This document shows, one piece after another, positions 1-64,000 of a stretch of DNA of 64,000 nt. Below the pieces are notes generated by a model. The model ran no database searches. It worked only from the letters and a program-made list of their open reading frames with translations, and was not told the DNA's origin. Position numbers and translations under genes: made by a program. The DNA is taken from positions 1 to 64,000 of the forward strand of contig NZ_JAJFAV010000007.1 in NCBI RefSeq assembly GCF_020711235.1, in the 5' to 3' direction. The stretch is from Hymenobacter sp. 15J16-1T3B (lineage in GTDB: Bacteria > Bacteroidota > Bacteroidia > Cytophagales > Hymenobacteraceae). Positions within the stretch are counted from its first letter, which is position 1. The number at the start of each line of letters is the position of its first letter.

Positions 1-899
1 ACCACCTCCCCGATCTTGCGCCGGCCCCCGAACGCGTCGCGCCGCCACTCCTCCACCACGAACGCCACGTTGTAGTCTCCGAGCCCGAAGGGGCTGGGCG
101 AGTTCCACACCAGCTGGCCGGTGCGCGCGTCCAGGTCCAGAATAGCCGCGTCGCCCACCGACGGAGCGGGCAGGCCGTTGTAAGCTACCTGCACCCCGTT
201 GCGCGACACGCTTTGATCCTGCGGGTAGGCGTAGCCGGGCAAGTTCACCGGGTTGGGCACGTTGCCGCCAAGCAGTACCCCGTCGACGCCGCGCGGCTCC
301 CACTGGCACACGCGCAGTTTGTAGGACAGCGAGTCGCCGTCTTCGTCGGAGGCAGCTGGGTTGTGCAAGAACACTTGGCCCGCGGCGGCCCGATCCACGG
401 CCGGGGCGTTGAGCACCGGCGAGTGGTTGACGCCGATGATGGGGTTGATATTGATCTGGGTGTGGATGTAGAAGTTGCGCTGGTCCGACGAGGGCACGTT
501 GCGGATGCCGGTTTTGCGGTTCTCCCCGATAAAGCTCACGGTGTACAGTCCGGGCGCGTTGTAGAGGTGCTCGAAGTAGTACACGTTGCGGTTCACGCCG
601 TTACCAATGTTGACGCGGCTTACCCGCCGGATGGCGTCCTTGCCGCTGCTGGTTCCGTCTCCGAAGAAAATGGTTTCGGTGTCGTCGCCGTCGGCGGGCA
701 CTAACCCATCCGTATAAGTCACCATCTTAAAGAAGATGCGCAAAGGATTGCGCGCCGCTGTGGTATCTGTTTGGGCCTGAATGTCGCCGGCCCGGATGTG
801 AGTAGCGCGGACCGGCAAGGCGGCCAGTGTCATTAAACCCACTAAAAACGCGGACCCGGCCCACGCCCGTAGGCAGCCCCGGAGTAGTGAAAAGGTCAT
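1..899 (-). CDS. Secreted PKD/gliding-motility-associated-type protein, N-terminal part
   Basis: The frame is open from an ATG at 899 to the window edge, so about 299 N-terminal residues are seen and the stop lies outside. Residues 1-33 form a signal peptide (basic start, hydrophobic core, ending near PVRA). The mature part begins ATHIRAGDIQAQ and continues with IFFKMVTYTD and a fibronectin/PKD-like beta-sandwich pattern (NHSPVLNAPAVDRAAAGQ, DEDGDSLSYKL). This N-terminus is typical of large Cytophagales secreted proteins annotated as gliding motility-associated, which usually end in a T9SS sorting signal. That C-terminal half is an inference here because it is not in the window. The gene is divergent from sdhC. 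Exact function is unknown. Confidence 0.75.
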   Translation of the reverse strand, partial: MTFSLLRGCLRAWAGSAFLVGLMTLAALPVRATHIRAGDIQAQTDTTAARNPLRIFFKMVTYTDGLVPADGDDTETIFFGDGTSSGKDAIRRVSRVNIGNGVNRNVYYFEHLYNAPGLYTVSFIGENRKTGIRNVPSSDQRNFYIHTQININPIIGVNHSPVLNAPAVDRAAAGQVFLHNPAASDEDGDSLSYKLRVCQWEPRGVDGVLLGGNVPNPVNLPGYAYPQDQSVSRNGVQVAYNGLPAPSVGDAAILDLDARTGQLVWNSPSPFGLGDYNVAFVVEEWRRDAFGGRRKIGEV

Positions 900-1072
900 A
901 TAGCTAGACGATTAGAAAGCGTCGGCAGAAATGAGCAGCAAGCAAAAAGTATGATATCATCCTAACAAACGCTACCGCAACGGGGTTGTATAGACGACAT
1001 CATCCGTGTAACGGCGAGCCGGAAGCCCTGGTTCACCCGATTGACCACCATTTCAGAGGAATGCAACGCGAA

Positions 1073-1103
1073 TTGTTTCGTTGCGGGTCGGGGTGTACCT
1101 TTG
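1073..1103 (+). promoter_or_regulatory. Bacteroidota-type promoter for sdhCAB
   Basis: TTG at 1073-1075 is followed after 20 bp by TACCTTTG at 1096-1103, a full match to the Bacteroidota -7 consensus TAnnTTTG with usual spacing to a -33 TTG. It lies about 40 bp upstream of the sdhC ATG. The rest of the 900-1143 gap shows no gene. Confidence 0.6.
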
Positions 1104-1143
1104 ACCGGTTCAACCGACCTTTTTCTCACCCTTCCGTTCACCT

Positions 1144-1818
1144 ATGAGTTGGCTTAGCAACGCGCTTACCAGCAGCATTGGCCGCAAAATCATCATGGCC
1201 GTCACGGGCCTGTTCCTGTGCTCGTTCCTGGTGGTTCACTTAGTCGGCAACCTCCAGTTGTTTAAGAACGACGGCGGCGCCGCTTTTAATATCTACTCCC
1301 ATTTTATGGGAACCAACCCCATCATCCGCACGCTGGAAATCGTGCTGCTGCTGGGGTTTGCGTTTCACATCTACGAGGCCGTTGCCCTGACCGGCAAAAA
1401 CCGCGCGGCCCGCGGCAGCCAAGGCTACGTAGTCAACCACATCGAGCAGAATTCGCCCTGGCAGTCCCGCAACATGGGCCTGCTCGGCACCGTCATCCTG
1501 ATCTTCCTGCTGGTCCACCTCTACAATTTCTTCTACCGCGCCCGCTTCGGCGAGCTGGACCCGGACATCAACAACAACGCCGACCTCTACACGCTGGTCG
1601 TCAGCTCGTTCCACCAGTGGTGGTACGTGCTGTTGTACGTACTGGCGCAGGTAGCCCTGTGCTACCACCTCATCCACGGCTTCAAGAGCGCCTTCCAGTC
1701 GCTGGGCCTCACGCACCGCAAGTACACGCCCTTCGTGACCTACCTGGGCTACGCTTTCTCGGTACTTGTGTGCGCGGGCTTTGCCGCCATGCCGCTGTAC
1801 TTCTTCTTTCTTCAGTAA
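1144..1818 (+). CDS. sdhC: Succinate dehydrogenase cytochrome b subunit
   Basis: Membrane anchor of complex II, passing electrons from succinate oxidation to menaquinone. The 224 residues contain about five hydrophobic helices (first at KIIMAVTGLFLCSFLVVHLVGN) with histidines inside helices suited to bind two b-type hemes, as in the b558 family (FHIYEAV, LLVHLYNF, CYHLIHGF). Length and layout match the single-anchor SdhC used by Bacteroidota and Bacillus, which have no SdhD. It is first in the sdhCAB operon, 21 bp before sdhA, with a good -7 box upstream. Family assignment is firm; heme number is inferred from family knowledge. Confidence 0.93.
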   Translation: MSWLSNALTSSIGRKIIMAVTGLFLCSFLVVHLVGNLQLFKNDGGAAFNIYSHFMGTNPIIRTLEIVLLLGFAFHIYEAVALTGKNRAARGSQGYVVNHIEQNSPWQSRNMGLLGTVILIFLLVHLYNFFYRARFGELDPDINNNADLYTLVVSSFHQWWYVLLYVLAQVALCYHLIHGFKSAFQSLGLTHRKYTPFVTYLGYAFSVLVCAGFAAMPLYFFFLQ

Positions 1819-1839
1819 CCCACCCGGTTTGCTTTCCTT

Positions 1840-3774
<1,935 letters not shown>

Positions 3775-3875
3775 GAATTCTGAATTATGAATGCTGAAAT
3801 CTGAATTGCTCGGGTACCCCGACTGTTCAGGTTTCAGCCTCAGAAGCCCAATTCAGAATTCATAATTCAGAATTC
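3775..3875. repeat. Composite AT-rich palindrome between sdhA and sdhB
   Basis: A 17-bp perfect inverted repeat, GAATTCTGAATTATGAA at 3775-3791 against 3859-3875, with a second inner pair (TCTGAATTG near 3800, CAATTCAGA near 3850). The arms are built from a short AATTCTGA-like unit. Similar hyphenated palindromes built from other short units fill gaps at about 4754, 16911 and 48243. It can form a hairpin in the sdh mRNA, but the transcript probably continues into sdhB. Confidence 0.75.
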
Positions 3876-3891
3876 AAAATTTGAAATACCA

Positions 3892-4677
3892 ATGGCTGGA
3901 AGTAACCCCAATGCCAAACCCATGAACCTCACGCTGAAGGTGTGGCGGCAGAAAAACCGCCAAACCCAAGGCAACATCGTGGACTACCAGGTCCGCGACA
4001 TTTCGCCCGACATGTCGTTCCTGGAAATGCTCGACGTGCTGAACGAGGACCTGCTGCGCAAGGGCGAAGAGCCCGTAGCCTTCGACCACGACTGCCGCGA
4101 AGGCATCTGCGGCTCGTGCAACCTGTTCATCAACGGCCGCGCCCACGGCCCGGAGCCGGGCACGACCACCTGCCAGCTACACATGCGCAAGTTCTCGGAC
4201 GGCGACACCATCACCATTGAGCCCTGGCGCGCCGAGGCGTTTCCGGTGAACAAGGACCTGTCGGTGGACCGCTCGGCGTTTGACCGCATCATCCAGGCCG
4301 GTGGCTACGTGTCGGTAAACACCGGCGGCGTGCCCGACGCCAACGAAATTCCGATTCCGAAGTCCATTGCCGACCAAGCGTTTGATGCAGCTACCTGCAT
4401 CGGCTGCGGCGCCTGCGTGGCGGCCTGCAAAAACGCGTCGGCCATGCTGTTCGTCTCGGCCAAGGTGTCGCAGCTTGCGCTGCTGCCTCAGGGGCAAGTG
4501 GAGCGCAAGACCCGCGTGGAAAACATGATTGCGCAGATGGACAAGGAGGGCTTCGGTGCCTGCACCAACATCGGTTCCTGCGCGGCCGAATGCCCGGTGG
4601 GCATTTCGCTGGAAAATATTGCTATCCTGAACCGCGAATTCCTGGCTGCCAAGGCTACCTCGAATAACCTTGCCTAA
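3892..4677 (+). CDS. sdhB: Succinate dehydrogenase iron-sulfur subunit
   Basis: Relays electrons from the SdhA flavin to SdhC. The 261 residues carry a plant-type [2Fe-2S] motif ([16 protein letters not shown] followed by a distal TTTC) and cysteine groups for the further clusters ([13 protein letters not shown] and [16 protein letters not shown]). An ATG ten codons downstream (3922, [10 protein letters not shown]) aligns better with many family members and may be the true start. A strong terminator follows at 4701-4732, closing the operon. Confidence 0.95.
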
Positions 4678-4700
4678 GGCTTCGTAGTTGTCAAACAAGA

Positions 4701-4732
4701 AAAGCGAACCGGCCCGGCTGGTTCGCTTTTTT
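4701..4732 (+). terminator. Intrinsic terminator after sdhB
   Basis: Stem AAAGCGAACC (4701-4710) pairs with GGTTCGCTTT (4720-4729) and is followed by a T-run. It closes sdhCAB. Confidence 0.85.
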
Positions 4733-4753
4733 GTTGGCCTTGCATGCCGAATC

Positions 4754-4815
4754 GAGAGTTAAGAATTGAGCCCTTCCCCGTCGGCCCGATTCTTATTTTT
4801 TGATTCTTAACTTCT
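4754..4815. repeat. Short AT-rich inverted repeat upstream of FMN reductase
   Basis: AGAGTTAAGAATTG at about 4754-4768 faces TGATTCTTAACTTCT at 4801-4815, so the arms are complementary with few mismatches. It has the same architecture as the palindrome in the sdhA-sdhB gap but a different unit (GTTAAGAATT). Confidence 0.55.
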
Positions 4816-4824
4816 AATCCCCTG

Positions 4825-5352
4825 ATGATAACCATCGTAGCCGGCACCAACCGCCCTCAGTCACGCGCCCGGCGCATCAGCGAGCTGTACGCGGCGCAGT
4901 TGCGCGAATTTGGGGCCGCCGCGCAGATTCTGGACCTGGCCGCGCTGCCGGCCGACTTTACGGCCACGGCGCTGTACCACAACGTGGGCAGCCACCCGGA
5001 ATTCAACGAATTGGTAGCCATGGCCAGCACGGCGGAGAAACTGGTGTTTGTGGTACCCGAATACAACTGCTCCTACCCCGGCGTGCTCAAGGCCTTCATC
5101 GACGGGCTGCCCTACCCCGGTGGCATCCGCGACAAAAAAGCGGCGCTGGTGGGGTTGTCCTCCGGCAGCCAAGGCGGCTTGCTGGCCCTGAGCCACCTGA
5201 CCGACGTGCTGATGTACCTGGGCACCGCCGTGCTGCCCAGCCGGGTACGCCTGCCCAACATCGAAGCCAGCCTAACGACGAACGGCGAACTGCACAACCC
5301 GCTGTTTACCCAATTGCTGCGGGAACAAGCGGAACAATTATTGCGGTTCTAG
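4825..5352 (+). CDS. NADPH-dependent FMN reductase family protein
   Basis: Flavodoxin-like oxidoreductase of the FMN_red family (ArsH/ChrR/AzoR type) that uses NAD(P)H to reduce FMN, quinones or similar acceptors in the cytoplasm. The 175 residues open with the phosphate-binding strand-loop ITIVAGTNRPQSRARRIS and carry the family signature VPEYNCSYPGVLKAFIDGLPY plus LVGLSSGSQGG. Length is typical. It is a lone gene between the sdh terminator and the Cys-rich small protein. The physiological acceptor cannot be told from sequence. Confidence 0.85.
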   Translation: MITIVAGTNRPQSRARRISELYAAQLREFGAAAQILDLAALPADFTATALYHNVGSHPEFNELVAMASTAEKLVFVVPEYNCSYPGVLKAFIDGLPYPGGIRDKKAALVGLSSGSQGGLLALSHLTDVLMYLGTAVLPSRVRLPNIEASLTTNGELHNPLFTQLLREQAEQLLRF

Positions 5353-5447
5353 CACCAGCTGCTTACAACCGCGGGTTGGGCGAGTGGGTCATCGAGGTAT
5401 AGCGCAGTCTTCACGCTATATTTAGGACTGCCAACGTTTTTTTCGTC

Positions 5448-5828
5448 ATGCAACAGTGCTTGGCCGTCTTCCTTTCGCTGCTTGTCCTGCTGCAGTCATT
5501 CAGCCGGGAAATGCTGGTATTGGATTACGCCCTGCACCAGCAGCGCATCACGGAACGGTTTTGCGTGAACAAAACCCGACCGCAGCTGCGCTGCAATGGG
5601 CGCTGCCACCTGCGCAAGCAATTGGCCAACGCCGGTGACACGGACAAAAAAGCACCGCAAAGCCACGCTAAGCTCAAGTTTGAGGCCCTACCGCTGGCCC
5701 GTTTCGTGACGCTGCCCAGCCGGCGCCTGCCTTGGGCGGTCCGGCCGACCTTCCGGCGGCAGCAGGCGCTGCGCGTGGGGGTGGAAATCAACCGGGACGT
5801 GTTTCGCCCGCCGGTGCAACGGGGTTAA
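5448..5828 (+). CDS. Small membrane-anchored protein with CNGRCHL motif
   Basis: 126 residues. An N-terminal hydrophobic segment (CLAVFLSLLVLLQSF) is followed by ERFCVNKTRPQLRCNGRCHLRKQL. The spacing of three cysteines and a histidine recalls a small uncharacterised Bacteroidota family with the pattern LCENKDKPELxCNGKCxL, often near metal or redox genes. The segment faces the periplasm if the helix is a signal anchor. The C-terminal half is basic and low in identifiable features. It lies 60 bp upstream of the MbnP-like lipoprotein, so a role in copper or heme handling is a reasonable guess but unproven. Confidence 0.6.
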   Translation: MQQCLAVFLSLLVLLQSFSREMLVLDYALHQQRITERFCVNKTRPQLRCNGRCHLRKQLANAGDTDKKAPQSHAKLKFEALPLARFVTLPSRRLPWAVRPTFRRQQALRVGVEINRDVFRPPVQRG

Positions 5829-5888
5829 CTGCCCCGTCTGTTGCCGCGCTGCGGCGCCCTTCCCCACCACCCCAGTTTAGTTACGCCC

Positions 5889-6674
5889 ATGCTTTTCCGT
5901 ACTCTTTCGACCACTCTTGCCACCCTGCTTCTCGGCGCCACGCTCGGCCTGACCGCCTGCGACGACGACAACCCGACCACTGATACGCCTACTTCCGGCA
6001 AGCTCAACTTCGAGTTTGAAAACGTCGTCGGCAGTCAGTCCCTGACCTTCGGCAACTCTTATACCACCTTGCAAGGCGACCAGTTTACCGTCAGCAAGTT
6101 CAATTACATCATCAGCAACATCAAGCTGACCAAGGCCGACGGCAGCAGCTGGGCCGAACCCGAAAGTTACCACCTCGTGAAACAGGCGGACATGACCTCG
6201 CGCAATTTCGAGGTAAGCGGCGTCCCGTTCGACGATTACACCGGCCTGACGTTCACCATTGGCGTCGATGCGGCGCGCAACACGGCGGGGGCCCAGACCG
6301 GGGCTTTGTCGCCGGACAACGACATGTACTGGGGCTGGACGACCGGGTACATTTTCCTGAAGATGGAGGGCACCTCCCAACAGTCGCCTACGGGCGCCTA
6401 CACCTACCACGTCGGCGGCTTTCAGGGCCTCTACAATTCCGTCCGCACCGTGTCGCTGCCGTTGCCAGCCGGCGTGACCTCGCTGCACATCAGCGCAACC
6501 CAAACGCCGCAGCTGCACCTGAAGGCGGACGTGCAGAAACTCTTTACCGGCCCCAAGTCCTTCCGCACCTCGCAAATCAACCACATCATGAGTGCTGATT
6601 CGAACGCGGTCCGGCTGGCCATGAATTACGCGGCCGGCATGTTCCGCCTCGACCACGTGCACAGCGGCGAGTAA
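5889..6674 (+). CDS. MbnP-like lipoprotein (candidate copper-binding protein)
   Basis: 261 residues from the ATG at 5889. A start further upstream would put 16 unrelated residues before a clean signal peptide. The lipobox LTAC is followed at once by DDDN, an acidic stretch like the lipoprotein export signal that places Bacteroidota lipoproteins on the cell surface. The mature domain (LNFEFENVVGSQSL, FNYIISNIKL) and YWGWTTGYIFLKMEG match the MbnP-like family. In methanotroph MbnP/CorA, a tryptophan is oxidised to kynurenine by a diheme partner and binds copper. Here W148 and W150 are candidates by motif only. It is followed 10 bp later by a MauG-type diheme protein, which supports the pairing. 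Confidence 0.8.
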   Translation: MLFRTLSTTLATLLLGATLGLTACDDDNPTTDTPTSGKLNFEFENVVGSQSLTFGNSYTTLQGDQFTVSKFNYIISNIKLTKADGSSWAEPESYHLVKQADMTSRNFEVSGVPFDDYTGLTFTIGVDAARNTAGAQTGALSPDNDMYWGWTTGYIFLKMEGTSQQSPTGAYTYHVGGFQGLYNSVRTVSLPLPAGVTSLHISATQTPQLHLKADVQKLFTGPKSFRTSQINHIMSADSNAVRLAMNYAAGMFRLDHVHSGE

Positions 6675-6684
6675 GGTTTTGTCT

Positions 6685-7743
6685 ATGCGACGCGCTTGGA
6701 CAGTCCCGTTGGCCGCCGTGCTGGCGGGGCTGCTCATGGCAGGGTGCCACCCCGATGCCGACGTGCTGAGCTCCGCGGAGCCGGTACCGGGCAGCGTCGT
6801 TCCCGCGAATTTCCCCCCGCCCGCCTACGGGCCGGAGCTGAATGCGCCCGACCGCGCCACGTTCGAGCTGGGCCGCAGCCTATTCTACGACCCGCTGCTC
6901 TCGCGCGACAGCACCGTGTCGTGCGGGACCTGCCACCGCCAGACTGATGCCTTTGCCGACGCGGGGCAGCGCCTGAGTGCGGGCGTGCTGGGCCACCGCG
7001 GCCTGCGCAACGCCCCGCCCCTGCAAAACCTGCGCTGGCGCCGCACCCTGATGTGGGACGGAGCCGTGGCGCACATCGAAAACCTGCCGCTGGCCCCGCT
7101 CACCAACGCGCAGGAAATGGACGAAACCCTGCCCCGGGTGCTGGCCAAGCTCAACCGCCACCCGGCGTACCCTGCCCGCTTTGCCAGCATTTACGGTCCG
7201 GGGCCCATCACCTCCTACCAGTTTCTGCGGGCCCTGGCTCAGTTTACGGCGGCGTTGACCTCCGCCAACAGCCGCTACGACCAGTATGTGCGCCATGAAC
7301 CTGGCGGTACGCTGTCGGTTCAGGAGCTGCGCGGTCTTACCGTGTTTCGGGCCAATTGCGCCAGTTGCCACGCCACCGACCTGTTTACCGACGAAACCTA
7401 CCGCAACAACGGGCTGGACCGCAGCTTCGCGCAGGATTCGGGCCGGGCGCGCATTACCGGCCGGCCCGACGAGCGGGGCCTGTTCAAAGTGCCTTCACTG
7501 CGGAACGTAGCCCGTACCGCGCCCTACATGCACGACGGCCGCTTTCAGACGCTGGACCAAGTACTCGACCACTACGACCACGGCGTCGTGCCTTCCGGCA
7601 CGCTCGACCCGCTGCTGCGCCGCCCCGACGGCAGCCTCGGCATCCGCCTCGACGCCGAGCAGCGGGCGGATCTGCGGGCGTTCTTGCTGACGCTGACCGA
7701 CGATGCTTTCCTGCACAATCCGCAATTGGCCCCGCCGCGTTGA
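6685..7743 (+). CDS. Diheme cytochrome c peroxidase/MauG-family lipoprotein (MbnH-like)
   Basis: 352 residues from the ATG at 6685; the TTG two codons earlier is less likely. Lipobox LLMAGC. Two CxxCH heme c sites (VSCGTCHRQ and CASCHATDL), the family WDG motif after the first heme (LMWDGAVAHIENLP), and the C-terminal APYMHDGRFQTLDQVLDHY. Family members either reduce hydrogen peroxide or, like MauG and MbnH, oxidise tryptophan side chains of a partner protein. It starts 10 bp after the MbnP-like gene, so MbnH-like maturation of that protein is the favoured inference. A plain peroxidase role remains possible. Confidence 0.85.
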   Translation: MRRAWTVPLAAVLAGLLMAGCHPDADVLSSAEPVPGSVVPANFPPPAYGPELNAPDRATFELGRSLFYDPLLSRDSTVSCGTCHRQTDAFADAGQRLSAGVLGHRGLRNAPPLQNLRWRRTLMWDGAVAHIENLPLAPLTNAQEMDETLPRVLAKLNRHPAYPARFASIYGPGPITSYQFLRALAQFTAALTSANSRYDQYVRHEPGGTLSVQELRGLTVFRANCASCHATDLFTDETYRNNGLDRSFAQDSGRARITGRPDERGLFKVPSLRNVARTAPYMHDGRFQTLDQVLDHYDHGVVPSGTLDPLLRRPDGSLGIRLDAEQRADLRAFLLTLTDDAFLHNPQLAPPR

Positions 7744-7797
7744 ACCGGCCCGGCGACGCTGTAGTTACCTTTCTGCCACACCCATTACGTTCTGCCT

Positions 7798-8904
7798 GTG
7801 CTCCACACCGTTACGCTCCGCCGCCTGATTCCGCTGGCCGCCGCTAGTGCCCTGCTGGTGGCCGCCTGCAAGCCCGATAAAGACGTGGAAGAAGCGTTTG
7901 CGGCGCCCACGCCCCTCACGCTGGCCACGCCCCAGGGCTTTCCAGCCATGGCGGCCATGCCCGCCGACAATCCGTTGACCGAGCAAGGCGTGGCCTTGGG
8001 CCGGATGCTGTTCTACGAAAAGAAGTTATCCAGCGACGGTACCGTCTCCTGCGGCTCCTGCCACCAGCAGAGCAAAGCCTTTACCGATGGCCGGGCGCGG
8101 GCCTTGGGCGTCGGCGGCCAGCAGCACGCGCGCGGCAGCATGGCGCTTATGAACATGGCGTGGTCTCAAGATTTCACCTGGGACGGCGCGCACACGGAGC
8201 TCGAAAAGCAAGCCCGAGTGCCCCTGGAAAACCCCGTCGAAATGCACCAGTCGCTGGCCACCAGCGTGACCAAGCTGCAGCAGACGAGCAACTACCCCAA
8301 GCTGTTCGGGCAGGCGTTTGGCTCGTCCAAAATCACGGAGGAAAACGTGCTGAAAGCCTTGGCACAGTTCGAACGCACGCTGGTGTCTGCTAATTCGCGT
8401 TACGACCAAGCCCTGCGCTTCGAGCGCAGCCTCACGAGCACCGAGCGCCAGGGTCAGCAGCTGATGGGCCACGCCACAGCCTTCGTGCGCGGCGCCGAGT
8501 GCGTGCACTGCCACGATCCGCAGCTGCTGTTTGCCGGTCCCCGCCACACGTTCTTCAACAACGGCCTCGACCAACCGCCCTTCGCCGACCCCGGCCGCGG
8601 CGGCGTCACTGGCGTCGCGTTCGACCAAGGCATGTTCAAGGCGCCCAGCTTGCGCAATATTGCCCTGACGGCCCCTTACATGCACGACGGGCGCTTTCAG
8701 ACGCTGGAAGAGGTGCTCGATCATTACAGCGACCATGTGAAGGTTAGCGCCAACCTCGATCCGCAGCTAATCAACAGCCCCAACGACCCTTCCGGCCGCA
8801 TTACGCTCACCGCGCTGGAAAAGCAGAAAATCATTGCGTTCCTGCACACGCTCACCGACTCAACATTCATCACCGACCCGCGCTTTTCCGACCCCAACCC
8901 GTAG
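7798..8904 (+). CDS. Second diheme cytochrome c peroxidase-family lipoprotein
   Basis: 368 residues, GTG start at 7798, lipobox LLVAAC. Hemes bind at VSCGSCHQQSKAFTD and CVHCHDPQLLF. The WDG motif (FTWDGAHTELEKQ) and YMHDGRFQTLEEVLDHY are conserved. It is a clear paralogue of the preceding gene: both carry NSRYDQ, DERG/DQGMFK, and APYMHDGRFQTL blocks. A tandem duplication followed by specialisation (one protein-modifying, one peroxidatic) is a possible reading. A bidirectional terminator follows at 8927-8961. Confidence 0.88.
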   Translation: MLHTVTLRRLIPLAAASALLVAACKPDKDVEEAFAAPTPLTLATPQGFPAMAAMPADNPLTEQGVALGRMLFYEKKLSSDGTVSCGSCHQQSKAFTDGRARALGVGGQQHARGSMALMNMAWSQDFTWDGAHTELEKQARVPLENPVEMHQSLATSVTKLQQTSNYPKLFGQAFGSSKITEENVLKALAQFERTLVSANSRYDQALRFERSLTSTERQGQQLMGHATAFVRGAECVHCHDPQLLFAGPRHTFFNNGLDQPPFADPGRGGVTGVAFDQGMFKAPSLRNIALTAPYMHDGRFQTLEEVLDHYSDHVKVSANLDPQLINSPNDPSGRITLTALEKQKIIAFLHTLTDSTFITDPRFSDPNP

Positions 8905-8926
8905 CCACCGCACGAGTCAGTAAAAC

Positions 8927-8961
8927 AAAAAGCCCCGCTCAATCACCGAGCGGGGCTTTTT
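8927..8961. terminator. Bidirectional terminator between the diheme gene and ftsZ
   Basis: AAAAAGCCCCGCTC (8927-8940) pairs perfectly with GAGCGGGGCTTTTT (8948-8961). T-runs occur on both strands, so it can serve the plus-strand diheme operon and the minus-strand dcw cluster. Confidence 0.9.
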
Positions 8962-8979
8962 GTTGCGAAGCAATAGGGC

Positions 8980-10557
8980 TTAGTCCACGTTGTCGTGCAG
9001 GAAACGGTTGTCGCCGAGCAATTCGTTGTCGTCCGAAAGGTTGAAGCGCGAGATGTTGCGCTCCGACGACGGCTGCACCTGCTCCAGCTTCACCTGGCGC
9101 CGTAGGTAAGCCGGTACTTCCAGCTGCTCCTTGATGGCGTCGTTCGACACGCCGTTGCTCAGCTCCATCAGCCGGCGGCGGCGCTCTTCGGCGCGGGCAT
9201 CCAGCGACGGACGCGCGGCCGGGGTAGCCTGCGGAGCTTCCGGAGCGGCGGGCGCCGGGTGCTGCTGCACTGCCTGCAGGGGCTCCGGAGCCGAAGGCGT
9301 GGGGTACACCACCGGCGGCACGAAGGGCGAAGGCGACTGTTCCAGATCGAAGCGGGCCTGGGGCTGCTCCGGCTGATTGGGTGACACCGGCTGGTAATCG
9401 GCGCTGGCTACGGGAGCAGGCACTGGCGTGGACGGCACCGCCACAGGGGAAGGCGTCGTCGGGCGCGCGGCCACGGGCTCGTGCCGGTCCTTGTCGAACA
9501 GGTTGATCTGCGGGTCGGCCACCACGGCGGCTACCTCCGGCTTGGCCGGCTCAGCGTCGCGCATGCCGCCCATAATGGAGATGTTGTGCGCGTCGCGGGC
9601 GAAGCCGGTGGCAATGACCGTCACACGGATGCTCTGGCCCAGCGTGCTGTCGATGCCGTGGCCGAAAATCACCTCGGCGTCCTGGCCGGCTTTGGCCTGG
9701 ATGTACTCCGTGATTTCCGTCAGCTCGTCCATTTCCAGCTCGGCCTGGTCGCCCGACATGATGCTGAGCAGAATCTTCTGCGCGCCGTGAATGTCGGTGT
9801 TGTTGAGCAGCGGCGAAGCCAGAGCCTCTTCGGCCGAGCGCCGGGCGCGATTTTCGCCCTCGGTGATGCTCGAGCCCATTACGGCCGCGCCCGAGTCCTT
9901 CATGACGGTTTTCACGTCTTCGAAGTCCACGTTCACGTCGGCCGTCACGGTGATGATTTCGGCAATGGATTTGGCGGCGGTGCTCAGCACATTATCGGCC
10001 TTGGCGAAAGCCGAGCGGATGGGCAGGTTGCCGTACATCTCGCGCAGCTTGTCGTTGAGGATGACGAGCACCGTGTCGCAGTTCTCGCTCAGGTCACGGA
10101 TGCCCATTTCGGCCTGCTGCCGCTTCTTGCGCCCTTCGAACATGAAGGGAGCCGTCACGATGCCGACCGTCAGGATGCCCAGTTCCTTGGCCACTTTGGC
10201 AATAACCGGGGCCGCGCCGGTGCCCGTGCCCCCGCCCATACCGGCGGTGATAAACACCATTTTGGTGCCGTTGCTGAGCAGCTCGCGGATTTGCTCCCGG
10301 CTCTCAATAGCGGCCTGCTTGCCGCGTTCCGGATTGGCGCCTGCGCCGAGTCCCTCGGTCAGGTCAACGCCGATTTGCAGGCGGTTGGGTACGGAGGAGC
10401 TCTGCAAGGCCTGCTTGTCGGTGTTGCAGATGACGAATTCCACGTCCTTAATGCCCTGCGAGAACATGTGGTTGACGGCGTTGGAGCCGCCACCACCCAC
10501 ACCAATTACCTTGATGATGGACTTGCCTTGGGGCGTGATATCGAATTTAAAATCCAT
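8980..10557 (-). CDS. ftsZ: Cell division GTPase FtsZ
   Basis: Tubulin-like GTPase that forms the Z ring. 525 residues: GTPase core at about 15-320 with the tubulin signature GGGTGTGAAPVIA and the GVGGGGSNAVNHM phosphate loop. A long proline/glutamine-rich linker (about 345-465) and a conserved tail (RPSLDARAEERRRRLMELS, then EVPAYLRRQVKL) replace the short Escherichia linker. This extended form is usual in Bacteroidota. It is the last gene of the dcw cluster, 135 bp after ftsA, ending at the shared terminator. Confidence 0.97.
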   Translation of the reverse strand: MDFKFDITPQGKSIIKVIGVGGGGSNAVNHMFSQGIKDVEFVICNTDKQALQSSSVPNRLQIGVDLTEGLGAGANPERGKQAAIESREQIRELLSNGTKMVFITAGMGGGTGTGAAPVIAKVAKELGILTVGIVTAPFMFEGRKKRQQAEMGIRDLSENCDTVLVILNDKLREMYGNLPIRSAFAKADNVLSTAAKSIAEIITVTADVNVDFEDVKTVMKDSGAAVMGSSITEGENRARRSAEEALASPLLNNTDIHGAQKILLSIMSGDQAELEMDELTEITEYIQAKAGQDAEVIFGHGIDSTLGQSIRVTVIATGFARDAHNISIMGGMRDAEPAKPEVAAVVADPQINLFDKDRHEPVAARPTTPSPVAVPSTPVPAPVASADYQPVSPNQPEQPQARFDLEQSPSPFVPPVVYPTPSAPEPLQAVQQHPAPAAPEAPQATPAARPSLDARAEERRRRLMELSNGVSNDAIKEQLEVPAYLRRQVKLEQVQPSSERNISRFNLSDDNELLGDNRFLHDNVD

Positions 10558-10568
10558 ATGGCGGGGGA

Positions 10569-10695
10569 GTCAGATGGCTGGGGAAAGAGGCCGCGGCTTG
10601 ACGTGGCAAATGGTCAGACGGCTGAGGTTTCCATGGTTGAGGTTGAGCACCCCGGAACGTTCAGCTGTCTAACCATCTGACAATGTAGCCATTTA
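10569..10695. repeat. Imperfect palindrome between ftsA and ftsZ
   Basis: Units like TCAGATGGTTAGA occur in both orientations (AAATGGTCAGACGGCTGAGG near 10607; its partial complement near 10662-10695; another copy near 10570). This is again a short-unit hyphenated palindrome in a within-operon gap. It may modulate ftsZ expression relative to ftsA. Arms are imperfect. Confidence 0.45.
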
Positions 10696-12078
10696 GTACT
10701 GTTTATCGTCGAAATCGTCGATGAGCAGGCCTTTGGTACGGCTCAGAATGTCGCGGAAGAAGCCGGCGGCCTTGCTCGGCTGCTTGGGTTGCTCCGGCTT
10801 GGCCGGCTGTTCCGACTTGGCCTGCTGGCCTTGCGGCGGGGCAGGTTGGGTATTCTGCCGCGCCGGCGCCTCGTGGGGCCGCGTCATGGTGTACTCGTCG
10901 TACTGCTGACGGCCGCCGCGGTCATCCAAGGAGCGGTAGCCAGACAGTACCAGGCCCACCGTGGTGGCGTACATCGGCGACTTCACCGCCTCGATGCGCG
11001 ACTTGCCTAGGTGTTCGTTGGGGTAGCCGATGCGGGTGTCCATGCCGGTGATGTACTCGGTGAGCTGCACCAGGTTCTGCAGCTGCGAGCCGCCACCCGT
11101 CAGCACGATGCCGGCGGCGAGGCTTTTCTCCAGGCCGGTGCGCTGAATCTCGGCGTACACCAGCTCCAGGATTTCCTCCATGCGGGCCTCGATGATGTAA
11201 GCCAAATTTTTCAGGCTGATTTCCTTGGGCGCCCGGTCGCGCAGGCCGGGGATGCTCACGATTTCGTACTCGGAGGCTTCCTCGGCAATGGCCTTGCCGA
11301 ATTTTACCTTCAGCTGCTCGGCCTGGTTCTGCATCACCATGCAGCCCTGCTTGATGTCGGAGGTGATAATGTTGCCGCCGAAGGGGAGCACCGCCGCGTG
11401 GCGGATGATGCCGTCCTTGAAGATGGCCAGGTCTGTCGTGCCGCCGCCGATGTCGATAAGCACCACGCCGGCTTCCTTCTCCTCGTCGGACAGCACCGAC
11501 ATGGAAGAGGCCAGCGGCTCCAAAATCAGGTTGTCGATTTCCAACCCGGCCTTGGTGACGCACTTGTTGATGTTGTTGATGGCCGTGCTCTGGGCAGTGA
11601 TGATGTGGAAGTTGCCTTCCAGGCGCACGCCCGACATGCCCACCGGGTCCATGATGCCTTCCTCGTAATCCACCTTGTAGTCCTGGGGCATTACGTGGAT
11701 GATTTCCGAGCCGGGCGGCGTCACCAAACGATACATATCATTGGTGAGGCGCATCACGTCGTCCTGGGTAATTTCCGAATCCTGCGAAGCGCGGGTAATC
11801 GAGCCGTTGTGCTGCAGCGACTTAATGTGCTGCCCGGCAATACCGACGTTGACGATACCGATGTTAATACCCGACTGTTCTTCGGCCTGGCGGATGGCGC
11901 GTTTAATGGCGTCCACAGTCTTGTCGATATTCGACACGATGCCGCGCACCACCCCTTCCGACACAGCTTTGCCCATGCCCAGAATTTCGAGCTTGCCGAA
12001 TTCATTTTTGCGGCCCACCAAGGCGCAGATTTTGGTGGTGCCGATGTCGAGGCCGACGACGATTTTATCTTGTTGCAT
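10693..12078 (-). CDS. ftsA: Cell division protein FtsA
   Basis: Actin-like ATPase that tethers FtsZ to the membrane. 461 residues: phosphate-1 motif VVGLDIGTTKICALVG, 1C domain near 90-165, phosphate-2 VVLIDIGGGTTDLAIF, adenosine motif IVLTGGGSQLQNL. The C-terminus has a Pro/Gln-rich linker (about 395-435), then AAGFFRDILSRTKGLLIDDF, a likely amphipathic membrane-targeting helix. It sits between ftsQ and ftsZ. Confidence 0.96.
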   Translation of the reverse strand: MQQDKIVVGLDIGTTKICALVGRKNEFGKLEILGMGKAVSEGVVRGIVSNIDKTVDAIKRAIRQAEEQSGINIGIVNVGIAGQHIKSLQHNGSITRASQDSEITQDDVMRLTNDMYRLVTPPGSEIIHVMPQDYKVDYEEGIMDPVGMSGVRLEGNFHIITAQSTAINNINKCVTKAGLEIDNLILEPLASSMSVLSDEEKEAGVVLIDIGGGTTDLAIFKDGIIRHAAVLPFGGNIITSDIKQGCMVMQNQAEQLKVKFGKAIAEEASEYEIVSIPGLRDRAPKEISLKNLAYIIEARMEEILELVYAEIQRTGLEKSLAAGIVLTGGGSQLQNLVQLTEYITGMDTRIGYPNEHLGKSRIEAVKSPMYATTVGLVLSGYRSLDDRGGRQQYDEYTMTRPHEAPARQNTQPAPPQGQQAKSEQPAKPEQPKQPSKAAGFFRDILSRTKGLLIDDFDDKQY

Positions 12079-12162
12079 GGGGTGAGTCAGGGCAGTGGAG
12101 AGGTGTTCGGGAGGGCAGCTAGGGCAGAAAATGCAGGAATCCAGCGCATTTAAACGCTGGCG

Positions 12163-12927
12163 CTATTCGCAAATTATTTGATTTTGGAATTCCACATTGA
12201 CGCGGTGGTAGGTATCCCATCCTAAAGCTGGTGGAATTTGGCGGTAAAATACCATTAGTTTGGCAAATTTTTCTGGAATATTCTCCGGATATCCAAACTC
12301 CACGCGTTGGTCACCTACCTGCTGGGTGAAAATTATTTTTCCGTTCGGCGACAAAAATACTTCAGCGACCTGAGCCCGCCAGAACGGATGTTCGTCTACG
12401 TAGCGCAAAAATTCAAGATACTGCGTTCCGGCAGAATCTTGGAAAAATTGAGCATTTAATGGCGTGCCTCCTACTCGGGACACCGGCACTACCCGGGCCG
12501 AGTACAGGGCCGACAGCGGCAGCGGGTGGCCGTCGGCGTCGAGGTAGCGGTCCTGGGCCGCGTCGGGGTGCACGAGGCGGGCAATGGGCCGGTTCTGGCG
12601 CACGTCGGCGTGCAAGTTGCCGCCCAGGTCGCGGTACACCTGCGCGTCCTTCACGAAGGGGTGCGTTTTGATGCGGGCCTCCAGCGCACGCAAGTCCACG
12701 TCCTGCGGGGCGGCGCCGCGCAGGAGCTGGTTGCCGTTGCGGGTGAGCAGGGCCGTCACTTGCTGTTCGCTGATGAAAAAGTTGTTGAACTCGTTGCTGA
12801 TGGTGACGATGACCGCGCCCACCGGCCGCGAGGCCTGACGGACGGAGGCAAAGACCGACAGGGCCGTCAGCAAGAGCAGACAGCCAATACCGAAAAGTAC
12901 ATTTTTTGCCTTACGCTTCAGCGCCAT
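12163..12927 (-). CDS. ftsQ: Cell division protein FtsQ/DivIB-type
   Basis: Single-pass divisome protein. 254 residues: TM segment at about 9-29 (VLFGIGCLLLLTALSVFASV), then a POTRA-like domain (VTISNEFNNFFISEQQVTALL, LEARIKTHPFVKDAQVYRDL) and the beta domain. Its start overlaps the end of murC by 17 bp, suggesting translational coupling. Odd feature: the C-terminal half (12163 to about 12475) is visibly AT-rich with codons such as AAA, AAT, ATT and TTA, whereas the N-terminal half is GC-rich like its neighbours. The frame is intact across the change. Confidence 0.9.
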   Translation of the reverse strand: MALKRKAKNVLFGIGCLLLLTALSVFASVRQASRPVGAVIVTISNEFNNFFISEQQVTALLTRNGNQLLRGAAPQDVDLRALEARIKTHPFVKDAQVYRDLGGNLHADVRQNRPIARLVHPDAAQDRYLDADGHPLPLSALYSARVVPVSRVGGTPLNAQFFQDSAGTQYLEFLRYVDEHPFWRAQVAEVFLSPNGKIIFTQQVGDQRVEFGYPENIPEKFAKLMVFYRQIPPALGWDTYHRVNVEFQNQIICE

Positions 12928-14353
12928 ACCACTTGTTCCGCAAGATTTTTTTCAATTCCGGCACCAGTTGGTCGATGTCGCCCGCGCCCACCGTGGCTAT
13001 GACCTCGAACTCGTCGTCGTAGCGCTCCGCCTGAATGGCCTGCTCCTTGGAGAGCAGTGCCTTGCGCGGGCTGGTGAGCTTTTCGAAAATGATTTCGGAG
13101 GTGACGCCCTCGATGGGCAGCTCCCGGGCCGGGTAGATGGGCAGCAGCAGGACTTCGTCGGCCAGGCTCAGGCTCTGGGCAAAGCCCTCAGCGAAGTCGC
13201 GGGTGCGGGTGAAGAGGTGGGGCTGGAAGATGACGCGCAGCTTCCGGCCGGGGTACAGGGCCCGCACCGAGCGCAGAAACGCCTCGATTTCGCGCGGGTG
13301 GTGGGCGTAGTCGTCGAGGTAGGCCCGCTCCTCCCCTTGCGTCAGCACAAACTCGAAGCGGCGGTTGACACCCTGGTAAGCGGCCACGGCGGCGGGCAGC
13401 TGCTCCCAATTCAGGCCGACCAGGTGGGCAGCGGCGGCGGCAGCCAGCATGTTTTCCACGTTGTGGAAGCCGGGCACGGGCAGCTCCAGACCGGGTACGC
13501 GGGCGCCCTCGTCGAGCCCGGGGGCTTCCAGCTCGAAGCGGAAGGTGTGGCCGTGGGCGCGCACGTCGAGGGCGTGCAAGTCGGGGCCCTGCTCGGCACT
13601 GAGCCCGTAGCGCAGCACGCGCACGCCGGGCGGCACGGCTAGGGCCACGCTGGGGTCGGCGGTGTGGTTGAGCAGCAGGGTGCCGCCGGGCTTGATCTGG
13701 GCCACAAACTGCCGAAACGACTCCACCAAGGCGTCTTTGTCGCCGTAGATGTCGAGGTGGTCGGCGTCGGTGCTCGTGACGATGGCCACGTCCGGGTGCA
13801 GGGTCAGGAAACTGCGGTCGTACTCGTCGGCTTCAACCACAACCGGCACTTCGGGGCCGGCGTCGGCGGGAGGCAGCAGCAGGTTGGAGCCCAGGTTGAC
13901 GGCAATGCCGCCCAAGAACGCTCCGGCGGGCACGCCGGCGTGGTGCAGCAGGTGGGCCACCATGCTGCTGGTCGTGGTTTTGCCGTGGGTGCCGGCTACG
14001 GCCACGGTGCGGCGGCCGGCGGTGAGCAGGCCCAGCACCTGGCTGCGCTTGCGGATGTCGTAGCCGTTGTCGCGCAGCCAGGCCCATTCCTGGTGGGTTT
14101 TCGGAATAGCGGGCGTGAGCACCACCAGGGTCTTATCCTTGTTGTCGCGCACTTCGGCCGGCAGGTGCGCGGGCGCGTCGTCGTAGTGAATCAGGATGCC
14201 TTCCCGGACCAGGGCCTCGGTGAGCGGGGTACGCGTCTTGTCGTAGCCCCAGACGTGGTGGCCATTGGCCCGGAACCAGCGCGCCAGCGCCGACATGCCG
14301 ATGCCGCCGATGCCGAGGAAGTAGACGTAAGGAAACTGGGCGACGGGGTTCAT
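12911..14353 (-). CDS. murC: UDP-N-acetylmuramate--L-alanine ligase
   Basis: Adds L-alanine to UDP-MurNAc, the first peptide-forming step of cytoplasmic peptidoglycan synthesis. 480 residues: N-terminal Rossmann fold YFLGIGGIGMSALARWF, ATP-binding AGTHGKTTTSSMVAHLL, central VVEADEYDRSFL, and the C-terminal ligase motif DDYAHHPREIEAFL. Its start codon overlaps the murG stop at 14353 and its end overlaps ftsQ. Length and motifs are full. Confidence 0.97.
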   Translation of the reverse strand: MNPVAQFPYVYFLGIGGIGMSALARWFRANGHHVWGYDKTRTPLTEALVREGILIHYDDAPAHLPAEVRDNKDKTLVVLTPAIPKTHQEWAWLRDNGYDIRKRSQVLGLLTAGRRTVAVAGTHGKTTTSSMVAHLLHHAGVPAGAFLGGIAVNLGSNLLLPPADAGPEVPVVVEADEYDRSFLTLHPDVAIVTSTDADHLDIYGDKDALVESFRQFVAQIKPGGTLLLNHTADPSVALAVPPGVRVLRYGLSAEQGPDLHALDVRAHGHTFRFELEAPGLDEGARVPGLELPVPGFHNVENMLAAAAAAHLVGLNWEQLPAAVAAYQGVNRRFEFVLTQGEERAYLDDYAHHPREIEAFLRSVRALYPGRKLRVIFQPHLFTRTRDFAEGFAQSLSLADEVLLLPIYPARELPIEGVTSEIIFEKLTSPRKALLSKEQAIQAERYDDEFEVIATVGAGDIDQLVPELKKILRNKWYGAEA

Positions 14354-15504
14354 CAGCGGGCTTGCTTGGCGCGTTGGCGGTCAATGAGGGCTTCCAACTC
14401 GTCGACGATGGTGCTGGTGGCGGCGGGACGGGCCAAGGGCTGGATGTTGCGGCGCAGCTCGGCCTGCCGGGCTGGGTCGCGGAGCAACTCCAGGGCCACG
14501 TCGTAGAGCCGGTCGGCGGCTTCGGCGTCGGTGACGAGCAGGGCGGCGGCGCGGGTAGAGAGGGCGCGGGCGTTTTTGGTCTGGTGGTCTTCGGCCACGT
14601 TGGGCGAGGGCACCAGCACGCAGGGCTTGCCCGTCAGGCACAGCTCCGACACCGACAACGCCCCGGCGCGGCTGACCACTACGTCGGCGGCGGCGTAGGC
14701 CAGGTCCATGCGCTTGATGAATTCCAGCGCGTGCAGGCCAGCGGCTTTGTAGCCGGCGGCTTGTTGCTCGGCGGTCGGAAAGTAGAGCTTACCCGTTTGC
14801 CAGAGCAGCTGCACGCCCGCTTCTTTCAGCCGCGGCAGCGCGGCGGCGGTGGCCTGGTTCAGGGTGCGGGCGCCGAGGCTGCCGCCGATGACGAGCAGCA
14901 CCGGCTTGGCGGGGTCAAGGCCGAAGAACCGCAGCGCTTCGGCTCGGTCGCCGCCGGCAATTTCGCTGCGCACGGGGTTGCCGGTCAGCACGAGGCGGTC
15001 GGCGGGGAAAAACTGCTCCATGCCCTCGTAGGCCACGCAGATTTTGTTCACACGCCGGGCCAGCAGCTTGTTGACGAGGCCGGCGTAGGAGTTTTGCTCC
15101 TGAATCAGGGCGGGCACGGCGCGCGAGGTAGCCGCCAGCAGCACCGGCGCGGAGGCGTAGCCGCCCACGCCCACCACGGCATCGGGCTGGAAGGCCTCGA
15201 CCAGCTTGCCGGCCTTGCGCACCGATTGGAACACCTTGAGCGGGAACAGCAGATTTTCGGGCGTAAGGCGGCGCTGCAGCCCGCTGATGTTCAACCCCAC
15301 GATGCGGTAGCCGGCCTCGGGCACCCGGGTCATTTCCATGCGGCCGTTAGCGCCCACGAACAGGATGTCGGCGTCGGGGCGGCGGCGCTGCAGCTCGTTG
15401 GCAATGGCCACGGCCGGGAAAATGTGCCCGCCCGTGCCCCCGCCGCTGATGATGACGCGGCAGGAAGCGTTGGGGTTGGGTTCGATATGAATATCTGCTA
15501 CCAT
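14353..15504 (-). CDS. murG: UDP-GlcNAc:lipid I N-acetylglucosaminyltransferase
   Basis: Converts lipid I to lipid II at the inner membrane face. 383 residues from the ATG at 15504: glycine-rich loop ISGGGTGGHIFPAVAIANEL, VGVGGYASAPVLLAA, second loop VIGGSLGARTLNQA and the donor site SRAGALSVSELCLTGKP. A frame extension to 15615 exists, but it overlaps the upstream small ORF and adds nothing family-like. The ATG shares its A with the TGA of that ORF (TGATG), so coupling is likely. Confidence 0.96.
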   Translation of the reverse strand: MVADIHIEPNPNASCRVIISGGGTGGHIFPAVAIANELQRRRPDADILFVGANGRMEMTRVPEAGYRIVGLNISGLQRRLTPENLLFPLKVFQSVRKAGKLVEAFQPDAVVGVGGYASAPVLLAATSRAVPALIQEQNSYAGLVNKLLARRVNKICVAYEGMEQFFPADRLVLTGNPVRSEIAGGDRAEALRFFGLDPAKPVLLVIGGSLGARTLNQATAAALPRLKEAGVQLLWQTGKLYFPTAEQQAAGYKAAGLHALEFIKRMDLAYAAADVVVSRAGALSVSELCLTGKPCVLVPSPNVAEDHQTKNARALSTRAAALLVTDAEAADRLYDVALELLRDPARQAELRRNIQPLARPAATSTIVDELEALIDRQRAKQAR

Positions 15505-15713
15505 CAGCTTGGTTTGTTCAACTCGTGGGTCCAGGCCGTAAGCGGCACTCCAAATTCTTCTTGTGCAAACTCCTGCGCCGCTATTGCAGTGTCTTGTAGG
15601 TAGTCTGCAACGCACTTCCTCGGCTCGGCATACACCAACAGGAACCAGCCAACTTCGGGCAGGTCCGGTTCGATGCGGAAATCGAGGGCGTTATGTCGAG
15701 CTACCAACACCAT
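15504..15713 (-). CDS. Small conserved-looking protein between ftsW and murG
   Basis: 69 residues beginning MVLVARHNALDFRIEP and containing GWFLLVYAEPRKCVADYLQDT, then AAQEFAQEEFGVPLTAW. The segment DYLQDTxxxAxEFAxEEFGVPLxxW resembles a small, widespread uncharacterised family in which a short beta-hairpin precedes a helix. Start lies 7 bp after ftsW and the stop overlaps the murG start as TGATG, so it is read as a true operon member. No signal peptide or TM segment is present, so it is probably cytoplasmic. Function unknown. Confidence rests on coupling, coding quality and remembered similarity, not on a search. Confidence 0.7.
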   Translation of the reverse strand: MVLVARHNALDFRIEPDLPEVGWFLLVYAEPRKCVADYLQDTAIAAQEFAQEEFGVPLTAWTHELNKPS

Positions 15714-15720
15714 TTTCCTG

Positions 15721-16917
15721 CTACGCCAGCGCAGTTTGTTTCGGAATGCGGGCTTCGTCTTCCGGCTCGCCCACCATCGGGCGGATTTCCCGCTCGCCCC
15801 GGCTCACGCTGAGGATAACTCCGATGCTGATGCCGGTGAAAATCAGGGAGGTGCCGCCCATGCTCAGCAGCGGCAGCGGCAGGCCGGTAATCGGCCCCAA
15901 GCCCACAGCCACGCCCATGTTCACCATGGCTTGCAGCACCAGGCTGAAGCACAGGCCCGCCGAGAGCAGGCCGCCGAAGGCGCCGTAGCTGCGCATCACC
16001 GTCAGCAGGCCGCGGTAAAGGAAAGCGAGGTAGAGAAAGAGCACCGCCACGCCGCCGAGCAGGCCGTATTCCTCGATGATGATGGCGTAGATAAAGTCGG
16101 AGTACGGGTGCGGCATGATGTTGCGTTCGGTGCTCTGGCCCGGCCCCTTGCCCGCAATGCCGCCGGTAGCAATGGCAATGTAGCTGTGCTCCAGCTGAAA
16201 CGGCACCGGTTTGCTCTTGTCGGTGAAGCTCTCGATCCGCGACTTCACCGTGCCCCAGCGCTGCCCGACGGTGAGGGCCACCCCGCCCAGGCTCATCACG
16301 ATCAGTACGGTCAGCATCATGTGCTTCAGCGGCACGCGGCCGATAAACATCAGCAGCAGGCAGGTGAAGAACAGCAACAGGGCCGTGGAAGCGTTCGACA
16401 GCACGATGAGCCCGCAGATGACGCCCACCCACAAAATCACGGGCAGCAGCGTGGTCTTGAAGTTGTCGATGTACTGCTGGCGGCGGCTGAGCATGCTGGC
16501 CAGGTGCGAAATCAGCGCCAGCTTGGCCAAGTCGGAGGGCTGGAAGGTCTGGTTAATCACCGGAATGGTCATCCAGCGTGCGGCCCCGTTGACGCTGCCG
16601 CCGAACAGGTAGGTAAACAGCAGCAGCGGCACCGACAACAGCAGCGCGTAGAGCGAGAGGCGCGAATAGTGCCGGTAGTCCACGCGGTGGGCCAGCCACA
16701 TCAGCGCCAAACCGGCGAATATCAGGCTGGTGTGCTTGACCAGAATCATCTCCACCGAGCCGGCGCGGCCGCGCAGCTCGTTTTTGTAGGCCAGCGTACC
16801 GGTGGCGGAGTACACCACGGCCATGCTGATAAGCGAAAACACAATCACGATGCCCCAGAGCACCGGGTCGCCCTTCAGATTGCGCTGCAGCCAGTTTTTG
16901 ACGGGTTCCATCGGCAA
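15721..16917 (-). CDS. ftsW: Peptidoglycan glycosyltransferase FtsW (SEDS family)
   Basis: Septal SEDS polymerase working with the class B PBP (FtsI). 398 residues with about ten TM helices. SEDS landmarks include PVINQTFQPSDLAKLALI in the middle, the loop IAIATGGIAGKGPGQSTE, the HPYSDFIYAIIIEEYGLLG segment, and PLPLLSMGGTSLIFTG near the C-terminus. A short cytosolic tail ends with RIPKQTALA. It is inside the dcw cluster, separated from murD by a palindromic repeat. Confidence 0.96.
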   Translation of the reverse strand: MPMEPVKNWLQRNLKGDPVLWGIVIVFSLISMAVVYSATGTLAYKNELRGRAGSVEMILVKHTSLIFAGLALMWLAHRVDYRHYSRLSLYALLLSVPLLLFTYLFGGSVNGAARWMTIPVINQTFQPSDLAKLALISHLASMLSRRQQYIDNFKTTLLPVILWVGVICGLIVLSNASTALLLFFTCLLLMFIGRVPLKHMMLTVLIVMSLGGVALTVGQRWGTVKSRIESFTDKSKPVPFQLEHSYIAIATGGIAGKGPGQSTERNIMPHPYSDFIYAIIIEEYGLLGGVAVLFLYLAFLYRGLLTVMRSYGAFGGLLSAGLCFSLVLQAMVNMGVAVGLGPITGLPLPLLSMGGTSLIFTGISIGVILSVSRGEREIRPMVGEPEDEARIPKQTALA

Positions 16918-17013
16918 GTGGTGAAATGGTGAAAGGTGAAGTTGTGAATCGCGAAAGTCAAATGGGCTTGGTCAAAACGACAATTTCACCACTTCACAAC
17001 TTCGCAAGTTCAC
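16911..17013. repeat. Hyphenated palindrome between murD and ftsW
   Basis: GTGGTGAAATGGTGAAAGG with GTGAAGTTGTGAA on one side faces CACCACTTCACAACTTCGC on the other. The arms are complementary with mismatches and built from GTGAA(A/G)TG units. The murD end overlaps the right arm. The same GTGAAGTTG unit occurs in the palindrome at 48243-48346. Confidence 0.6.
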
Positions 17014-18376
17014 TAACCGCCTGGGCGAATTGCCGGCCGCGGTCCTCGTAGTTCTTGAACAGGTCGAAGGAGGCGCAGGCGGGCGAGAGCAGCACCACGT
17101 CGCCGGGCTGGGCCAGCTCGGCGGCGCGGCGCACGGCCCAGCGCACGTCCTGAGTTTCCTCTATCCGCTCCACCACCCCGTCGAAGGCGGCGTGCAGCTT
17201 GGCGTTGTCGACGCCGAGGCAGATCAGGGCCTTTACCTTTTCCTGGGCCAGCGGGACGAGCGTTGCGTAGTCGTTGCCCTTGTCGGTGCCGCCGGCAATC
17301 CAGATCAGCGGCGCCTTCACGCCGTCGAGGGCGTACCAGGCGGCCTCCACGTTGGTGGCCTTGGAGTCGTTGATAAACTGCGCGCCGTTGATTTCGCCCA
17401 CGGGCTGCAGGCGGTGGTCGGCGTTGCTGAAGGTGGGCAGGGCGGCCTCGATTTGCTCCACCGAAAGGCCGGCCACGCGGGCGGCCAGCACGGCCGCGGC
17501 CATGTTCTGGCGGTTGTGCAGGCCAATGAGCGGCGAGCGGGCCGTGCTCACGTCCTCGTAGTCGTCTTCCTGCACCTGCGGAATGTCGAGGCGCAGCGTC
17601 GTTTCCGACACGTAGCGGGCCGCGCAGCGAATGTCGGGGCGCTGGTGCAGGCTGAAGGGCAAATCGTTGGTGTCCACGAACACCGACTGGTACTCCTGCT
17701 GAATCAGCCGGTCGTCGGCGTTGTAGATGAAATAGGAGCTGCTGTCGAGGTTGCGGGTGATGCGCAGCTTGGCCTGGGCGTACTCCTCAATGCTATAGTG
17801 GTAGCGGTCGAGGTGGTCGGGCGTGATGTTGAGCAGCACCGCCACCGTGGGCGTGAAGTCGTAGGTGTCGTCGAGCTGAAACGAGCTCAGCTCCAGCACA
17901 AACCAGTCGAAGGTGTCGTTGATGACCTGCTCGGCGAAGCTGTGGCCCACGTTGCCGGCCAGGCCCACGTTGTAGCCGGCCTCCTTGAGCAAGTGGTAGG
18001 TCAGCAGCGTGGTGGTGGTTTTGCCGTTGGTGCCCGTAATGGCAATGCTCTGGGCCCGGGTGTAGCGGCTGGCCAGGTCGATTTCGGAAATGACCCGGAT
18101 GCCCCGCTCGCGCACGGCCTGCATCACCGCAGCTTTCTCCGGAATGCCCGGACTCTTCACGATTTCGTCGGCCCCGAGGATGTCCGCGAGCGTGTGCGTG
18201 CCCTCCTCGTAGCGGATGCCGGCGCGGTCGAGCTTTTCCTTGTAAGACGGCTTGAGCGTGCCGCCGTCCGACACGAACACGTCGTAGCCTTTGGCCTGCC
18301 CGAGCAGCGCCGCCCCGACCCCGCTTTCGCCGGAGCCGAGGATGACCAGTTTCTTGCCTTCGCCGGAGTGCTGCAT
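16994..18376 (-). CDS. murD: UDP-N-acetylmuramoyl-L-alanine--D-glutamate ligase
   Basis: Adds D-glutamate to UDP-MurNAc-L-Ala. 460 residues: N-terminal KLVILGSGESGVGAALLG, ATP site AITGTNGKTTTTLLTYHLL, central ELSSFQLDDTYDFTPTV with NITPDHLDRYH, C-terminal INDSKATNVEAAWYAL and LLSPACASFDLFKNYEDRG. All Mur ligase landmarks are present. It starts 4 bp after the mraY stop. Confidence 0.97.
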   Translation of the reverse strand: MQHSGEGKKLVILGSGESGVGAALLGQAKGYDVFVSDGGTLKPSYKEKLDRAGIRYEEGTHTLADILGADEIVKSPGIPEKAAVMQAVRERGIRVISEIDLASRYTRAQSIAITGTNGKTTTTLLTYHLLKEAGYNVGLAGNVGHSFAEQVINDTFDWFVLELSSFQLDDTYDFTPTVAVLLNITPDHLDRYHYSIEEYAQAKLRITRNLDSSSYFIYNADDRLIQQEYQSVFVDTNDLPFSLHQRPDIRCAARYVSETTLRLDIPQVQEDDYEDVSTARSPLIGLHNRQNMAAAVLAARVAGLSVEQIEAALPTFSNADHRLQPVGEINGAQFINDSKATNVEAAWYALDGVKAPLIWIAGGTDKGNDYATLVPLAQEKVKALICLGVDNAKLHAAFDGVVERIEETQDVRWAVRRAAELAQPGDVVLLSPACASFDLFKNYEDRGRQFAQAVSELAKL

Positions 18377-18380
18377 GGGA

Positions 18381-19601
18381 TTAGCGCAGTTTGAGGGTTA
18401 CCAGGGTCAGCACGGCCAGCATGATGCCCACAATCCAGAAGCGCGACACGATTTTGGACTCGTGGTAGCCCAGCTTCTGGTAGTGATGGTGCAGAGGCGA
18501 CATGCGCAGCAGGCGGCGGCCTTCGCCGTACTTGCGCCGGGTGTACTTGAAGTAGCTCACCTGAATGATAACCGAGAGGTTTTCGACCAAAAAGATGCCG
18601 CAGAGCACCGGAATCAGCAGTTCCTTGCGCACAATCAGCGCCAGCACGGCAATGATGCCGCCCAGGGCCAGGGAGCCGGTGTCGCCCATGAAGACCTGGG
18701 CCGGGTACGAGTTGTACCACAAAAAGCCCACGCAGGCCCCCACAAAGGCGGTGCAGAAGATGGTCAGCTCGCCCACGTTCGGAATGAACATGATGTCGAG
18801 GTAGTCGGCCAGCACGGCGTTACCGCTCACGAAGGCGAAGATGCCCAGCGTGGTGCCGATGATGGCCGAGGTGCCGGCCGCCAGCCCGTCGAGGCCGTCG
18901 GTGATGTTGGCCCCGTTCGACACCGCCGTGATGATGAAAATCACGATGGGAATGTAGAAGAAGGCGTAGTACTCGTTGAAAAAGTCGCCGGCGGTGGCAA
19001 ACAGGTCGCCGTAGTTTAGCTCGTTGTTCTTGGCGAAGGGGATGGTGGTAATCATCAGCTTCACGTCCTGGTAATACCGGCTGGCATCCACGGCCGAAAA
19101 CTGCCCGTTCGGGAGCAGGTACTGGCGCACCGTCACGTCGTGGCTGAAAAACAACACCCAGCCCACCGTCAGGCCCAGGCCGATCTGGCCCAGCATTTTG
19201 AAGCGCCCGGCCAAGCCCTCCTTGTCCTTCTTCACCACCTTGATGTAGTCGTCCACGAAGCCGATGAGGCCCAGCCACACGGTGCTGAGCAGCATCAGGA
19301 TGACGTAGATGTTGTCGAGCTTGGCGAAAAGCAACGTGGGCACCAGAATGGCCAGCAGAATGATGAGGCCGCCCATGGTCGGGGTGCCTTTCTTTTCCAG
19401 CTGCCCCTGCAGGCCCAGGTCGCGCACCGTCTCCCCGATTTGCCGCCGCCGCAGAATGGCAATGAGCTGCTTGCCGAACAACTGGGCAATAACCAGCGAG
19501 GTGACCACCGCCATGGCGGCGCGGAACGAGGTGTATTGGAATACCCCCGTGCCAGGCACGTTGTAGTGGCGGTGCAAATAATCGAAGAGGTAGTAGAGCA
19601 T
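18381..19601 (-). CDS. mraY: Phospho-N-acetylmuramoyl-pentapeptide transferase
   Basis: Integral membrane enzyme transferring phospho-MurNAc-pentapeptide to undecaprenyl phosphate to form lipid I. 406 residues with about ten TM helices. Landmarks: [38 protein letters not shown] (catalytic Asp pair), [19 protein letters not shown], and [19 protein letters not shown] with the histidine cluster. It is slightly longer than the Escherichia protein because of the 230-285 region, which is common in Bacteroidota. A 133-bp gap precedes it. Confidence 0.97.
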
Positions 19602-19734
19602 TGGTCAGGGCTGGTGCGACGCCGCTCAGGCGTCAGGAAGCCGCAAATTTTCGGCTTTTTCGGCTGTGGTCAAACGTTGCGTTTGTCGGGATTTTGTGCT
19701 ATTCCGGTGGCGTTGAACGGTGCCGTAGCCCGCG
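19602..19734. other. Gap between murE and mraY, where murF is often found
   Basis: 133 bp with no ORF of note. It holds a perfect small palindrome CAAACGTTGCGTTTG at 19671-19685 and short GCCG repeats. In many bacteria murF occupies this place; no murF remnant was recognised. Confidence 0.5.
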
Positions 19735-21252
19735 TTACAGGCTCAGCAGTTCGTAGGCTTCCTGCAGCACCAGCCTATCGTCGAAGGCGGAGCGCTGCCC
19801 CTGTACTTCCTGGTAGGTTTCGTGGCCCTTGCCGGCTACCAGCACGATGTCGCCGGGGCGGGCCAGGGCGCAGGCGGTTTTGATGGCTTCGCGGCGGTCG
19901 GGCACGGTGAGGAACTTGCCTGCGTCGGTGGGGCGCACGCCGGCCTGCATCTGATCGAGAATGACCTGCGGATCTTCGTAGCGGGGGTTGTCGGAGGTGA
20001 GCACGGCGCGGTCGGACAGTCGGCAGGCCAAGTCGGCCATGATGGGGCGCTTGGCCGCGTCGCGGTTGCCGCCGCAGCCCACCACGGTGATGACGGCCTG
20101 CTCGGGGCGGCGGATGTCGGCAATGGTCTGCAGCACGTTTTCCAGCGCGTCGGGCGTGTGGGCGTAGTCCACGATGCCCACCACGCGCTTGCGCGGCGAC
20201 ACCACCGGCTCGAAGCGGCCCGGCGCCGAGGTCAGCCCCGACAGCACCGTGAGCGTCTCCTCGGGCTCCTCGCCCAGCAGCACGGCCGCGCCGTACACGG
20301 CCAGCAGGTTGTAAGCATTAAACACCCCGATCAGGCGAAACTGCACCTCGCGCCCGTCCACTTCCAGCTGCAGCCCGTCCACCCCGTTTTCGATGAGGCG
20401 GCCGCGTACCGTGGCCTCGCCGCGCAGCGAGTAGGTAGCTTTTTTGGCTTTGGTGTTCTGCAGCATCACCAGGCCGCGCTTGTCGTCGGCGTTGGTCAGG
20501 GCAAAGGCCCCAGCCGGCAGCATGTCGAAAAAGCCTTTTTTGGCCTTTAGGTAATTGTCGAAGGTGCCGTGGTAGTCGAGGTGGTCGTGGGTAAGGTTGG
20601 TAAACACGCCGCCGGCAAACTGCAGCCCCGTCACGCGGTGCTGCACCACCGAGTGCGAGCTGACTTCCATGAAGGCGTGGGTGCACTTGGCCGCCACCAT
20701 GCGCGCCAGCAGCTCGTTGAGCCGGATGGCGTCGGGCGTGGTGTGGGTGGCCGGAATAACTTCGTCGCCAATCTGGTTCTGCACCGTCGAGAGCAAGCCA
20801 GCTTTGTACCCGCGGGCCGAAAACAGCTTGTGCAGCAAGGTGGCGCAGGTCGTTTTGCCGTTGGTGCCCGTCACGCCCACCAGTTGCAGGGCCCGGCTCG
20901 GGTGGCCGTAGAAGGCCGCCGCCATGTGGCCCATGGCCTCGGCGCTGTCGGGCACCAGCACGTAGCTCACGGCCTCGCTCAGCTCGGCGGGCAGCTCTTC
21001 GCACACCACCACGGCCGCGCCCTGGGCCACGGCTTTGGGGATGAACTGGTGGCCGTCGGCCTGCACGCCGCGCAGGGCGAAGAACACGGCCCCGGCGGCC
21101 GCCTGCCGCGAGTCGAGCGTGAGGCTGCTAACGGTAGCGTCGGCCGGGCCGCGCTGCTCCCGCACGGTAACGGCCGCGAGCAGGTCGGAAAGGGAGTGGC
21201 TGAGTTCGGAAGGAGCGGAGGTCAAGGCGAAAGAAGCGGGAAAGTCAGACAA
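19735..21252 (-). CDS. murE: UDP-N-acetylmuramoyl-tripeptide synthetase MurE
   Basis: Adds the third residue, meso-diaminopimelate in most Bacteroidota, to UDP-MurNAc-L-Ala-D-Glu. 505 residues: N-terminal SLTLDSRQAAAGAVFFALRG, ATP site VGVTGTNGKTTCATLLHKLF, ANLTHDHLDYHGTF-like FTNLTHDHLDYHGTFDNY, and the C-terminal DNPRYEDP segment, which matches the DNPR signature of DAP-specific enzymes. It starts 6 bp after the ftsI stop. Confidence 0.97.
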   Translation of the reverse strand: MSDFPASFALTSAPSELSHSLSDLLAAVTVREQRGPADATVSSLTLDSRQAAAGAVFFALRGVQADGHQFIPKAVAQGAAVVVCEELPAELSEAVSYVLVPDSAEAMGHMAAAFYGHPSRALQLVGVTGTNGKTTCATLLHKLFSARGYKAGLLSTVQNQIGDEVIPATHTTPDAIRLNELLARMVAAKCTHAFMEVSSHSVVQHRVTGLQFAGGVFTNLTHDHLDYHGTFDNYLKAKKGFFDMLPAGAFALTNADDKRGLVMLQNTKAKKATYSLRGEATVRGRLIENGVDGLQLEVDGREVQFRLIGVFNAYNLLAVYGAAVLLGEEPEETLTVLSGLTSAPGRFEPVVSPRKRVVGIVDYAHTPDALENVLQTIADIRRPEQAVITVVGCGGNRDAAKRPIMADLACRLSDRAVLTSDNPRYEDPQVILDQMQAGVRPTDAGKFLTVPDRREAIKTACALARPGDIVLVAGKGHETYQEVQGQRSAFDDRLVLQEAYELLSL

Positions 21253-21258
21253 GAAACA

Positions 21259-23607
21259 CTAGGCCCGGCGGCCGGCGCGGCTCCGCGGGGCGGGCTGGGC
21301 GGCGGCCGATTTGGGCCGGGCCGGCTTGAGGCCGGGCAGCAGCGCGTCCTCGGGCCGGGTAATGGGCTGGCCGGTGGGCGACACCGGCTCGGGAATCACC
21401 GTGGGCTCGGGGGCCACGGTAGGTTTGGGCGGAGCGTAGGGCAACACCGGCACCGGGGCTTTGGCCACCAGCGTGGGGTCCTTCAGCTCCAGCGTCACCA
21501 CGGCGCCGCGCGTCACCGGCAGGCCGGCCGGCACCGACTGCCGCGTGACCCGGCCCGCGCCCACGGTGCGCACGCGCAGGCCGCGGTTTTCGAGCAGGAA
21601 CAGGGCGTCGCGGCGGCTCAGGCCGGCCACGCTGGGCATGCGGCCGCGGCGCACAGGCAGCGCGTTCCACTGCACGTGGCGGGCGCCCTCGGCGGCCTGG
21701 CCTTGCACCCAGTCGTCGGGGGCGGTGCCGGCCGCCTGGTTGGTCACGCCCATGTGGTTGCAAATCAGCTGCAGGTCTTCCTGCACGCCGCCGTAGCTGC
21801 TCGGCACCAGCGTTTTGCGCACCGGGGCGCGGGCCAGCAGGGGGCGCTGGCTGGCTTGGTCGCGGGCCATGGCCTTGTCGGCCACTTCGCGGAACACCGG
21901 CGCGGCCACGTCGGCGCCGTAGATGCGGCCGTTCTTGGGGGAGTCGACCACCACGATGCAGCTGTACTTGGGCTTGTCGGCCGGGAAGTAGCCGCAGAAG
22001 GAGGTCGAGTAGGTCTTGGTGTAGCGGCCGTTTTTGAATTTCCAGGCCGTGCCCGTCTTGCCGGCAATGCCGAAGTCGGGCGTGCGGATGCCGCGGGCCG
22101 TGCCGTTGGTCACCACGCCCTCCATCATGGCCTTCACCTTGGCCAGCGTGGCGTCGGAGCAGATTTTGGGGTTGAGCACTTTCGTCTCGAACCGCTCCAG
22201 CACCTGCTCGTCCTGGCGGATTTCCTTCACGATGATGGGCTGAATCTTCACTCCGCCGTTGGCCACGGCGTTGTAGAAGGCCAGCGTCTGCAAGGGTGCC
22301 AGCTTCAGCTCGTAGCCGATGCTCATGGTCGAGAGCGAGGTGTGGCTCCAGGAGCGGTCCGAGGGGTCCTTCACGTAGGGCTTGGCCTCGCCCGACATCT
22401 GGAAGCCCAGCGGCTGGTGCAGCCCGAACTTCTTCAGGTAATCGGTGTAGTCGCTGGGCTTGGCCATGAAGTGGTCGTTCACCAGCTTGGCCACGCCGAT
22501 GTTGGAGGACTTCTCAAACACCTGCTGCACGGTAATCTTGCCGTAGGGGTGCGAGTCGGTTTTGACGGCCCCGGCAATTTTCATGGAGCCGGTGCGGCCG
22601 GTGTTGACGGTATCGGTCAGGTCCAGTTCGGGGTTATCCTCAAACAGGGCCATCATCGAGGCCAGCTTGAAGGTAGAGCCCGGCTCGGTGCGGCCCTGGT
22701 CGGCAATGGCGTAGTTGTAGTCCTCGCGGTACACGCCGTCGGCCACCTTGCCCAGGTTGGCCACGGCCTTGATTTCCCCGGTCTGCACCTCCATCAGAAT
22801 CACCGTGCCGTACTGGGCGTTGTTGTCCATCAGGCTGCGCAGCAAGGCGTTTTCGGCCACGTCCTGCAGGTTGATGTCGATGGTGGTCATGATGTCGAAG
22901 CCGGCCTGGGGCTTGATTTCCGAGCCGTCGTACACCGGCTTGAGGCCGCCGGGCAGGCGCTCAAACAGCGCCTCGCCGTCTTTGCCGGCCAGTTCCTTGT
23001 TGTAGGTGTACTCCAGGCCGGCGCCGTGCTTCTCCTCGTTCACGAAGCCGATGGTGCGCTGGGCCAGCCCGCCGAAGGGCCGGAAGCGCTTGTCGACTTT
23101 CTCGAAGATGACGCCGCCCTTGCGCTTGGCCCGGAAGATGGGCCAGGAAGCCAGCAACTTCTTTTCCTGGAAGTTGATCTGCCGGGAGTTCAGGCGGATG
23201 TAGCGCACGTTGCGCTTGGGGTCGTGGGCGTTTTTGAGGCGGCGCAGGTATTCTTCCTTGCTTCGGTCGCCGAAAAAGCGCGAGAGCAGCATGGCCAGAG
23301 AGTCGGCCTTGCTCGCAAACAGCTCTTCGCTCACCACCGAGGGGTCCCAGGCCACGCGGTAAAACGGCAGGGAGGTGGCCATGATGCTGCGCCCGTCGGC
23401 AGCGAAAATGCTGCCGCGGGTGGCAAACACCGGCTGGTACACGATGCGCCGCTGCTGCTCCAAGGAGCGCCACTTCTCCCCTTCCTGGTACTGAATGCGC
23501 TGGATTTTCCACACCACGGCGGCGGAGAAAAGGAGCACGCCGAGGAAGGCGAGGCGCACCCGCGTCACGATGGATTTCTTAACGCTGCCCTGTTGCTGCT
23601 TGCTCAT
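21259..23607 (-). CDS. ftsI: Penicillin-binding protein FtsI/SpoVD-type with PASTA domain
   Basis: Class B transpeptidase for septal cross-linking. 782 residues: TM near 15-32, PBP dimerisation domain at about 55-230, transpeptidase with PGSTFKLASM (active serine near 309), KSSNIGVAKL (about 370) and GKTGTAWKF (about 520). A PASTA domain follows at about 655-713 (PSVAGLSRRDALFLLENRG), then a proline-rich tail to 782. The PASTA makes it SpoVD-like rather than Escherichia FtsI-like, as is common in Bacteroidota. The Pro/Ala/Arg-rich tail of about 70 residues is unusual and may be disordered. Confidence 0.95.
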   Translation of the reverse strand: MSKQQQGSVKKSIVTRVRLAFLGVLLFSAAVVWKIQRIQYQEGEKWRSLEQQRRIVYQPVFATRGSIFAADGRSIMATSLPFYRVAWDPSVVSEELFASKADSLAMLLSRFFGDRSKEEYLRRLKNAHDPKRNVRYIRLNSRQINFQEKKLLASWPIFRAKRKGGVIFEKVDKRFRPFGGLAQRTIGFVNEEKHGAGLEYTYNKELAGKDGEALFERLPGGLKPVYDGSEIKPQAGFDIMTTIDINLQDVAENALLRSLMDNNAQYGTVILMEVQTGEIKAVANLGKVADGVYREDYNYAIADQGRTEPGSTFKLASMMALFEDNPELDLTDTVNTGRTGSMKIAGAVKTDSHPYGKITVQQVFEKSSNIGVAKLVNDHFMAKPSDYTDYLKKFGLHQPLGFQMSGEAKPYVKDPSDRSWSHTSLSTMSIGYELKLAPLQTLAFYNAVANGGVKIQPIIVKEIRQDEQVLERFETKVLNPKICSDATLAKVKAMMEGVVTNGTARGIRTPDFGIAGKTGTAWKFKNGRYTKTYSTSFCGYFPADKPKYSCIVVVDSPKNGRIYGADVAAPVFREVADKAMARDQASQRPLLARAPVRKTLVPSSYGGVQEDLQLICNHMGVTNQAAGTAPDDWVQGQAAEGARHVQWNALPVRRGRMPSVAGLSRRDALFLLENRGLRVRTVGAGRVTRQSVPAGLPVTRGAVVTLELKDPTLVAKAPVPVLPYAPPKPTVAPEPTVIPEPVSPTGQPITRPEDALLPGLKPARPKSAAAQPAPRSRAGRRA

Positions 23608-23619
23608 GGCTGGTTGGCG

Positions 23620-24264
23620 TTAGTGTTGTTGGTCGGCGGCTTCCGGGGCCGCAGGCTCGGCGGTGACCGGCGCCGTACCGGCCGCGGCCAGGGAGTCGCG
23701 CACGGCCCGGGCGGCAATGGAGTCGGCGGTGAGCACCGGCAACTCGTCCAGCTTGGCTTCTTCCAGCCCGCCGGCCGGCACCTTGATGCTAAAGGGCGGC
23801 GAGGAGCTTTCCACCAGGCCGTAGGCGGCCACTTTGCGCGCCACTTCGCTCTGCTTGCTGGCTTCCATGTAGTCGGCCGACAAGGTGGTGTAGTCGGCGC
23901 GCAGGTCTTCGGTTTCGGTTTTGAGGCGCTGAATGCTGCGGTTCATGCGGGCCGCGTAGTGCGTGTTGCCGATGTACACCAGGATCAGGAACATCACGAA
24001 CAAGGTGTGCGGCAGGTAGTGCACCGGCACCCCGTCGCGAAACAGCCCGTCGACGTTCAGCACCTTTTCCACCAGCGAGAAAATGCTCCACGTCGACTGC
24101 TTGCGCGGCTTTTCGGGGCGCGGGGCACGCTCGGCCTTGGCTGCGGGAGCGGCTTCTTCCGGTTCGGGCGCGCGCACCGGCTCGGGCGCCGGGGGCGGCA
24201 CGATTTCGCGCGGGGTGTTCTGGCGCGGCTGGGCGGCGGGCGGACGAGCGGTATTTACAGCCAC
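23620..24264 (-). CDS. FtsL-like cell division protein
   Basis: 214 residues. A proline- and charge-rich cytosolic N-terminus (to about 60) leads to STWSIFSLVEKVLNVDGLF. A TM helix follows (TLFVMFLILVYIGN, about 88-105) and then a coiled coil (MNRSIQRLKTETEDLRADYTTLSADYMEASK). The position between rsmH and ftsI and this layout match the Bacteroidota FtsL-like family. The extended N-terminus and C-terminal acidic tail are longer than in Escherichia FtsL. It probably scaffolds FtsI and FtsQ. Confidence 0.88.
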   Translation of the reverse strand: MAVNTARPPAAQPRQNTPREIVPPPAPEPVRAPEPEEAAPAAKAERAPRPEKPRKQSTWSIFSLVEKVLNVDGLFRDGVPVHYLPHTLFVMFLILVYIGNTHYAARMNRSIQRLKTETEDLRADYTTLSADYMEASKQSEVARKVAAYGLVESSSPPFSIKVPAGGLEEAKLDELPVLTADSIAARAVRDSLAAAGTAPVTAEPAAPEAADQQH

Positions 24265-24271
24265 GAAGGGG

Positions 24272-25234
24272 TCAAGACTTAGGGTTCAGCGGAAAGTCGT
24301 TCCGAATTCCAACCCGCAATTTAGCGCTGCGGGCCCGGTTGTTCAGCTGCAGTTCTTCCTCCGACGCGGTAATGGGCTTGCGCGTCAGCACTTCGAAGGG
24401 CTTTTGGGGGTTGCCGTACAGGTCTTTGTCGGCCTCGCCGAAGAATTTGCCGGCCGCCAGGTAATTTTTCACCAACCGGTCTTCCAACGAGTGGTAGCTC
24501 ATCACCACCAGCCGGCCGCCGGGGCGCAGCACCTGCGCGCACTGCGTCAGCATGGCTTGCAGCACCTCCAGCTCGTTGTTGACTTCGATGCGCAGGGCCT
24601 GAAACACCTGCGCCAGGTACTTGTTTTCCTTGCCGCGCGGGGTGCAGCTGGCAATGGCTTTCTTGAGGTCGGCAATGGTCTGAATGCCGCGGGTGCCGCG
24701 GGCCTGCACCACGGCCTTGGCCAGGGTGCGGGCGTTCTGCACCTCGCCGTACATGCCGAAGATGCGGTGCAGCTCGCCCTCGGCGTATTCGTTCACCACA
24801 TCGGCCGCCGTCGGGCCTTCCTCGGGGTTCATGCGCATGTCCAGCGGCCCGTCGAAGCGGGTGCTGAAGCCGCGCTCCGGGGTATCGAACTGGTAGGACG
24901 ACACACCCAAGTCGGCCAGCAGGCCGTCCACGGGAATAGCGCTGCGGTGGTCCAGCTCGCGCTGCAGCTCCCCGAAATTGGCGCGGATAAACGTGAACCG
25001 GTCGCCGCGCGGCCCCTGCTGCAGCACTTGGGCCTGCCGCTCCGCGTCGGCGTCCTGGTCGAAGGAAAACAGGTGGCCCTGCGGCCCGAGCCGCTCCAGA
25101 ATGGCCCACGAGTGCCCGCCGCCGCCGAAGGTCACGTCGACGTAGCGGCCGTCGGGGCGCAGGTCGAGGCCCTCGAGGCACTCCTGCAGCATCACGGGGC
25201 GGTGGTACGTGGCGTTGGGGGTGTCCATGCTCAT
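24272..25234 (-). CDS. rsmH: 16S rRNA m4C1402 methyltransferase RsmH
   Basis: Formerly MraW. N4-methylates C1402 of 16S rRNA using SAM. 320 residues: YHRPVMLQECLEGL, SAM loop YVDVTFGGGGHSWAIL, FDQDADA, DLGVSSYQFDTPERGFS, and VMSYHSLEDRLVKNYL near the C-terminus. The start ATG overlaps the mraZ stop (ATGA, 25231-25234). MDTPNATYH, two codons in, is an alternative start. Confidence 0.97.
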   Translation of the reverse strand: MSMDTPNATYHRPVMLQECLEGLDLRPDGRYVDVTFGGGGHSWAILERLGPQGHLFSFDQDADAERQAQVLQQGPRGDRFTFIRANFGELQRELDHRSAIPVDGLLADLGVSSYQFDTPERGFSTRFDGPLDMRMNPEEGPTAADVVNEYAEGELHRIFGMYGEVQNARTLAKAVVQARGTRGIQTIADLKKAIASCTPRGKENKYLAQVFQALRIEVNNELEVLQAMLTQCAQVLRPGGRLVVMSYHSLEDRLVKNYLAAGKFFGEADKDLYGNPQKPFEVLTRKPITASEEELQLNNRARSAKLRVGIRNDFPLNPKS

Positions 25235-25704
25235 GCGGCGAGGCCGCCGGCGGGCGGGGTATCGGTGGTCAAAAATTTCTGGGCCAGCTTGGAGAAGCTT
25301 TGCTGGTCCTTTATCAGGAACTCGTCATAGCGCGCGGGGTCCCAGATTTCGCAGCGGTTGCCCATGCCCACCACGATGGCTTCCTTCTCGATGCCGGCGT
25401 ATCGGCGCATGGAGCCCGGCAGGCCGAAACGGCCGATGTTGTCCAGCTCCACCTCGGTCATGCCGCGGAAGAAGTTGCGCTGAAACTGCCGGTATTCCTC
25501 GTTGAACTCGTCCAGCGCCATCACCTTCTCGTGAATCACCTGCCAGGCCGAGCGCGGGTAGAGCACCAGGCAGGGCTCGAAGCCGCGCACCAGCACCAGC
25601 TGATTGCCCGACTGCTCGGGCAGGTTAGCCTTCACCTTGGCCGGCAGCACGAGCCGCCCTTTCGGGTCAAGCTTGCAGTCGTATTCGCCGGAGAGCAGGT
25701 GCAT
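25231..25704 (-). CDS. mraZ: Transcriptional regulator MraZ
   Basis: DNA-binding repressor of the dcw cluster and first gene in it. 157 residues from the ATG at 25704 (MHLLSGEYDCKLDPKGRLVLP); the frame extends ten codons further but without family similarity. Two SpoVT/AbrB-like halves are visible, DPKGRLVLPAKVK and DNIGRFGLPGSMRRYAGI, each with a DxxGR core. It probably binds the TGGT repeats about 60-80 bp upstream. Confidence 0.95.
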   Translation of the reverse strand: MHLLSGEYDCKLDPKGRLVLPAKVKANLPEQSGNQLVLVRGFEPCLVLYPRSAWQVIHEKVMALDEFNEEYRQFQRNFFRGMTEVELDNIGRFGLPGSMRRYAGIEKEAIVVGMGNRCEIWDPARYDEFLIKDQQSFSKLAQKFLTTDTPPAGGLAA

Positions 25705-25731
25705 GGTGAGGATGGGAACAGGGTCGGTAAG

Positions 25732-25784
25732 CAAAAGTACGCAAGCCCCGCGAAAAGGTCACCACCTTTTACCATTTTCTACCA
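25732..25784 (-). promoter_or_regulatory. mraZ promoter with MraZ-box-like direct repeats
   Basis: On the minus strand TACTTTTG (25732-25739) matches TAnnTTTG and lies 28 bp before the mraZ ATG. Upstream are three TGGT repeats exactly 10 bp apart (complement ACCA at 25761, 25771, 25781). This is the spacing known for MraZ operators (TGGG/TGGT repeats separated by about 5 nt). They cover the expected -33 region, fitting autorepression. Confidence 0.7.
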
Positions 25785-25800
25785 CCTAGTAAAATGGGCT

Positions 25801-25831
25801 TAACAAGCTTGTTTAGGCCGTTTTTGACGGC
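25801..25831. promoter_or_regulatory. Twin palindromes upstream of mraZ
   Basis: AACAAGCTTGTT (25802-25813) is a 12-bp perfect palindrome. GCCGT and ACGGC (25817-25831) form a second small inverted repeat. Both lie upstream of the MraZ repeats, and a regulator site is possible. The remainder of the gap to 26069 holds no clear gene. Confidence 0.35.
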
Positions 25832-26057
25832 TAGCAGGATGAAGTAGGGTAAAAAGTGGTAGAGCAGTGGAAGGCGTTGTCAAAATGGCAGAAGCGCGGG
25901 GCGAGCAGACCGCACCCCTACTTGCGCAGGCTCAACCCGGAGTCGGCCGCCAGTAAGCTCAACCGTACCCCTTCCCACCGTGGGCTCCCCAGGTGACGCT
26001 CAGAATCCTGCACGCCGGGCGCCGCATTGTGTACTGCCCGGTCCGCCGCGCCGCTTG

Positions 26058-26065
26058 TATCTTTG
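26058..26065 (+). promoter_or_regulatory. -7 box very close to the HYC_CC_PP start
   Basis: TATCTTTG fully matches TAnnTTTG and ends 4 bp before the chosen GTG at 26070. If used, the mRNA would be leaderless or nearly so. No well-spaced -33 TTG was found (nearest at 26027-26029 is too far). Confidence 0.4.
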
Positions 26066-26069
26066 GGGT

Positions 26070-26528
26070 GTGAAACCCCGCTCGTTGCTCGTGCGCCTTA
26101 CCAGCTTGTGGCTGGCCCTGCTCGTCCTCACCGCCTCGGTGGGCCTGACGGTGCAGCAGCACACCTGCTACGTGAGCGGCCGCACCCAGCGCGCGGTGGT
26201 GCTCACCCCGCACCACGGCTGTGCCCCCGCGGGCCTGGCCCAGGCGGACTGCAAGCGGCCGTCGCCGCTGAAAAAGGCCAGCGTCAAGAACGGCTGCTGC
26301 GAGTTCAGCGCCCACCACCACAAGGTGGATGCGTCGGCCCATGACCTGGCTCTGGGCAAAGTGCCCGTGCCGGCCCTGGTGGCCGTACTGCCCGCCGCGC
26401 CCATGTGGCCCCAGCCCGCCGCCGCGGCAGTAGCCGCCCACACGCGCATTCTGCACGCCGCCAATGCTTCGCCCCCACCCCGCGCGGGCCGGGCTTTGCT
26501 GACGTTCGTGTGCGTGCTCGTGGTCTAG
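26070..26528 (+). CDS. HYC_CC_PP-like small exported protein
   Basis: 152 residues from a GTG start (VKPRSLLVRLTSLWLALLVL); no ATG is available in the conserved part. An N-terminal signal/TM segment is followed by QQHTCYVSGRTQ, a paired NGCCEFSAHHHKVD, a second hydrophobic stretch (about 95-125) and SPPPRAGRALL near the C-terminus. The order H-x-C, CC, PP matches the Bacteroidota HYC_CC_PP family, which sits beside TonB receptors and HMA proteins, as here. Cys and His residues suggest metal binding in the envelope. Biochemical role unknown. Confidence 0.7.
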   Translation: MKPRSLLVRLTSLWLALLVLTASVGLTVQQHTCYVSGRTQRAVVLTPHHGCAPAGLAQADCKRPSPLKKASVKNGCCEFSAHHHKVDASAHDLALGKVPVPALVAVLPAAPMWPQPAAAAVAAHTRILHAANASPPPRAGRALLTFVCVLVV

Positions 26529-26635
26529 TCAGGATTCTTCGCGCCGCCGGGGCTGCGCTCAGCGCGGGTCCCGGCCGCATCAGCTCGACCGTAGCTGGTG
26601 CTCCACTGCCGGAAGAATTCTAACTTTCTGACCTC

Positions 26636-28978
26636 ATGTCCGCTACTCTGCGAGGCCGCGTGCTGCGCGTATTGCCCCTGCTGACGCTGGGGGCCGCGCC
26701 CGCCGCCTTTGCCCAATCATCCGCCGCCCCCGCCCGGGGCGAAGTCACCGACGGCGCCACCCGCGCCGCGCTGCCCGGCGCCGTGGTGCGCTGGCTCGGC
26801 ACCGACCAGGCCACCACCACCGACGAGCGAGGCCTGTTCGTGCTGCCCTACTCCACCAAGGCTACGGATGGCCGCCTCGTCATCAACGCCCTCGGCTACC
26901 GCGCCGACACCGTGCAGGCCGGGCCTTACGTGCGCATTGCGCTGAAAAACAGCGCCGAGCTGCAGGAAGTGGTCATCACCGACCGGGCCCCGAGCTACTC
27001 CTCGCTTACGCCGACTCATACGCAGGTCATCAGCAGCCGCGACCTGACCAAGTCGGCCTGCTGCAACCTAGCCGAAAGCTTCGAAACCAACGCCTCGGTG
27101 GAAGTCACGACCACCGACGCGGCCTCGGGCGCCAAGCAGATTCAGCTGCTGGGCCTCGACGGCTCCTACTCCCTGCTCACCGTCGACAACCTGCCGGCCC
27201 TGCGCGGGCTGTCCTCGCCCTACCGGCTGAATTACCTGGCCGGGCCCTGGATTGAGAGCATCGACATCATCAAGGGCATGGGCTCGGTGGTCAACGGCTA
27301 CGAGTCGATTTCGGGGCAGGTGAACGTGCGCCTCAAGGAGCCCGAGAAAACCGACCGGCTGCTCTTCAACGCCTATGCCAACGACTTCGGCAAGTTCGAC
27401 TTGAACCTGAACACCTCGGCCCGCATCAACTCCAAGTGGAGCACGGCCCTGCTGTTGCACACCGACCACTTGGGCACCCGCGTGGACCGCAACAAGGACG
27501 GCTTCCTCGACTTGCCGCTGGCCACGCAGTACAACGTGCTGAATAAGTGGAAATACAAGTCGGGCAAGGCGGTGGTGAGCGAGTGGGGCGTGGGCGCCCT
27601 GCGCGAAACCCGGCAGGGCGGGCAGGTGGGCTTCCGCGAAGACGACACCAGCAACCCCTATTACGGCATCACCCAGCAAACCACGCGCTACACGGCCTAC
27701 GGCAAGACCTCCTACACCTGGCCGACCAAGCCCTACCAGAGCCTGGGGCTGCTCGTGTCGGGCACCAGTCACGACTTCCAGTCGAGCTACGGGGCCAGCA
27801 CCTACGGCGTGAGCTTCGACTACACCCACGACCCGGACCACGCCGGCCATTTCCGCCCGCAACGCCAGTACAACGGCCTGCAGCGCACCGGCCTGGCCAC
27901 CTTGCTGTTTCAGAGCGCCATCGGCAACACGGCCCACGTGTACCGGCTCGGCGCCAGCTACCTCTACGACGACTACCAGGAGCACCTGCGCACCGGCTTC
28001 CGCGCGGGCGAAACGGCCGAGCAGGAGCGGCTGCGCAGCCTGCGCGCCCGCACCGAGCGCGTGCCCGGGGCTTTTGCCGAGTACACCTACCAGAACTCCA
28101 AGAACCTGACCGTGGTGGCCGGCGCCCGCGCCGACTACCACAACCTCTACGGCTGGTTTCTCACGCCGCGCCTGAACGTGAAAGTCGACGCGACGCAGAG
28201 CACTGTGCTGCGCCTAGCGGCCGGCCGCGGCTACCGCGTGGCCAACCCCATTGCCGAAAACACCGGCATGCTCGTCAGCAGCCGCCCCTTCAGCGTGGCC
28301 ACCGACCTGCAGCCCGAGAAGGCCTGGAACGTGGGCGGCTCCTTCTCGCAGTACTTCACCGTGGCGGGCCGGCAGGCGACGTTCGTAGCCGACTACTACC
28401 ACACCATTTTCCAGAACCAGGTGGTGGCCGACCCGTACACGGTGCCCTCCCTGCTGCTGATTCGCAACCTGGAGCCGGGCGGCCGCTCCTACTCCCGCTC
28501 CTTCCAGGCTGAGGTGCAGGTGGAGCCGCTCAAGGGCCTGCAGGCCAAGGCGGCCTATAAGTGGCTGGACGTGAAAACCAGCTACGGCGGCGACCTGTTA
28601 CCCAAGCCCCTCACGCCCCAACACCGCCTGTTCGCCAACCTGAGCTACGCCAGCGCCTTTGATAAGTGGCGGGCCGACCTAACGGCGCAGTGGTACGGCC
28701 GCCGGCCCTACGCCCCCGGCCTCATGCACCAGCACGACGCGGGCGCCAGCGACAAAGTCCTCTACTCGCCGCGCTACGCCACGCTCAACGCCCAGCTCAC
28801 CCGCGCCTTCAAGCGCTTTGACGTGTACGCCGGCGTGGAGAACCTGACCGACTACCGCCAGCGCAACCCCATTGATGCGGCCGACCAGCCCTTCGGCCCC
28901 ACCTTCGACGCGGCCATGAACTGGGGGCCCATCTACGGGCGTTTGACCTACGTGGGCTTGCGCTTTCGCTTGGAATAG
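26636..28978 (+). CDS. TonB-dependent receptor, probably for a metal complex
   Basis: 780 residues: signal peptide (to about 24, PAAFAQ), a CarboxypepD_reg-like domain (about 30-105, GEVTDGATRAALPGAVVRW), plug (about 125-240, SVEVTTTDAASGAKQIQLLGLDG, INRGMGSV-type IIKGMGSVVNGYESISGQV), then a beta barrel ending in an aromatic-rich strand (YGRLTYVGLRFRLE). It lies between the HYC_CC_PP-like gene and an HMA-domain gene, so a copper or similar metal substrate is inferred. The substrate cannot be read from the sequence. Confidence 0.9.
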   Translation: MSATLRGRVLRVLPLLTLGAAPAAFAQSSAAPARGEVTDGATRAALPGAVVRWLGTDQATTTDERGLFVLPYSTKATDGRLVINALGYRADTVQAGPYVRIALKNSAELQEVVITDRAPSYSSLTPTHTQVISSRDLTKSACCNLAESFETNASVEVTTTDAASGAKQIQLLGLDGSYSLLTVDNLPALRGLSSPYRLNYLAGPWIESIDIIKGMGSVVNGYESISGQVNVRLKEPEKTDRLLFNAYANDFGKFDLNLNTSARINSKWSTALLLHTDHLGTRVDRNKDGFLDLPLATQYNVLNKWKYKSGKAVVSEWGVGALRETRQGGQVGFREDDTSNPYYGITQQTTRYTAYGKTSYTWPTKPYQSLGLLVSGTSHDFQSSYGASTYGVSFDYTHDPDHAGHFRPQRQYNGLQRTGLATLLFQSAIGNTAHVYRLGASYLYDDYQEHLRTGFRAGETAEQERLRSLRARTERVPGAFAEYTYQNSKNLTVVAGARADYHNLYGWFLTPRLNVKVDATQSTVLRLAAGRGYRVANPIAENTGMLVSSRPFSVATDLQPEKAWNVGGSFSQYFTVAGRQATFVADYYHTIFQNQVVADPYTVPSLLLIRNLEPGGRSYSRSFQAEVQVEPLKGLQAKAAYKWLDVKTSYGGDLLPKPLTPQHRLFANLSYASAFDKWRADLTAQWYGRRPYAPGLMHQHDAGASDKVLYSPRYATLNAQLTRAFKRFDVYAGVENLTDYRQRNPIDAADQPFGPTFDAAMNWGPIYGRLTYVGLRFRLE

Positions 28979-29044
28979 TTATTGCCAACGCCCGGTGGCC
29001 CGCCGCAGCCGGGTACTTTCTACTCGCTTCACTTCTTTGCTGAT

Positions 29045-29422
29045 ATGAACCTCTTCCGCTCCCTCCTGCTGACTTTCTCGGTGGTGTTCACTGCCGCCGC
29101 CGCTCAGGCCCAAACGACGCCGGCCGCCAAGGCCAAAGCCAAGCCCGGCACTGAGCAAGTGCAAATCAAAACCTCGGCCGTGTGCGACATGTGCAAGGCC
29201 CGCCTCGAAAAAGCCATGGCCTACGAAAAAGGCGTGCAGTCGGCCCTGCTCGACGTGCCCACGCAGGTATTGACGGTAAGCTACCGCGCCGACAAAACCA
29301 CGCCCGAAGCCCTGCGCGCCGCCGTGACAGCCACCGGCTACGACGCCGACGCCACCGCGGCCAACGCCAAGGCCTACGACCGGCTGCCCGACTGCTGCAA
29401 GAAAACCAACGCCGTCCACTAA
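29045..29422 (+). CDS. Exported heavy-metal-associated (HMA) domain protein
   Basis: 125 residues from the ATG at 29045; an upstream in-frame extension lacks a signal peptide start. Residues 1-23 form a signal peptide (AAAQAQ). The HMA fold follows with the metal-binding motif SAVCDMCKARLEKAM, then VQSALLDVPTQVLTVSY. A CC pair near the C-terminus (LPDCCKKTN) is extra to the classic domain. Probably a periplasmic copper carrier working with the TonB receptor upstream. A long GC-rich hairpin follows. Confidence 0.88.
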   Translation: MNLFRSLLLTFSVVFTAAAAQAQTTPAAKAKAKPGTEQVQIKTSAVCDMCKARLEKAMAYEKGVQSALLDVPTQVLTVSYRADKTTPEALRAAVTATGYDADATAANAKAYDRLPDCCKKTNAVH

Positions 29423-29444
29423 GACCGGCGCTGGTGTAGCTACG

Positions 29445-29489
29445 CGCGGCGGCCCGGCGCCAGGAGTTTTCCTGCGCCGGGCCGCCGCG
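29445..29489 (+). terminator. Long GC hairpin after the HMA gene
   Basis: CGCGGCGGCCCGGCGC is complementary to the segment ending at 29489 apart from one bulged base, with a short AGTTTT loop. No T-run follows directly (GGTCATTTAATAAG), so it is either a weak terminator or a structural hairpin between convergent genes. Confidence 0.5.
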
Positions 29490-29510
29490 GTCATTTAATA
29501 AGTATTGGGG

Positions 29511-30059
29511 TCAGGCCACCGCCCCCGTCTGCGTTTCAAATTCCAGCTGCAAGCGCAGCGGCAGGGGCCGGCTGAAGCGCCGCCGGTGCGTGCCCGACAG
29601 CTCCAGCGTAAACCAATCGGTGCGCAGGTAGTCGAGCAGATTCACGCGGCCCTGCACCACCATGTCGATGCGGTCCGGCCGAATATCGTCTTCGCCAAAG
29701 CCGGCCAGCAGGGTTTTGTGGCTTTGCGTGGAAATAAAGCAATTGCCCGTAGCCAACGCGGCCAGCGAGGGGCCGTGCTGCGGCCGGCCGTCGGGCCGCA
29801 GCACGGGCAGTAGTTCGAGCCGGGCGGCGCGCAGGTACAGCGCCGTCACGTTCGGTTGGGTCAGCGGCCCGAGGCACTCCAGGTTGCCCGGCAAGGTGGC
29901 CTCGATGAGGTAGATCTGTTCGAGCGAGGGGTCAATGCGCAACTTGACCGAACGCGTGCGGATTGTAGAGGCCAGGGGGCGCGGCCGCTGGTGGCGCGCA
30001 ATCGTCAGGGCCACCCCCAATACCACCGGCGGAGGGGCCACCGAACTGAGGTGAGCCAT
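29511..30059 (-). CDS. Hypothetical protein
   Basis: 182 residues with no recognised domain. No signal peptide or TM helix. Segments such as VKLRIDPSLEQIYLIEATLPG, NVTALYLRAARLELLPVL and LLDYLRTDWFTLELSG look like a compact alpha/beta or beta-sandwich protein. Codon pattern resembles neighbours, supporting a real gene. It converges with the HMA gene. The 30060-30341 gap upstream shows no other gene. Confidence 0.6.
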   Translation of the reverse strand: MAHLSSVAPPPVVLGVALTIARHQRPRPLASTIRTRSVKLRIDPSLEQIYLIEATLPGNLECLGPLTQPNVTALYLRAARLELLPVLRPDGRPQHGPSLAALATGNCFISTQSHKTLLAGFGEDDIRPDRIDMVVQGRVNLLDYLRTDWFTLELSGTHRRRFSRPLPLRLQLEFETQTGAVA

Positions 30060-30341
30060 GAATCAGGAAAAAAGAGCCAAGCAACACAAATCAAACAGCA
30101 GGAGGCGGAGCACAACGCGCAGATAATCAACCCCGATTACTGCGGGAGCCGGGTGGTAACGGCTGGGTCTGACCTGTGTACGCAAAAGTTGTCACTTGAT
30201 TTGCTTAAAATGGGGAAACCTTCTCCCGGTGGTCTACCAACCCCTTCCAGCAGTCGTTCAACTGATATTCTTCGGCGATGAAGTAGCTTCTACATTCTTT
30301 GCTTAGTATATTCACCGCCATTGTTGCTGCTCCACTCAGTC

Positions 30342-31079
30342 ATGAAGATTTCTTGCTTGCTTCTCGATGATGATCCGTTGGTGTTGGACCTGTTGCAGGC
30401 GTACGTTGCCATGACGGACGTGCTGGACGTGAAGGCCACCTTTACGGATCCATTGGAAGCCCACAGCTACCTGCTCGAACATCCCGTGCAGGTGCTGTTT
30501 TCCGACGTGACGATGCCCCACCTGTCGGGCTTGGACCTGGTCCGCTCCCTGCACGAGCCGCCGCTGGTGGTGCTGATGACGGCTTACCCGCAGTACGCCA
30601 TGGAGGGCTTCAACCTCGACGTGTGCGACTTCCTGCTCAAGCCGATTTCGCTGGACCGCTTCCTGAAAGCCGTCAACAAAGTGGCCGGGCTGCTGCGCGC
30701 CAGTCAAACCCCGCCCGCCGGCGCCGATGACCTGCTCTCCGGCTGGGGTTCCTTCTTTATCCGCACCGATTCGCAGTTCGTGCGCCTGCACTACCGCGAG
30801 GTGCTCTACATCGAAGCCCTGAAGGACTTCACCAAAATCAACACCGTGGACGGGCGCACGCACCTGACCCTGGTGAACCTGAAAAACATTGAGGAGCAGC
30901 TACCGGCGGGCATGTTCGTGCGTACGCACCGCTCTTACCTCGTCAATGCCGCCCGCATCGAAGCCCTCAGCAGCCAGGAAGTGAAAGTGGGTGGCCGCGC
31001 ACTGCCGCTGGGCCAGACCTACCGCGACCAGGTGACCGAGCGGGTAGTCAACAAAGCGCTTATTCGGCGGCAACACTAG
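30342..31079 (+). CDS. LytTR-type response regulator
   Basis: 245 residues from the ATG at 30342. Receiver domain (1-120) has acidic D9-D11 (LLLDDDP), phospho-acceptor D55 in VLFSDVTMPHLSGLDL and the conserved lysine in LLKPISLDRFLKAV. The LytTR DNA-binding domain (about 140-245) carries FFIRTDSQFVRLHYREVLYIEALKDF and FVRTHRSYLVNAARI. This LytR/AlgR architecture usually pairs with a histidine kinase. Here a kinase gene runs toward it and the last 20 bp overlap. Confidence 0.93.
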   Translation: MKISCLLLDDDPLVLDLLQAYVAMTDVLDVKATFTDPLEAHSYLLEHPVQVLFSDVTMPHLSGLDLVRSLHEPPLVVLMTAYPQYAMEGFNLDVCDFLLKPISLDRFLKAVNKVAGLLRASQTPPAGADDLLSGWGSFFIRTDSQFVRLHYREVLYIEALKDFTKINTVDGRTHLTLVNLKNIEEQLPAGMFVRTHRSYLVNAARIEALSSQEVKVGGRALPLGQTYRDQVTERVVNKALIRRQH

Positions 31080-33156
31080 GGGCCACCCCAGGCCCCGCTC
31101 CCAGAGAGCGGCCCCGAACCGCGTCGGGGGCCGGGGCGACGGACGGTTCGGCTGCCAGCACGGTAAAGCGGAACGTCGAGCCCCGGCCCTCCTCGCTTTC
31201 GAAGGTGAGCTGGCCGCCGTTGCGCTCCACAAAGTCCTTGCAGAGGCGCAGGCCCAGGCCGGTACCCTTTTCGCGGGCCGTGCCCAGGGTGGTGTGGTGC
31301 CCGGCCTCGCCGAAAATCTTGGTGTAGTCGGCCGGGGCAATGCCCACGCCGGTGTCGCGCACGGCCACCTGCCACCACTTGCCCTGCCGCGTGGCCGAGA
31401 GCGTGACGGTGCCGCCCGAGGGCGTAAACTTGATGGCGTTGGAGAGTAGGTTGCGCAGCACCAAACGCGTCATGTTCAAGTCGGCGCGCACGGGGTGCTC
31501 TTCGCGCAGGTGATTGAGCACCATGATGTTTTTGCGCTCGGCGTCGCCCAACAACAGGGTTAGGCACTCCTCAGCAATGGCGTCGAGGCGGAAGTACTCG
31601 GTGCGTGGCCCGGCACCCTGCATCTGGGTCGCGGCCCAGTTGAGCATGTTATCGAGCAGGCGCAGGGTGGTGTCGAGAGTGCGGCTGAGGCGGTCGGTGT
31701 GCTGGGCAATCTTCTCCGGCGGCAGCGTGCCCATCGAGAGCAGCGTCAGCAGGGAGTACAACGAGCTGAGTGGGCTGCGCAAATCGTGCGAAATCACCGA
31801 AAACAACGTGTCCTTGGTGCGGTTGAGGCGGTCTAGCTCTTCCTTTTGCCGGCTGATGGCCGCGTTTTGCCGTTCCAGCAGCAAGTTCACGCGCAGCTGC
31901 TCCTTGCGGCCGCGGTGTAGGGCCACCACCGTCAGCAGCAGCAGCACGGTGCCCACGGCCAGCACGTTGCGGGCCAGCTTCTGCCGGCGCAGGTTGGCTT
32001 CCTGCACTTCGCGCTTCTTGATGAGCAGCTGAATTTCCCGCTCCTTCTTTTCGGTTTCGTAGCGCGTGCGCAGCTCGGCCACCTGCTCGGCGCGGCGCTC
32101 GGCCGCGGCGCTGTCCTGCAAGCTCACGTAGCGCGACAGGGCCGTGAGGGCCGGCGCTACTTCGCCGCGCTGCCGGTACAAGTCGGACAGGCGCTGGAAT
32201 ACCTGAGCCAAGCGGGCCTTGCTGCCCGCCCGCTGCACCAGTGGCTGGGCTTTGGCCAGGTAGCGCTCGGCCACATCGGCGTTGCCGAGAGCCACGTTGC
32301 CCCGCGCCAACGACTCGTAGAGCGTAGCGGCCAGTTCTGCCGGCGTGGCGTGGCGGGGCAGTTGCCCAAGGGCGCGGGTATAGTAGCCCAGCGCCACTTC
32401 CTGGTTGCCCACCACGGTGGCGTAAGCTTCGCCGGCGCTGTGCAGGGCGTAGGCCACGCCCACGCTGTCGTGCAGGGCGGTGGCCTGCTCGGCGCTTTGC
32501 CGCAGGTAGTACACGGCCCGGCTGAAGTGGTGCTGCTCCAGGTGCATGCGGCCGATGGCGTGCAGGGTCACGGCGGCGCTGCGCAGGTTGCCCAAGCGCT
32601 GCCAGATGCCGTAGGCACGCTGGTAGTTGTTGAGGGCCGCTCCCCAGTTCCGCTCGCTGGCATAGAGGTCGGCGAGGTGCTCGTAGGTGTGCGCCTCGGC
32701 GGTGGCGTCGTGCAGGCGGCCGAACTGCTGCAGGGCCTGTACGTAGCTCACGCGGGCGCGGCCGGTGTCGCCCTGGGCAAAGCGGACCCGCCCGAGCAGC
32801 AGCCAGCTGCTGGCCGTCGGCTTGCCCGCTTCCTGGTAAAAGCGCAGCGCCTTCTGGGCGTGGCCCAGGGCTTGGTCGTAACGGTGCAACTGCAGCAGCA
32901 CCGTGGCCATACGGGTGTGGGCCCCGCCGGTAGTGCCGGGCGAGCCACCCTCCGCCAACTGCAATTCGCGCTGGGCCGCTTGCAAGGATTCGGGGGCCGA
33001 GGTCGTCAGCGGGGCGTAGCGCAGGCTCCCCGGCAAGCCCACTTGGCTGTCGTCGTCGCGGATGTCGGCGCGAGCGGGCAGCACCGCCAGCCAACCCAGC
33101 AGCAGCCAGCCTAGCAGGCGGTAGCGGCGGGGAGTACGACGGGGGTTGAGGGGCAT
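31060..33156 (-). CDS. TPR-containing sensor histidine kinase
   Basis: 698 residues: signal peptide or anchor near 12-32, about seven tetratricopeptide-like repeats (50-390), one TM helix near 400-420 (NVLAVGTVLLLLTVVAL), a coiled segment, HisKA with VISHDLRSPLSSLYSL (histidine near 458) and an HATPase with LLSNAIKFTPSGG (N box), DTGVGIAP (G1) and GTGLGLRL (G2). The periplasmic TPR array is a typical Bacteroidota sensor design. Its 3' end overlaps the response regulator tail to tail, so the two may be partners although convergent. Confidence 0.92.
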   Translation of the reverse strand: MPLNPRRTPRRYRLLGWLLLGWLAVLPARADIRDDDSQVGLPGSLRYAPLTTSAPESLQAAQRELQLAEGGSPGTTGGAHTRMATVLLQLHRYDQALGHAQKALRFYQEAGKPTASSWLLLGRVRFAQGDTGRARVSYVQALQQFGRLHDATAEAHTYEHLADLYASERNWGAALNNYQRAYGIWQRLGNLRSAAVTLHAIGRMHLEQHHFSRAVYYLRQSAEQATALHDSVGVAYALHSAGEAYATVVGNQEVALGYYTRALGQLPRHATPAELAATLYESLARGNVALGNADVAERYLAKAQPLVQRAGSKARLAQVFQRLSDLYRQRGEVAPALTALSRYVSLQDSAAAERRAEQVAELRTRYETEKKEREIQLLIKKREVQEANLRRQKLARNVLAVGTVLLLLTVVALHRGRKEQLRVNLLLERQNAAISRQKEELDRLNRTKDTLFSVISHDLRSPLSSLYSLLTLLSMGTLPPEKIAQHTDRLSRTLDTTLRLLDNMLNWAATQMQGAGPRTEYFRLDAIAEECLTLLLGDAERKNIMVLNHLREEHPVRADLNMTRLVLRNLLSNAIKFTPSGGTVTLSATRQGKWWQVAVRDTGVGIAPADYTKIFGEAGHHTTLGTAREKGTGLGLRLCKDFVERNGGQLTFESEEGRGSTFRFTVLAAEPSVAPAPDAVRGRSLGAGPGVAPSVAAE

Positions 33157-33272
33157 ATGGATGGAGCTTGGGCCGGGGCCCGCTGCGCTGACTTCTTTTT
33201 TCGCTAGCTAAAAATAGGAAAAAAGAAGGACAATCGACTTTTACCGCGCCCGCAGTTTTCTAAGCTCGACCC

Positions 33273-34055
33273 TTATTTGGTTTGCCAAAGCCGCCACCAC
33301 GGCAAATACGGCTGATCGTGGTGCTCGTAGTGGTAGCCAAAAAAATAACAGCTGACGAAGGCCCACAGGTGATGCGGCAGTTGCGTGCCCGATTTGTGCA
33401 CGTTGTCGGGCGCGTGTTCCCCGCGGTGGGGCAGGTACGTCCCAAAATAGAACAATTGCACCGTGGCAAGAACGGCCGGTATCATCCAGAAGGCAATAAC
33501 ATTGCTCATCGGGAAAAAATACTTCAGCACGTTGTAGGTCGCCGCCATCAGCAGCACCTGCCACACGGTGATGTAGTTGCGCGCGAAGCGCAGCAGCCAG
33601 AGCAGAAACGCCGGGTGGCGGCCGTCGTGAAAATCAGGGTCGTCGGGGGTAGCGACGTGGCGGTGGTGGGCGTGGTGGCGCGGCAGCAGGCGCGGAAACC
33701 AATTGTAGGCAAACAGCAGCGCCGTCACCGTGCCGATGGCGTTGTTGAGGCGCCGGTTGGGGCTGACCACGCCGTGCATGGCGTCGTGGGCAGTGATGAA
33801 CAGGCCGGTGTAGAGGTGGGTTTGCAGCAGCAGCAGCAGGTAGGGCGCGGGCGTACGCCAGTCGGGCTGGTAGTAGGCCAGCAGGTAGGTCAGCAGCGCC
33901 GTCCAGCAGACGATTATCAGACCAGCCACCGCCACGCCCCGCCAGCCCAGCGGCGCGGGTTTCAGGCGCGGCTTCGCCGGGGCGGGCGCGAAGGCGTGGC
34001 CGAACGGTTCTTCGCGTACCGCGGCGCTGCTCCGGATATGGTTTGCGTTACTCAT
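33273..34055 (-). CDS. crtW: Beta-carotene ketolase, CrtW family
   Basis: Membrane di-iron oxygenase adding 4-keto groups to beta-ionone rings. 260 residues with four hydrophobic helices and the CrtW histidine motifs: HDAMHG (in GLFITAHDAMHGVVSP), RHHAHHRHVATPDDPDFHDG, and FFGYHYEHHDQPYLPWWRLW. These match CrtW more closely than fatty acid desaturases, where DAMHG is unusual. It is last in the carotenoid region and same-strand with ispH. Residual doubt is only about the exact substrate. Confidence 0.88.
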   Translation of the reverse strand: MSNANHIRSSAAVREEPFGHAFAPAPAKPRLKPAPLGWRGVAVAGLIIVCWTALLTYLLAYYQPDWRTPAPYLLLLLQTHLYTGLFITAHDAMHGVVSPNRRLNNAIGTVTALLFAYNWFPRLLPRHHAHHRHVATPDDPDFHDGRHPAFLLWLLRFARNYITVWQVLLMAATYNVLKYFFPMSNVIAFWMIPAVLATVQLFYFGTYLPHRGEHAPDNVHKSGTQLPHHLWAFVSCYFFGYHYEHHDQPYLPWWRLWQTK

Positions 34056-34078
34056 TCGCTACTGGCTCAGGCGCCGCT

Positions 34079-34927
34079 TCAGAGCCGCAGCAGCGCGTCG
34101 CGCACATCTTCCATCAGCCACATCGGGGTGCTGGTGGCGCCGCAGATGCCCACCGTTTGGCCGGGCCGGAACCAAGCGGCGTCCAGCTCGTCGACTTTGG
34201 AAATGAAGTGCGTGTTGGGGTTGGTGTCTTTGCAGGCCTGGTAGAGCACCTTGCCGTTAGAGCTTTTCGTGCCCGACACGAACACCACCTGGTCGTAGTC
34301 GGTGGCGAAGCGGCGCAGCTCCTGGTCGCGGTTCGAGACCTGCCGGCAGATGGTGTCGTTGGCCGACACTTGGTAGCCGCGGGTTTCCAGCTCGTTTTTG
34401 ATGCGGTAAAACGAGTCGGTGCTCTTGGTGGTCTGGCTGTAGAGGGTAATGTTCGGGGGCAGCTCGTGGCGCAGCAGCTCGTCGAGGTTTTCGAACACCA
34501 CCGCGTCGCCGCGGGTTTGGCCGAGCAGGCCCTGCACCTCGGCGTGGCCGTGCTTGCCGTAGATGAAAATCTTGTCCTTCCGGTCGTAGCTGGTCTTGAT
34601 GCGGTTCTGCAGCTTGAGCACCACCGGGCAGGAGGCGTCGATGAGCGTCAGGTCGTTTTGCAGGGCCATCTGGTAGGTGCTCGGCGGCTCGCCGTGGGCC
34701 CGAATGAGCACTTTCTCGCTGCGCAGACCGGCCAGGGTGGCGTAGTCGATGATGCGCAAGCCGCGCTTTTCCAGGCGCTCCACTTCCTCGTCGTTGTGCA
34801 CGATGTCGCCGAGGCAATACAGATACCCCTGCTCGTCGAGGATGTCTTCCGCCATCTGAATGGCGTAAATCACCCCGAAGCAGAAGCCGGAATGCGGGTC
34901 GATGCGGACGCTGAGGTTGAGCGACAT
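34079..34927 (-). CDS. ispH: 4-hydroxy-3-methylbut-2-enyl diphosphate reductase
   Basis: Last step of the MEP pathway, giving IPP and DMAPP from HMBPP with a [4Fe-4S] cluster. 282 residues from the ATG at 34927; a longer frame to 35074 overlaps the upstream gene and adds non-family sequence. Cluster cysteines occur in SGFCFGVIYAIQMAED, LIDASCPVVLKLQ and TVGICGATSTPMWLMEDV. Placement with crt genes suggests supply of isoprenoid precursors for pigments, though the enzyme is also essential housekeeping. Confidence 0.95.
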   Translation of the reverse strand: MSLNLSVRIDPHSGFCFGVIYAIQMAEDILDEQGYLYCLGDIVHNDEEVERLEKRGLRIIDYATLAGLRSEKVLIRAHGEPPSTYQMALQNDLTLIDASCPVVLKLQNRIKTSYDRKDKIFIYGKHGHAEVQGLLGQTRGDAVVFENLDELLRHELPPNITLYSQTTKSTDSFYRIKNELETRGYQVSANDTICRQVSNRDQELRRFATDYDQVVFVSGTKSSNGKVLYQACKDTNPNTHFISKVDELDAAWFRPGQTVGICGATSTPMWLMEDVRDALLRL

Positions 34928-34988
34928 GGTGAAAATGTAACCGCGGAAAAAGGGAGAAGGTTGCAGGAAACGGAAGGGGAAGCGGAGG

Positions 34989-36224
34989 TCAGAGGCGGCC
35001 GAAGACCCGGCGGCCTTCGAAGTCGCGCACCACCCGCTCTTCGACGGGGCTGGCGCGGATAATTTCGTTGTCACGCCAGAACTGCGGGTTGTAGCGGCGC
35101 TTGCGGATTTGCTGCAAATCGTTGGTTTGCTGACCCATGGCGGCGTAGGCCTGACCCTTGAGGCGCGGCGTGAGCTGGTACACCAGAAAGGTCGACGACA
35201 CGTGCACGTCCTCGGTAAATGCCTCGCGCACCAGAAAGGTCATGTCCAGCTCGGCCCGCTTGCTGGCCAAGCGGGTGAGCGAGTCGGCCACGGGCACCAA
35301 GTCGGTGGTCAGGCGCAGCACCGAGCCTTCGTGCCCGGCCCCCTCCCCTTTCCCGCCGCCCGTGTTCAGCATCAGGTCGGCCGGCAGGCTAAGCTGCAGC
35401 CGGTGCAGGGCGGCGGTGGCCGGGTCGATGTACAGCTTGCCGGTGGCGGCGTTGGGCCGGCCGGCCGGCGGGGCAAAGCTCACCACGGCCAGTTCCCGCC
35501 CCTGCTCGGTCAGGTAAGCGTCGAGCGAAAAAGCGTAGGCGCCGAGGCCGTCCGGGCTAAGCGGCAGCAGCAAGCGCCCAGGCTTGTCGGCCGGCGCCTG
35601 AAACAGGGGCAGCAGCCGGGTGACGGCCGAAAAGTTGGTGAAGTCGACGCCGCCGGGCGTGTAGGCAAAGCGCGCCTCGCCCAGGTCCCAGCCGTCGATT
35701 TTCTGCGCCGAGAAGCGGATGTCGGCAAACGCATCGAAAAACTCCCGGTACTGCCCGGCCTGGCTGGTTTTCTGGCGGTAGAAGGCCTTGCCGTAATACG
35801 CATCGGCTTGGTGGCGCAGCAGCTTGGCGTAGGCGCGCCGCACCAGGGCCGTAGCCTGCTCCCGGCTGCTCACGCGCACCTCGGGCAGGGCCACCACGCT
35901 GGCCGGCAGCGTCACGGTCAGCGGCTGCCCGCTGGCCGGCACGGCGGCTGTAGTGCGCTGGTACCCCACCCCGAACACCACCAGTTGCGTGGCGGGCGCG
36001 GGCAGGCGCAGCCGAAACTCGCCCACCTCGTTGGTGGCCGTGCCGCTGCTGCCGTCGGGCAAGGCCACGCTCACGAAGGGCACCGGCTGCTGTCGCTCAT
36101 CGAGCACCCGGCCCTGCAGCACTACGCCCTGCGCCCGCAGGCTGGCCGCGCTGCCGAGGCAGAACAGCAGCAAGCCCAGGCGCCGCAGCGCAGCAACGGA
36201 TCGGGAAGTTGGGAAGGCAGGCAT
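34989..36224 (-). CDS. Exported carboxypeptidase-like regulatory domain protein
   Basis: 411 residues: signal peptide (LGLLLFCLGSAASLRAQG), then a CarboxypepD_reg-like beta-sandwich (about 35-115, GRVLDERQQPVPFVSVALPDG). The rest has no firm name (SSREQATALVRRAYAKLLRHQ, FYRQKTSQAGQYREFFDAF). This layout is common in Bacteroidota outer-membrane-associated proteins of unknown function. It stands between ispH and the small unknown gene in the crt region and may be co-transcribed. No evidence that it acts on carotenoids. Confidence 0.75.
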   Translation of the reverse strand: MPAFPTSRSVAALRRLGLLLFCLGSAASLRAQGVVLQGRVLDERQQPVPFVSVALPDGSSGTATNEVGEFRLRLPAPATQLVVFGVGYQRTTAAVPASGQPLTVTLPASVVALPEVRVSSREQATALVRRAYAKLLRHQADAYYGKAFYRQKTSQAGQYREFFDAFADIRFSAQKIDGWDLGEARFAYTPGGVDFTNFSAVTRLLPLFQAPADKPGRLLLPLSPDGLGAYAFSLDAYLTEQGRELAVVSFAPPAGRPNAATGKLYIDPATAALHRLQLSLPADLMLNTGGGKGEGAGHEGSVLRLTTDLVPVADSLTRLASKRAELDMTFLVREAFTEDVHVSSTFLVYQLTPRLKGQAYAAMGQQTNDLQQIRKRRYNPQFWRDNEIIRASPVEERVVRDFEGRRVFGRL

Positions 36225-36256
36225 GGTGTGGAAGGCGGCGGGGCGGGTCGGCGGGA

Positions 36257-36817
36257 TTAGATGGGCAGTTGGCGCACGCGGTGGGCTTGCTCATCGGTGA
36301 GGTGCTTGCCCTGCACCAGGTAGTCGCGCACCACTTGAAACGCCTCGGCGTCGAGGCCGGAATGCGGGTGCGCCAGCAGGGTTTGCACCAGCAGGCCCTT
36401 GTCTTCGTGCACGTGCTTGCTGGCGCCGAGGAAGCTGGGCAGGTTGCTTTCGATACTGAAGCGCAAAAAGCGGATTTCGGGGTGCTTGGGGTCGAGGCTG
36501 ACGGCGTGGTCGAACAGGCGGCTGGCCGTTTTCACGCGGTCGAGCTTGTCGAACAGGCCGCCGGTGTGCTTGGCCAGAATGGCCTCCGACGCGGCTTTGT
36601 AGGCCAGCACCACGGCATTGTCGGCGGTGTACTGGCTCATTAATTCGTGGAAGCGTCGGCTGGCGGCCTCGTCGTGGGCGGCCTGGCGGTAGTGGCGGCG
36701 CAGCGCGTGCAGCGCGTAGGGCGAGTGGGCGTCGGTGTCGGCAGCGGATATCACGGCGGTCAGGCAGGTAAGCAGGAGCAACGCTAGAGCAATAAGGTTT
36801 GGGGCGGCCGGCGTCAG
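36257..36817 (-). CDS. Hypothetical exported helical protein
   Basis: About 186 residues if started at CTG 36817, which overlaps the crtB stop as CTGA. TTG at 36781 is the other in-frame option, and no ATG exists between crtB and the conserved part. A hydrophobic N-terminus (LIALALLLLTCLTAVISAAD) looks like a signal peptide. The mature part is helical and TPR-like (YRQAAHDEAASRRFHELM, ASRLFDHAVSLDPKHPEIRFL). An open extension into crtB is a shadow. Placement directly after crtB suggests the same transcript. Function unknown. Confidence 0.65.
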   Translation of the reverse strand: MTPAAPNLIALALLLLTCLTAVISAADTDAHSPYALHALRRHYRQAAHDEAASRRFHELMSQYTADNAVVLAYKAASEAILAKHTGGLFDKLDRVKTASRLFDHAVSLDPKHPEIRFLRFSIESNLPSFLGASKHVHEDKGLLVQTLLAHPHSGLDAEAFQVVRDYLVQGKHLTDEQAHRVRQLPI

Positions 36818-37695
36818 ATGGCGCGCAGGCGGTAGCGGAAGTACGAGCCGAGCAGCAGCAGCAGCTTGGTGTTGTCGGGCACGCGCACGCGGCCGGCCAG
36901 AATACGAGTGGCGGGCTGCTGGCGGATTTTGTCGAAGAGCTTCAGGTAATACACGTAGGCCATGTACACGCCCAACCGGGCCGTGCGCGGCAGGGCCTTG
37001 ATGCCCTCGTAGCCGGCCTCGAAATCGGCCCGGATGTCGGCTTCGATGGCGCGCTTGGCCTCGTCGTCGAAGCACTCGTAGCGCAGGCCGGGGAAGTACA
37101 CCCGCCCGCGGTCCTCGTAATCGGAACGCAGGTCGCGCAGGAAGTTGATTTTCTGGAACGCCGCCCCGAGGCGCCGGGCCGGGTGGCGCAGGCGCTCAAA
37201 CTCGGCCTCGTCGCCCTCGCAAAACACGCGCAGGCACATCAGCCCCACCACTTCCGCCGAGCCGTAGATGTACTCGTTATACAAAGGCTCATCGTAGCAC
37301 AGGTCCTCCAAATCCATGGCCATGCTGCGCAGAAACGCCTCGATAAACTCCCGGTCGATGCCGTAGCGGCGCACGGCCAGCTGAAAGGCGTGCAGCACCG
37401 GGTTCATGCTGAACTGTTCGCGGATGGCCCGGTAGGTTTCCTCGCGAAACTCGCGCAGCAGGGCGGCCTTGTCCCGGTCGTGGAAGGTGTCCACGATTTC
37501 GTCGGCCCAGCGCACGAAGCCGTAAATAGCGTAAATGGCCTCGTGAAAGCGCACGTCGAGCGTGCGGATGCCCAGCGTAAACGAGGTGCTGTAGCACTGC
37601 GTAATGCGCTTGCTGCAGGCCAGGCTGGCCCGGTCGAACAGGGCCACATGGTCCACGACGGGCGGCGAAACAGCGGGTGGGGAAAGAGTGGCCAT
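36814..37695 (-). CDS. crtB: Phytoene synthase
   Basis: Condenses two GGPP to phytoene, the first committed carotenoid step. 293 residues of the squalene/phytoene synthase fold. The first aspartate motif is in FVRWADEIVDTFHD and the second in FLRDLRSDYEDRGRVYFPG. YSTSFTLGIRTL near the N-terminus is the substrate flap region. Length is typical. It lies about 100 bp downstream of crtI on the same strand. Confidence 0.95.
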   Translation of the reverse strand: MATLSPPAVSPPVVDHVALFDRASLACSKRITQCYSTSFTLGIRTLDVRFHEAIYAIYGFVRWADEIVDTFHDRDKAALLREFREETYRAIREQFSMNPVLHAFQLAVRRYGIDREFIEAFLRSMAMDLEDLCYDEPLYNEYIYGSAEVVGLMCLRVFCEGDEAEFERLRHPARRLGAAFQKINFLRDLRSDYEDRGRVYFPGLRYECFDDEAKRAIEADIRADFEAGYEGIKALPRTARLGVYMAYVYYLKLFDKIRQQPATRILAGRVRVPDNTKLLLLLGSYFRYRLRAI

Positions 37696-37797
37696 GGCAG
37701 TGAATTGGTGTGGACTTCGCCCGGCTTTTGCTTGCGGAAAGCCGCCGGGGTGCGGGGTATGGGGCGGGCAGCCAGACGACGCCCGGGCGGCGGCGCC

Positions 37798-39354
37798 TCA
37801 ACGCTGGCTATAAGATACGTTATGCGCGCCGGCTCCCGTTGGCGTTGCCGCGCCAGGCTTCGGGATGGGAAACTCCTTTTCGACTTCCCCGGCCACCACC
37901 TGCCCCGAAATCAGCGAGGGCGGCACCCCAGGACCGGGTACGGTCAGCTGGCCGGTGAAGTAGAGGTTGTCGACCTTGGGGCTTTTCAGCGTGGGCTTCA
38001 GAATAGCCGTTTGGCGCAGGGTATTGGCCAGGCCGTAAGCGTTGCCCTTGAAGGCGTGGTAGTCCGCTTTGAAGTCGCGGTGGGCGTAGCTGCGCTGGTA
38101 GATAACCCAGTCGCGCACGGGCTGGCCGGTGTGACGCTCCAGCCGGGTCATCACCATGTCGAAGTAGCGCTGACGCGTGGCTTCGTCGTCGCCCGAGAGA
38201 CCGGGCGCCACGGGAATGAGCAGAAACAGGTTTTCCTGGCCGGCGGGTGCCACCGAAGCATCGGTTACGCTGGGCACGCAGGCGTAGAACAGCGGCTTGG
38301 CGGGCCAGCGCGGCGCCTCGTAAATCTCGTGGGCGTGCTGGTTGAAGTCCTCGTCGAAGAAGAGGTTGTGGTGCTCCACGTTCTGCAGCTTGTGCTTCAG
38401 CCCCACGTAAAAGAGCAGCGACGAAGGCGCCATCGTGCGCGTGTCCCAGTACTTGGGCGAGTAGTGCCGGTGCTCGGGCGCCAGCAGGTGCTGCTCCACG
38501 TGGTGGTAGTCGGCGCCGGCCACCACGATGCCGGCGGGGCGCAGCCCCGCGGCGGTGCGCACGCCGGTAGCCCGGCCGTTTGCCACCTCGATGGCCTCGA
38601 TTTCCTGATTGTACTCGATGCGCACGCCCTGCTCCTCGGCCACCCGCACCATGGCCTTCACGATTTCGTGCATGCCGCCCAGCGGGTACCACGTGCCGAG
38701 GGCCAAGTCGGCGTAGTTCATCAGGGAGTAGAGCGCAGGCGTGTTTTGCGGCGTGGCGCCGAGGAAGAGCACCGGAAATTCCATCAGCTCCACCAGCTTG
38801 GGGTGGCGGAAGTAGCGCCCCACGTGCTTGCGCATGTTGGAGAGCAGGTCCAGCCGCACCGCGTCGACGAGCAGGCGCGGGTCGGCAAACTCGCGCACCG
38901 ACCGGCCGGGCTTGGTCACGAATTTGCCCATACCCACTTCGTACTTGTAGCCGGCCTGGGCCAAAAACGCATCCAGGCGGGCGCCCGCCCCGGGCTCCAG
39001 CTGCTCGAAGGTGCGGCGCAGCGCGTCCATGGCGGCCGGCACCGGCAGCACGTCGCCGGGGCCGAAGATGACTTGGTACGAGGGGTCGAGGCGCACCAAC
39101 TCGTAAAAGTCGCCGGGCCGGTGGCCGAAGCGGGCGAAGAACTGCTCGAACACGTCGGGCATCCAGTACCAGCTCGGGCCCATGTCGAAAGTGAAGCCTT
39201 GAGCCTCAAACACGCGTGCCCGGCCGCCGGGGCCGTCGTTCTTCTCCAGCACCGTCACGCTATAGCCGCGTTGGGCCAGGCAGGCGGCAGCCGCCAAACC
39301 GGCAAAGCCGGCACCGATTACAACAACTTCGGGAGCAGATGCGGAAGGACTCAA
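37798..39354 (-). CDS. crtI: Phytoene desaturase
   Basis: FAD enzyme introducing double bonds into phytoene, usually to lycopene. 518 residues: N-terminal dinucleotide motif VVIGAGFAGLAAAACLAQRG, GGRARVFEAQGFTFDMGPSWY, and the C-terminal signature NLYFTGQLTVPGPGVPPSLISG. The length and C-terminal motif fit CrtI rather than CrtN. The gap upstream (39355-39652) contains the sigma-factor terminator and no other gene. Confidence 0.95.
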   Translation of the reverse strand: MSPSASAPEVVVIGAGFAGLAAAACLAQRGYSVTVLEKNDGPGGRARVFEAQGFTFDMGPSWYWMPDVFEQFFARFGHRPGDFYELVRLDPSYQVIFGPGDVLPVPAAMDALRRTFEQLEPGAGARLDAFLAQAGYKYEVGMGKFVTKPGRSVREFADPRLLVDAVRLDLLSNMRKHVGRYFRHPKLVELMEFPVLFLGATPQNTPALYSLMNYADLALGTWYPLGGMHEIVKAMVRVAEEQGVRIEYNQEIEAIEVANGRATGVRTAAGLRPAGIVVAGADYHHVEQHLLAPEHRHYSPKYWDTRTMAPSSLLFYVGLKHKLQNVEHHNLFFDEDFNQHAHEIYEAPRWPAKPLFYACVPSVTDASVAPAGQENLFLLIPVAPGLSGDDEATRQRYFDMVMTRLERHTGQPVRDWVIYQRSYAHRDFKADYHAFKGNAYGLANTLRQTAILKPTLKSPKVDNLYFTGQLTVPGPGVPPSLISGQVVAGEVEKEFPIPKPGAATPTGAGAHNVSYSQR

Positions 39355-39574
39355 GCGGAGTGACGGCGTAAAAGGGTTATGGTAAGCTACCGATTGTGGG
39401 AAAACTTTGTTTCGCAGACGAGCTACTTATTGGTAGGATTTCCCATTAAATCGTCTTAATACTTGTTGCATTTAAGGTCAATGCGGGCGGCTCAGTCCTA
39501 CTTGCTGCCCGCCGCGCAAGCTACAAAGTCTGGAAACATACTACTGCGCAGCGGCTAGCCCGCGCCCGATACGC

Positions 39575-39619
39575 AAAAGGCCGCAAGCCACGGCCTCGGT
39601 GAGGTTGCAGCTTGCGGCC
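39575..39619 (-). terminator. Terminator after the sigma factor gene
   Basis: GGCCGCAAGC (39579-39588) pairs with GCTTGCGGCC (39610-39619). On the minus strand the stem is followed by TTTTGC. It separates the sigma gene from crtI. Confidence 0.7.
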
Positions 39620-39652
39620 CGTACACGCGCCCGGCGTAGTTACTCCTTCCCC

Positions 39653-40168
39653 CTACGCGCCGGGAGCGTAGACCTTAAGGGCATCTTTCAGCTCCTTGCG
39701 AGCAATGTGAATGCGGTTTTTGACGGTACCAATGGGAATTTGCAGCTTCTCCGCAATTTCCTGGTACTTGTAGCCGATGTAGTACATCATAAACGGCGTG
39801 CGGTACTCGTGGCCGAGGTGGGCAATGGCCTCGTTGATGTCCGTCACCACGAAGTCCGATTGGGCGCCGTTGTGGGTGATGTAATTCTCGTCGGTGTTGA
39901 AGTACTGGAAGTACTCGGTGGTGTCAATGTGGCTGTTGCGCTTCGTTATCTTGTTGTAATTGTTGATGAACGTGTTGCGCATTATGGTGTAGAGCCACGC
40001 CTTCAGGTTGGTCCCGGTCTTGAACTTCTCTTTGTTCAAGAGGGCCTTCAGCAGTGTTTCCTGCACCAAGTCCTTGGCATCATCGGCGTCGCGGGTCAGG
40101 TTCATGGCCGCGGGCCGAAGCGAGTAGGAAATCTTCTGTACTTGGTCGGTAAATTCCAGGGAAGTCAT
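39653..40168 (-). CDS. ECF-type RNA polymerase sigma factor
   Basis: 171 residues with sigma-70 region 2 ([21 protein letters not shown]-like [39 protein letters not shown]) and region 4 ([26 protein letters not shown]). No region 1 or 3, so group 4. No anti-sigma gene is adjacent. A sigma/MerR pair next to crt genes recurs in Cytophagales, so control of carotenoid or photo-oxidative stress genes is a reasonable inference. The unit has its own terminator. Confidence 0.9.
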
Positions 40169-40203
40169 ACAGCCTGTTTAACGTTTGGTGACCAAAAGCT
40201 AAA

Positions 40204-40211
40204 CAAACATA
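40204..40211 (-). promoter_or_regulatory. -7 box upstream of the sigma factor gene
   Basis: The minus strand reads TATGTTTG, a full TAnnTTTG match 35 bp before the ATG. No good -33 TTG was seen at usual spacing, so recognition may need an activator or another sigma factor. Confidence 0.5.
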
Positions 40212-40405
40212 CGAAAGAACTCTGTAAGCATACGGCCCCCCCCTATTTTATTTGCCTGGTTTCGGTCAAGGGCCGGATACAGTCGGCAAACGCCTCGTTT
40301 TGTCCGATGAACAGTTATTCACCTCCCGTTTGGTAGGCTGCCCAATAGCTTGATTAGCCAACAATTTTATAAACACTATATAATCAAGCACTTACACCCT
40401 TTACA

Positions 40406-41314
40406 CTAAGCTGGAGCCGCCTCCGATACGGCGGTAGCTTGTTCGACCAAGTGAATAAAATCGGTCATGCGCTCCACGCGCCGGAAGCGCGGGGGCAGTG
40501 CTAGGTCGGGCTGGTGCACCAATGGACCGTAGAGCACAAAGTCGATATCGGTGCAGAGGTGGGCCAGCTTGCCTAGGAACTGCGGCAACTGGTCGCGCTC
40601 GGGCACCGTGGTAAGCACCGTCGCCACGTGCTGGGGCCGGTAGTGCTGGCACACTTTGGCTAGCTCGCAGATGGGCAGGTTCTGTCCGAGGTACAGCACT
40701 CGGAAGCCGCGCACGCGCAGCAGGTAATTCATGAACAGCAGCGCCAACTCGTGCAGCTCGCCCTCGGGCAAAAACAGCACCCAGCGCGGCGCCTCGTCTT
40801 GCTGCGGCACCGGCAGCGCATCGACGGCGGCCAGCAGCTTCTGGCGCAGCAAATGCGTGGCCAGGTGTTCCTGGGCCGGGTTGAGACTACCAGTCTGCCA
40901 CAGCACGCCCACCCGATACAGGAATGGGTAGACAATGTTCATTACCGTCGCCTCGAAACCGATTTCCTCGGCGGCGTGCGAGAGGACGCTACTCAGGCGG
41001 CGCTCGTCCATGTCGAGCGTGGCGGTGAGCAGGGCCGTTATTTGGGGGTTAAACTGATGAGGGTCGTCGCAGCAGGCGGCCACGGCCCGGCACAGCTCCT
41101 GCTCAGAGAGGCTGGCTACCTGCGAAATGCGGTGGCCACGTTCGCAGAGCGTGGCCACGTTGAGCAGGCGGCGCAGGTCGGCGTCGCAGTACGTGCGGAT
41201 GTTGGTGGCGGTGCGCTCGGGGCAAAGCACCCCGTAGCGCTGCTCCCACATGCGAATGGTGTGGGCCTTGATGCCGGAAAGGCTTTCCAGATCCTTAATA
41301 GAAAACTGTCCCAC
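40406..41314 (-). CDS. MerR-family regulator with CarH-like B12-binding domain
   Basis: 302 residues from GTG 41314. MerR helix-turn-helix (FSIKDLESLSGIKAHTIRMWEQRYG, RTYCDADLRRLL), then a four-helix cap and a Rossmann-like cobalamin-binding domain. Two key motifs of the light-sensing CarH/LitR family are intact: W-x9-EH (WQTGSLNPAQEH, then LATHLL) and ExH (GELHELALLF); the usual G after ExHxx is A. Known members bind adenosylcobalamin, repress carotenoid genes in the dark and release DNA in light. It lies 38 bp after crtZ on the same strand. Light sensing is inferred. Confidence 0.85.
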   Translation of the reverse strand: MGQFSIKDLESLSGIKAHTIRMWEQRYGVLCPERTATNIRTYCDADLRRLLNVATLCERGHRISQVASLSEQELCRAVAACCDDPHQFNPQITALLTATLDMDERRLSSVLSHAAEEIGFEATVMNIVYPFLYRVGVLWQTGSLNPAQEHLATHLLRQKLLAAVDALPVPQQDEAPRWVLFLPEGELHELALLFMNYLLRVRGFRVLYLGQNLPICELAKVCQHYRPQHVATVLTTVPERDQLPQFLGKLAHLCTDIDFVLYGPLVHQPDLALPPRFRRVERMTDFIHLVEQATAVSEAAPA

Positions 41315-41351
41315 GGCGGTAAGCGGAATAGAAAAAGGGAAACAAGTGAAA

Positions 41352-41849
41352 TTACTGCGCCGCGGCCGGGCGCTCGGGGCGGGCACCGGCGCCCGGCTTG
41401 CGCCGCGCCAGCGCGAAATATTTCGGCGACACCCACAGCAGGCCAAACTCCTCGCTGCCGTCGCGGCCGGTGGTTTTGTGGTGCATTTTGTGGGCCATGT
41501 TCAGGGCGCGCAAATAGGTATTGTGGGTGCGCTTCCAGAAAGGCAACCGGCGGTGAATCAGCACATCGTGCACGAAGAAATACAGCGTACCGTAGGCCGC
41601 AATTCCGCCGCCCACCCAGTAGCGCCAGTCCTTGGCCGGCCCGCCGTACACCATTAGCAGCACCGAAAGGGCGCCGTAGAACACGAACGAGAAGTCGTTG
41701 CGCTCGAAGCGGTGGGGGTGGCGCACGTGGTGCGAGCGGTGCACAAACCACAGCGGCCCGTGCAGCACAAAGCGGTGCATGAACCACGCCACGAATTCCA
41801 TTCCCAGAAACGTAAGCCCGCTAAGGGCCAGACCGGCAGGCAGATTCAT
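41352..41849 (-). CDS. crtZ: Beta-carotene 3-hydroxylase
   Basis: Membrane di-iron hydroxylase adding 3-OH to beta-ionone rings. 165 residues with histidine clusters HRFVLHGPLWFVHRSHHVRHPH, FFVHDVLIHRR and HKMHHKTTG, as in CrtZ. Hydrophobic helices lie between them. With crtW it would allow astaxanthin-type keto-hydroxy carotenoids. It is the first gene of the same-strand run that also contains the CarH-like regulator. Confidence 0.9.
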   Translation of the reverse strand: MNLPAGLALSGLTFLGMEFVAWFMHRFVLHGPLWFVHRSHHVRHPHRFERNDFSFVFYGALSVLLMVYGGPAKDWRYWVGGGIAAYGTLYFFVHDVLIHRRLPFWKRTHNTYLRALNMAHKMHHKTTGRDGSEEFGLLWVSPKYFALARRKPGAGARPERPAAAQ

Positions 41850-41855
41850 GTGGAG

Positions 41856-42059
41856 CTAACCGACGACGCTGGCAGATGTTTGCAATACGCCGCGTAACCG
41901 GTAAAAATGAATGGTTCGAAATGGGAAGATACGCAGCCCGGCAAGGAAAAGGATTACGCCTAACACTATGAGCATAGCAATCAACGGTATATAGCAAAGA
42001 ATGGCATCACGTATCGGTTCTCCGCCATCATAGTGGGATAGTACGCAGAACGGTGGCAC
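41856..42059 (-). CDS. Possible small membrane protein upstream of crtZ
   Basis: 67 residues from a GTG, with one hydrophobic helix (IPLIAMLIVLGVILFLAGL). It ends 6 bp before crtZ. Base composition is more AT-rich than the neighbours, and no homologue is recalled. It may equally be noncoding leader of crtZ. Confidence 0.25.
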   Translation of the reverse strand: MPPFCVLSHYDGGEPIRDAILCYIPLIAMLIVLGVILFLAGLRIFPFRTIHFYRLRGVLQTSASVVG

Positions 42060-42064
42060 TACTA

Positions 42065-42248
42065 GTCATTGCGAGCGAAGTGCGGCAATTCTTCCTGCAG
42101 TAGCACCGCTGCTACACTACTTGCTACCCAAAACCAGCACCGCCCGAAACCGTTTGAACAACAGTTTCGGGCGGTGCTGGTTTTGGCTTCTGCCAGTTCG
42201 GCCGAGGTGCCGCGAGCGGAACAATTGCTTCGCGTTGCTCGCAAGGAC
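42065..42248. mobile_element. MITE-like palindromic element
   Basis: 184 bp bounded by imperfect inverted repeats: TTGCGAGC-N8-GCAATT-N-TTCC near the left end, and its complement near the right end. The centre is a 23-bp perfect stem (42128-42150 against 42164-42186) with a 13-nt loop. No ORF and no clear target duplication. TTGCGAGC-type repeats are, from memory, frequent between genes in Hymenobacter genomes. Confidence 0.6.
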
Positions 42249-42258
42249 TGCTGTCCGA

Positions 42259-42302
42259 ACCGCCGGCCGCAATGGCCAATAGCAGCCAATGCGGCCGGCG
42301 GT
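42259..42302 (-). terminator. Hairpin just after the enoyl-CoA hydratase stop
   Basis: The 18-base arms ACCGCCGGCCGCAATGGC (42259-42276) and 42285-42302 are complementary at 17 or more positions, with an 8-nt loop. No T-run follows on the minus strand. A transcript-end hairpin is likely. Confidence 0.5.
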
Positions 42303-42307
42303 GGTTC

Positions 42308-43117
42308 CTAATTCCAGGTGATTTTCTCTTTGTTCAGAAAAGCCGAGATGCCGCGGCGGCAGTCGTCGGAGCCACGGGCCTCGGCGTTGAGGCGGGCGGC
42401 GTAGCGCAGGCCCTCTTCCAGCGGCAGCTCGGGCAAGCGGGCCAGCATTTCCTTGGTTACTTCCATGCTCTGGGCCGAGTTTTCGACGCAAAGACGGCGG
42501 GCAAAGCGGTACACGTGACCGGCCAGCTCGTCGGCGGGCACCACCTCATTGATGAGGCCGTAGCCCACGGCTTGATCGGCGCCGAATACGTCGCCGGTGA
42601 GCAGCAGCTGCTTGGTGCGGGCCTCGCCGATCTTGCGCAGCAAAAACACGCTCACGATGGCGGGCAGGAAGCCGATTTTTACTTCGGTGTAGCCGAACTT
42701 GGCTTCGGGCACAGCGAAGGCAAAGTCGCAGAGCGTGGCCAAGCCGCAGCCGCCGGCCAGGGCGTGGCCCTGCACCTGGGCAATGACGATTTTCTTGAGC
42801 GTGTAGATCTGGTGAAACAGCTGCATCAGGTGCGTGGAATCGGCCAGATTGTCATTGTAGCCGAAGCCTTGCAGCTCCTGGATGTAGGCCAGATCGGCGC
42901 CGGCGCAGAAAGCCGGGCCCTCGGCACGCAGCACGATGACCTTGCAGGCCACGTCGTTTTCGGCGTATTCGAAGGCAAGTTTCAGTTCTGAGACGAGCTC
43001 CGAGCTGAGGGCGTTGCGTTTTTCGGGGCGGTTGAGCGTAATGAAGCCAATAGAATCATTGGCCTCGTAGCGAATGTACTGTAACGCTTCGAGCTCCTGG
43101 GTAGCCATGTCTTCCAT
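42308..43117 (-). CDS. Enoyl-CoA hydratase/isomerase, methylglutaconyl-CoA hydratase-like
   Basis: Crotonase-fold enzyme for hydration of an enoyl-CoA. 269 residues: GFITLNRPEKRNALS, oxyanion-hole segments FCAGADLAYIQEL and GHALAGGCGLATLCDFAFA, and the catalytic region KFGYTEVKIGFLPAIVSVF. The VKIGFLPAIV stretch resembles methylglutaconyl-CoA hydratases of leucine breakdown (LiuC type), but no other leucine genes are near. MATQELEAL, three codons in, is an alternative start. The 43118-43358 gap behind it shows no gene. Confidence 0.9.
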   Translation of the reverse strand: MEDMATQELEALQYIRYEANDSIGFITLNRPEKRNALSSELVSELKLAFEYAENDVACKVIVLRAEGPAFCAGADLAYIQELQGFGYNDNLADSTHLMQLFHQIYTLKKIVIAQVQGHALAGGCGLATLCDFAFAVPEAKFGYTEVKIGFLPAIVSVFLLRKIGEARTKQLLLTGDVFGADQAVGYGLINEVVPADELAGHVYRFARRLCVENSAQSMEVTKEMLARLPELPLEEGLRYAARLNAEARGSDDCRRGISAFLNKEKITWN

Positions 43118-43358
43118 GAGTTGTTGCGTGGTCGGTGTGGTGGAGGGCCCGGCGGCGCGTTGTTCTCCCGACCGGAGACGTGGAGCCGGAACGGCCCGGT
43201 GCGCAGCGGAGGCCCGAAAAGGGCGTCAGCCAAACCTAGCAAAAATGATGCGACAATAAAACTGTGCAAGGCCGCACCATTCGGTTTGGAGTAGAATGTA
43301 CGAAGCCGCGGCAACTTTGGACGGCGGCTGTGGGCAGATACTCGCAGAAGCCTGGCGC

Positions 43359-45620
43359 TTAGTTGCTTGCCCCGCCCGCAACCACTTCAACCCAAGCGCC
43401 TTGCATCGTCACGTCGTGCACGCGCAGGCCGGCGGCCTGCAGTTGGGGCGTGAGCTGTTCCACGTACCAGCGCCGGCACGAGGAGTCGAATACGTAGACG
43501 GGCCGCTGGCCAAAAGTAGCCCGCAGCTGCTCGGGCCACACGCGGGCGTTGCGGCGCAGCACCACGACGTCGACGGGTACCGGCTGCTGGCCCCGCCAGA
43601 GCCGTTCCCGCACCCAGGCCACGCGGCGCCCGTGCCAGCTCAGCAGCACCGGGCCGCGGCGGGGCAAGGCGCACACGGCCGCCGCGGCCGTGTCCCAGCC
43701 GGCCACGTAGCGCACTTGGCGGTTGCCGCGGCCGATGAGGCCCGGCAACACGCGGTAGGTCTGCTCGGTGTTGTTCAGCGGCAGGGAGTCGGGCGTCATC
43801 ACCAGGGCGGCTGCCCCGTCGTGCAGGCCCACGGCCGAGCGGCGCGGAATGCTGTAGATGATCAGGCGCCGGTCTTGGGCGGTGGCGCGGGCTTCGGCCA
43901 CGCGGCTGTAGGCAAACAGCACGGCCACCGCCACGCCCGCGCCCAGCCAGGCCAGCCGCCGCCACGCCAGAAACGCCAGTCCGGTGCCAATGAGCAGGTA
44001 GAGCAGCCACGTTTGGCCCGGCGTGAGGTGAATGCCCTGCACCAGCGCGCCGGGCAGGGAGCGGCCGACCCACACAATGTACTCGTTGAAGCACCAGATC
44101 AACTTTTCAAACGCCCACCCGAACCCCTGCGGCAGGTAGTCGAAGCCGTGCCAGCCGGTGAGCCAGGTGCCCAGCCACGCCAGCCCAGCCACGAGCTGCA
44201 GCGCCAGCCCGACGTACAGCGCCGCCGACGACAACGGCACGGCTACCAGGTTCGACAGCAAAAACGTCAGCGGGAATTGGTGGAAGTAAAACAACCCCAG
44301 CGGAAACGTGGCCACCTGCGCCGCCACCGATAGCGCCACCGCCTGCCAGAGCCAGTCGAGCAGCCAGCCGGCGGCAAACATGAGCTTTTGCTGCCGTTTC
44401 GATTGCCAGGGCCGCTTTTTCTTCGCCATCCACTCCTGCGCGTCGATTTTGTCGCCGATCAGCGGCTGCAGGTATACGATGCTGAGCACGGCCAGAAAGG
44501 ACAGCTGGAAGCCCACGTCGACCAGCAGGTACGGGTCGTAGAGCAGCAGGCAGAAAGCGGCCACGGAGAGGGTATTGTACATATTGCTTTGCCGGCCCGC
44601 GGCTTTGGCCACGGCCACGAAGCTGAACATCACTGCCGCCCGCAGCACCGAGGCCGACAGGCCCGTCAGGAACGCGTAGCCCCAGATAACGAGCAGGCCC
44701 AGCGCCGCCGACCAGTAGCGGAAGCCCCGGGTATGCCCAAACAACCCGCTCAACATCAGCTGCAGAAGCACAAACAGCAGGCCCACCTGCAGGCCCGACA
44801 CGGCCATGATGTGGGTGGTGCCGGTGCTGGCGTAGGCCTGTTTCGTTTCGTTGTCCACGTCGTCCTTCAAACCCAGCACCAGGGCGTCGGCAATGGCAAA
44901 TTCGCGCGGCGCTTTCACATAGCGCCGAAACACGCCGTCGAGCACGCGGGCGCACTGCATGCTCCAGAGCCGCAGCCAGCTGGGCGGCGCCTGGCCCACG
45001 ATGCGGTACTGGTCGGGGTGAATGAATTGCTGGTGGTAGATCTGGTGGTAGGCCAGGTAGCGGCGGTAGTCGAACTCGCCGGGGTTCAGCGGCGCCTTGG
45101 CCGGGGCCGGCGCGCCGCGCACCAGCCATATGTCGCCGTACTGCGGCGCGGCCACTTCGGCCTCGTAGCGCGGAATGCTCACCCGAATGCCGCCCCGCGC
45201 GGGCCGCCACTGCCCCGCCACCCGCACTGCCGATACCCGCAGCGTGGTGGCGTAGGTATTGGGACGCACCACGGGCCCGTCGTCCACCACGGCGCGGTAA
45301 AACTCGATGCCGGGCTGCTGGTACAGGTGGTCGGGCTGCCGGCTTTCGGTGGCGTGTTGGGCGACGGTGGTGCCGGTCAGCACCACCACCAGCAGGCCCA
45401 GCCCGCCCACGGCGTCGTTCAGGCTCGGCACGTGTTGGCGCGCGGCCCACAGGTGCGCGGCGAGGTACACGGCCACGCCCCCGGCCAGCCAGGGCAGCAG
45501 CTCCGGCAGGGCCTCGGCCCGGTAAAACCAGATGATGATGCCGGCAATCAGCGCCAGCACGAGGCGCACGGCCGGATGGGTAGCCCACGGAATCGTGGTG
45601 GTACGGATAGCCATTGACAA
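43359..45620 (-). CDS. comEC: ComEC/Rec2-family DNA uptake membrane protein
   Basis: Inner-membrane channel for transforming DNA. 753 residues: two or three N-terminal TM helices, an OB-like DUF4131 region (about 60-240), the Competence domain with TGTTHIMAVSGLQVGLLFVLLQ (about 270-570), and more TM helices. The C-terminal 180 residues (LIIYSIPRRSAVGLHDG) correspond to the metallo-beta-lactamase-like part, but no HxHxDH motif is present. Several Bacteroidota ComEC proteins look the same. Competence of this organism is not shown. Confidence 0.88.
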   Translation of the reverse strand: MSMAIRTTTIPWATHPAVRLVLALIAGIIIWFYRAEALPELLPWLAGGVAVYLAAHLWAARQHVPSLNDAVGGLGLLVVVLTGTTVAQHATESRQPDHLYQQPGIEFYRAVVDDGPVVRPNTYATTLRVSAVRVAGQWRPARGGIRVSIPRYEAEVAAPQYGDIWLVRGAPAPAKAPLNPGEFDYRRYLAYHQIYHQQFIHPDQYRIVGQAPPSWLRLWSMQCARVLDGVFRRYVKAPREFAIADALVLGLKDDVDNETKQAYASTGTTHIMAVSGLQVGLLFVLLQLMLSGLFGHTRGFRYWSAALGLLVIWGYAFLTGLSASVLRAAVMFSFVAVAKAAGRQSNMYNTLSVAAFCLLLYDPYLLVDVGFQLSFLAVLSIVYLQPLIGDKIDAQEWMAKKKRPWQSKRQQKLMFAAGWLLDWLWQAVALSVAAQVATFPLGLFYFHQFPLTFLLSNLVAVPLSSAALYVGLALQLVAGLAWLGTWLTGWHGFDYLPQGFGWAFEKLIWCFNEYIVWVGRSLPGALVQGIHLTPGQTWLLYLLIGTGLAFLAWRRLAWLGAGVAVAVLFAYSRVAEARATAQDRRLIIYSIPRRSAVGLHDGAAALVMTPDSLPLNNTEQTYRVLPGLIGRGNRQVRYVAGWDTAAAAVCALPRRGPVLLSWHGRRVAWVRERLWRGQQPVPVDVVVLRRNARVWPEQLRATFGQRPVYVFDSSCRRWYVEQLTPQLQAAGLRVHDVTMQGAWVEVVAGGASN

Positions 45621-45628
45621 ATCGAAAC

Positions 45629-45681
45629 AAAAAATCCTAACCCGGTAATCACCGCCGAAGCAGCAACCGCCGAGTTAGGAA
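45629..45681 (-). terminator. Possible terminator after the GNAT gene
   Basis: TCCTAAC (45635-45641) pairs with GTTAGGA (45673-45679), extended by CGG/CCG. On the minus strand six Ts follow. The loop is long (about 30 nt). Confidence 0.45.
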
Positions 45682-45727
45682 AATTCCAGGGCGCAGGCAA
45701 GTCCGGACCGCTGCCGCGGAGCCGGCG

Positions 45728-46171
45728 TTAGGCAGCTGGCCGCACCCAGCGCATTTTGTAGTGCTCGATGCCGGCTTCGGTAAACTTCTCCCCCACCGTT
45801 TCGAACCCGTGGCGCAGGTAGAAGCGCACCGCTGCCAGCTGCGCGTGCAGGTACACCTCGGCCCCAGCATGCTCGGCGGCTACGTCGCGCAGCACGGCTT
45901 GCAGCAGGGCCGCGCCCACTTGCTGGTTGCGGAAGCCTTCGAGCACGGCGAAGCGCTCCAGCTTCACGCCGTTTTCCGTCACGCGCCAACGGGCGGCGCC
46001 GCAGGGTGTGCCGTCGGCGGTGCGGGCGAGGTAGTGGCGGGCGTCGGTCTGGTCGTGCTGGTCGTGCTCTTTTTCCGGGGGCACGCCCTGGCCTTGCACG
46101 AACACTTCGTGGCGGATGGCAAAGGCCGCGTCGAGGTCCGGCGAATCGGTAATGCGGTGAGCGGTGGTCAT
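45728..46171 (-). CDS. GNAT-family N-acetyltransferase
   Basis: 147 residues from ATG 46171; an upstream TTG is less likely. The fold is the ElaA-like acetyltransferase type: AFAIRHEVFVQGQGVPPEKE at the N-terminus, then the acetyl-CoA loop EGFRNQQVGAALLQAVL and VRFYLRHGFETVGEKF near the C-terminus. Substrate unknown. It lies on the same strand as and upstream of comEC, and downstream of phoH behind a terminator. Confidence 0.88.
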   Translation of the reverse strand: MTTAHRITDSPDLDAAFAIRHEVFVQGQGVPPEKEHDQHDQTDARHYLARTADGTPCGAARWRVTENGVKLERFAVLEGFRNQQVGAALLQAVLRDVAAEHAGAEVYLHAQLAAVRFYLRHGFETVGEKFTEAGIEHYKMRWVRPAA

Positions 46172-46181
46172 AAGCAGCAAT

Positions 46182-46215
46182 AAAAAAACGGCGCGGCAGC
46201 AAAGCTACCGCGCCG
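46182..46215 (-). terminator. Intrinsic terminator after phoH
   Basis: CGGCGCGG (46189-46196) pairs with CCGCGCCG (46208-46215). On the minus strand a run of seven Ts follows. Confidence 0.85.
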
Positions 46216-46242
46216 CGTCATAATCGGCGTTGGCGCCACCGC

Positions 46243-47322
46243 TTACTCCTGCTCGTGGTTCACGGGCAGCTCGTCGGCGGGCAAGTCCTCGGCTTGGTGG
46301 TGCTCGGGGCGCTGGCCGGGCTGGTAGTAGCGGGCCGGGCGCACGGGCCGCTCCCGCTGGGCGCGCTCCTGGTCGGCGTCGTGCTTGTCGTAGGCCAGCA
46401 CGATTTGCTTCACCAAGCGGTGGCGCACCACGTCCTCGGCCGACATTTCGACAAAGCCAATGCCGGGCACATCCTTCAGAATATCAAGCGCCTGAAACAG
46501 GCCAGACTTGATTTTCGTCGGCAAGTCCACCTGGCTCCGGTCGCCGTTGACCATCACCTTTGCGTTCGGCCCCATGCGGGTCAGAAACATCTTCAGCTGC
46601 GAGGGCGTGGTGTTCTGCGCCTCGTCGAGCAGCACGAAGGCGTGGTTCAGGGTGCGGCCGCGCATGTAAGCCAGCGGGGCTATTTCGATGGTCTTGTTCT
46701 CGAGGTAGAACTTGAACTTCTCCGGCGGCAGCATGTCCTCCAGCGCGTCGTAAATCGGGCGCAGGTAGGGGTCGACTTTCTCCTTCATGTCGCCGGGCAG
46801 GAAGCCCAGGCTTTCACCGGCTTCCACCACGGGGCGCGAAATGATGATTTTCTTGACCTCTTTGTTTTTGAGCGCGCGCACGGCCAGGGCCACCGAAATG
46901 TAGGTTTTGCCCGTACCGGCCGGCCCGAGGGCAAACACCAGGTCGTTTTTGTTGACGGCATCGACCAAGCGCTGCTGGTTGGCCGTTTTGGCCTTGATGA
47001 CGCCACCCTTGGCCCCGAACAGAATCACGTCGGGCGACGAGGCCAGCTTGGCGTCCTGCAGCTCTTCGTCGGACGCCCCGATGTACTGGGTCACCGTTTT
47101 GTCGGTTACCTGCCCGTACTCGTGGTAGTGCTCGATCAAGGAGCTGAGAATGTCGTTGATGCGCTGGATGACGGCCGTCTGGCCCTGGATTTTGATTTCG
47201 TTGCCGCGCGAGATGATTTTGCTGCCGGGGAAGGCAGCAGCCAGCTGGCGGATGTTCTGGTTGTCGGGCCCCAAGAAGTCGACGAGCGACACATTCTCGA
47301 GCGTGATGACTTTTTCGACCAA
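46243..47322 (-). CDS. PhoH-family ATPase
   Basis: 359 residues. N-terminal KH-like RNA-binding part (about 1-85, IRQLAAAFPGSKIISRGNEIKIQG), then the PhoH P-loop domain with ALGPAGTGKTYISVALAV (Walker A) and HAFVLLDEAQNTTPSQLKMFLTRMG (Walker B, DEAQ). The C-terminal 40 residues are charged and low complexity. Start is TTG at 47322 or ATT at 47328; an in-frame TAG lies just upstream and no ATG fits. The role in RNA metabolism or phosphate stress is poorly known. Confidence 0.92.
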   Translation of the reverse strand: MVEKVITLENVSLVDFLGPDNQNIRQLAAAFPGSKIISRGNEIKIQGQTAVIQRINDILSSLIEHYHEYGQVTDKTVTQYIGASDEELQDAKLASSPDVILFGAKGGVIKAKTANQQRLVDAVNKNDLVFALGPAGTGKTYISVALAVRALKNKEVKKIIISRPVVEAGESLGFLPGDMKEKVDPYLRPIYDALEDMLPPEKFKFYLENKTIEIAPLAYMRGRTLNHAFVLLDEAQNTTPSQLKMFLTRMGPNAKVMVNGDRSQVDLPTKIKSGLFQALDILKDVPGIGFVEMSAEDVVRHRLVKQIVLAYDKHDADQERAQRERPVRPARYYQPGQRPEHHQAEDLPADELPVNHEQE

Positions 47323-47407
47323 ACTAATGGAGAGAGTAAACGCCTAAGGCGCAGTGGTGGGAAGAAAAGAGCCCGTCAGGAAAAGCGGTCAGTCCGGGCC
47401 GAATGCC

Positions 47408-47415
47408 TACTTTTG
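47408..47415 (+). promoter_or_regulatory. -7 box upstream of the SAM hydrolase gene
   Basis: TACTTTTG matches TAnnTTTG, 52 bp before the ATG at 47468, in the divergent gap with phoH. No clear -33 TTG. Confidence 0.4.
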
Positions 47416-47467
47416 CCGCCCCACGGGTGGGTAAAACAATAGTACGCATTCTTCTTAGAAACGGCGA

Positions 47468-48241
47468 ATGGCGCTGATTACGTTCCTCTCGGACTTCGGC
47501 TACCGCGACCATTACGTGGCCGCGGTGAAGGCGCGGCTCTTGCGCCTGGCGCCGGCCGTGCCGGTGATGGACATCACTCACGCCATTGAGCCCTTCAACG
47601 TGGCCCAGGCCGTGCACGTGCTCGGGGCCGTGTTTGCCGATTTTCCGGAGGGCACGGTGCACCTTATCGGCGTCGACGACCACGGCGTGGGCCGCCGCGG
47701 CTGGCACGCGGCCTCCTGGCGCGGGCACTACTTCGTGGCGGCCGACAACGGCATCCTGACTCTGCTCACCGACGCGCGCCCCGACGACCTAGTGGTGCTG
47801 CCCACGCCCGCCGAGTGGCCCGCCTCCCCCACCCGCGACGTGCTGGCCCCCGCCGCCGCACACCTGGCCAAGGGCGGCAAGCTCACCGACCTGGGCCCGC
47901 TCAGCACCGAGCTCTACCAGCTCCTGAACCGCCAGCTGCGCCTGCAGGACCACCGCATCACCGGTCACGTGGTGCACGTGGACCACTACGGCAACCTCGT
48001 CACCAACATCACCCGCGAAGCCATTGAGGCCGTGGGCCACGGCCGGCCCTGCACCATTCACTTCGGCCGCGAAGCCGTGCGCGGCGTGGCCCGCCACTAC
48101 CAAACCGCCGACCCCGGCGACGCCGTGTGCGTGTACAACAGCCAAGACCGGCTCTGCATCGGCGTCAACCAAGGCCACGCCTCCGAGCTGCTCGGCCTGC
48201 ACTTCGATTCGCAGGTGGACGTGCGGTTTCCGCAAGAGTAA
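47468..48241 (+). CDS. SAM hydroxide adenosyltransferase (DUF62 family)
   Basis: 257 residues. Member of the fluorinase/chlorinase superfamily; bacterial DUF62 enzymes hydrolyse SAM to adenosine and methionine. N-terminal ITFLSDFGYRDHYVAAVK and VPVMDITHAIEPFNVAQA are family signatures; VDDHGVG and FVAADNGILTLL follow; HVVHVDHYGNLVTNI is in the C-terminal beta domain. No halogen-pocket residues can be argued from sequence alone, so hydrolase is the default call. A monocistronic gene followed by a palindromic repeat. Confidence 0.9.
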   Translation: MALITFLSDFGYRDHYVAAVKARLLRLAPAVPVMDITHAIEPFNVAQAVHVLGAVFADFPEGTVHLIGVDDHGVGRRGWHAASWRGHYFVAADNGILTLLTDARPDDLVVLPTPAEWPASPTRDVLAPAAAHLAKGGKLTDLGPLSTELYQLLNRQLRLQDHRITGHVVHVDHYGNLVTNITREAIEAVGHGRPCTIHFGREAVRGVARHYQTADPGDAVCVYNSQDRLCIGVNQGHASELLGLHFDSQVDVRFPQE

Positions 48242-48242
48242 A

Positions 48243-48346
48243 ATTTTGAATTTGTGAAGTTGCGAATACCCCGCCGCCTTCCCGGCGGCAGGGCCGATTA
48301 CACATTTCGCTCTTCACAAATTCACCACTTCACAATTTCACCCTCG
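48243..48346. repeat. Hyphenated palindrome before the ABM gene
   Basis: TTGAATTTGTGAAGTTGCGAA near 48243 (shown partly) is complementary to the TTCGCTCTTCACAAATTCA region near 48307-48325, enclosing a GC-rich CCGCC/GGCGG core. It shares GTGAAG units with the palindrome at 16911-17013. The right arm reaches the ABM start codon and may include its leader. Confidence 0.6.
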
Positions 48347-48691
48347 ATGATTATTCGCATCGTGCGCATGACGTTTCGGCCGGAGGCCGTGGCGGCGTTT
48401 CTCGACGTGTTCCGGGCCTCGGAGGAACGCATCCGGCAGCAGCCGGGCTGCCGGCACATGGAGCTGTGGCAGGACGCCGACCAGCCGCACGTGTTCGGGA
48501 CCTACAGCCACTGGGATTCGGCCGCCGACCTCGACGCCTACCGCCGCTCGGCCTTGTTCGGCGAGGTGTGGCCGGCTACCAAAAAGCTGTTTGCTGCCCC
48601 GCCGCTGGCGTTTTCGGTCAACCCGGTAACGGCCGACACGGCGCAGCTGCCGCCCGCCACCTCGGCCGCCGCCCCCGATTCGGTGCTCTGA
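48347..48691 (+). CDS. Antibiotic biosynthesis monooxygenase (ABM)-domain protein
   Basis: 114 residues from ATG 48347; the frame is open further upstream only through the palindromic repeat. A dimeric ferredoxin-like fold: MIIRIVRMTFRPEAVAAFLDVF, GCRHMELWQDADQPHVFGTYSHW. ABM proteins are small quinol- or heme-modifying or stress proteins; the substrate is unknown here. The last 20 residues are Ala/Pro/Ser rich. Confidence 0.8.
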   Translation: MIIRIVRMTFRPEAVAAFLDVFRASEERIRQQPGCRHMELWQDADQPHVFGTYSHWDSAADLDAYRRSALFGEVWPATKKLFAAPPLAFSVNPVTADTAQLPPATSAAAPDSVL

Positions 48692-48788
48692 GCCGCGGTA
48701 GCCCGGCGCCCCGCCTCGTCCGGCCGGGAGCTTTTCCCGTTGACGCTGTTGTACCCTTTCGCGGCCCGTTTGCGCCGCGCCTTTTCTG

Positions 48789-49325
48789 ATGCAGCCCGAT
48801 TACTTCGCTTTCTACGACTTGCCCGAGAGCTTTTTGCCCGACGAAAAAGCCCTTAAGGCCAAATACTACGCCCTCAGCCGGCAATACCACCCCGATTTTC
48901 ACGCCACGGCCGCGCCTGCGGAGCAGCAGCGCGTGCTCGACCTCTCGACGCAGAACACCAACGCCTACCGCACCCTCGCCGATTTCGACCTGCGGCTGCA
49001 GTACATTTTGCAGCGGCACGGCCTGCTAGAAGAAGGCAAACAGGAGCTGCCCGCCGATTTTTTAATGGAGGTAATGGAGCTGAACGAGCAGCTCATGGAG
49101 CTGGAATTCGACTTCGATCCGGCGGTGGCCGCGCGCGTGCGCAGCGAAGTGGAGCGCCTTGACGCTGAGCTGGAAACGGAGGCGCGCCCGGTGCTCGAAG
49201 GCTACGCCGCCCTGCCCACCGAGCAGCGCCCGGCCGCCCTGCTGCAAGCCCGCACGTATTACCTGAAACGGCGTTACCTGTTGCGCATCCGCGAAAGTCT
49301 GGCTAAGTTTGCCTCCCGATCCTGA
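48789..49325 (+). CDS. hscB: Fe-S cluster co-chaperone HscB
   Basis: 178 residues. J-type N-terminal domain with FYDLPESFLPDEKALKAKYY and the HPD motif (SRQYHPDFHA), then the HscB C-terminal three-helix bundle (FLMEVMELNEQLMELEFDFD). It stimulates HscA to transfer Fe-S clusters from IscU. No iscU or hscA gene is adjacent, which is common in Bacteroidota. It ends 24 bp before tRNA-Leu. Confidence 0.92.
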   Translation: MQPDYFAFYDLPESFLPDEKALKAKYYALSRQYHPDFHATAAPAEQQRVLDLSTQNTNAYRTLADFDLRLQYILQRHGLLEEGKQELPADFLMEVMELNEQLMELEFDFDPAVAARVRSEVERLDAELETEARPVLEGYAALPTEQRPAALLQARTYYLKRRYLLRIRESLAKFASRS

Positions 49326-49349
49326 ACAACGGTCCGCGTTGCTCATCAT

Positions 49350-49431
49350 GCCCAGATGGCGGAATCGGTAGACGCGTTGGTCTCAAACACCAATACCGCA
49401 AGGTGTGCCGGTTCGACCCCGGCTCTGGGTA
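49350..49431 (+). tRNA. tRNA-Leu (anticodon CAA)
   Basis: 82 nt. Acceptor GCCCAGA pairs with TCTGGGT (G-T at the first pair). D arm TGGCGGAATCGGTAGACG. Anticodon stem TTGGT/ACCAA with loop CTCAAAC gives CAA. A variable arm and T arm GCCGGTTCGACCCCGGC follow, then discriminator A. CCA is not encoded. Confidence 0.96.
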
Positions 49432-49435
49432 CTTC

Positions 49436-49477
49436 AAAAGCCCCTCGGCAACGCTGCCGAGGGGCTTTTGTTTTTTG
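49436..49477 (+). terminator. Terminator after tRNA-Leu
   Basis: AAAAGCCCCTCGGCA (49436-49450) pairs with TGCCGAGGGGCTTTT (49455-49469), followed by six or more Ts. Confidence 0.92.
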
Positions 49478-49558
49478 GTTCGATTGGACACTGGCGCTGT
49501 CCGCCTCGCGTCCCCACCTTACCACTGGATTGACAAGCGCCAATGTCCAATCGAACCA
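49476..49558. repeat. Long inverted repeat beside tRNA-Leu
   Basis: Arms 49476-49501 and 49532-49558 are complementary over 26-27 bases with one mismatch and one indel (core TTCGATTGGACA, GGCGC). The loop is 30 nt. It starts where the tRNA terminator T-run ends. Confidence 0.75.
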
Positions 49559-49613
49559 GGCAGCAAGCAACCGGCCTTTTGCCTGCTACCTTTGATTTTT
49601 ACAAAGGCCCATC

Positions 49614-50531
49614 ATGAGAAACGCCCCACCCGCCGAGTTGTACACGAAGTTTCCGCTGCCCGCGGGCCTGGCGCTGCCGCCGGACGTGCAGCGGTCCGTC
49701 GGGCACTTCAACGTGGTTGACATGGCGGATTTGATGACGGGCTACCGGGAGCGGCCGCCAATGGTGTTTGAGCGAAGGGCGTACTACAAAATCTGCCTGC
49801 TGCGCGGGCGCAGCCGGGTAGAGTACGCCGACCAGACGCTGGACATCGAGCAGCAGGCGCTGTTTTGGAACACGCCCCGCGTGCCCTACCGCTGGGTACC
49901 GCACGATTTGGCCCAGGCCGGGCACTTCTGCATCTTCACCGACGAGTTTCTGCTGCCCGTCAAAGGCGGCGCGGCGCTGCACGAGCTGCCCATCTTTCAG
50001 CCGGGGGTGCCGCCGGTGCTGCCCATTGGCGACGCGGATTATGCCGCGTTAGAAGCCATTTTCGAAAAGATGGCTCAGGAAATTGCCTCCGGGTACGCCT
50101 ACAAGTACGAGCTGCTGCGGGCCTATTTGCTGGAGCTGATTTACCTGGTGCAAAAGCTGCAGCCGAGCCCCACGCCGGCCCCGCTGCCCAGCGCCGCGGC
50201 CCGGGTCACGGGCCTGTTTGCCGAGTTGCTGGAGCGGCAGTTTCTGCTGGCCAATCCGCAGCAGCCCCTGCTCCTGCGCACGGCCAAGGATTACGCCGAC
50301 GCGCTGGCCGTGCACGTGAACCACCTCAACCGGGTGCTCAAGGACACCACCGGCCGCACCACCAGCACGCTCATTGGCGAGCGAATCACCCAAGAGGCCA
50401 AAATCCTGCTCAAGCAAACTACCTGGACGGTATCGGAAATAGCCGACAGCCTGGGCTTCGCCGACGTGGCGCACTTCTGCAACTTCTTCAAGCGCCAGAC
50501 GGGTCTGGCGCCCGGGGCCTTCCGCAGCTAG
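49614..50531 (+). CDS. AraC-family transcriptional regulator
   Basis: 305 residues. N-terminal sensor part (about 1-180, cupin-like pattern CLLRGRSRVEYADQTLDIEQQALFWNTP) and C-terminal AraC double HTH (about 205-305) with YADALAVHVNHLNRVLKDTTG and VSEIADSLGFADVAHFCNFFKRQTGLAPGAFR. AraC regulators of this length often control the neighbouring oxidoreductase gene. An SDR starts 97 bp downstream on the same strand. Confidence 0.92.
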   Translation: MRNAPPAELYTKFPLPAGLALPPDVQRSVGHFNVVDMADLMTGYRERPPMVFERRAYYKICLLRGRSRVEYADQTLDIEQQALFWNTPRVPYRWVPHDLAQAGHFCIFTDEFLLPVKGGAALHELPIFQPGVPPVLPIGDADYAALEAIFEKMAQEIASGYAYKYELLRAYLLELIYLVQKLQPSPTPAPLPSAAARVTGLFAELLERQFLLANPQQPLLLRTAKDYADALAVHVNHLNRVLKDTTGRTTSTLIGERITQEAKILLKQTTWTVSEIADSLGFADVAHFCNFFKRQTGLAPGAFRS

Positions 50532-50628
50532 CGCGTTGGTTTGAATTATTCAGCAGATGGTTTGTCCGGCGCAACCGCGCCGCGACGGGGCGGCCGCACC
50601 TTTGCCCCGGACCAATCATCTCCCCATC

Positions 50629-51513
50629 ATGCGCATTTTCGTTACGGGCGCCACGGGCTTTGTGGGCTCGGCCGTCGTTCAGGAATTACTCGCCGCGGGG
50701 CACCAGGTGCTCGGGCTGGCCCGCTCGCAGCCCGCCGCGCAGGCCCTAACCGCCGCGGGCGCCCAGGTGCAGCCGGGCGCGCTCGACGACCTCGACAGCC
50801 TGCGCCGCGGCGCGGCGGCGGCCGACGGGGTCATCCACGCGGGCTTTGTGCACGACTTTGCCAACTTCGCGGCCGCCTGCCAAACCGACCGCCGCGCCAT
50901 CGAGACCTTGGGCGCAGTACTGGCCGGCTCGGCCCGGCCGCTCATCGTCACGTCCGGGGTGGCGCACCTGGCCCAGGGCCGCGCCGCCACCGAGGCCGAC
51001 GCGCCGGACCCCGCCAGCGGTTTTCCGCGCCGCTCGGAAGAAACCGCGCTGGCGCTGCCGGACGTGCACGCCTCGGTGGTGCGCCTGGCCCCGTCGGTGC
51101 ACGGCCCCGATGACCACGGCTTCGTGCCCATGCTCATTGCCACGGCCCGCGAAAAGGGCGTGGTAGCTTACGTGGACGAGGGCCTCAACCGCTGGCCCGG
51201 CGTGCACCGCCTCGACGCGGCCCGGCTGTACCGGCTGGTGCTGGAGCGGGGCGAGGCCGGTGCGCGCTACCACGGCGTGGCGGAGGAAGGCATTGCCATG
51301 CGCGACATAGCGGCCGTCATCGGCCGGCACCTGGGCTTGCCGGTGGCGTCGGTACCGGCCGCAGAGGCCTCGGCACACTTTGGCTGGATGGCCGGCTTCG
51401 TCGGCCTCGACGCCCCCACCTCCAGCGCGCTGACCCAGCAGCAACTCGGGTGGCACCCGAGCCAGCCCGGGCTGCTGGCCGACCTCGACCAGGGACATTA
51501 TTTCGGCAGCTAA
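50629..51513 (+). CDS. SDR-family NAD(P)-dependent epimerase/reductase
   Basis: 294 residues from ATG 50629. N-terminal [27 protein letters not shown] is an extended-SDR nucleotide-binding motif. The rest ([56 protein letters not shown]) fits atypical/extended SDRs such as reductases or NAD-dependent epimerases. Substrate unknown. Possible target of the AraC regulator upstream. Confidence 0.88.
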
Positions 51514-51565
51514 CCGCGCCGGGCGTAGGCGCCGGCCGCACTATGTTCGGCGGGCATACCTGTTG

Positions 51566-51608
51566 AAGGCGACTGGAGCCCGCCACTGGTTGGCGCCAGT
51601 CGCCTTTT
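51566..51608 (+). terminator. Terminator after the SDR gene
   Basis: AAGGCGACTGG (51566-51576) pairs with CCAGTCGCCTT (51596-51606), followed by TT and TTGG. The loop is about 19 nt. Confidence 0.7.
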
Positions 51609-51681
51609 GGCTCGGCGGCTTAACGCGCGGCGGGTTTCGCCCGTTTAGGGGCCTGCCGGGCTGCCGCCGGGTTTATTGTGC

Positions 51682-53010
51682 ATGACGCCTTCTGCTTCTC
51701 CCCTGTTTTACACGCCCGCGGGCACCTTCATCGGCTGGCGCGACGGCGCGGTGGTGCGGGCCAGCGGCATCCGCTACGCCCGCGCCATGCGGTTTCAGCC
51801 GCCGGTAGACGAAGCCCCGGCACCGGAGCCGGTGCTGGCCACGGTGCCCGGGCCGGCCTGTCCGCAGGTGGTCGACGCCCTGCTGAGCCAGGCCCTGGGG
51901 CCGGCGCTGACCAACCTGACCTACGACGAGGACTGCTTGCGCCTCACGGTCACGGCCCCGGCCGACGCCGAGCCCGCGGCGCGCCTGCCCGTTATTGTCT
52001 GGATTCACGGCGGCTCCTACGTCAGCGGCGCGGGCGACCTGCCTTTTTACGACCCGGCCCGGCTGGTGGAGGAGCAGCGCGTGGTGGTGGTAGCCGTGAC
52101 GTACCGGCTGGGGCTTTTCGGCTTTCTGGCCCGCCCCGAGGTGCCAGCCAACCTGGGCTTGCTCGACCTGCTCTCGGCCCTGCGCTGGGTGCAGCGCAAC
52201 GTCGGCGGCTTCGGCGGCGACGCGCCCAACGTGACCCTGCTGGGCCACTCCTCCGGGGGCGACGCCGCCGCGCACCTCATCGTGGCCGAAGGCGCGGCAG
52301 GGCTGTTTCGGCGCGTGATTCTGCACAGCGCTCCGCTGGGGCTGGCCCCCAACCGCGGCCGCATGACCGCGGCCATGGCGCGGGCCGTCGGCGCCATTCC
52401 GCCCGCGGCCAGCCACGAGGAAGTGCTGGCGCGCGAAGCCCAGGCCTGGCGGGCGGCCCGCTGGCAGGGCCTGAAAAGCGGTATGCCGTTTGGCACCCAG
52501 TATGGGGCCTTTCCACTGCCCGCCGAAGCCGCCGCCGAACAGGCCTGGCGGGCCGCCGCGCCAACCGTAGATGTGCTCATCGGGGCCACCGCGGAAGAGT
52601 TGCGCTTTTTCGCCGTCATCGACCCCAAGTTCCGCTGGCTGGCCGGCGTGCCGCTGCTGGGCCCGGCCCTCACGCGCGGCTTGGTGGCGGCCGCCTCGCG
52701 GCGCATCTACGTGGCCCCCGCCGCGGCCTTTGCCCGCCGCCACGCCCGGGCCGGCGGGCGGGCCTACCTGTTTGAAGTGACGTTCCGGCCCCGGGGCAGC
52801 GTTTTTGGAGCCGCGCATACCATCGACTTGCCGCTGCTCTTCGGCACGCGCGACACTTGGGCGGCCGTGCCCCTGCTCGGCGACGCACCTTGGGAGGAAG
52901 TGGAAGAGGCCGGCCGCGAGGTGCGTCGCCTGTGGGCCGATTTTGCCCGCCACGGCGCGCTGCCCGCCGCCGCGGAAGTGCCGGGGGTGCTGCGCGTGCG
53001 CCGGATGTGA
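51682..53010 (+). CDS. Carboxylesterase type B
   Basis: 442 residues from ATG 51682; a TTG two codons earlier is possible. Alpha/beta hydrolase with oxyanion-hole HGGSYVSGAG, YDEDCLRLTV (the EDCL carboxylesterase signature), nucleophile in LLGHSSGGDAAAHL and a histidine motif GAAHTIDLPLLFG. No signal peptide, so cytoplasmic. It hydrolyses carboxylic esters; natural substrate unknown. Confidence 0.92.
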   Translation: MTPSASPLFYTPAGTFIGWRDGAVVRASGIRYARAMRFQPPVDEAPAPEPVLATVPGPACPQVVDALLSQALGPALTNLTYDEDCLRLTVTAPADAEPAARLPVIVWIHGGSYVSGAGDLPFYDPARLVEEQRVVVVAVTYRLGLFGFLARPEVPANLGLLDLLSALRWVQRNVGGFGGDAPNVTLLGHSSGGDAAAHLIVAEGAAGLFRRVILHSAPLGLAPNRGRMTAAMARAVGAIPPAASHEEVLAREAQAWRAARWQGLKSGMPFGTQYGAFPLPAEAAAEQAWRAAAPTVDVLIGATAEELRFFAVIDPKFRWLAGVPLLGPALTRGLVAAASRRIYVAPAAAFARRHARAGGRAYLFEVTFRPRGSVFGAAHTIDLPLLFGTRDTWAAVPLLGDAPWEEVEEAGREVRRLWADFARHGALPAAAEVPGVLRVRRM

Positions 53011-53037
53011 GCCGGCCCCCGCGGGCCCAGTAACGCC

Positions 53038-53071
53038 AAAAGCCCTGCGGTCCGCGGACCGCAGGGCTTTT
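53038..53071. terminator. Bidirectional terminator between esterase and SDR
   Basis: AAAAGCCCTGCGGTCC (53038-53053) pairs perfectly with GGACCGCAGGGCTTTT (53056-53071). Confidence 0.9.
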
Positions 53072-53089
53072 GACAACGAATGGCAGCGG

Positions 53090-53938
53090 CTACTGCCCCT
53101 CCGGGAAATCCGCCGAGTCGCCGAGGCTGGCCACGCTTTCCAGCTCCTGCACCAGGGCCGCAAACTTCTCACGGGCGCCCTTCACCGCGGCTTTGCCCAG
53201 CGGCAGGTGCAGCGGCGGATTGTCTTGGCGCACGAGGTCGAACATGATCTGGGCGGCGCGCTGCGGGTCGCCGGGCTGGCGGCCGCTGTAGCCCTGTATA
53301 CCGGCCAGGTTCTTGCCCACGGTTTCCTCGTAGTCGGGGATGCTGGTCGTCACCACGTTGGCCGAGCGGCCGGCCCAGTCGGTGCGGAAGCCACTGGGCT
53401 CGATGTTGGTGACCTTAATGCCGAGCGGGCCGACCTGCTGGGCCAGGCTCTCGCCGATGGCTTCGAGGGCAAACTTGCTGGCGTTGTACACGCCCACGCC
53501 GGGGAAGGTCTTCAGGCCGCCGATGCTGGTGATGTTGAGCACGTGGCCGCTGCGCCGCTCGCGCAGGTGGGGCAACACGGCCCGCAGCACCCGCAGGGGC
53601 CCGAATACGTTGACCTCGAACTGGCGCTGCACTTCCGCGTCGTCGATTTCCTCAATACTGCCCAAGGAGCCGTAGCCGGCGTTGTTGACGACCACGTCGA
53701 TATGACCCAGGGCCTCGATGGCTGCGGCCACGGCCTGCTTCACTTGGGCTTCGTCGGTCACGTCGCAAACGACGCCGCGGCCGTTGGCGCCGGCTTTCTG
53801 GGTGAATTCATCGGCCTGGGCTTGCTGGCGAAAGGTGGCGGCCACTTTGTCGCCGTTTTGCAGAATCAGCTCGGCTAGCGCGGCGCCGAAGCCGGTGCTG
53901 ACGCCGGTGATAAACCAGTGTTTGGGGGTTGCGGACAT
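53090..53938 (-). CDS. SDR-family oxidoreductase
   Basis: 282 residues of the classical SDR fold: FITGVSTGFGAALAELIL (TGxxxGxG), NNAGYGSLGSIEE, catalytic serine in NITSIGGLKTFPG and YNASKFALEAIGE (YxxxK). SDRs with STGFG are often NADP-dependent oxidoreductases of small hydrophobic substrates. Converges on the carboxylesterase. The next 400 bp (53939-54336) contain no gene, only the terminator of the large gene. Confidence 0.9.
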   Translation of the reverse strand: MSATPKHWFITGVSTGFGAALAELILQNGDKVAATFRQQAQADEFTQKAGANGRGVVCDVTDEAQVKQAVAAAIEALGHIDVVVNNAGYGSLGSIEEIDDAEVQRQFEVNVFGPLRVLRAVLPHLRERRSGHVLNITSIGGLKTFPGVGVYNASKFALEAIGESLAQQVGPLGIKVTNIEPSGFRTDWAGRSANVVTTSIPDYEETVGKNLAGIQGYSGRQPGDPQRAAQIMFDLVRQDNPPLHLPLGKAAVKGAREKFAALVQELESVASLGDSADFPEGQ

Positions 53939-54283
53939 TAGCTCTGAATGGGAGTTGACGGAGTACCGGGCCGAACGGCCGCGGCGGGCTTGTTCAACTC
54001 GTGGGGCGGGGCGAAGGTTTTGGCCGGATCGGTTTTGATGCTACACAACGGCCCCGCCACCAGTCATGCTGAACGAAGGGAACGACCTTGCTCAATTCCG
54101 CACCGCTGCCTTTAACGTGCAGCCGCCGAAACAGAACCTCACGAATGACCGGGCATGGTCTTGAGTCCATACCCAAAGCGTTAGTAGCCACGCTTGGAAC
54201 TTCGTGCAGCCTTGAGAAAAGTCCTTGATTCTCGCGTGATGCGCGATATGCTCAGGAGGACGAAGTGAGACAACTTCAAAAGC

Positions 54284-54318
54284 AAAAAGCCGCTACCGGA
54301 GCTCCGGTAGCGGCTTTT
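54284..54318 (-). terminator. Terminator after the giant adhesin gene
   Basis: AAAAGCCGCTACCGGA (54285-54300) pairs perfectly with TCCGGTAGCGGCTTTT (54303-54318). Both sides carry A/T runs. Confidence 0.9.
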
Positions 54319-54336
54319 CATTCCGAGCAGCAAAGC

Positions 54337-57300
54337 CTACTGCTTCACCACGCGCAGGCTGAAGGTCTGACCCGCGGCCGTGCGCACGCGCAGCAGGTAG
54401 GTGCCGGCGGGCAGCGTGCTCATCTCCAGCGTGGCGGGCTGGGCGGCGTCGAAGCCGACGGTGCGCAGCTGCTGGCCGGTAGCGCCGTAAAGGATAGCGG
54501 TGGCCTGGCCGGCGGCACCCGTCAGGCTCACGCGCAGATGGTCGGTGGTCGGGTTCGGGTAGGCGCTCAGCGTCACGCTGGCGGTTTTGCCGAAGCTCAC
54601 GGCGCGCACCTCGCTAAGCGTGGCGGTGCCGTCGAGGTCCACCTGGCGCAGGCGGTAGTAGAGCGTGGCGCCGAAGCGGGCCGCCTTCGCGTCGACGAAG
54701 CGGTAGGTGTGGGCCACGGTGCTGTTGACCAGCCCGGCCACTTCGCCCACTTTCTCGAAGCCGATGCCGTCGGCCGAACGCTCCACCTCGAAGCGGGCGT
54801 TGTCCTTCTCCTGGGCCGTGGTCCAGGTCAGCAGGGCGTCCTGCTGCTGGGCCTGGGCGTTGAAGTCGGCCAGCGTGACGGGCAGCGGGCCGAAGCCGAT
54901 GGTGAAGGGCACCGCCTGGGTGTTGGTGCCGCCAAACTCATCAACCGTCGTAATCGTCACCGAGTACGAACCGGCGCGCCAGTTGAGCTTGGTGCGGTCG
55001 GCCACGGTGATGGCGCCGGTGCCCGGGTTCAGTGCCAGGCCCAAGGTGTTGAGCAGCGTGGTGCCGGCCGCGTCGGTCGTGGCCGCGCGGACGCCGCTGT
55101 CCGCCACGGTGGTTTGGCTGGTCGTGCCGCTGAAGCTGTACTCCCCGCCGTTGGCGTCGAAGGCGCTGGTAATCACGTCCCCGTTCTGGTAGGCCGTGGC
55201 CAGCGAGCCGCCTTTCAGCGGGGCTGCGGTGAACACCGAGTTGTTGTCGAAGCCCACCGGAATGGCGTAGAGCGCCGCGGCCGATTCCGCCCCGGCGTTG
55301 TCGACGGCGAGGAAGCTGAAGAAGGCGTTGCCCACGAAGCTGCTCACTGGGTCGAAGCGCAGGTTGCCGGCGGTGGCGGCGGGCAGCGTGAAGCGGCCGC
55401 TGCTGAGCGCGACGGGGGTGTAGGTCAGGCCGTCGGCCGAGTAGTAAAGCGTGCCTTGGGCGGCAGCGTCGGGCAGGCCGGTGAGGACGAAGGAGCTGAT
55501 GGTGCCGTCGGCGTCGCGGCCGCTGAGCGGGCTTAGGGCCTGGGCCGTGGTGGCCGTGTTGCCGTCGGGGGCGGTCAGCTGGTTTTGCAGGGCGTTGGCC
55601 ACGGGCGCCTGGTTGAGCAGGTTGGAGGTAAACGTCTGCGTGTCATCGGCCGTGTTCGACTGCGCCGTGGCGGTGGTCGTGGCGGCCGCCACCGTGAAGG
55701 TGGTCGACGGGGCCGGGAAGGTGATGACGTAGGCCAGAGAAGCATCCTGGCTGGCCGGCAGCGTCGTGGCCGCCGGGAAGGTCACCAGGCCCGAGGCGGC
55801 GTAGCTGCCGCCGCCCGAGATGCTCACCGTGGCCGGGTCGAGGCCAGCCGGAATCTGCACCGTCAGGCCCACGTTCTGGGCCGGCGAGGGGCCGTCGTTC
55901 AGGGCGCGCACCAGGTAGGTCACGGGCTGCCCGGCCAACACGGTGTTGGTCAGGGCCGTGCCCTGGCTGCGCACCACCGGCCGCACGTTGCTCACGGCGT
56001 TAACGCTCACGCTGGTCAGGGCCGTGTTGTTGGCAGGGGTGCCGTCGCTGCTGGCCGAGCCCACGCTGGCCAGGGCCGTCAGCGGGCCGGTGCCAGGCAT
56101 GTTCAGGGTAATGGTGCTCGTCAGCGCGGCGCCGCCGGCCAGGCTGGCCGTGGCCGGGAAGGTCACCAAGCCGGTGGCCGCATCGTAGCTGCCACCGCCC
56201 GAAATGCTCAGGCTGCTGGCGCTCAGGCCGGCGGGCAAGGCCACCTGCTGCTGCACGGAGGTAGCCTCCGAAGCCGCGTTGTTGGTCGTGGTCAGGGTCA
56301 ACGTCACCGGCTGGCCGGCCGTTTGCGCGGCCGCGTTGCTGGTTAGCGTCACGCTCAGGTCCACCGCCGAGGTGGTGGGGCGCTGCACGCTGGTCGTGGC
56401 CGTGCTGGTGTTGTTGGCCCGGTTCAGGTCGTTGGTGGCGGCGGTGGCGCTGGCCACGGCCGTGGCGCTGATGGCCGCCACGTCGGGCGCGGCGAAGGTA
56501 ATGGTGCGCGTCACGGCGCCGGCGTAGCCCGCGGCTACTTCGGTGCGGGTCGGGAAAGTCACCACGCCGGTCGAGGCGCTGTAAGCCCCGCCGACGACGG
56601 CACCGGTTTCGTCGCGCACCACCACGCCCGCCAGGTCGGTGGGCAGCTGCACGGTCGTCGTCACGCTGGCGGCGGGCGACGGGCCGTTGTTCACGGTGCG
56701 CACGTTGTACACCACCGGGGTGCCGCTCACCACCACGGCCGGGCCGGCCACGGTCGTCACCACGTCGGAGGCGCGGGCGGTGGTCACGTTCAGGGTGCTG
56801 GTGTTGTTGCCGGTCACGTTGTCGGCGGTGCCGCTGGTCAGGTAGGCCAAGGGCGAAAACGAGTTGGCCGGGGCGTCAAACGACACGGTGTTCGTCACCG
56901 ACTGGCCGGGGGCCAGGGCGGCAATAACCGGGTAGGTCAGCAGGGTCTGGTTGGGCTGCACGTCCACGGCGCCGGTGGTGCCGGCGGGCAGGTTGCTCGT
57001 GTAGCTCAGGCCGGTCACGGCCGGGGGCAGGCGCAGCACCTGCTGCACGTTGTAAGCCATGCCGCCGCCGTTGTTGGTGGTCGTCAGGGTGTAGGTCACG
57101 CGCTGCCCGGCCGTCACGCTTGTCGGGCCCACCAGGCTGGTGGCCACGTCGGCGTTGGGGTTGATGGCCACCAGCGTGGTAGCCGTGTTGTCGCCCATCA
57201 CCGGGTCGGCGGTGGTGCTGCTCACGCCGGCGGCGGCCAGCAGCGGGCCGTAGGCCGGGGCAGCCAGCTGCACAGTGGTGGTTTGGGTGGCGCCGGCTGT

Positions 57301-60300
57301 CAGGCTAGCGGCGGGCCAGCTCACCACGCCGGTGGTGGCGCTGTAGCTGCCGCCGGCCGAAATGGTCAGGTTGGCGGGGTTCAGCCCGGCCGGCAACGTC
57401 AGCGTGCTCACCACGCCGGCCGACGTGCCCGGGCCCGCGTTGTAAGCAGCCACGGTCAGGGTAAGGGCCGCGCCCGGGGCCACGTTGCCCACGGCCGCGC
57501 CGCCGCTGGTAGCCGTGACCGACGCCAGCAGGTTGGCCGCCGTGCCCGAAGCTAGCTGCACGGTGGTCGAGGCCGTCGCCGAGTTGTTGCCGGTGTTCGT
57601 TTCGCCGCCGGCCGACGTGCTCACGCTGGCCGTGGCCACGAAGGTGGTGGCCGAGCCCGGGGCCGGCACCGTGACGGTGTTGGTTACCGATTGCCCGGTG
57701 GGCAGCAGGCTCAGGCCGGGGAAGGTTACCACCGTGGTGTTGGTGCCGGCGTTGTAGGCGTAGCTGCCGTTGTTCGACACGAACAGGCCCGTCAGGTTGC
57801 CGGGCAGGCTCACTGTCTGCGTCACGCCCGTGGCGGCCGAGGGGCCGGCGTTGCGCGTCACCACGGCGTAGGTCAGGGCCGTGCCCGCGGCGGCGTTGGT
57901 GGGGCCGCTGAGGGCCGTGGTCAGATCAAAGCCGGCGGCCACGTTCAGCGTGGCGCTGACGGTGTTGTTGCTGGTGGTCAGGTCGGGCGTGGTGGCCGAG
58001 ACGCTGGCCGCGCCCGTCACCGGACCGCTGCCGGGCACCAGGAAGCTCACGCTGTTGGTCACCGTGCTGCCGCCAGCGAGGCTTGTCGTCGGAAAAGTCA
58101 CCAGGCCGGTGGCGGTATCGTAGCTACCGCCGTTGGAGAAGGTCAGCGCCCCGCCGGTGCCCGGGCCGGTGAGGCCGGCGGGCAACTGCAGGGAGGGCGC
58201 CACGCCCGCCGCCGTAGCCGCGCCGGTGTTGGTCGTTACCAGGGTGAAGGTCACCGGCTGGCCGGCCGTTACCGTCGCGCCGCTGGTCGGGGCGGTCAGG
58301 CTCACGGCCAGGTCGGCGGTGGTCGGCAGCACGGTCACGGCAATGTTGGCCTGGTTGGTGGCCGCGCCGGCCGCGTCCAGCACCGTGTAGCTGGCCGTAG
58401 CCGTGCCCACGAAGCCCGAGGTCGGGGTGAAAACCACCGCACCGCTCACGACCGTGAAGGTACCGCCCGTCACGCTCAGGGCGGTTTGCTGGCCGGCTTG
58501 GTTGGGGTTCAGGTCGATGGAGCTCGTGTTAAAGGAATTTTCCGGGTCCACGTCGTTGGCCAGCACGTTAAGGGTGGTGCTGGCGCCGTTCATCGTGGCC
58601 GCATCGGCCACGGCCGTCGGCGCCAGGTTGCAGGTGCCGAAGTACACGTCGTCCACGGCCAGGTCGTTGCCGCCCAGGGCCGTGCTCACGTTACGAATTT
58701 CAAACGTGGCCGTCGTGCTCGTGCCCGAGTACCACACGTCGGAAAACTGCACCCACTGGTCGGGCGACTCGCCCAGGCTGATGGTGCCCGACACCGATTC
58801 GCCGTTGATGACGAAGCCCAGTTCGGGTACGCCGCTGCTGCTGCCGGGGGGCAGCAGGTTGTTGAACCAAGCCGAGAACGAGTAGTAGCGGCCCGGCACC
58901 ACGGTTACCGTCTGCGAGTAGAGGGTGCGGATGGAAGCTGCCCCGTTTACCATCAGGAAGTTGTCGGTGGTGTTGCCGGTGTGGCCGGTGCCCCGGAAGC
59001 TCGGGTGAAAGGTCTGGGCGCTGCTGCCCACCGTGTAGGTGCCCTCGGGGTATAGGCCCGAGGCGCCGTCGCCCGTCACGTAGCCCGAGGTCACGTAGCG
59101 GTAGTTGGTGCTGAAGCCGGCGTTGCCGCTGGTGAAGGCCGGGTTCTGCAGCAGGTTCGAGCCGGTGGCCGAGGTGCAGGCCGTGTTCGTACTGAACACG
59201 CGCAGGCTCACCGTGGCCGCGCCCGAACACAGCGAAGGCGTGGCGTTGTCGCAGGCCGAATAGGTGAAGCTGTCGGGACCGGTGTAGCCGGTGGCCGGGG
59301 TGTAGGTGTACGTGCCGTTGGCGTTGAGCACCAGCGTGCCGTGGGCCGGGGCCGAGCCCAGGGTCACGGTGAACAGGTTCTGCTCCTGGTCGGAGTCATT
59401 GAGCACCACGTTGCCGCTCACGGCCGTGTTCAGCGGCACGTCGCGCGAGTCGTTTACGGCCACCGGCGGGCGGTTCACCACGTTGATGGTGTAGGTAGCG
59501 GCCGCCACCGAGCGCATGCCCTGGTCGTCGAGGGCGTAGTAGGTGAAGCTGGTCGTGCCGACGTAGCCCGCGTTGGGCGTAAACGAGAGGCTGCCCGCGC
59601 TGGCGGCCGGAATGAGCTGGTCTACGGTCACGGCCGCGCCGTTCAGGGCCAGCGTGCCGTTGGCCGGCAGCGTGGCAATGCGGAAGCTGACTACGCTGCC
59701 GCCCGCGTCGGGGTCGGTGCCGCTCAGGGACGCGCTCAGGGCGTAGCCCGTTACGGGCAGGGTACCGGTGACGTTGGCGGCCACCGGGGGCAGGTTGCCG
59801 GGGCCGGCGCACAGGGCCGAGTTGGGCACGACCGTCTTGGAGATGCCCGCCGCCGAGCTGGCGTAGGAGAAGGTCAGGGCGTTGTCGGTGGCACCTTCGC
59901 CGTAGAAAATCAGCAAGTGGTGCAGGCCGGCCGTGAGGTACACGGTGCCGCTGCGCTCCTGCAGGCTGTGGCCGCCGCCGTTGTTCACGGTAGCCGAGGC
60001 CACCGTGGGCGTACTAGCAAGCGCCGCCGCGTCGAGCCAGAGGTAGGAGGCGTCGTCGGAGTTCAGGTAGAAGGTGTAGTTGCCGTCGGCGGGCACGTAC
60101 AGGCTGCCGCGGAAGCGGGCGCTGTAGTAGTCGGAGTTGGTGCTGGAGCCCGTGCCGGCGCCGGCCGCTACCAGGTTGCCCCAGCTGGCGTTGGTGGCAA
60201 ACTCCAGCTGCGCGTCGTTGCGGCGCAGCGCGGGTGTGCGGCTGGCGAAGTAACCCATGTCATCGGCGAAATACCCGTTGTAGTACTCCGCCGTCAGGCC

Positions 60301-61380
60301 GCTGCGCGCGGTGCCGTCGAGGTACGAGCTGCCGCAGCCCGTCGGCCCGGCCACGGCCTGAATCGGAATGGTGAAGGTGGCCGCGTTCGAAGCCAGCCCC
60401 GCGTCGTCGGTGGCCGTGTAGGTAAAGGTGACGTTGCCGCCCGAGAAGGTAGGTGCCGGGTCGAAGCGCAGCGAGGCTGCTTGGGCCGCCGTCAGCTGCG
60501 TGGCGGCGGTTACTTCGATATAGCGGTTCGGGTTGAGAAGCACCGGCGAGTTGTAGTAGAGCACGCCCTCGTTGCCGGCCGGCAACTGCGTCACGGTGTA
60601 GTACCCAATGGGGCCGTCGGCCGCGGCGCTGAGCCCGCTGATGCCGGTTTGGCCGGCCGCGCTGGACAAGCTGGCCGCGTTGGTCACGTTGGCCGCCACC
60701 GGGGCCTTGCGGCACCAGGTCAGTTGCTCAATGCCCACGGCCTGGTTGCCGGGCACGCCGTTGTAGGTGTTGCGGTAGGTGATGGTGATGCTGGTCACGG
60801 CGCTGCCGTAGGTGGCCGTCACCGTCCCGTCGGAGGTGTTGTTCACGTCAGCCGTACCCGTGGCGGTGGCCGTGGCAGCGGTGAGTGCCGGTGAGTTGGC
60901 GTTGTTATTGACTTTGGCCAGCGTGGGCAGCACGGCCGAGCCGTTGTTGCTGCCGGCAAAGGTCACCTCATCGGTAAAGGTTGCGCCTTTGTCGATGTCC
61001 TGAATGCGGATGGTCAGCCCCGATACCGGCCGGTTAAAGGCAAACGTGACGGTGGAATACCGGTCCGCCAAGGCCGTTGCGTTGGCGTACACGTTCTGCC
61101 AATACAGCGTAGTGGCGCTGTTCAGGGCCTGCGTGGCTAGCACGGCCGTGTTACCGGCGGCAGCGGCGGCGGAGTAGTAGCCTTGGCTGCTGATGGTGGT
61201 CAGCGTGGCGCCCGTGGGCACGGCCACGGCGCTGCGGCTTTGCCAATCGCCGCTGTAGTCGCCGTTGCTGAACGCCAGTGTCGTGGTGGCGGCGGCAGAG
61301 CATTGCGCTTCAGCCCGGTTGGCAAGGCCCAACGAAACGAGGACGCCCAGCAGCATCCCCAAGCGTAAGGTTCTTCGCAT
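54337..61380 (-). CDS. Giant T9SS-secreted adhesin-like protein with DUF11 repeats
   Basis: 2347 residues. Signal peptide 1-25 (LGMLLGVLVSLGLANRAEAQ). A variable beta-rich region is followed by a PA14 domain at about 350-525 (GLTAEYYNGYF, DGNYTFYLNSDDASYLWLD), two Ig/cadherin-like domains (527-730, VNDSRDVPLN, TGPDSFTYSACDN), a galactose-binding-like domain (about 733-923), seven DUF11-type repeats of about 125-130 residues (1018-1922, each ending TNN- or GNN-rich), and a T9SS sorting domain (2265-2347, AYPNPTTDHLRVSLTG, LPAGTYLLRV). Likely exported across the outer membrane by T9SS and used for adhesion or matrix binding. PA14 suggests glycan contact. Function untested. Confidence 0.92.
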   Translation of the reverse strand: MRRTLRLGMLLGVLVSLGLANRAEAQCSAAATTTLAFSNGDYSGDWQSRSAVAVPTGATLTTISSQGYYSAAAAAGNTAVLATQALNSATTLYWQNVYANATALADRYSTVTFAFNRPVSGLTIRIQDIDKGATFTDEVTFAGSNNGSAVLPTLAKVNNNANSPALTAATATATGTADVNNTSDGTVTATYGSAVTSITITYRNTYNGVPGNQAVGIEQLTWCRKAPVAANVTNAASLSSAAGQTGISGLSAAADGPIGYYTVTQLPAGNEGVLYYNSPVLLNPNRYIEVTAATQLTAAQAASLRFDPAPTFSGGNVTFTYTATDDAGLASNAATFTIPIQAVAGPTGCGSSYLDGTARSGLTAEYYNGYFADDMGYFASRTPALRRNDAQLEFATNASWGNLVAAGAGTGSSTNSDYYSARFRGSLYVPADGNYTFYLNSDDASYLWLDAAALASTPTVASATVNNGGGHSLQERSGTVYLTAGLHHLLIFYGEGATDNALTFSYASSAAGISKTVVPNSALCAGPGNLPPVAANVTGTLPVTGYALSASLSGTDPDAGGSVVSFRIATLPANGTLALNGAAVTVDQLIPAASAGSLSFTPNAGYVGTTSFTYYALDDQGMRSVAAATYTINVVNRPPVAVNDSRDVPLNTAVSGNVVLNDSDQEQNLFTVTLGSAPAHGTLVLNANGTYTYTPATGYTGPDSFTYSACDNATPSLCSGAATVSLRVFSTNTACTSATGSNLLQNPAFTSGNAGFSTNYRYVTSGYVTGDGASGLYPEGTYTVGSSAQTFHPSFRGTGHTGNTTDNFLMVNGAASIRTLYSQTVTVVPGRYYSFSAWFNNLLPPGSSSGVPELGFVINGESVSGTISLGESPDQWVQFSDVWYSGTSTTATFEIRNVSTALGGNDLAVDDVYFGTCNLAPTAVADAATMNGASTTLNVLANDVDPENSFNTSSIDLNPNQAGQQTALSVTGGTFTVVSGAVVFTPTSGFVGTATASYTVLDAAGAATNQANIAVTVLPTTADLAVSLTAPTSGATVTAGQPVTFTLVTTNTGAATAAGVAPSLQLPAGLTGPGTGGALTFSNGGSYDTATGLVTFPTTSLAGGSTVTNSVSFLVPGSGPVTGAASVSATTPDLTTSNNTVSATLNVAAGFDLTTALSGPTNAAAGTALTYAVVTRNAGPSAATGVTQTVSLPGNLTGLFVSNNGSYAYNAGTNTTVVTFPGLSLLPTGQSVTNTVTVPAPGSATTFVATASVSTSAGGETNTGNNSATASTTVQLASGTAANLLASVTATSGGAAVGNVAPGAALTLTVAAYNAGPGTSAGVVSTLTLPAGLNPANLTISAGGSYSATTGVVSWPAASLTAGATQTTTVQLAAPAYGPLLAAAGVSSTTADPVMGDNTATTLVAINPNADVATSLVGPTSVTAGQRVTYTLTTTNNGGGMAYNVQQVLRLPPAVTGLSYTSNLPAGTTGAVDVQPNQTLLTYPVIAALAPGQSVTNTVSFDAPANSFSPLAYLTSGTADNVTGNNTSTLNVTTARASDVVTTVAGPAVVVSGTPVVYNVRTVNNGPSPAASVTTTVQLPTDLAGVVVRDETGAVVGGAYSASTGVVTFPTRTEVAAGYAGAVTRTITFAAPDVAAISATAVASATAATNDLNRANNTSTATTSVQRPTTSAVDLSVTLTSNAAAQTAGQPVTLTLTTTNNAASEATSVQQQVALPAGLSASSLSISGGGSYDAATGLVTFPATASLAGGAALTSTITLNMPGTGPLTALASVGSASSDGTPANNTALTSVSVNAVSNVRPVVRSQGTALTNTVLAGQPVTYLVRALNDGPSPAQNVGLTVQIPAGLDPATVSISGGGSYAASGLVTFPAATTLPASQDASLAYVITFPAPSTTFTVAAATTTATAQSNTADDTQTFTSNLLNQAPVANALQNQLTAPDGNTATTAQALSPLSGRDADGTISSFVLTGLPDAAAQGTLYYSADGLTYTPVALSSGRFTLPAATAGNLRFDPVSSFVGNAFFSFLAVDNAGAESAAALYAIPVGFDNNSVFTAAPLKGGSLATAYQNGDVITSAFDANGGEYSFSGTTSQTTVADSGVRAATTDAAGTTLLNTLGLALNPGTGAITVADRTKLNWRAGSYSVTITTVDEFGGTNTQAVPFTIGFGPLPVTLADFNAQAQQQDALLTWTTAQEKDNARFEVERSADGIGFEKVGEVAGLVNSTVAHTYRFVDAKAARFGATLYYRLRQVDLDGTATLSEVRAVSFGKTASVTLSAYPNPTTDHLRVSLTGAAGQATAILYGATGQQLRTVGFDAAQPATLEMSTLPAGTYLLRVRTAAGQTFSLRVVKQ

Positions 61381-61897
61381 ATGGTATAAGTGAAGTGGTT
61401 CAAGCTTGGCTTGCCGCCGACTAAGGCGCAGAAAGCCAGCTCCAAATTTACTTCACACAAATACAAAAAGTCCTATTTGCTTTTGCAGACAACCACGATC
61501 AATCTGTTAAAACAATATTAAATTTAACCTTGTCAATTAACCCAATTGAACTTATTTAGGAATATTCCCAAACGTAGAATCCTTCCCATTATTGGAGCAC
61601 GCTTATCAATTATATCCTATCAACCCATAATCAAGATTTTGCCTGCACGGTAAGCTGGACGGTTATCAGCCGCGTTGTTTTTTTGGGAAAAGCCGAAAAA
61701 TGTCCGCGTGCGCCCTGGCAGCCTCTCTTTGCCAACAGCCCCTGGTCTCCGTTGCCAGGTCCGGGTCAGCGCTGGCATAAGCGGAGCGCTGCAACGCCCC
61801 AACTGCTCCGCGGCCGCCAGTGTTGTTCCAACGTATGCTTCCTGGTCGACCGGCTTCGGCATCCTGCTCCCTTCAACAGCTGACTAGTTTCTCGGCC
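61381..61897. other. AT-rich intergenic region upstream of the giant adhesin
   Basis: About 500 bp with no convincing gene. The first 300 bp are much more AT-rich than the surroundings. On the minus strand TAAATTTG (61443-61450) matches TAnnTTTG, about 63 bp before the adhesin ATG, but without a clear -33 TTG. Confidence 0.5.
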
Positions 61898-62188
61898 ATG
61901 GCTGCTGCCGCCCAATACCGTTACCTCGGCGACCGGCTCTGCCGGCTAAGTGGCTCCCCGCTTGCTGGGCAGCTCTGTCGGGCCGTGCTCGACGCGCGCG
62001 GGCGCTGCATTCGTGGCCGCAACGGTTCCATGCTGGTCGAATTCGCTTCCGGCCGGGCGGTGGTAATGGCCCGGCAGCTGCGCAAGCTGCCGCCCGAGTC
62101 CGCCGCGGCGGCAGCTCATACCCTCAACTCGACTTCCACGGCCGTAGAGCCGCCCGCGTCGTCGTCGGTCACGAGCAGCAGTTCGTAA
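61898..62188 (+). CDS. Small hypothetical protein (RYLGD/RKLP-type)
   Basis: 96 residues from ATG 61898: QYRYLGDRLCRL, CRAVLDARGRCIRGRNGSMLVEF and VVMARQLRKLP. This pattern recalls short Hymenobacter hypothetical proteins (YLGD...CIRG...SMLV.F...ARxLRK). No signal or TM. The last 73 bp overlap the end of the DUF6929-like gene on the other strand, so the Ser/Thr-rich tail may be spurious. Confidence 0.55.
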   Translation: MAAAAQYRYLGDRLCRLSGSPLAGQLCRAVLDARGRCIRGRNGSMLVEFASGRAVVMARQLRKLPPESAAAAAHTLNSTSTAVEPPASSSVTSSSS

Positions 62189-63033
62189 CGACCGGGCCCA
62201 AGGCGCCGGCGTACCGCCACGCCCTCTACTTTGCCCCGGTAGGGCTGGCCATCGGGGCGCTGCAGCCGCGCCAGCGCCACAGGCAGGGGGCGGGCGCTGC
62301 GCGGCTGGGCATCGAGCACCCCCACAAACGAGCCCAGTACCGCCCCGTCGGCCACCGGGTCGGTCGTGTCTTCCACCGACGCGGTGACGAATAGCTGCCC
62401 CTCGAAGCCCACGGCCCCCGACAGCCCGGCGGGCTTGCCGTCGATGTGGGGCAGGGCGTACTCTTGCACCCCAATGGCCGGGGCCCGCACGGTGCGGTGT
62501 CGGATGAAATCAAGAGTAGACGCAAGGGGGCAGTGAAATACCAAGTTGCCGGTGGCCATGCCCACACTGCGCTGCATCAGCAGCAGGCTGTCGGCAGTGG
62601 AAGCCGCGGCCTCCAAGTTCAGGGTCAGCCCGGCCGGCAGCTTGGCCCGCAGCAGCTGGTAAAGCGGCGTGAGCGACAACGGGTACACGCTGGCGGTGGC
62701 CGGCGCCGGCCCACTCAGCGTCACCCAGTAGCCCACTTCCCGGGCCGCGGTGGCCCCGGAGCCCAGCGCCAGCAGCGCCGTACCGCCGTCGGGTGCGGGC
62801 ACGGCCGTCAGGCATTCCAGGTCGGGCTTGAGGCCTTTCGGAATGCGCCCCGCGCTGAAGTGCGCCGTTTCAAACAAGGTTACCGGCTGCCCCGCCGTCA
62901 GTTCCCGCGCGTCGAAGCAGTACAGCAGCGGCGCATCATCGCCAATGATGTACACCATCTCGCCCACCACTTCCACGCCCGAGGCGGAGGGCAGGTTGGG
63001 CAGCTGAATCTCGCGCAGGATGGTGGCTTGCAT
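62116..63033 (-). CDS. DUF6929-like protein
   Basis: 305 residues from ATG 63033; a longer frame to 63132 has no family similarity. Beta-propeller-like pattern with GVEVVGEMVYIIGDDAPLLYCFD, KPDLECLTAVPAPDGGTALLALGSG, LNLEAAASTADSLLLMQR and PYRGKVEGVAVRR. Fits the Bacteroidota DUF6929 family from memory. No signal peptide. Function unknown. Confidence 0.7.
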   Translation of the reverse strand: MQATILREIQLPNLPSASGVEVVGEMVYIIGDDAPLLYCFDARELTAGQPVTLFETAHFSAGRIPKGLKPDLECLTAVPAPDGGTALLALGSGATAAREVGYWVTLSGPAPATASVYPLSLTPLYQLLRAKLPAGLTLNLEAAASTADSLLLMQRSVGMATGNLVFHCPLASTLDFIRHRTVRAPAIGVQEYALPHIDGKPAGLSGAVGFEGQLFVTASVEDTTDPVADGAVLGSFVGVLDAQPRSARPLPVALARLQRPDGQPYRGKVEGVAVRRRLGPGRYELLLVTDDDAGGSTAVEVELRV

Positions 63034-63144
63034 AAGCGGGGTCAGTTGTCGGTTGTGAGAAGCTACGCCAATGCCGAGGCATTGGGTTATCATACTGGTT
63101 TTGCTTGGCCCCAACGGCCTCGTACCGCCCACGCGCCGCCCGGC

Positions 63145-64000
63145 CTACTGCTTGGTGATGGTAAACTCCACGCGGCGGTTCAGGCGGCGGGTTTCCTCCC
63201 GCTCGTTGCTGGCGCGGGGCTTGCTGCCGCCGTACCCGATGGTGGTGATGCGCTCCTCCCCCACCCCGCGGCTCACGAGGTAGCGCTTCACCTCGGCCAC
63301 GCGCTGCTCGCTGAGCACTTTGTTTTTCTCCGCGTCGCCTTGGTTGTCGGTGTGGCCCTCCAGCCGGATCTGCACCGAGGGGTTGTCGAGTAGGGTGCGC
63401 GAGAGGTGGTTTAGCTCGTTGTAGGAGCCCGCCAGCAAGCTGGCTTTGCCCTGGGCGAAGATGATGGTGGGCAGTTCCAGTTTGGCTCCCACGGCCGCGG
63501 GCACCACCAGCAAATCGATGGTGCGCTGCCCGGTTATCAGCACCGTGTCGGTGGCGGTGAGGAAGCCGCCGGCGGTGGCGGCGAGGCGGTAGCGGCCCGC
63601 CGGCAGGCTGAACTGAAAATTGCCGCCCGCCGCGTCGGTGCGGCCCGCGGCATTAAACACTATGTCGCCGCCAAGGCGGTCGGCTTTTACCTCGGCCACC
63701 ACGGGCTTGCGGGTACGCGCATCGAGCACGCGGCCCGTCACCAGCCCGCGCGCGGGCTCGGCGCGGGTAGCCACGGGCACCGGTTCGGGTTTGGCCGTAT
63801 CGGCGGGCGGGGTCAGCCCGGCGGCAGCCCGCACAATATCGGCCGGGCCGTTGGCGGTGCGCGACATGGCCCAGTACGCCGACTTGCCGTCGGGTCCGAG
63901 CAGGAAGTAGGCGTCGAAACCGGCGCTGTTCACGCTGGGGCCCAGGTTGCGCGGCTCGCTCCAGCGCGTCCACGTCTCGTCCTGCCGCTCTGTCACGAAC
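63145..64000 (-). CDS. OmpA-family protein, C-terminal part
   Basis: The frame continues past the window edge, so the N-terminus is missing; about 284 residues are seen. They contain a PD40-type strand (DAYFLLGPDGKSAYWAMSR), a CarboxypepD_reg-like domain (about 100-190, GLVTGRVLDARTRKP) and a C-terminal OmpA peptidoglycan-binding domain (VQIRLEGHTDNQGDAEKNKVLSEQRV, GYGGSKPRASNEREETRRLNRRVEF). Such OmpA/PD40 proteins anchor the outer membrane and are often linked to T9SS (PorE-like), which is a possibility, not a claim. Confidence 0.85.
   Translation of the reverse strand, partial: FVTERQDETWTRWSEPRNLGPSVNSAGFDAYFLLGPDGKSAYWAMSRTANGPADIVRAAAGLTPPADTAKPEPVPVATRAEPARGLVTGRVLDARTRKPVVAEVKADRLGGDIVFNAAGRTDAAGGNFQFSLPAGRYRLAATAGGFLTATDTVLITGQRTIDLLVVPAAVGAKLELPTIIFAQGKASLLAGSYNELNHLSRTLLDNPSVQIRLEGHTDNQGDAEKNKVLSEQRVAEVKRYLVSRGVGEERITTIGYGGSKPRASNEREETRRLNRRVEFTITKQ

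Follow-up and report, generated by a model that had tools for sequence, protein, structure and literature searches.

The present analysis supports, with moderate confidence, the reading of a four-gene row in the 64,000-nucleotide stretch of Hymenobacter sp. 15J16-1T3B that was analysed (the window) as a copper-controlled MbnP-MbnH operon of the Bacteroidota, in which one of two diheme proteins (A) would oxidise Trp148 of an MbnP-family lipoprotein and the small gene ahead of it would act as a copper sensor in cis. All four genes lie on the + strand and encode, in order, a small three-cysteine protein (5448..5828), the MbnP lipoprotein (5889..6674), diheme lipoprotein A (6685..7743) and diheme lipoprotein B (7798..8904), with intergenic gaps of 60, 10 and 54 bases. 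The gap between the small gene and MbnP (5829..5888, + strand) contains 29 C against 13 G and is a putative control region, and a hairpin with a T run 3' of B (8932..8961, + strand), read by eye as a possible terminator, is absent from the list of the terminator scan; the scan for sigma-70-type promoters found none. A first-pass annotation had proposed that the four genes form a surface redox module in one operon. The tight same-strand order agrees with this proposal, but for the small Cys protein a role as a CruR/CutF-like, copper-sensing upstream ORF is more likely. Among the matches listed, the literature search returned no paper describing such an operon type in Bacteroidota.

The MbnP-family protein (261 aa, start taken as ATG 5889; the longest ORF starts at TTG 5841) scores 198.4 bits against Pfam PF20243 (cut-off 27), a family that also takes in the MbnP of the methanobactin operon of Methylocystis parvus (90.3 bits), and the MbnP-like identity proposed in the first pass therefore stands in this broad sense. 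It reaches 50.9 bits against the NCBIfam equivalog TIGR04052 (cut-off 140; M. parvus MbnP, 290.9) and is thus not filed under that equivalog. The two proteins share 13% identity over 248 columns, and M146, W148, W150 and H174 of the window protein align with M. parvus MbnP, giving a WxW motif with a Met and a His. The copper site of MbnP has a Met and a His as ligands; the WxW motif, the kynurenine, the His and the Met were reportedly described by Manesis et al. in 2021. By alignment, the codons of Met146-Tyr-Trp148-Gly-Trp150 (6324..6338, + strand), within YWGWTTGYIF, would form a kynurenine/copper motif, and Met146 and His174 (6408..6410, + strand) would be the copper-ligand Met and His; a kynurenine at Trp148 and a Cu(I) site are predicted for this protein. 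As the first pass had anticipated, the tryptophan is conserved: W148 is invariant in the 38 of 58 MbnPs that were taken into the alignment, and both Trp are nearly invariant. The lipobox Cys (C24, LTAC) is directly followed by acidic residues (CDDDN), and this acidic stretch is the sole pointer to a possible surface location. The idea that MbnPs with no diheme gene nearby have lost their copper site proved weak, as 6 of 13 such proteins still keep the MWWH residues. Five MbnPs with a His-to-Asp change appear to form a single paralogue group of the window's genus (its own genome, G001, G002, G003 and G006), so that they probably reflect one event.

The two diheme proteins also bear out the first-pass description, which had listed three lipoboxes, the DDDN and YWGWTTGYIF motifs of MbnP, and two MauG-type proteins with four CxxCH sites. 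The remaining two lipobox cysteines are C21 of A (LMAGC; start taken as ATG 6685) and C24 of B (LVAAC), and the heme sites are CGTCH and CASCH in A and CGSCH and CVHCH in B. Both match PF03150 (A, 170 bits; B, 196 bits; cut-off 25.6), and by alignment both retain, besides the two CxxCH sites, the inter-heme Trp, the catalytic Glu and the Tyr ligand of the six-coordinate heme that mark MauG/MbnH-type enzymes. The alignment of diheme relatives took in 26 of 63 sequences. Neither reaches the NCBIfam models for MbnH (TIGR04039, cut-off 362.85; A 210.3, B 291.1, M. parvus MbnH 493.7) or for MauG (TIGR03791, cut-off 443.85; A 166.5, B 188.6 bits, mau-operon MauG 554.1). The positions of Trp93, Glu113 and Tyr294 of the MauG of methylamine dehydrogenase (a numbering given in part in PMC6405878) are retained in A and B. 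Identity to the MauG of a mau operon is 32-33%, and no mau genes were seen. The top PDB sequence match for both proteins is 6e1c, entered as "Di-heme enzyme", which we take to be MbnH. It is conceivable that both proteins simply reduce peroxide, as ordinary cytochrome c peroxidases do, and that MbnP binds metal without any tryptophan oxidation, since structures of bacterial enzymes of that type (bCcP) match A and B strongly and since BthA has the Tyr ligand yet turns over peroxide (PMC6405878). However, the best PDB match is 6e1c, all 63 relatives carry a Tyr where the heme ligand stands, and at least 64 of 68 MbnP places in Bacteroidota have a listed same-strand diheme gene no more than 2 kb away, which together make the peroxidase reading improbable. 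The latter count covers 68 of 70 listed MbnP places, two sub-cut-off ones being omitted, and uses a subset of the listed diheme places chosen by eye, with many long ORFs and those on other contigs left out.

A and B represent two paralogous types of long standing. In a mirror-tree comparison of 17 loci, each holding a single copy of A, of B and of MbnP, uncorrected for the species tree, MbnP distances correlate with those of A at 0.78 and with those of B at 0.53, and the partial correlations are 0.69 and -0.12. Because MbnP distances track A rather than B, A is likely the MbnP oxidase. Gene linkage may be a source of the mirror-tree signal. The second diheme partner put forward in the first pass is retained as a gene in many relatives, although only A looks like a dedicated partner of MbnP. 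Alternatively, A and B could both be needed in turn, one acting on Trp148 and the other on Trp150 or at a later step, to yield a doubly modified MbnP; the near invariance of both Trp, the joint retention of A and B with their MauG residues in many relatives, and the Gln103 position of MauG, which is Leu in A and Gln in B, could be accommodated in this way. Such a two-step scheme nevertheless seems a long shot, as many loci with MbnP and a single diheme gene still have MWWH, and as MbnP distances no longer track B once A is accounted for.

Among the closest known systems is the MbnP-MbnH pair of methanobactin operons, as in M. parvus, with which the window locus shares the Pfam families, the gene pair, the alignment of M-x-W-x-W and His, and the MauG-type heme residues; Methylosinus methanobactin operons also carry an MbnP-MbnH pair. 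Unlike that pair, the window locus has two diheme paralogues and lipoboxes, its MbnP has one Cys where that of M. parvus has six, and no methanobactin genes were seen adjacent to the operon. A further likeness is to MopE/CorA and their diheme partners (SACCP, CorB), where a kynurenine copper protein has a MauG-like neighbour gene (PMC3912023).

Searches of Pfam and NCBIfam at E<=1 gave no match for the small protein (126 aa). It has an N-terminal hydrophobic stretch, judged by eye to be a signal sequence, a CX9CX3C core formed by Cys39, Cys49 and Cys53 (codons 5562..5606, + strand), and an FRPP motif in which Pro121-Pro122 (5808..5813, + strand) stand four residues short of the C-terminus, with MbnP beginning 60 nt downstream. 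All three cysteines, a putative metal site, are invariant in the 28 relatives found, all of which were aligned. A PP within the last 25 residues, putatively ribosome-slowing, occurs in 68 of 68 copies of the family against 3 of 213 control genes, and the Cys-PP spacing is 62-71 in the 63 copies measured. An excess of C over G at the 3' end of the small gene places 31 of 40 copies (the 40 loci L114-L153) in the top tenth, compared with 17 of 258 ends of other genes; over all 68 copies the share is 63%, so that MbnP-type loci show the excess less often, and the window's own small-gene end lacks it (rank 0.38). An RNA hairpin between the small gene and MbnP was rejected, as its stability does not exceed that of shuffled sequences (z -0.5 for the window junction).

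In Bacteroidota, most genes of this unnamed family immediately precede an MbnP gene or one for a copper-type TonB receptor. Within the 198-genome set, the small gene is upstream of MbnP and on the same strand in all 27 pairs lying within 2 kb, a recount on contigs holding both genes, chosen by eye, in which strand was not required, whereas an earlier small-gene count had required it. Of 43 TonB-copper matches, 23 have the small gene within 4 kb on their upstream side, and none has it in another position; the small-gene places used numbered 105. By genome, 38 have both the small gene and MbnP, 40 the small gene only, 12 MbnP only and 108 neither, uncorrected for kinship. One cross-genome scoring took at most five candidates per genome. 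In the set of relatives, 25 of 28 copies lie upstream of an MbnP, the exceptions being an opposite-strand copy in L060, a second copy downstream of MbnP in L081 and a copy more than 2 kb away in L046; a copy between two MbnPs in L074 was counted as both. A B-type gene, or pieces of one, directly precedes the small gene in five loci (L033, L034, L035, L040 and L043), so that the small gene is not always first. A beta-barrel with a CDICG-like motif was considered as a module part and set aside, being absent from the window and from its genome by one protein query; it occurs in 25 of the 92 relatives' loci plus the window (18 in L032-L083, 7 in L114-L153).

Its position upstream of MbnP and TonB receptors, the CX9CX3C core and the C-terminal Pro-Pro, as in CruR/CutF, make it probable that the small gene is an upstream ORF that senses copper rather than a member of the redox module. 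Such ORFs are known from Bordetella (CruR, a DUF2946 protein) and from Rhodobacter (CutF), where switching is described as acting by transcription termination or start-site access (PMC9426467, PMC9973294). Both are small exported proteins encoded in front of copper operons, with a Cys motif and a C-terminus that carries Pro-Pro or is rich in proline, features that the present family shares; CruR operons include OprC-type TonB receptors, PepSY_TM and MbnPH-like genes (PMC9426467, PMC9973294). The present family differs in its Cys motif (CX9CX3C against CXXC or CxxxC), in its Pro-Pro motif (mostly F[HR]PP rather than RAPP/RGPP) and in a Cys-PP spacing of about 67 against 45. A DUF2946 (CruR-family) gene holds the equivalent place ahead of MbnP-MbnH in Ideonella. 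Membership of DUF2946 by sequence is unsupported by profile searches or hhalign: none of 28 family members matches PF11162 (DUF2946) at E<=1, across the 198 genomes no PF11162 place (E<=0.1) coincides with a small-gene place, and hhalign against one DUF2946 protein indicated no relation (probability 0.4). Alternatively, the small protein could be a stable periplasmic or membrane-held Cu(I) or thiol protein that supplies MbnP with copper or maintains cysteines in the reduced state, its upstream place being mere operon order. The N-terminal hydrophobic stretch and invariant Cys would suit such a carrier, as would the loci with copper-type TonB receptors and the L060 and L081 copies, whose placement is not called for if the gene controls MbnP in cis; the carrier reading is nonetheless rather unlikely, as a carrier gives no reason for Pro-Pro in every copy, and as the uniform upstream place in the 198-genome set and the Ideonella arrangement also speak against it.

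As a cis-acting sensor, the small gene would work during its own synthesis, its C-terminal FRPP slowing or halting the ribosome, and copper on the CX9CX3C cysteines would alter this slowing; the downstream genes would be switched by ending transcription or by opening or closing the start site, as for CruR/CutF. Diheme A may oxidise Trp148 of MbnP to kynurenine by MauG-type chemistry, and kynurenine, Met146 and His174 would complete a Cu(I) site of MbnP at the outer membrane, with B, an older paralogue, serving a separate task of its own. CutF-like proteins in Bacteroidota were already counted in PMC9973294, and the idea that the phylum has such genes is therefore not new. It is about as likely as not that copper-sensing arrest peptides of a class proper to Bacteroidota (a CX9CX3C metal site with an F(H/R)PP stall motif) act as a single post-transcriptional switch setting the level of both kynurenine-type copper proteins (MbnP-MbnH) and copper TonB receptors, and that the MbnP operon so controlled contains two functionally split MbnH enzymes. 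The locus would offer a predicted protein-derived kynurenine copper site outside methanotrophs and a diheme pair in which one paralogue tracks the putative substrate, while the small-gene family may serve as a marker flagging copper loci in Bacteroidota and would add another Pro-Pro motif beside the CruR/CutF type.

The small Cys protein gene (5448-5828, plus strand), which has no Pfam family, opens an operon that continues on the same strand with MbnP (5889-6674; PF20243, 198 bits) and two MbnH/MauG-type diheme lipoproteins, A (6685-7743; PF03150, 170 bits) and B (7798-8904; PF03150, 196 bits). Upstream of the four genes lie an FMN reductase gene (4825-5352; PF03358) and, from the look of the sequences, what we take to be sdhCAB-like genes, while a presumably ftsZ-like gene lies downstream on the opposite strand. 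Among the 11 named loci with a relative, those nearest to the window MbnP came from Hymenobacter species and Solirubrum. In 28 aligned members of the small Cys family, C39, C49, C53, P121 and P122 are invariant; no PDB match was found at E<=1, and Pfam and NCBIfam gave just weak matches, each from a single member, one of which (QH-AmDH gamma; NCBIfam, 0.0043) was taken as chance. The small gene occurs at 105 places in 78 of 198 Bacteroidota genomes. At 27 of these places an MbnP lies within 2 kb, in every case downstream of the small gene and in the same orientation, and dropping the strand requirement in a recount did not change this. Among the relatives, 25 of 28 copies have an MbnP no more than 2 kb downstream; of the other three, one is on the opposite strand (L060), one is a second copy downstream of MbnP (L081) and one lies further off (L046). 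At another locus (L074) the small gene sits between two MbnPs. The own genome also carries a second family member with different neighbours (L114:4998-5390; C16:60603-60875).

All 68 family members hold Pro-Pro within the last 25 residues, against 3 of 213 control genes. Of the 58 in which it lies 2-4 residues before the end, most carry it as FHPP (33) or FRPP (11), and it stands 62-71 residues after the last Cys in the 63 members where this was measurable. With [HR]PP in the last 15 residues as the measure, the counts were 49/68 and 0/213. Rho-loading sites are RNA richer in C than in G, and a C-over-G excess at the RNA 3' end put 31 of 40 small-gene copies in the top tenth of their own locus, compared with 17 of 258 other gene ends. 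The window's own copy has no such excess at its end (rank 0.38), and the RNA fold at its junction with MbnP is no more stable than shuffles. CutF is described as having a CxxxC motif and a proline-rich end, and as differing from CruR in whether copper lowers or raises expression (PMC9973294). At the Ideonella locus a DUF2946 gene with ARGPPALA as the end of its product directly precedes genes for MbnP, a diheme protein and a TonB receptor; no DUF2946 gene was listed at two other plasmid loci examined likewise. By analogy, the small gene probably works as a switch like CruR/CutF, and since no sequence relation between its family and one DUF2946 protein was detected, the claim is not extended to membership of DUF2946.

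The small gene is also found before receptors. At 40 further fetched loci, with counts read by eye from gene rows, a member of the TonB-receptor cluster is the first or second gene downstream in 27, a beta-barrel gene follows in 5 more and MbnP in 2. Two scanned cluster receptors are TonB-dependent receptors whose top NCBIfam match is TIGR01778 (TonB-copper), under its cut-off. Across the 198 genomes, the small gene lies upstream of 23 of 43 TIGR01778 matches, within 4 kb and in the same orientation; none of the 43 has it otherwise placed within that distance, and 20 have none near. At one locus (L152) the small gene is followed in turn by MbnP, a diheme gene, a gene for a YtkA-domain protein and a member of the TonB-receptor cluster. 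At 25 fetched loci (L036:3891-4886 and 24 others) a beta-barrel protein adjoins diheme A or follows the small gene; many of these carry an N-terminal CDICG-like motif, a kind absent from the window.

In the relatives set, PF20243 is present in 39 of the 58 genomes with the own genome counted, and it is above cut-off in 50 of the 198 Bacteroidota genomes. An alignment of 38 MbnPs shows W148 without exception and M146 and W150 almost so, and its profile weakly matched PDB 7l6g (E 0.02, over GMAWNW and VHVG), which we take to be the MbnP of Methylosinus trichosporium. In the methanobactin operon of Methylocystis parvus, MbnP belongs to the same Pfam family; M146, W148, W150 and H174 of the window MbnP all align with it, at an overall identity of 13%. 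In the work of Manesis et al. 2021, MbnH reportedly turns the first Trp of WxW into kynurenine, and the Cu(I) site of MbnP is said to include one His and one Met. Of 58 MbnPs scored, 45 have a diheme gene within 3 kb, and 40 of these show the full MWWH set; among the 13 that lack such a neighbour, 6 do. The own genome carries a second MbnP (L032:5934-6701; C33:429926-430510), with no diheme gene in the surrounding 12.6 kb fetched; it keeps WxW and has Asp at the putative copper His, as do four relatives. The window MbnP carries a C-terminal HVH, and HxH stands near the C-terminus in 27 of the 58, possibly a second metal site.

For both A and B the top PDB sequence match is 6e1c, and in alignment with the mau-operon mauG product and M. 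parvus MbnH each retains the Trp between the hemes, the Glu and the heme-ligating Tyr; at the Gln103 position of MauG, A has Leu and B keeps Gln. Over 63 diheme proteins, the window's included, Tyr and Glu are retained in all and the Trp in 61; the Gln is missing from 27 of the 36 dihemes directly downstream of MbnP and from 1 of the 27 others. In a tree of the 63 built by a quick method, all 36 fall in a single 38-member branch (support 88), 21 of the others, B among them, form another (support 94), and four lie outside both. By this tree the doubling into A and B types predates the genus. At the 17 loci where A, B and MbnP each occur once, the distances of MbnP tracked those of A (correlation 0.78, partial 0.69) and not those of B (0.53, partial -0.12). 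The position of B varies: the window and several relatives have it 3' of A, other loci 5' of the small gene or MbnP, and three loci (L074, L067, L072) have two MbnPs alongside two dihemes. At L033:7322-8424 a B-type gene shows up as two pieces that overlap and lie in different frames. Plasmid tables name the diheme genes L166:5869-7029, L177:6731-8002 and L178:6878-8032 'methanobactin export MATE transporter MbnM'; the L166 product, the one scored, reaches 493.7 bits as MbnH, and the label is apparently wrong.

MbnP-MbnH pairs far outside methanobactin producers (PMC3621798), MbnPH-like genes behind CruR homologues (PMC9426467) and counts of CutF-like proteins in Bacteroidota (PMC9973294) are already in print. 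Among the literature matches listed, and as far as the searches reach, what is new is the CX9CX3C/F[HR]PP family itself, its place before Bacteroidota MbnP-MbnH, and the old A/B pair of which one member tracks MbnP.
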